A stretch of 12,062 nt of DNA from an uncultured Novosphingobium sp. (GTDB lineage: Bacteria > Pseudomonadota > Alphaproteobacteria > Sphingomonadales > Sphingomonadaceae): positions 1-12,062 of the forward strand of contig CALMBN010000039.1 of the NCBI GenBank assembly GCA_937860195.1. The letters are read 5' to 3'. Shown in pieces: positions 1 to 12,062 of the stretch. Made by a program: the position numbers and the translations under genes. Below the pieces are notes generated by a model. It searched no databases, was not told the origin of the DNA, and saw only the letters and a program-made list of their open reading frames with translations. Within the stretch, counting starts at the first letter, position 1, and every line of letters starts with the position of its first letter.

Positions 1-1449
1 GTCGCTCGCCAACCGCTCGCCCAGAAGGCGGCGACCGGTCATCCAGGTGAAGATGACGAAACCGATCCCCGCTGCCACCACGAGCGGCACCCAGCCGCCT
101 TGCGGGACCTTGAGCAGGTTTGCACCGAGGTAGGCCATGTCGACCACTATAAACACTGCAACCAGCGGCAGCGCCTTCCACAGCGGCCAACGCCACAGAC
201 TGATCAGCACCGCCGCCAACAGGATCGTGTCGATGAACATCGCACCGGTCACCGCGATGCCATAGGCTGCGGCGAGATTGCTGGAGGAACGGAAGAACAG
301 CACCAGCACGATAACCATGATCATCAGCCCCCAGTTTATCACCGGAATATAGATCTGCCCGGCGGCCGAAGCACTGGTGTGCTTGATCTGCATCCGCGGC
401 ATGAAGCCAAGCTGGATCGCTTGCTGGGTCAGGCTGAACGCGCCCGAGATCACGGCCTGACTGGCAATAATCGTCGCGGCCAGGGCCAGAAAAATGACCG
501 GAATTCGGACAATATCCGGGATCATCAGGAAGAACGGGTCCTTGATCAGCAACGCGGCCTGATCCGGCGTGGTCGAAAGCACCATCGCCCCCTGCCCCAT
601 GTAATTGAGCATCAGCGATGGCAGCACGAAGGTCATCCAACTGACCCCGATCGGCTTGCGACCGAAGTGGCCCATATCGGCATAGAGCGCTTCGGCTCCG
701 GTCACGGCGAGCACGACAGAGCCCATCGCCACAAAGGCACGAAACCCATCCGCCATGAAGAATTTGACCGCGTTGAGCGGATTGATGGTTTCAAGAATGA
801 TTGTCGGCATCGCGATCAGGTGCATCAATCCCATCGCTGCCAGGGTGAAGAAATAGAGCAGCATGATCGGCCCGAACAGCTTGCCGACCCTCTCCGTCCC
901 GCGCGCCTGGATCGCAAACAAGCCAAACAGGATGGCCACCGCCAGCGGCACGATCCATGTCTTGAAGCCGGGATTAACGTATTGCAGACCCTCGGTCGCC
1001 GAAAGCACCGACATCGCCGGCGTGATCATCGAATCGCCATAGAACAGCGCCGTTGCGAACACGCCAAGCAAGATGAACGGCCCGGTCCACTTGGCGCTTT
1101 CCGACTTGCGATTGATCAACGCGAGCAATGCGAGACTGCCGCCCTCGCCCTTGTTGTCGGCCTTCATGATCGTCAGGACGTATTTGAACGTCACCACGAT
1201 CATCATCGACCAGAACACCAGGCTCAGCACGCCATGGATATGGACCGGATCGACCTGAATTCCTGGCGCCCCATGGTGCGAGGCAAAAGTCTCGCGAAAT
1301 GCGTAAATCGGGCTGGTTCCGATATCACCGAACACCACACCAATCGCGCCGATCGCCAGCGCCACCACGCCGCCATGGTGATGACCGTGGCTATCGAAAG
1401 TTTGGCCGGACGAAGTGCCTTCGTCTGCGGCTTCAACTGGATCACTCAT
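1..1449 (-). CDS. kup: Kup family potassium uptake transporter (3' end outside window)
   Basis: Kup (TrkD) proteins are inner-membrane K+ uptake systems, thought to work as H+/K+ symporters. The minus frame from ATG 1449 stays open for 483 codons to the window edge. The family signature [11 protein letters not shown] lies at residues 41-51. It is followed by many hydrophobic segments and by family-like stretches such as [16 protein letters not shown] and [15 protein letters not shown] short His-rich stretch (HGHHHGG) precedes the first membrane segment. Kup proteins are usually about 620-640 residues, so roughly the first three quarters are present; the missing part should be mainly the C-terminal soluble region. 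A purine-rich AAGGGGG lies about 12 bases before the ATG, a slightly long spacing. The gene follows cycH by 75 bases on the same strand, and no terminator is visible between them. Identification is firm; H+ coupling is family knowledge. Confidence 0.95.
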
Positions 1450-1524
1450 GCAACCCGCAACCCCCTTGAGTCGGCGTAAGAAAACCAGTCTAGCACCAGG
1501 CGAAACCCCGGTCCAGAAATGCCG

Positions 1525-2166
1525 CTATGGCACAGCGCCTTGATCCTGCGCGGCGATGAAAGCATCAAGCCGTTCAAGCCGCATAGTCAGATCTGTTTTC
1601 CATGGAGCATCAGGCGGAGCGCTCGCCAGCAAATCAACCCACTGCGCACGACCTTCTTTCAATTGCCCGCTGCTGGTGAACGCAAGGCCCAGAAAGAACC
1701 TGGATCCAGGATGCTGCGGATCGGCCAAGGCAGCGCGGCGGTAGGCATAGAGCGCCGCCGGAGTCAGCCTCCCGTCGGCATGGGCGACCAGGTTGTTGGC
1801 GAGCGAAAGCCAGGCATCGGCATTGTTCGGATTCTGCTCAATCGCACCCAGCACCACACCCGCAGCATTGCCAAACTGACCATTGCGGGTCATCGCATCG
1901 GAAATGACCATCCACTGGTTGGGCATGGTGCCATTGCCGGCCAGCTTCTGGCGCACATCGACCAGTGCCGCCCCGTTGGTGGCAAGCCGCTGATTGGCCT
2001 CCTTGGGGGCACCGGGCAGGACCGGACCGGCCTGCAAGGCAAATCCTGCGAGACCCAATGCAAAGGCGCCGCCGGTCATTCTCCAACTTTTACGCGGCAC
2101 CTTCAAACCGAGTGCAAGCAGTGCAAAGCCGGCCAAGCCAAGCGCAATCGCCAAGACCAGGTTCAT
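1525..2166 (-). CDS. CycH/CcmI-like TPR protein of cytochrome c maturation
   Basis: This 213-residue protein has two hydrophobic segments (about residues 1-20 and 32-50). A periplasm-type domain with tetratricopeptide character follows, for example NADAWLSLANNLVAH, LYAYRRAALADPQHPGSRFF and LGLAFTSSGQLKEG. In System I, CycH/CcmI holds apocytochrome c for the heme ligation complex CcmF-CcmH. The layout matches the short CycH found in sphingomonad ccm clusters, and its place at the end of the ccm run supports the call. The ATG at 2166 has a good ribosome binding site (GGAGGA, 8 bases upstream) and overlaps the stop of the preceding 20-codon ORF as ATGA. The frame is intact. Because its usual partner CcmH is missing here and CcmF is altered, the present role is uncertain. 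TPR proteins are hard to assign by sequence alone, so the call leans partly on context. Confidence 0.75.
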   Translation of the reverse strand: MNLVLAIALGLAGFALLALGLKVPRKSWRMTGGAFALGLAGFALQAGPVLPGAPKEANQRLATNGAALVDVRQKLAGNGTMPNQWMVISDAMTRNGQFGNAAGVVLGAIEQNPNNADAWLSLANNLVAHADGRLTPAALYAYRRAALADPQHPGSRFFLGLAFTSSGQLKEGRAQWVDLLASAPPDAPWKTDLTMRLERLDAFIAAQDQGAVP

Positions 2167-2225
2167 GCCCGCTTTCCTCCGGTGAACTGCTGGCGCAGAA
2201 TCGTTGTGGCAAACAAATGCCTCAT
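2163..2225 (-). CDS. 20-codon ORF coupled to ccmF and cycH; possible ccmG/ccmH remnant
   Basis: The ORF encodes MRHLFATTILRQQFTGGKRA. Its ATG (2225) overlaps the ccmF stop as ATGA, and its own TGA overlaps the cycH ATG (2166) as ATGA, so it is linked by overlapping stop/start codons on both sides. A GAGG lies 8 bases before its start, and the SD of cycH (GGAGGA) lies inside it. In related clusters this slot normally holds ccmG (thioredoxin-like) and ccmH (apocytochrome reductase). One reading is that an internal deletion fused the first codons of one of those genes to the last codons of the other. Another is that it serves as a translational bridge. I cannot recognise a family from 20 residues, so the remnant idea is inference. 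Confidence 0.35.
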   Translation of the reverse strand: MRHLFATTILRQQFTGGKRA

Positions 2226-3793
2226 CGCCCCTGCCTCATCCGACGGTAAGCGATCTTGTCTTTCGCAATGACCCGCCGCAGGTCGCTTTGAACCCGGCCA
2301 ATCAGCGCGAGCAGGCCACCCAGCGCGATCAGCAGACCGCCATACCAGATCAGCGTCACGAATGGCTTCCACCACAGCCGCAGTTGCCAGCGGTCTTCGC
2401 TCACTTCATCGCCAATCACGGCATAGAGTTGGCCGTTCCATCGCGTCGCCACAGCCGCCGCGTTGGTGCCATGTTGCGGTGACCAGAACGTGCGGGCCTG
2501 CGGCATAAGCGTTTGGGCTGAGCCGCCATCATAGCGGACCTGCAACGTCGCCTGAAGCGCAGTCCAATTGGGGCCGGCCACCGGATCAACCCGGGCGAGT
2601 TCGGCTTGCCAAGGCCCAACCTGCACCGTGTCGCCTTGCCTCGCTGCGACCAGCCGCTCCACTGTGAAGGCGCGGTCTGCCGCGATTCCAAACAGCGCCG
2701 CCGCAACCCCAAGGTGCGCTATGGCAACGCCCCAGTGCGGAAGTGTTGCCATCCGCAATTTTCGACCACGCAAGGGAACCAGGCTCACAAGCGCCACTAT
2801 GGGGGCAAGAGCGATTCCCAGCCAAGGCAGCTTCATCAGCATCGCCGCAAGCAGTGCCGCGTTCATCGAGTGGAAATCCGCCCAGAGCTGCTTGCCCATT
2901 GCCCAGGTCAAAAATGGATGAAACGTGCCAACCAATGACATTGCAAAGGTCAGCGCGCCCAGCGCTATCGTCCGGCTTCTGAGCGCATCACGGGCAGCAA
3001 GCGCCGAATTGGAATGGAGCAAGGCGATCGCAGTCAGCCATGACAGCACGCTGGCGTTCGTGGCACTATCCCCCGGCCACCAGTCAGCCCGACCATTCGC
3101 ATGGTATGCCAGAAAGGAGCCGGTCGTGATTCCGACGGTAAGGAAGATCCAGGCACCAAGCACCCATGGCCGCATCGCGCGGGCGAAAGCAGGGCCTATT
3201 TGGCGGGTGATCAGCGCGCCAACCATAAAGCTGAAGGCTACTGATAGCCCGACATAGCCGGTGTAAAGCGCCAGTGGCTGGAATGCGAGGCCCGCATCTT
3301 GCAGCAGTTGATTGAGGCCAAGCCCCTCTTTCGGCGCTGGATTGGCCCGCACGAACGGGTTCATGACGAACAACAAAAATGCGTAGATACCGATGCTGAC
3401 GAAGGCTTGGGCAGCCAGTGTTGCCAGCATTGTCCGCTCGGGCAAACGCCGCTCAACCAGCGCGATAAAACCACCGGCCAGACCCATCAGCGTTACCCAC
3501 AGCAGCAGCGCGCCTTCGAGGGTCCCCCAGGCTCGCGCGAACTTATCGAGAAATGGCGTGGCCGAATGCGCGTTCTTGGCGACCAGCAACACCGAAAGGT
3601 CGGTCACACAAAAAAGATAGATCAGAACTGCAAAGGCCAGCGCCGCCATCAAGCCTTGCGCCATTGCCGCCGGCCGCACCAGATCTGTCACCGCCTGCGT
3701 GTTGCGGGTGAGTGACAGCCCCCCCGCGACCAATTGAAGGAGTGCCAAGGCCGCAGCGAACCAGAGCGCCGCCAAGCCAAAGCTGGCGATCAC
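2222..3793 (-). CDS. ccmF: CcmF-like heme lyase subunit, short and lacking key motifs
   Basis: CcmF is the polytopic inner-membrane core of the System I heme ligase, passing heme from holo-CcmE to apocytochrome c. The GTG start at 3793 overlaps the ccmE stop (GTGA). Family-like parts are the N-terminus (VTDLSVLLVAKNAHS, residues 63-77), His260 in LLHS, His360 in AHLG, and the C-terminal block GPNWTALQATL...RWNGQLYAVI...LRLWWKPFVTLIWYGG. At 523 residues it is about 120-130 short of the usual 640-650. The deficit falls between His260 and His360, where the normal LVRSGVLTSVHAF segment with one heme-binding His should be. The tryptophan motif (normally like WWFWDPVENAS) reads WWPGDSATNAS at 238-248. 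The usual HPP histidine is replaced (FQP, 171-173), and the NHEGS-type histidine is lost (TLEGA, 91-95). No stop or frameshift is seen. The protein is probably not a normal CcmF; it could be decayed or repurposed. Confidence 0.8.
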   Translation of the reverse strand: MIASFGLAALWFAAALALLQLVAGGLSLTRNTQAVTDLVRPAAMAQGLMAALAFAVLIYLFCVTDLSVLLVAKNAHSATPFLDKFARAWGTLEGALLLWVTLMGLAGGFIALVERRLPERTMLATLAAQAFVSIGIYAFLLFVMNPFVRANPAPKEGLGLNQLLQDAGLAFQPLALYTGYVGLSVAFSFMVGALITRQIGPAFARAMRPWVLGAWIFLTVGITTGSFLAYHANGRADWWPGDSATNASVLSWLTAIALLHSNSALAARDALRSRTIALGALTFAMSLVGTFHPFLTWAMGKQLWADFHSMNAALLAAMLMKLPWLGIALAPIVALVSLVPLRGRKLRMATLPHWGVAIAHLGVAAALFGIAADRAFTVERLVAARQGDTVQVGPWQAELARVDPVAGPNWTALQATLQVRYDGGSAQTLMPQARTFWSPQHGTNAAAVATRWNGQLYAVIGDEVSEDRWQLRLWWKPFVTLIWYGGLLIALGGLLALIGRVQSDLRRVIAKDKIAYRRMRQGR

Positions 3794-4248
3794 TCGGTCT
3801 TTTCCACCGCCTGGCGGGCTTGCGCTTCAGTCATGTCTTTCATTTCACGCGGAACATATTTCTCGTCATGCTTGGCAAGCAGATTGTCAGCGACAAACGT
3901 GCCGTCAGCACGGCGTTTGCCTTCGGCCACCACGCCAGAATTCTCCTTGAACAGGTCCGGCACGATACCTTTGAACTCTACCGGGATGCGCGCCTTGCCA
4001 TCCCCAACGACGAAGCGAACGGTTACACCGTCAGCGGCTGTTTTGATCGAACCGGTTTCGACCATGCCCCCCAAACGTACCGCCCGGTCCAATGCCGGGG
4101 GATCGTCCTGCATCTGGGTCGGCAGATAGAAAAATGACGCTTGATTGCGAAGCGACCAGGCCGCCAGCAACCCTGCCCCGATCAGCGCCACCAGCGCAAT
4201 CAGGACCAGGACCAACCGCTGGTGTTTGGCTTTTAGAGGGCTGCTCAT
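3790..4248 (-). CDS. ccmE: Cytochrome c maturation heme chaperone CcmE
   Basis: CcmE is a membrane-anchored periplasmic chaperone that binds heme covalently through a histidine and carries it from CcmC/CcmD to CcmF. The 152-residue product has a short basic N-terminus (KAKHQR), one membrane anchor (about residues 11-31) and an OB-fold domain. RLGGMVETGSI and VRFVVGDGKARIPVEFKG match the family pattern. The heme-binding motif HDEKY is present, with His127 as the expected covalent site and Tyr131 as the axial ligand. Length is normal. The ATG at 4248 overlaps the ccmD stop as ATGA, and its stop overlaps the ccmF GTG. It appears fully intact, in contrast to its neighbours ccmC and ccmF. Confidence 0.93.
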   Translation of the reverse strand: MSSPLKAKHQRLVLVLIALVALIGAGLLAAWSLRNQASFFYLPTQMQDDPPALDRAVRLGGMVETGSIKTAADGVTVRFVVGDGKARIPVEFKGIVPDLFKENSGVVAEGKRRADGTFVADNLLAKHDEKYVPREMKDMTEAQARQAVEKTE

Positions 4249-4385
4249 CGATCCCGGGCCTCTTCCCGGCGGGCCTCGGCGCGGCGCATAGCCCGCACAC
4301 TGCCGCCGATCAGCAACGCGGTTGCCAGAACCGTGACTGCAAATGCTCCGCTAACGTAGGGCCAATGGTTCAGAGATTCAGCCAT
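4245..4385 (-). CDS. ccmD: Small heme exporter-associated protein CcmD
   Basis: This 46-residue protein begins MAESLNHWPYVSGAF. It has one membrane segment (about residues 10-30) and then a strongly charged tail rich in Arg and Glu (MRRAEARREEARDR). That is the usual plan of CcmD: one helix, the aromatic-rich N-terminal W-x-Y-V-x-x-A/S-(F/Y) pattern, and a basic cytoplasmic tail. CcmD helps release holo-CcmE from the CcmABC complex. Its start lies inside the end of ccmC (8-base overlap), and its stop overlaps the ccmE start as ATGA. CcmD sequences are poorly conserved, so the call rests on size, topology and position, which all agree. Confidence 0.85.
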   Translation of the reverse strand: MAESLNHWPYVSGAFAVTVLATALLIGGSVRAMRRAEARREEARDR

Positions 4386-5109
4386 CAATTGCCTCCATCG
4401 CGCGACGACGCAGACGGGCCTCCGCCTGCGATTCCGCGAGAATTGTTCGCATCCGCATCAATACGACCGCACCGAAAATCAGCGAGAAGCCAAGCGTTGA
4501 GGCGAGCAGCCCGTATAGAAACTCCGGCGCCATTTCGCTCTTGCCCGCACTGATCGAAGGCGGCTGATGCAGACTGTTCCACCACAGCACCGAATAATGG
4601 ATGATCGGAATGTTCACAGCTCCAACCAGACCGAAGATCGCGGGAAGCCGCGAGCCGCCCTCCCCGTCACGATTGGCCGCGTCGGCCAGTGCGATATAAC
4701 CGCAATAGACAAAGAACAGCACCAGCATCGAAGTTAGTCGCCCATCCCAGACCCACCAGGTTCCCCAGGCCGGGCGGCCCCAGAGCGAGCCAGTGGCAAG
4801 GCACAGCAACGAAAAAATCGCGCCAGGCAAGGCAATCGCCCTTCCGGCGATACCAGCCAAGGGATGCCGCCAGACCAGCTCGGTCAGGCTGGCCACCGCA
4901 ATCGCGCTCCACCCGCCCATGCCAAGCCAGGCGGTAGGCACGTGAGCGAACAGAATTCGGACTGAATCGCCTTGCAAACGCTCCGCAGGTACGCCCAGCA
5001 GACCTCAGCCCAGCGCCGCCAGCGTGAGCACGATCCCAGACCAGAGCAGAGGCCCGGTCAGCGCACGGGCGAGACGCAGAAAACGGGCAGGATTGGCGTA
5101 AGCGTGCAT
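4378..5109 (-). pseudogene. ccmC: ccmC, heme-handling protein, interrupted by in-frame TGA at codon 35
   Basis: CcmC is the inner-membrane protein that presents heme to CcmE. Read from ATG 5109 (AAGGG 3 bases upstream), the frame begins MHAYANPARFLRLARALTGP and enters the first membrane helix. It then meets TGA at 5007-5005 (codon 35) and resumes in the same frame as GLLGVPAERLQGDSVRILF. Total span is 243 codons plus stop, the normal CcmC length. Downstream of the stop everything looks intact: His56 in FAHVP, the WWD motif WGTWWVWDGRLTS (115-127), NIPIIHYSVLWWN and LHQPP. A restart at TTG 4977 (codon 45) would give 199 residues but lose the first membrane helix, and no well-spaced SD is seen there. 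One base change accounts for the lesion, so a sequencing error is possible; real inactivation fits the altered ccmF and missing ccmG/ccmH. Confidence 0.85.
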
Positions 5110-5222
5110 GGACCCTTGATCTCAAACTGTTGGGCCACCGTTTGGCAGGAGCGCCCTCGTGCGGCAAGCGGCAAGTGCCCGCCTCAGCCAAATACTGCCC
5201 TGACCTTACTCAAGGGTAAAAA

Positions 5223-5300
5223 TGGGGCGATCGAGGAGGCTCGAACTCCCGACCTCCGGTACCACAAACCGGCGCTCTAACCAACTGAGCTACGATCGCC
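5223..5300 (-). tRNA. tRNA-His (anticodon GTG)
   Basis: The reverse complement folds as a full cloverleaf. The acceptor stem is GCGATCG paired with CGATCGC. There is an extra 5' G (G-1, position 5300) opposite discriminator C73, the hallmark of tRNA-His. The D-arm contains AGCTCAGTTGGTTAGAGC. The anticodon stem CCGGT/ACCGG encloses loop TTGTGGT with anticodon GTG, and the T-arm loop is TTCGAGC. The 3' CCA is encoded (5225-5223) and is followed at once by five T residues, which may aid termination. It lies 113 bases upstream of ccmC on the same strand. Confidence 0.97.
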
Positions 5301-5320
5301 ACGACAAGCCTTGGGAACCC

Positions 5321-5349
5321 AATTCTTGCAGGCGCGCGCCTTTGCACAA
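5321..5349 (-). promoter_or_regulatory. Possible promoter of the tRNA-His gene
   Basis: On the minus strand TTGTGC (5349-5344) and AGAATT (5326-5321) are separated by 17 bases and end 20 bases before the tRNA 5' end, giving a start site near 5314. The match to a housekeeping -35/-10 pair is partial. The spacer holds the palindrome GGCGCGCGCC. Confidence 0.25.
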
Positions 5350-5488
5350 GCGCAGCACTATTGGAAGGGAAAACTGGCAAATGTCTCCCAAGCCTGCGCC
5401 AATGCAATCATCGTTATCGGAACAGAGGGAATTATTTAACCAGCCTTGGATAGGCTACCAGGGATTAGCCGTAACCAGGGGTCGAAAT

Positions 5489-5818
5489 ATGGCGGCAAAG
5501 TTGCAATTGGAAAGCGCTGCGGTCAAGCCTCCGCACAAGGAAAAGCGCAGGATCAGCCGGTTCTTGGCAAGCAGCCGAGTGCTGGTCCGTTCCAGCCATG
5601 GCGACAGCTGCAAAGCCCAATTGAAGGATGTATCGATCTTCGGCTGCCTGCTCCAGACCAACGCCGAATGGCTCCGGACCGGAATGTTCGTATCGATCAA
5701 CCTGTCGAGCGACTGGTCGATTCAAGCGATCGTCCGCTGGGCCCGCAATGGCTCTGCCGGGGTAGAGTTCCTGCGCTCAATCAGCGAGGCAGATGCCCTC
5801 GAAATTGCTCGCGACTAG
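5489..5818 (+). CDS. Single-domain PilZ protein (putative c-di-GMP receptor)
   Basis: PilZ domains bind cyclic di-GMP and change the activity of partner proteins in motility, polysaccharide or envelope pathways. From ATG 5489 the product is 109 residues. It has an RxxxR motif (RRISR, 20-24), then DxSxxG (DVSIFG, 47-52), and a typical PilZ C-terminal strand pattern (AIVRWARNGSAGVEFL). Both ligand-binding motifs are intact. ATG 5489 has AGGGG 7 bases upstream. An upstream in-frame ATG at 5381, with GGAAGGGA about 10 bases before it, would give 145 residues, but the extra 36 residues do not look domain-like. The start is therefore open. This is the only protein gene on the plus strand; it stands alone between the divergent tRNA-His and the convergent rpmE, so its partner cannot be inferred. 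Confidence 0.85.
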   Translation: MAAKLQLESAAVKPPHKEKRRISRFLASSRVLVRSSHGDSCKAQLKDVSIFGCLLQTNAEWLRTGMFVSINLSSDWSIQAIVRWARNGSAGVEFLRSISEADALEIARD

Positions 5819-5823
5819 CTCAG

Positions 5824-5856
5824 AATAAAAACGGGCGGCCCGCGAAGGCCGCCCGT
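5824..5856 (-). terminator. Intrinsic terminator of rpmE
   Basis: A perfect 10-bp stem (ACGGGCGGCC at 5831-5840 with GGCCGCCCGT at 5847-5856) has a 6-base loop. On the minus strand it is followed by TTTTTATT. It starts 25 bases past the rpmE stop. The plus-strand PilZ gene ends at 5818, just before the hairpin; on that strand no T-run follows, so termination there is less certain. Confidence 0.93.
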
Positions 5857-5881
5857 GGTGATTCCGGCTGGGTTGCAGCGC

Positions 5882-6109
5882 TCAGCTCTTCTTGAGCGAA
5901 AGCCCGCCAAAGCGCTTGTTGAACTGCGCCACACGGCCGCCCTGATCAAGCTGGCGCGTACCGCCAGTCCAGGCCGGGTGCGAAGTCGGATCGATTTCCA
6001 GCACCAGCGTGTCGCCTTCCTTGCCCCAGGTGGAGCGGGTTTCGAACACGGTGCCATCGGTCATCTGGACCTTGATGGAGTGATAGTCAGGATGTCCTTC
6101 GGCCTTCAT
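5882..6109 (-). CDS. rpmE: 50S ribosomal protein L31
   Basis: L31 is a small large-subunit protein that bridges to the small subunit. The 75-residue product carries [39 protein letters not shown] and FNKRFGGL, matching alphaproteobacterial L31. It has no cysteines, so it is the zinc-free (C-) form. The ATG at 6109 has only a weak purine stretch upstream (GAAAGA). The gene lies 79 bases downstream of fabZ and ends at a strong terminator. A perfect hairpin in its leader (6130-6147) could be a regulatory site. Confidence 0.97.
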
Positions 6110-6129
6110 GGCAATTGTCTTTCGCTGTT

Positions 6130-6147
6130 GGCCGGTTCCGACCGGCC
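6130..6147 (-). promoter_or_regulatory. Hairpin in the rpmE leader
   Basis: GGCCGGT (6130-6136) and ACCGGCC (6141-6147) form a perfect 7-bp stem with a 4-base loop. The hairpin ends 20 bases before the rpmE ATG. No T-run follows on either strand, so it is not a standard terminator. It could shape the rpmE leader, stabilise the 3' end of fabZ mRNA, or have no function. Confidence 0.4.
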
Positions 6148-6188
6148 CGAATGGGAAGGCGCGCCCTTAGCGAGCCATTGCGGAGAAA

Positions 6189-6650
6189 TCAAGCGTCGGC
6201 GATCATCGCGGTAAACTGCACATCGCAGGTCACCTTGCCCTCGACCGAAGCCTTGCCCCAGAACTTGCAGACCCGGCTGCGTTTCTGGACGAATCCCGCT
6301 TCCAAAGTCAGCAGCACCCCAGGTTCAACCGGAGCGCGGAACTTCGCCTCTTCGATCGCCATGAAATAGACCAGCTTGCCGGTCCCGGCGAGGCCGAGGC
6401 TTTCGATTGCCAGAATTCCGGCGGCCTGGGCCAGTGCCTCGATCTGAAGCACCCCCGGCATGATCGGGCGGCCCGGGAAATGCCCCTGGAAAATGCCTTC
6501 GTTGAAACTCACTGCCTTGACCGCAGTGATCGATTCTTCGCTGACTTCGATTACCCGATCAACCAGCAGCATCGGGTAGCGATGCGGCAAGGCGGCCAGA
6601 ATCTTCGGGATATCATAGGCCGAAGAGGCCGGTGTGGTTTCATCGCTCAT
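6189..6650 (-). CDS. fabZ: 3-hydroxyacyl-ACP dehydratase FabZ
   Basis: FabZ removes water from 3-hydroxyacyl-ACP in the cytosolic type II fatty acid synthesis cycle. The 153-residue product has the hot-dog fold signature: [11 protein letters not shown] (23-33), then [20 protein letters not shown] (56-75) with catalytic His57 and Glu71. The downstream strands [16 protein letters not shown] and [12 protein letters not shown] also fit. Length is normal for the family. The gene starts 19 bases after the skp stop on the same strand, so it is probably co-transcribed with bamA-skp. In E. coli lpxD sits between skp and fabZ and lpxA follows; both are absent here. Confidence 0.97.
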
Positions 6651-6669
6651 ACCGGCCCCCAGGGTTTGC

Positions 6670-7392
6670 TTAGCGGCCTTCGGGCTGCGGACCAGTCGGA
6701 CGCGGTGCCGGGGCAGCGGCCGGGACCGGGACCGGTGCCTGACCTTGTTGCTGAGCCTGCTGTTCGCGCATCTCGCGTGGCAGCCAGCCCTGCGGCGGGA
6801 CCAGAATGGCGTTCGGGATCAGAATATTCAGTTCTGCAATGATTGCCGGGGTCAATTCATAGGCATTGGCCCGCGCGATCACCGAATCCGGTCCGAGCAG
6901 CAGCGTAACCCCGCGCTTGGCCATTGCGTTCTGAACCGCCTGGTTGAGCTTTTCACTGATCTGTTCATTCACATAGGCTTCCGAGAGCAGCACCGGCATC
7001 AGGATCTGCTGGATTTCCTGCTTGCCGCGCTCCTGACGCTGCTGAATCGCGGCATAGCCTTGCTGAAGGACGGCATCCGGCTTCTTCGCTGTGCGATCGG
7101 CGTTGAAACGCTCGACCAGAACCTTGAGTTCGCCATCGATCTGCAGGGCCCGTGCCTGCGCCGCATCGTAGGTCGCCTTGTAGGTCACTTGCCGCTGCTG
7201 CACGGCAACCTGGTAAGCGTTTGAATTGAGGATTGCGGCCTCAAGGTTGGCAACACCCAGCCCGGGAATGATTGTGCCGCCAGGAGCGGACGCAACCGGG
7301 GCAGCCTGAGCGGGCTTTTTTTGCGCCGCAAGCGGGGCGGCCAGCGCCAGCGCCAGCGCGGCGCCGCAAAGGATTTTGAAAGTCTTGGTCAT
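6670..7392 (-). CDS. skp: OmpH/Skp family periplasmic chaperone
   Basis: Skp (OmpH) is a periplasmic chaperone that holds unfolded outer-membrane proteins on their way to BamA. The 240-residue product starts with a signal peptide ([20 protein letters not shown], likely cleavage after LAA at residue 23). A Lys/Gln/Ala-rich helical region (about 45-135) follows that fits the coiled-coil tentacles of the family, for example [20 protein letters not shown]. The C-terminal 30 residues are rich in Pro, Ala and Gln ([15 protein letters not shown]), a low-complexity tail. At 240 residues it is longer than E. coli Skp (about 160) but typical of alphaproteobacterial homologues. Its ATG overlaps the bamA stop (TGATG). 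Skp sequences diverge strongly; position right after bamA is the best support. Confidence 0.88.
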
Positions 7393-10118
7393 CAGAATTG
7401 GGTTCCTACGTTGAACGTGAAGCTCTTGGTGTCATCACCGTTGACCTTCGTGATTGCATGGGCGAAATCGATCCGGAACGGCCCGAACGGCGAGTTCCAG
7501 TTGACCCCGATACCCACCGAAATACGCGGCTTTGGCGAGTTGCCGACGAACGTTTCAACGAACGGCGGAACGGTCGAACCGATCGCGGTGTTGGTGTTCG
7601 GTGTAGATCCGGTCGGGATGCAGGCATACGTGATCGTATTCGTCGCGCTGGTCACGGTGGAGATTGCGGTTACCTCGCACACACCACTGGTCGCGTTGAC
7701 TGCTGTAGTCGTGATCTGGGTATAGAGCGCTGCGCCGCTCGAATCGCGGCTCGGGACGAAGATCCCGCCAGGATAGGGACTGTTTTGCAGGACCGGAGCC
7801 CGGACCCCCCAGACCGCACCGATATCAACAAAGATCGACGGCCGCAGTCCCAGCTCGCGCGCGCCCGAGCCAAGCGGAATTTCCAGCTCAAGATGGCCGA
7901 GGTAGTAAAACCGCCCGCCAATCGCATCATCAACGACCTGTTCACGATCAGTAATCAGGGCGCCGGTGCCATCGTAGAACTGGCGGATCACGCGCGGGCC
8001 AACCCCCCGGATATCGAAACCGCGCAGCTGTGGTTCACCCAGATAGAACCGGTCGGTCAGTCGAATCGATTCGACCCCAGGAGTAGCGCTTCCCTTGTTG
8101 AGCGGGACAACCGCTCCGCCTTCGGCGCGGACGGAAAAGATGAAGCCCTTGGCAATCGGTTTGTAGACTGCCGCGTTGGTGCGAACCCGGAAATATTTCA
8201 CCGAACCGCCCAGTCCGGCCAATTCGCCGGTCAGCGAAGCCGATTTTCCGCGGGTTGGACGATAACGGCTATCGAGCGAGTCATAGGCCAACGTCATGCC
8301 AAGGATCGAACTCGTCCGCTTGCCCAAGGCATCGCACAGATAGCGCCCTGCGATCAGCGGATCGCATTCGAGCAGCGGCGGATTCTGCCGATCGGTGTAG
8401 TATTGGGTGCGGTCAACGCTGACGTCATCATAGTTGAAAGTATAGCTGCCAACAGCAGAGATATACTCCGTCACGGGAATCCCGGCACGAACCTGAAAAC
8501 CAGTCGTCGATTGCCTATAAATCGTGTTGCGATTGTTGTTGAAGTAATTGAAACTGTTGAGATCACGCCGATATACATTCACGCCAAGGCTGATGTTCTT
8601 GTCGAACACATACGGCTCGGTGAAGCTGATATCGATCTGCTTGGAATAGTTCGAATAGGCCAGGTTGAGCCCGATGGTCTGGCCGCGCCCACGGAAATTG
8701 CGTTGCTCGATCGAGCCCTGGAAAATGAGCCCCTCAAGACTCGAATAACCTGCCGAAAGCTGAAGCTGCCCGGTCGGCTTTTCCTCAACATTGGCTTCGA
8801 GAATTATCCGGTCGGGAGCCGAACCCGGCTTCTGCTCGATTTCGAACTTTTCCTGAAAATAGCCGAGCGAATTGATCCGGGCCGTCGAGCGTTTGACCTG
8901 GATCGAGTTGAATGCATCGCCTTCAGCCAGACGAAACTCACGGCGGATCACCTTGTCCTGAGTCAGCGTGTTGCCGTTGACGTCGATCTTTTCGACATAG
9001 ACCCGCGGCGCTTCGGCGATCTGGAAGGTCAGGCTCATGGTGAGCTCTTCCTTGTTGCGGGCATATTCGGGGCGAACATCGGCAAAGGCATAACCAAAGG
9101 TGCCGAGCGTTTCATTGAGCCGGTCGATGGTATCCTCGACCATTTTTGCATCGTACCAATCGCCCTTCTTCATCGGCAACTGGCTGGCGAGCCGATCACC
9201 ATCGAAATCGCGCAGCTGGCTTTCGACCATCACGTCGCCGAATTTGTAACGCGGCCCTTCCTCGACCACATAGGTCAGGATGAAGTCCTTCTTGTCCGGG
9301 GTCAGCTCGGCCACCGCCGAAACGACGCGAAAATCGGCGTAACCCTTGGTCAGATAGAACTGGCGCAGCTTTTGCTGGTCATAGGCCATGCGGTCCGGGT
9401 CATAGGTCGTGCCAGAGCTGAGCAGCTTGAAGAAGCCCGCTTCCTTGGTGATCATCTCACCGCGCAGAGCACCATCATCGAAGGCATCGTTGCCGATGAT
9501 GTTGATCTTGCGAACCTTGGATTTGGGGCCTTCATCGATTTCGAACACGATATCGACACGGTTCTGATCGAGCATCACCATCTTCGGTTCGATCGAAGCG
9601 GCAAAGCGGCCTTGCCGCTTGTACAGCTCGATAATCCGGGCAACATCGGCGCGGACTTTGGAGCGCGTGAATATCTGCCGCGGGGCCAGCTTGATTTCAG
9701 GCAAGATCTTTTCGGCCTTGAGCCGCTTGTTCCCTTCGAGGATGATCCGGTTGATCACCGGGTTTTCCTTGACCTCGATCGTCACAGCGCCGCCGTTGTT
9801 GCGAATCTGGACATCGGAAAACAGCTCGGTCGCGAACAGGTCTTTCAGCGCCTGATCGGCTGTCGCCTGGGTATAAGGCTGGCCGACCCGCAGCTTGACG
9901 TAGGAGCGGATCGTGTCAGCCTCAAGCCGCTGAGCCCCGGTGACAGTAATCGACTGGATCGTTTCGGCCACCGGCGCGGGGGCCGAGGTCGCCGGAGGCA
10001 GAGCAACCTGCGCCATCGCAAGCTGCGGGACCCCGGCCAGAATGGTGGTTCCGAGCAGCAGCGCGGCCATCTTGAAGCTGGCGCGCAGAGGCTGTTTGCG
10101 ATCCACACTGGTATTCAT
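7392..10118 (-). CDS. bamA: Outer membrane protein assembly factor BamA
   Basis: BamA is the essential Omp85 insertase that folds beta-barrel proteins into the outer membrane. From ATG 10118 the product is 908 residues. It has a signal peptide (1-36, ending QLAMA), five POTRA domains (about 53-120, 121-198, 199-289, 290-371, 372-448) and a 16-strand-type barrel (449-908). The conserved L6 loop motif reads LRGF at 698-701, and the chain ends in Phe (VGTQF), as expected of a barrel protein. A Thr-rich loop near 800-850 carries two cysteines (814 and 833). I chose ATG 10118 because a good signal peptide begins there; earlier in-frame starts (10145, 10196) only add a non-signal extension, and the SD is weak for all of them. 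It is followed directly by skp, and rseP lies upstream across a 158-base gap that may hold a promoter. Confidence 0.97.
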   Translation of the reverse strand: MNTSVDRKQPLRASFKMAALLLGTTILAGVPQLAMAQVALPPATSAPAPVAETIQSITVTGAQRLEADTIRSYVKLRVGQPYTQATADQALKDLFATELFSDVQIRNNGGAVTIEVKENPVINRIILEGNKRLKAEKILPEIKLAPRQIFTRSKVRADVARIIELYKRQGRFAASIEPKMVMLDQNRVDIVFEIDEGPKSKVRKINIIGNDAFDDGALRGEMITKEAGFFKLLSSGTTYDPDRMAYDQQKLRQFYLTKGYADFRVVSAVAELTPDKKDFILTYVVEEGPRYKFGDVMVESQLRDFDGDRLASQLPMKKGDWYDAKMVEDTIDRLNETLGTFGYAFADVRPEYARNKEELTMSLTFQIAEAPRVYVEKIDVNGNTLTQDKVIRREFRLAEGDAFNSIQVKRSTARINSLGYFQEKFEIEQKPGSAPDRIILEANVEEKPTGQLQLSAGYSSLEGLIFQGSIEQRNFRGRGQTIGLNLAYSNYSKQIDISFTEPYVFDKNISLGVNVYRRDLNSFNYFNNNRNTIYRQSTTGFQVRAGIPVTEYISAVGSYTFNYDDVSVDRTQYYTDRQNPPLLECDPLIAGRYLCDALGKRTSSILGMTLAYDSLDSRYRPTRGKSASLTGELAGLGGSVKYFRVRTNAAVYKPIAKGFIFSVRAEGGAVVPLNKGSATPGVESIRLTDRFYLGEPQLRGFDIRGVGPRVIRQFYDGTGALITDREQVVDDAIGGRFYYLGHLELEIPLGSGARELGLRPSIFVDIGAVWGVRAPVLQNSPYPGGIFVPSRDSSGAALYTQITTTAVNATSGVCEVTAISTVTSATNTITYACIPTGSTPNTNTAIGSTVPPFVETFVGNSPKPRISVGIGVNWNSPFGPFRIDFAHAITKVNGDDTKSFTFNVGTQF

Positions 10119-10276
10119 TATCGGCACGGCATTTCCCGTCATCATTTGGCGGCGTGGTTGCCCGTTGGGGGCAGACTCCGCGCAGCTTGCAGGCAAGTCG
10201 CCGCCCTCTGCCCGATGCGCCCCAAACGATCAAGCAATGTTGCGACAACCTTCCGCAGTTTTTCGGCCAACCGCCC

Positions 10277-11386
10277 TTACTTGAAGAACAGCGAGGCCAC
10301 ATCGTTGAACGTCACGAACACCGCGACCCCAAGGACAAGCGCCAGGCCAGTACGGAACGCCCATTCCTGACTGCGGATTCCCAGCGGTTTGCGGCGGACT
10401 GCTTCCGCGGCGTAGAATGCCAGGTGCCCACCGTCCAAAGTCGGGATTGGCAGCAGATTGATGAATGCCAAATTAATTGAGATCAATGCGGCGAAATCCA
10501 CGAAAGCCAGCCAGCCCATGCTGAGCCGCTCGCCCGAGTATTTGGCAATCTTGATCGGCCCGCCCATCTCCTTGACCGAGCGCTCGCCGGCGATGATCTG
10601 CTTGAGGCCGATCGCCATCGACTTGGCAATCGTGATGCTTTTGACAAAGCCATAGCGGACCGCGTCAATCGGCCCGACTTGCGCAATTTCCATCTTGCCG
10701 TTGGACACGCCCAGCATTCCGAACCGACCGACGTTGCCGAACCGGTCGGTCACCACACGCTCGGCCAGCGTCACCGGATAGGTCAGAGTGCGCCCAGACC
10801 GCTCAACGGTGACCGAAACCAGCTTGTTCGGATAGATCATCACCTTGTCGGCAATATCTTCGAAACTGTCGATCCGCGTGCTGTCGATGGAAACGATCCG
10901 GTCGCCTTGCTGCATGCCCGCCAGCTGCGCCGGACTCTTCTCTGCACAGCCGCCGATCACCGATGGATTGGAAGGAACGCCATAGGCCATCGCAAAGGCT
11001 GCAATAGTCACAACAGCGACCAGCAAGTTGGCCATCGGGCCGGCCAGCACGATCAGCGTTCGCTGCCACAGCGCTGCACCCGGAAAAGTGCCCTTCAACT
11101 CCTCCGCCGTGGCATTTTCCAGCGCAGGATCGGGCTTGCTGCTGGCATCGGCATCGCCCGCAAAAAGCACATAGCCGCCCAGCGGGATCGCTGCGATCCG
11201 CCAGCGGGTGCCGCGCTTGTCGATCCGGTGCCACAGCTCCTTTCCCATCCCGATCGAAAAGGTTTTGGCGCGCACGCCGAACAGGCGGCCGGCATAATAA
11301 TGCCCCAGTTCGTGCAGCACGATCAGCGGACCAAGCAGCAGCAGGAAAGCCGCGAGGGTCAGCAGCAGGGATGGTGTCTCGATCAA
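10277..11386 (-). CDS. rseP: Site-2 intramembrane zinc metalloprotease RseP
   Basis: RseP cleaves membrane-embedded substrates such as anti-sigma factors and signal-peptide remnants. The product is 369 residues. It has the zinc-binding motif HELGH (25-29) in the first membrane helix, GGYVLFAGD, a periplasmic PDZ domain (about 136-210, containing GDRIVSIDSTRIDSF), and the C-terminal LDGGH motif (317-321) with the third metal ligand. I chose TTG 11386, one base after the dxr stop: GGAG lies 10 bases upstream and the protein then starts MIETPSLLLTLAAFLL, placing HELGH at the usual distance. A longer ATG frame from 11434 runs inside dxr and is unlikely. Tight spacing suggests translational coupling with dxr. 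Confidence 0.96.
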   Translation of the reverse strand: MIETPSLLLTLAAFLLLLGPLIVLHELGHYYAGRLFGVRAKTFSIGMGKELWHRIDKRGTRWRIAAIPLGGYVLFAGDADASSKPDPALENATAEELKGTFPGAALWQRTLIVLAGPMANLLVAVVTIAAFAMAYGVPSNPSVIGGCAEKSPAQLAGMQQGDRIVSIDSTRIDSFEDIADKVMIYPNKLVSVTVERSGRTLTYPVTLAERVVTDRFGNVGRFGMLGVSNGKMEIAQVGPIDAVRYGFVKSITIAKSMAIGLKQIIAGERSVKEMGGPIKIAKYSGERLSMGWLAFVDFAALISINLAFINLLPIPTLDGGHLAFYAAEAVRRKPLGIRSQEWAFRTGLALVLGVAVFVTFNDVASLFFK

Positions 11387-11387
11387 G

Positions 11388-12062
11388 TCAGGCAAGCTCC
11401 AGCATCTGGCGGGCACGGCCCCGCGCTTCGGCATCGATAGCGATCACATCGCCAAGCGAAGCCGGAGCAGCGGGAGCATAGCGCCCAAGTAGTTCCCCGA
11501 CCATTACCGAAATCCGGGTGAATGGCAGGTGTCCGGCGAGAAACGCCGCGACTGCGATTTCGTTCCCCGCATTCAGCACAGCGGGCGCCGCCCCGCCCGC
11601 TTCGGCGGCCTCACGGCACAGCCGCGTTGCGGGGAAGCGGGCCTCATCGGGCGCGCGGAACGTGAGCTCGCCCAGCGCGGCGAGATCGAGCGTCGCGCAA
11701 GGGGTGTCCATCCGGCTGGGCCAGGCGAGGCACGAGGCGATTGGCACCCGCATATCCGATGGGCCCAGCTGCGCAAGCGTCGAGCCATCGCGGTATTCGA
11801 CCATCGAATGGATCACCGATTGCGGATGGACCACAATCCGCAGCTTATCGAGCCCGACCGGGAACAGGTGATGCGCCTCGATCAGTTCGAGGCCCTTGTT
11901 GAACATCGTCGCGCTATCGACGCTGATCTTGGCGCCCATATCCCAGTTGGGATGCTTGACCGCCTGCGCCGGGGTGGCGGCGGCGAGTTGCTCCAGCGTC
12001 CAATCGATGTAATTCGGGGCAAATGTTTTGATTAGTAATGGAAGAAGCTGAAAACAACTTGA
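11388..12062 (-). CDS. dxr: 1-deoxy-D-xylulose 5-phosphate reductoisomerase, C-terminal part
   Basis: Dxr (IspC) converts 1-deoxy-D-xylulose 5-phosphate to 2-C-methyl-D-erythritol 4-phosphate, the second step of the non-mevalonate isoprenoid pathway. The recognisable part starts DWTLEQLAAATPAQAVKHPN and continues MGAKISVDSATMFNKGLEL, which holds the substrate and metal ligands (Ser, Asn, Lys and Glu of SVDSATMFNKGLE). HPQSVIHSMVEYRDGS, AQLGPSDMRVPIA and LNAGNEIAVAAFL are also typical. About 206 residues match, roughly the C-terminal half. The N-terminal NADPH domain is missing. The frame stays open to the window edge, but upstream of about 12005 the translation (…KTFAPNYIDW) no longer fits the expected ASGGPFR-type sequence. 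The gene is therefore cut by a junction there. rseP follows one base after its stop. Confidence 0.93.
   Translation of the reverse strand, partial: SSCFQLLPLLIKTFAPNYIDWTLEQLAAATPAQAVKHPNWDMGAKISVDSATMFNKGLELIEAHHLFPVGLDKLRIVVHPQSVIHSMVEYRDGSTLAQLGPSDMRVPIASCLAWPSRMDTPCATLDLAALGELTFRAPDEARFPATRLCREAAEAGGAAPAVLNAGNEIAVAAFLAGHLPFTRISVMVGELLGRYAPAAPASLGDVIAIDAEARGRARQMLELA
12006..12062. other. AT-rich tail unrelated to dxr
   Basis: From about 12006 to the edge the sequence falls to about 35% GC by hand count, while dxr beside it is well above 60%. In the dxr frame it stays open but does not match the conserved Dxr segment expected there. On the plus strand an ATG at 12039 opens MEEAENNL before a stop codon or the edge can be judged. 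No terminal inverted repeat can be tested in so short a piece. Confidence 0.6.

Follow-up and report, generated by a model that had tools for sequence, protein, structure and literature searches.

How can a gene for CcmF, the holocytochrome c synthase of System I, keep an open reading frame after losing the motifs with which its product handles heme? The question is raised by a 12,062-nucleotide stretch of DNA (the window), which is the whole of contig C39 in a 2.31-Mb assembly (G000; 359 contigs, 71% complete) whose placement in Novosphingobium follows from named relatives. All genes considered lie on the minus strand, in the order tRNA-His, ccmC, ccmD, ccmE, an altered ccmF, a ccmI-like TPR gene and kup, whereas relatives examined carry ccmC-E-F-G-H-I-kup (ccmD not being part of the comparison). 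The ccmC open reading frame (4378..5109) contains an in-frame TGA at codon 35 (5005-5007). This stop could suggest that the whole operon is decaying, a reading weakened by P0121: this near-identical ccmC product, 99% identical across 203 compared residues, is full length and has Trp in place of the stop. Next follow ccmD (4245..4385; 46 aa), named by position and length, and ccmE (3790..4248), identified by profile match, which has the LAKHDEKY motif and is the sole CcmE match in the assembly. The altered ccmF, here ccmF1-short (2222..3793), has a GTG start and overlaps the ccmE stop. Beyond its own stop lies a 55-bp gap (2167..2221) where relatives, by neighbourhood comparison, carry ccmG and ccmH; no remnant of either was seen in these 55 bp. 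The ccmI-like TPR protein (1525..2166; 213 aa; open reading frame and profile match) has GGAGG ahead of its ATG, and the kup potassium transporter gene (4..1497), truncated by the contig end, marks the ccm-kup neighbourhood conserved in the genus.

The 523-codon frame of ccmF1-short holds no stops and no frameshifts, and its product is a CcmF-derived protein by Pfam, with both Cytochrom_C_asm (68.9 bits) and CcmF_C (164.7 bits) above cut-off. Against the NCBIfam model TIGR00353 it reaches 322 bits, short of the cut-off of 569, while the canonical P0002 scores 600; a canonical-looking CcmF from the same assembly (CcmF2, see below) likewise falls slightly below, at 550 bits. The fate of individual residues was read from a map built on 119 canonical CcmF homologues (P0002-P0120, those listed besides P0001), with E. 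coli numbers assigned by motif match and E. coli CcmF itself outside the alignment. P-His1 (canonical H172) has become Gln (Q172; codon 3278..3280), and P-His2 (canonical H302) is deleted within a missing stretch. The essential WWD tryptophan (W228; E. coli W229) is Leu (3110..3112), the essential WWD glutamate (E245; E. coli E246) is Thr (3059..3061), and H92, W235 and W241 are replaced by Leu, Arg and Gly. Both TM-heme ligands are kept, TM-His1 as H260 (3014..3016) and TM-His2 (canonical H484) as H360 (2714..2716). A preliminary description of this DNA had claimed an open frame stripped of its heme-handling motifs with His260 and His360 remaining, and the map bears it out on each point checked.

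Excerpts of PMC10746174 report that W229A and E246A abolish the synthase function of E. coli CcmF and that both P-His are required. Because all four residues reported essential for heme ligation are lost (P-His1, P-His2 and the equivalents of W229 and E246), ccmF1-short can, judging by its sequence, hardly be a heme lyase. One could instead imagine a lyase for an unusual substrate, similar to NrfE/SirE acting on atypical heme motifs, and CcmF paralogues with special substrates do exist according to excerpts of PMC6976685; yet both P-His ligands are gone, as are two WWD residues at which alanine inactivates E. coli CcmF, and the adjacent ccmG and ccmH are missing too, so this reading is close to refuted. 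The losses also extend well past the essential residues: of the 258 columns conserved at ≥99% and still present, 55 are changed, and a further 57 such columns fall inside the missing stretch, whereas leave-one-out over the 119 canonical proteins gives a mean of 0.5 such changes and a maximum of 4.

By length comparison with P0002/P0003, the net loss amounts to 124 codons, in frame. These codons, the P-His2 loop among them, have been lost at a junction covering residues 292-330 (2804..2920), placed from an alignment that is uncertain inside it. An AlphaFold model (pLDDT 75, pTM 0.72) has CcmF 6ZMQ as its top PDB match (E 4.8e-18, TM-score 0.67); residues 235-251 (the WWD stretch) and 300-318 (in the junction) fall below pLDDT 50, and the C-terminal part is better predicted. 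From conserved columns and the model, this C-terminal part (residues 331-523; 2222..2803) would comprise a periplasmic beta domain and the last helix.

The preliminary description had allowed for a sequence error behind the missing motifs and had proposed a search for the same short form elsewhere. Such a form exists: P0001, from another assembly, has 523 aa, is 98% identical to ccmF1-short and carries the same deletion and motif losses, differing by ten substitutions, eight of them within residues 303-383. Its 90%-identity cluster has 11 members, the window's own possibly among them, with a longest contig of 52 kb. Sequence or assembly error as the source of the short form is thus rejected. 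A chimeric or misbinned contig might still be suspected in so fragmented and incomplete an assembly, but besides P0001 the ccm-kup neighbourhood is that of the genus, and CcmF1 and the second CcmF described below co-occur in other Novosphingobium genomes, including the single-contig G077; for the gene itself an artefact is accordingly very improbable. The nearest species examined and the nearest proteins (P0002/P0003) have canonical CcmF, which the preliminary description had named as one part of what would tell against a new CcmF-like family.

If this CcmF can hardly ligate heme, what does? The assembly retains cytochrome c1, and heme ligation is therefore still needed. Its sole other CcmF is the 648-aa CcmF2 encoded on contig C94, in which, as in the CcmF2 proteins of G213 and G156, all six residues are intact (P-His1, P-His2, TM-His1, TM-His2 and the W229 and E246 equivalents). 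Downstream of it lie genes for CcmG (Redoxin) and CcmH (PF03918), followed by a Pfam aminotransferase gene, which we take to encode 5-aminolevulinate synthase; an outer-membrane-type protein is encoded upstream. Because a complete CcmF2-CcmG2-CcmH2 set is present in the same assembly, ligation has very probably been taken over by this module (displacement), which would then ligate all c-type cytochromes here. The pairing of C39 with C94 depends on binning and on co-occurrence in other genomes, and at 71% completeness G000 may fail to include a third CcmF, CcmG or CcmH. No ccmI match at E 1e-3 was found in six stretches carrying CcmF2 (L004, L005, L038, L211, L212, L214). In a tree, 12 CcmF2 proteins group as a single clade (support 1.0) next to ten sequences of Sphingomonas type, and the window's native CcmF stands apart. 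In two genomes examined, G013 and G077, the second CcmFGH set is preceded by a multiheme cytochrome (L214: 37 CXXCH in one 956-aa frame); G213 and G156 carry CcmF2 without one in the stretches examined.

CcmF2-type genes, defined by ≥73% identity to the C94 protein (the next match reaching ≤64%), occur in at least 13 of 195 Novosphingobium genomes. Among the 13 listed carriers, CcmF1 is full length in eight, apparently split over contig ends in two and reduced in three (G000, G213 and G156); the single contig of G077 holds both CcmF1 and CcmF2. The presence of CcmF2 alone does not force a change in CcmF1, since 8-10 of the 13 listed carriers keep an apparently complete gene. Reduced CcmF1 was found in 3/13 listed carriers versus 0 seen among the 182 other genomes, whose frames were examined individually only in part and of which seven give no CcmF match (Fisher p = 2e-4; about 0.004 if counted as two events). 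Moreover, in a CcmE+Kup tree of 28 hand-chosen loci, G213 and G156 group together (1.00) and away from G000, with canonical-CcmF1 species in between. Since canonical species separate G000 from G213/G156, the native CcmF has been reduced at least twice independently, and both events fall in CcmF2 carriers.

Other candidate reductions did not hold. Short CcmF matches in G012, G036, G017 and G020 are contig ends, and G173 and G132 have two pieces on different contigs. When 26 genus genomes with weak, split or absent CcmF matches were picked, 19 gave a match and seven none. No single short CcmF frame was present in the 19: G158 has two complete genes, and the rest have pieces spread over several contigs or reading frames, which resemble the effect of contig ends and frameshifts, the contig ends not having been checked genome by genome. 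The second CcmF-CcmG-CcmH set, the loss of ccmG and ccmH, and the independent reduction in two sister species by fusion of CcmF_C to CcmI all lie beyond the scope of the preliminary description.

In both sister species a single ORF (435/446 aa in G213/G156) comes after ccmE; it combines CcmF_C with the CcmI TPR domain and is followed by kup. In G213 ccmC no longer lies ahead of ccmE; G213 and G156 each encode, on a different contig, one additional PF01578 protein of about the size of CcmC. Searched with the fusion profile at E 1e-20, both genomes give the fusion as their sole match, so it is apparently their only CcmI; most of the 195 genomes give two matches, which among the matches listed are mainly separate CcmI. 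Full-length fusions occur in 2/195 genus genomes, both of them CcmF2 carriers. A search with the G213 fusion retrieved 37 protein clusters, most of 390-470 aa and with identities down to 36%, 35 of which were aligned (the shorter P0250 and P0259 being left out). Cys is present at position 126 in 34/35 and at position 211 in 35/35. Canonical CcmF has 0.3 Cys on average in its last 200 residues, and ccmF1-short has none there. The conserved Cys pair, placed in the periplasmic domain, speaks for selection acting on the portion of the fusions that derives from CcmF. Furthermore, P0273 starts with a stretch that by eye looks like the first CcmF helix, an indication that the fusion arose by internal deletion. 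A model of the G213 fusion (pLDDT 81, pTM 0.75) is laid out as four helices, the beta domain, a long helix, another helix and the TPR part, and its first PDB match, a weak one, is 6ZMQ (E 1.6e-3, TM 0.28); the matches ranked below it are for the most part TPR proteins.

Outside the genus, neither the A2 profile nor P0276 matched a fusion in 397 family genomes, results of little weight as neither set included a known-positive genome, and plasmids gave none. P0271 was considered as a triple CcmE-CcmF_C-CcmI fusion and set aside as a probable frameshift; its CcmE part is, by eye, without the LAKHDEKY motif. The window's protein is no such fusion, ccmF1-short and the ccmI-like gene being separate genes 55 bp apart, and it does not have the Cys pair. 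Nevertheless, it shares the genomic context of the G213/G156 fusions: the position after ccmE, the loss of ccmG and ccmH, and CcmF2GH elsewhere in the genome.

Is ccmF1-short, then, simply decaying? Neutral decay of the entire gene is unlikely. The preliminary argument that random decay should leave stops gains a number here: if the changes in conserved columns were all neutral, the gene should have acquired 5.1 stops, yet none is seen (P = 0.006). Alternative calibrations give probabilities of 0.004 (N part), 0.029 (residues 1-330 only) and 0.16 (C-part rate). In addition to the lack of stops and frameshifts, the changes are uneven rather than evenly spread as in a pseudogene. Conserved columns are changed in 40/172 cases in the N part versus 6/73 in the C part (331-523; Fisher p = 0.007), in 9/13 at the junction and in 0/24 over residues 461-523. 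Within the N part, the heme segments have 28/67 changed versus 12/105 in the rest (p = 7e-6), a contrast that describes rather than tests, as the segments were picked with the motifs already known. By the same measure of conserved columns, the C-terminal part of ccmF1-short is itself relaxed, its 6/73 changes comparing with about 0.14 expected from the leave-one-out mean. A codon model on 9 of 22 aligned sequences agrees on a difference between the two parts, with a gain of 8.1 log units (p = 6e-5) for free N/C ratios on the window branch over proportional constraint. The branch dN/dS values themselves (0.08 for N, 0.07 for C) are not credible as absolute values, with dS saturated at about 6.3 neutral changes per codon and further distortion by GC3, which in the N part is 0.70 in the window versus 0.82-0.86 in six relatives; only the N/C comparison is therefore usable.

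The preliminary description had left two alternatives, a protein kept for another role or a very recently relaxed gene. The second fits poorly because F240P, L233N and E245T each require at least two base changes under the genetic code and because a 98%-identical form exists elsewhere; the first is the favoured but tentative reading. The main rival to it is a relic, in which ccmF1 is decaying after the takeover by CcmF2GH and the frame stays open by luck or only because an interruption would have polar effects on the needed ccmI. Such a relic would suit the redundancy with CcmF2, the prior deletion of ccmG and ccmH, the stop in ccmC of the G000 assembly and the long branch leading to the window's CcmF1 (0.448 versus a median terminal branch of 0.083). 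The C part has changed too, and under its calibration the absence of stops is unremarkable. Set against this are the improbability of a stop-free frame over the whole gene, a 124-codon net loss that stays in frame, and the concentration of changes in the heme segments, subject to the manner in which these were picked. The same frame also persists in a second population (P0001), the fusions still carry the C-terminal domain, and ccmI has its own GGAGG, with polarity still conceivable. On balance we regard a relic as unlikely.

Another role could be heme binding without ligation, as the preliminary description had suggested. Here, CcmF1-short would be a pseudo-lyase that keeps the TM heme between H260 and H360 and acts as a quinol-to-heme reductase or as a partner of CcmF2. 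The survival of both TM-heme histidines makes this conceivable, as do the match of the predicted structure to 6ZMQ and the proposal, in excerpts of PMC10746174 and PMC10663686, that the TM heme reduces the P-heme. However, CcmF2 owns a complete set of residues, and the helices near the junction are poorly predicted. Moreover, the TM-His2 column holds no His in any of the 35 aligned fusions, which have also lost the stretch containing TM-His1, so the TM heme is not what the other lineage kept. We therefore consider heme holding improbable as the reason for retention.

The reading that we prefer, with a probability of roughly 0.52, is that the CcmF1 lyase was displaced by CcmF2GH and that its remnant is kept mainly for the C-terminal part, as a scaffold on the CcmI side. 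The native ccm operon would have been superseded at the heme-ligation step by CcmF2-CcmG2-CcmH2 from another contig; its ccmG and ccmH would then have been deleted and its CcmF would have lost the P-heme/WWD site, the operon going on to supply CcmE and CcmI. According to excerpts of PMC3884852, CcmI acts in the ligation complex as the chaperone for apocytochromes and is required in R. capsulatus and B. japonicum, and the Shewanella CcmI has been proposed to serve a second lyase, SirEFG, as well (PMC6976685, excerpts). CcmF2GH, presumably having no CcmI of its own, could similarly borrow that of the old operon. The beta-stranded periplasmic domain of CcmF is located above the active site (PMC10663686, excerpts), and this domain of CcmF1, with the last helices, may have been kept as a membrane scaffold that places CcmI beside CcmF2. 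This role would become explicit in G213/G156, where one polypeptide joins the CcmF1 C-terminal domain to CcmI, and the window would represent a stage with two genes still adjacent and an idle lyase core eroding. CcmF1-short is presumably expressed, and for the scaffold role of its C-terminal part, taken singly, we see even odds: the Cys pair of the fusions is absent from it, the fusion model matches 6ZMQ weakly, and the C part is relaxed. A wider proposal, held tentatively and at somewhat less than even odds, is that CcmF has in its C-terminal part a separable cytochrome c maturation factor, a CcmI-lyase adaptor able to outlive the lyase core. It would have been freed at least twice after displacement by CcmF2GH, one lineage giving rise to a new fused family with a Cys pair and the window protein being an intermediate.

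Comparison with known systems places the locus between several precedents. Like CcmF of E. coli and of T. thermophilus (6ZMQ), ccmF1-short has homology over both halves, the position after ccmE, the TM-heme histidines and the C-terminal beta domain; unlike them, it is without P-His1, P-His2, the W229/E246 equivalents and 124 codons, and it falls below the family cut-off. In plant mitochondria CcmF is split into CcmFN1, CcmFN2 and CcmFC, pieces that between them retain the full active site. There too, the C-terminal part exists as a protein of its own, whereas the G213/G156 remnant lacks a lyase core and is fused to CcmI. Excerpts of PMC3884852 also hint at CcmF in pieces. Joining of the CcmI TPR domain to another protein of the ligation complex is known from E. 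coli CcmH, a CcmH-CcmI fusion (PMC8975832, excerpts), but the partner in G213/G156 is the CcmF C-terminal domain and not CcmH. NrfE/SirE systems similarly have two CcmF-type proteins per cell, with CcmI of Shewanella proposed, as noted, to serve the second lyase; both lyases are used there, whereas in G000 the housekeeping lyase has been disarmed and the second one is canonical.

No description of a CcmF_C-CcmI fusion or of a disarmed CcmF was found in the titles and abstract openings of open-licence PMC literature. The locus suggests that a second CcmFGH set can take over the System I ligation step of an operon that is still alive. Lineages without the lyase core that keep the CcmF C-terminal domain, even fused to CcmI, point to this domain as a CcmI-side module, and for the role of the periplasmic beta domain and the docking of CcmI on the ligation complex the fusions offer ready-made test constructs. 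One fusion protein, P0247, already bears a JGI label, ‘Cytochrome c-type biogenesis protein CcmF C-terminal/Tetratricopeptide repeat’, which is a domain name.

The second ligation set of the window's genome (CcmF2, CcmG2 and CcmH2) belongs to a cluster found at L214:7037-16601, L038:2-7853 and L004:4-5861, the last being contig C94 of this genome, whose start falls within the outer membrane gene. The cluster encodes a multiheme CXXCH cytochrome (in L214 a 956-aa frame with 37 CXXCH motifs), an outer-membrane-type protein, which in L038 carries a SPOR domain, and ccmF2, ccmG2, ccmH2 and a gene that we take to be ALA-synthase-like. The cluster is a candidate extracellular electron transfer locus carrying its own heme ligation set.

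At the native locus of two sister species, G213 and G156, ccmE is followed by a fusion of the CcmF C-terminal domain with the CcmI TPR (L209:5137-6444 and L210:636-1976, respectively). These fusions conserve a Cys pair that canonical CcmF lacks, and 37 related clusters occur in the protein database. Before ccmE (L209:4536-4685 in G213; L210:1-196 in G156), G213 has no ccmC, yet a ccmD-like frame is still there; this loss is read in G213 alone, as the G156 contig begins just upstream of ccmE. Both species encode a PF01578 protein of CcmC size on a separate contig.

Elsewhere in the genus, G158 has two native-type CcmF genes about 77 kb apart (G158:C2:1062486-1063379 and 1139939-1140823), each in a 676-aa frame; searches for CcmF in G001 (83% complete) and G139 (89% complete) found none. 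In G153 (78% complete), native-type CcmF is full length with a single internal TAA (G153:C111:703-2616). The window's ccmC contains an in-frame TGA at codon 35 (5005-5007, minus strand); this stop is strain-specific or an error, since the near-identical database protein P0121 (243 aa) has Trp at the matching position.
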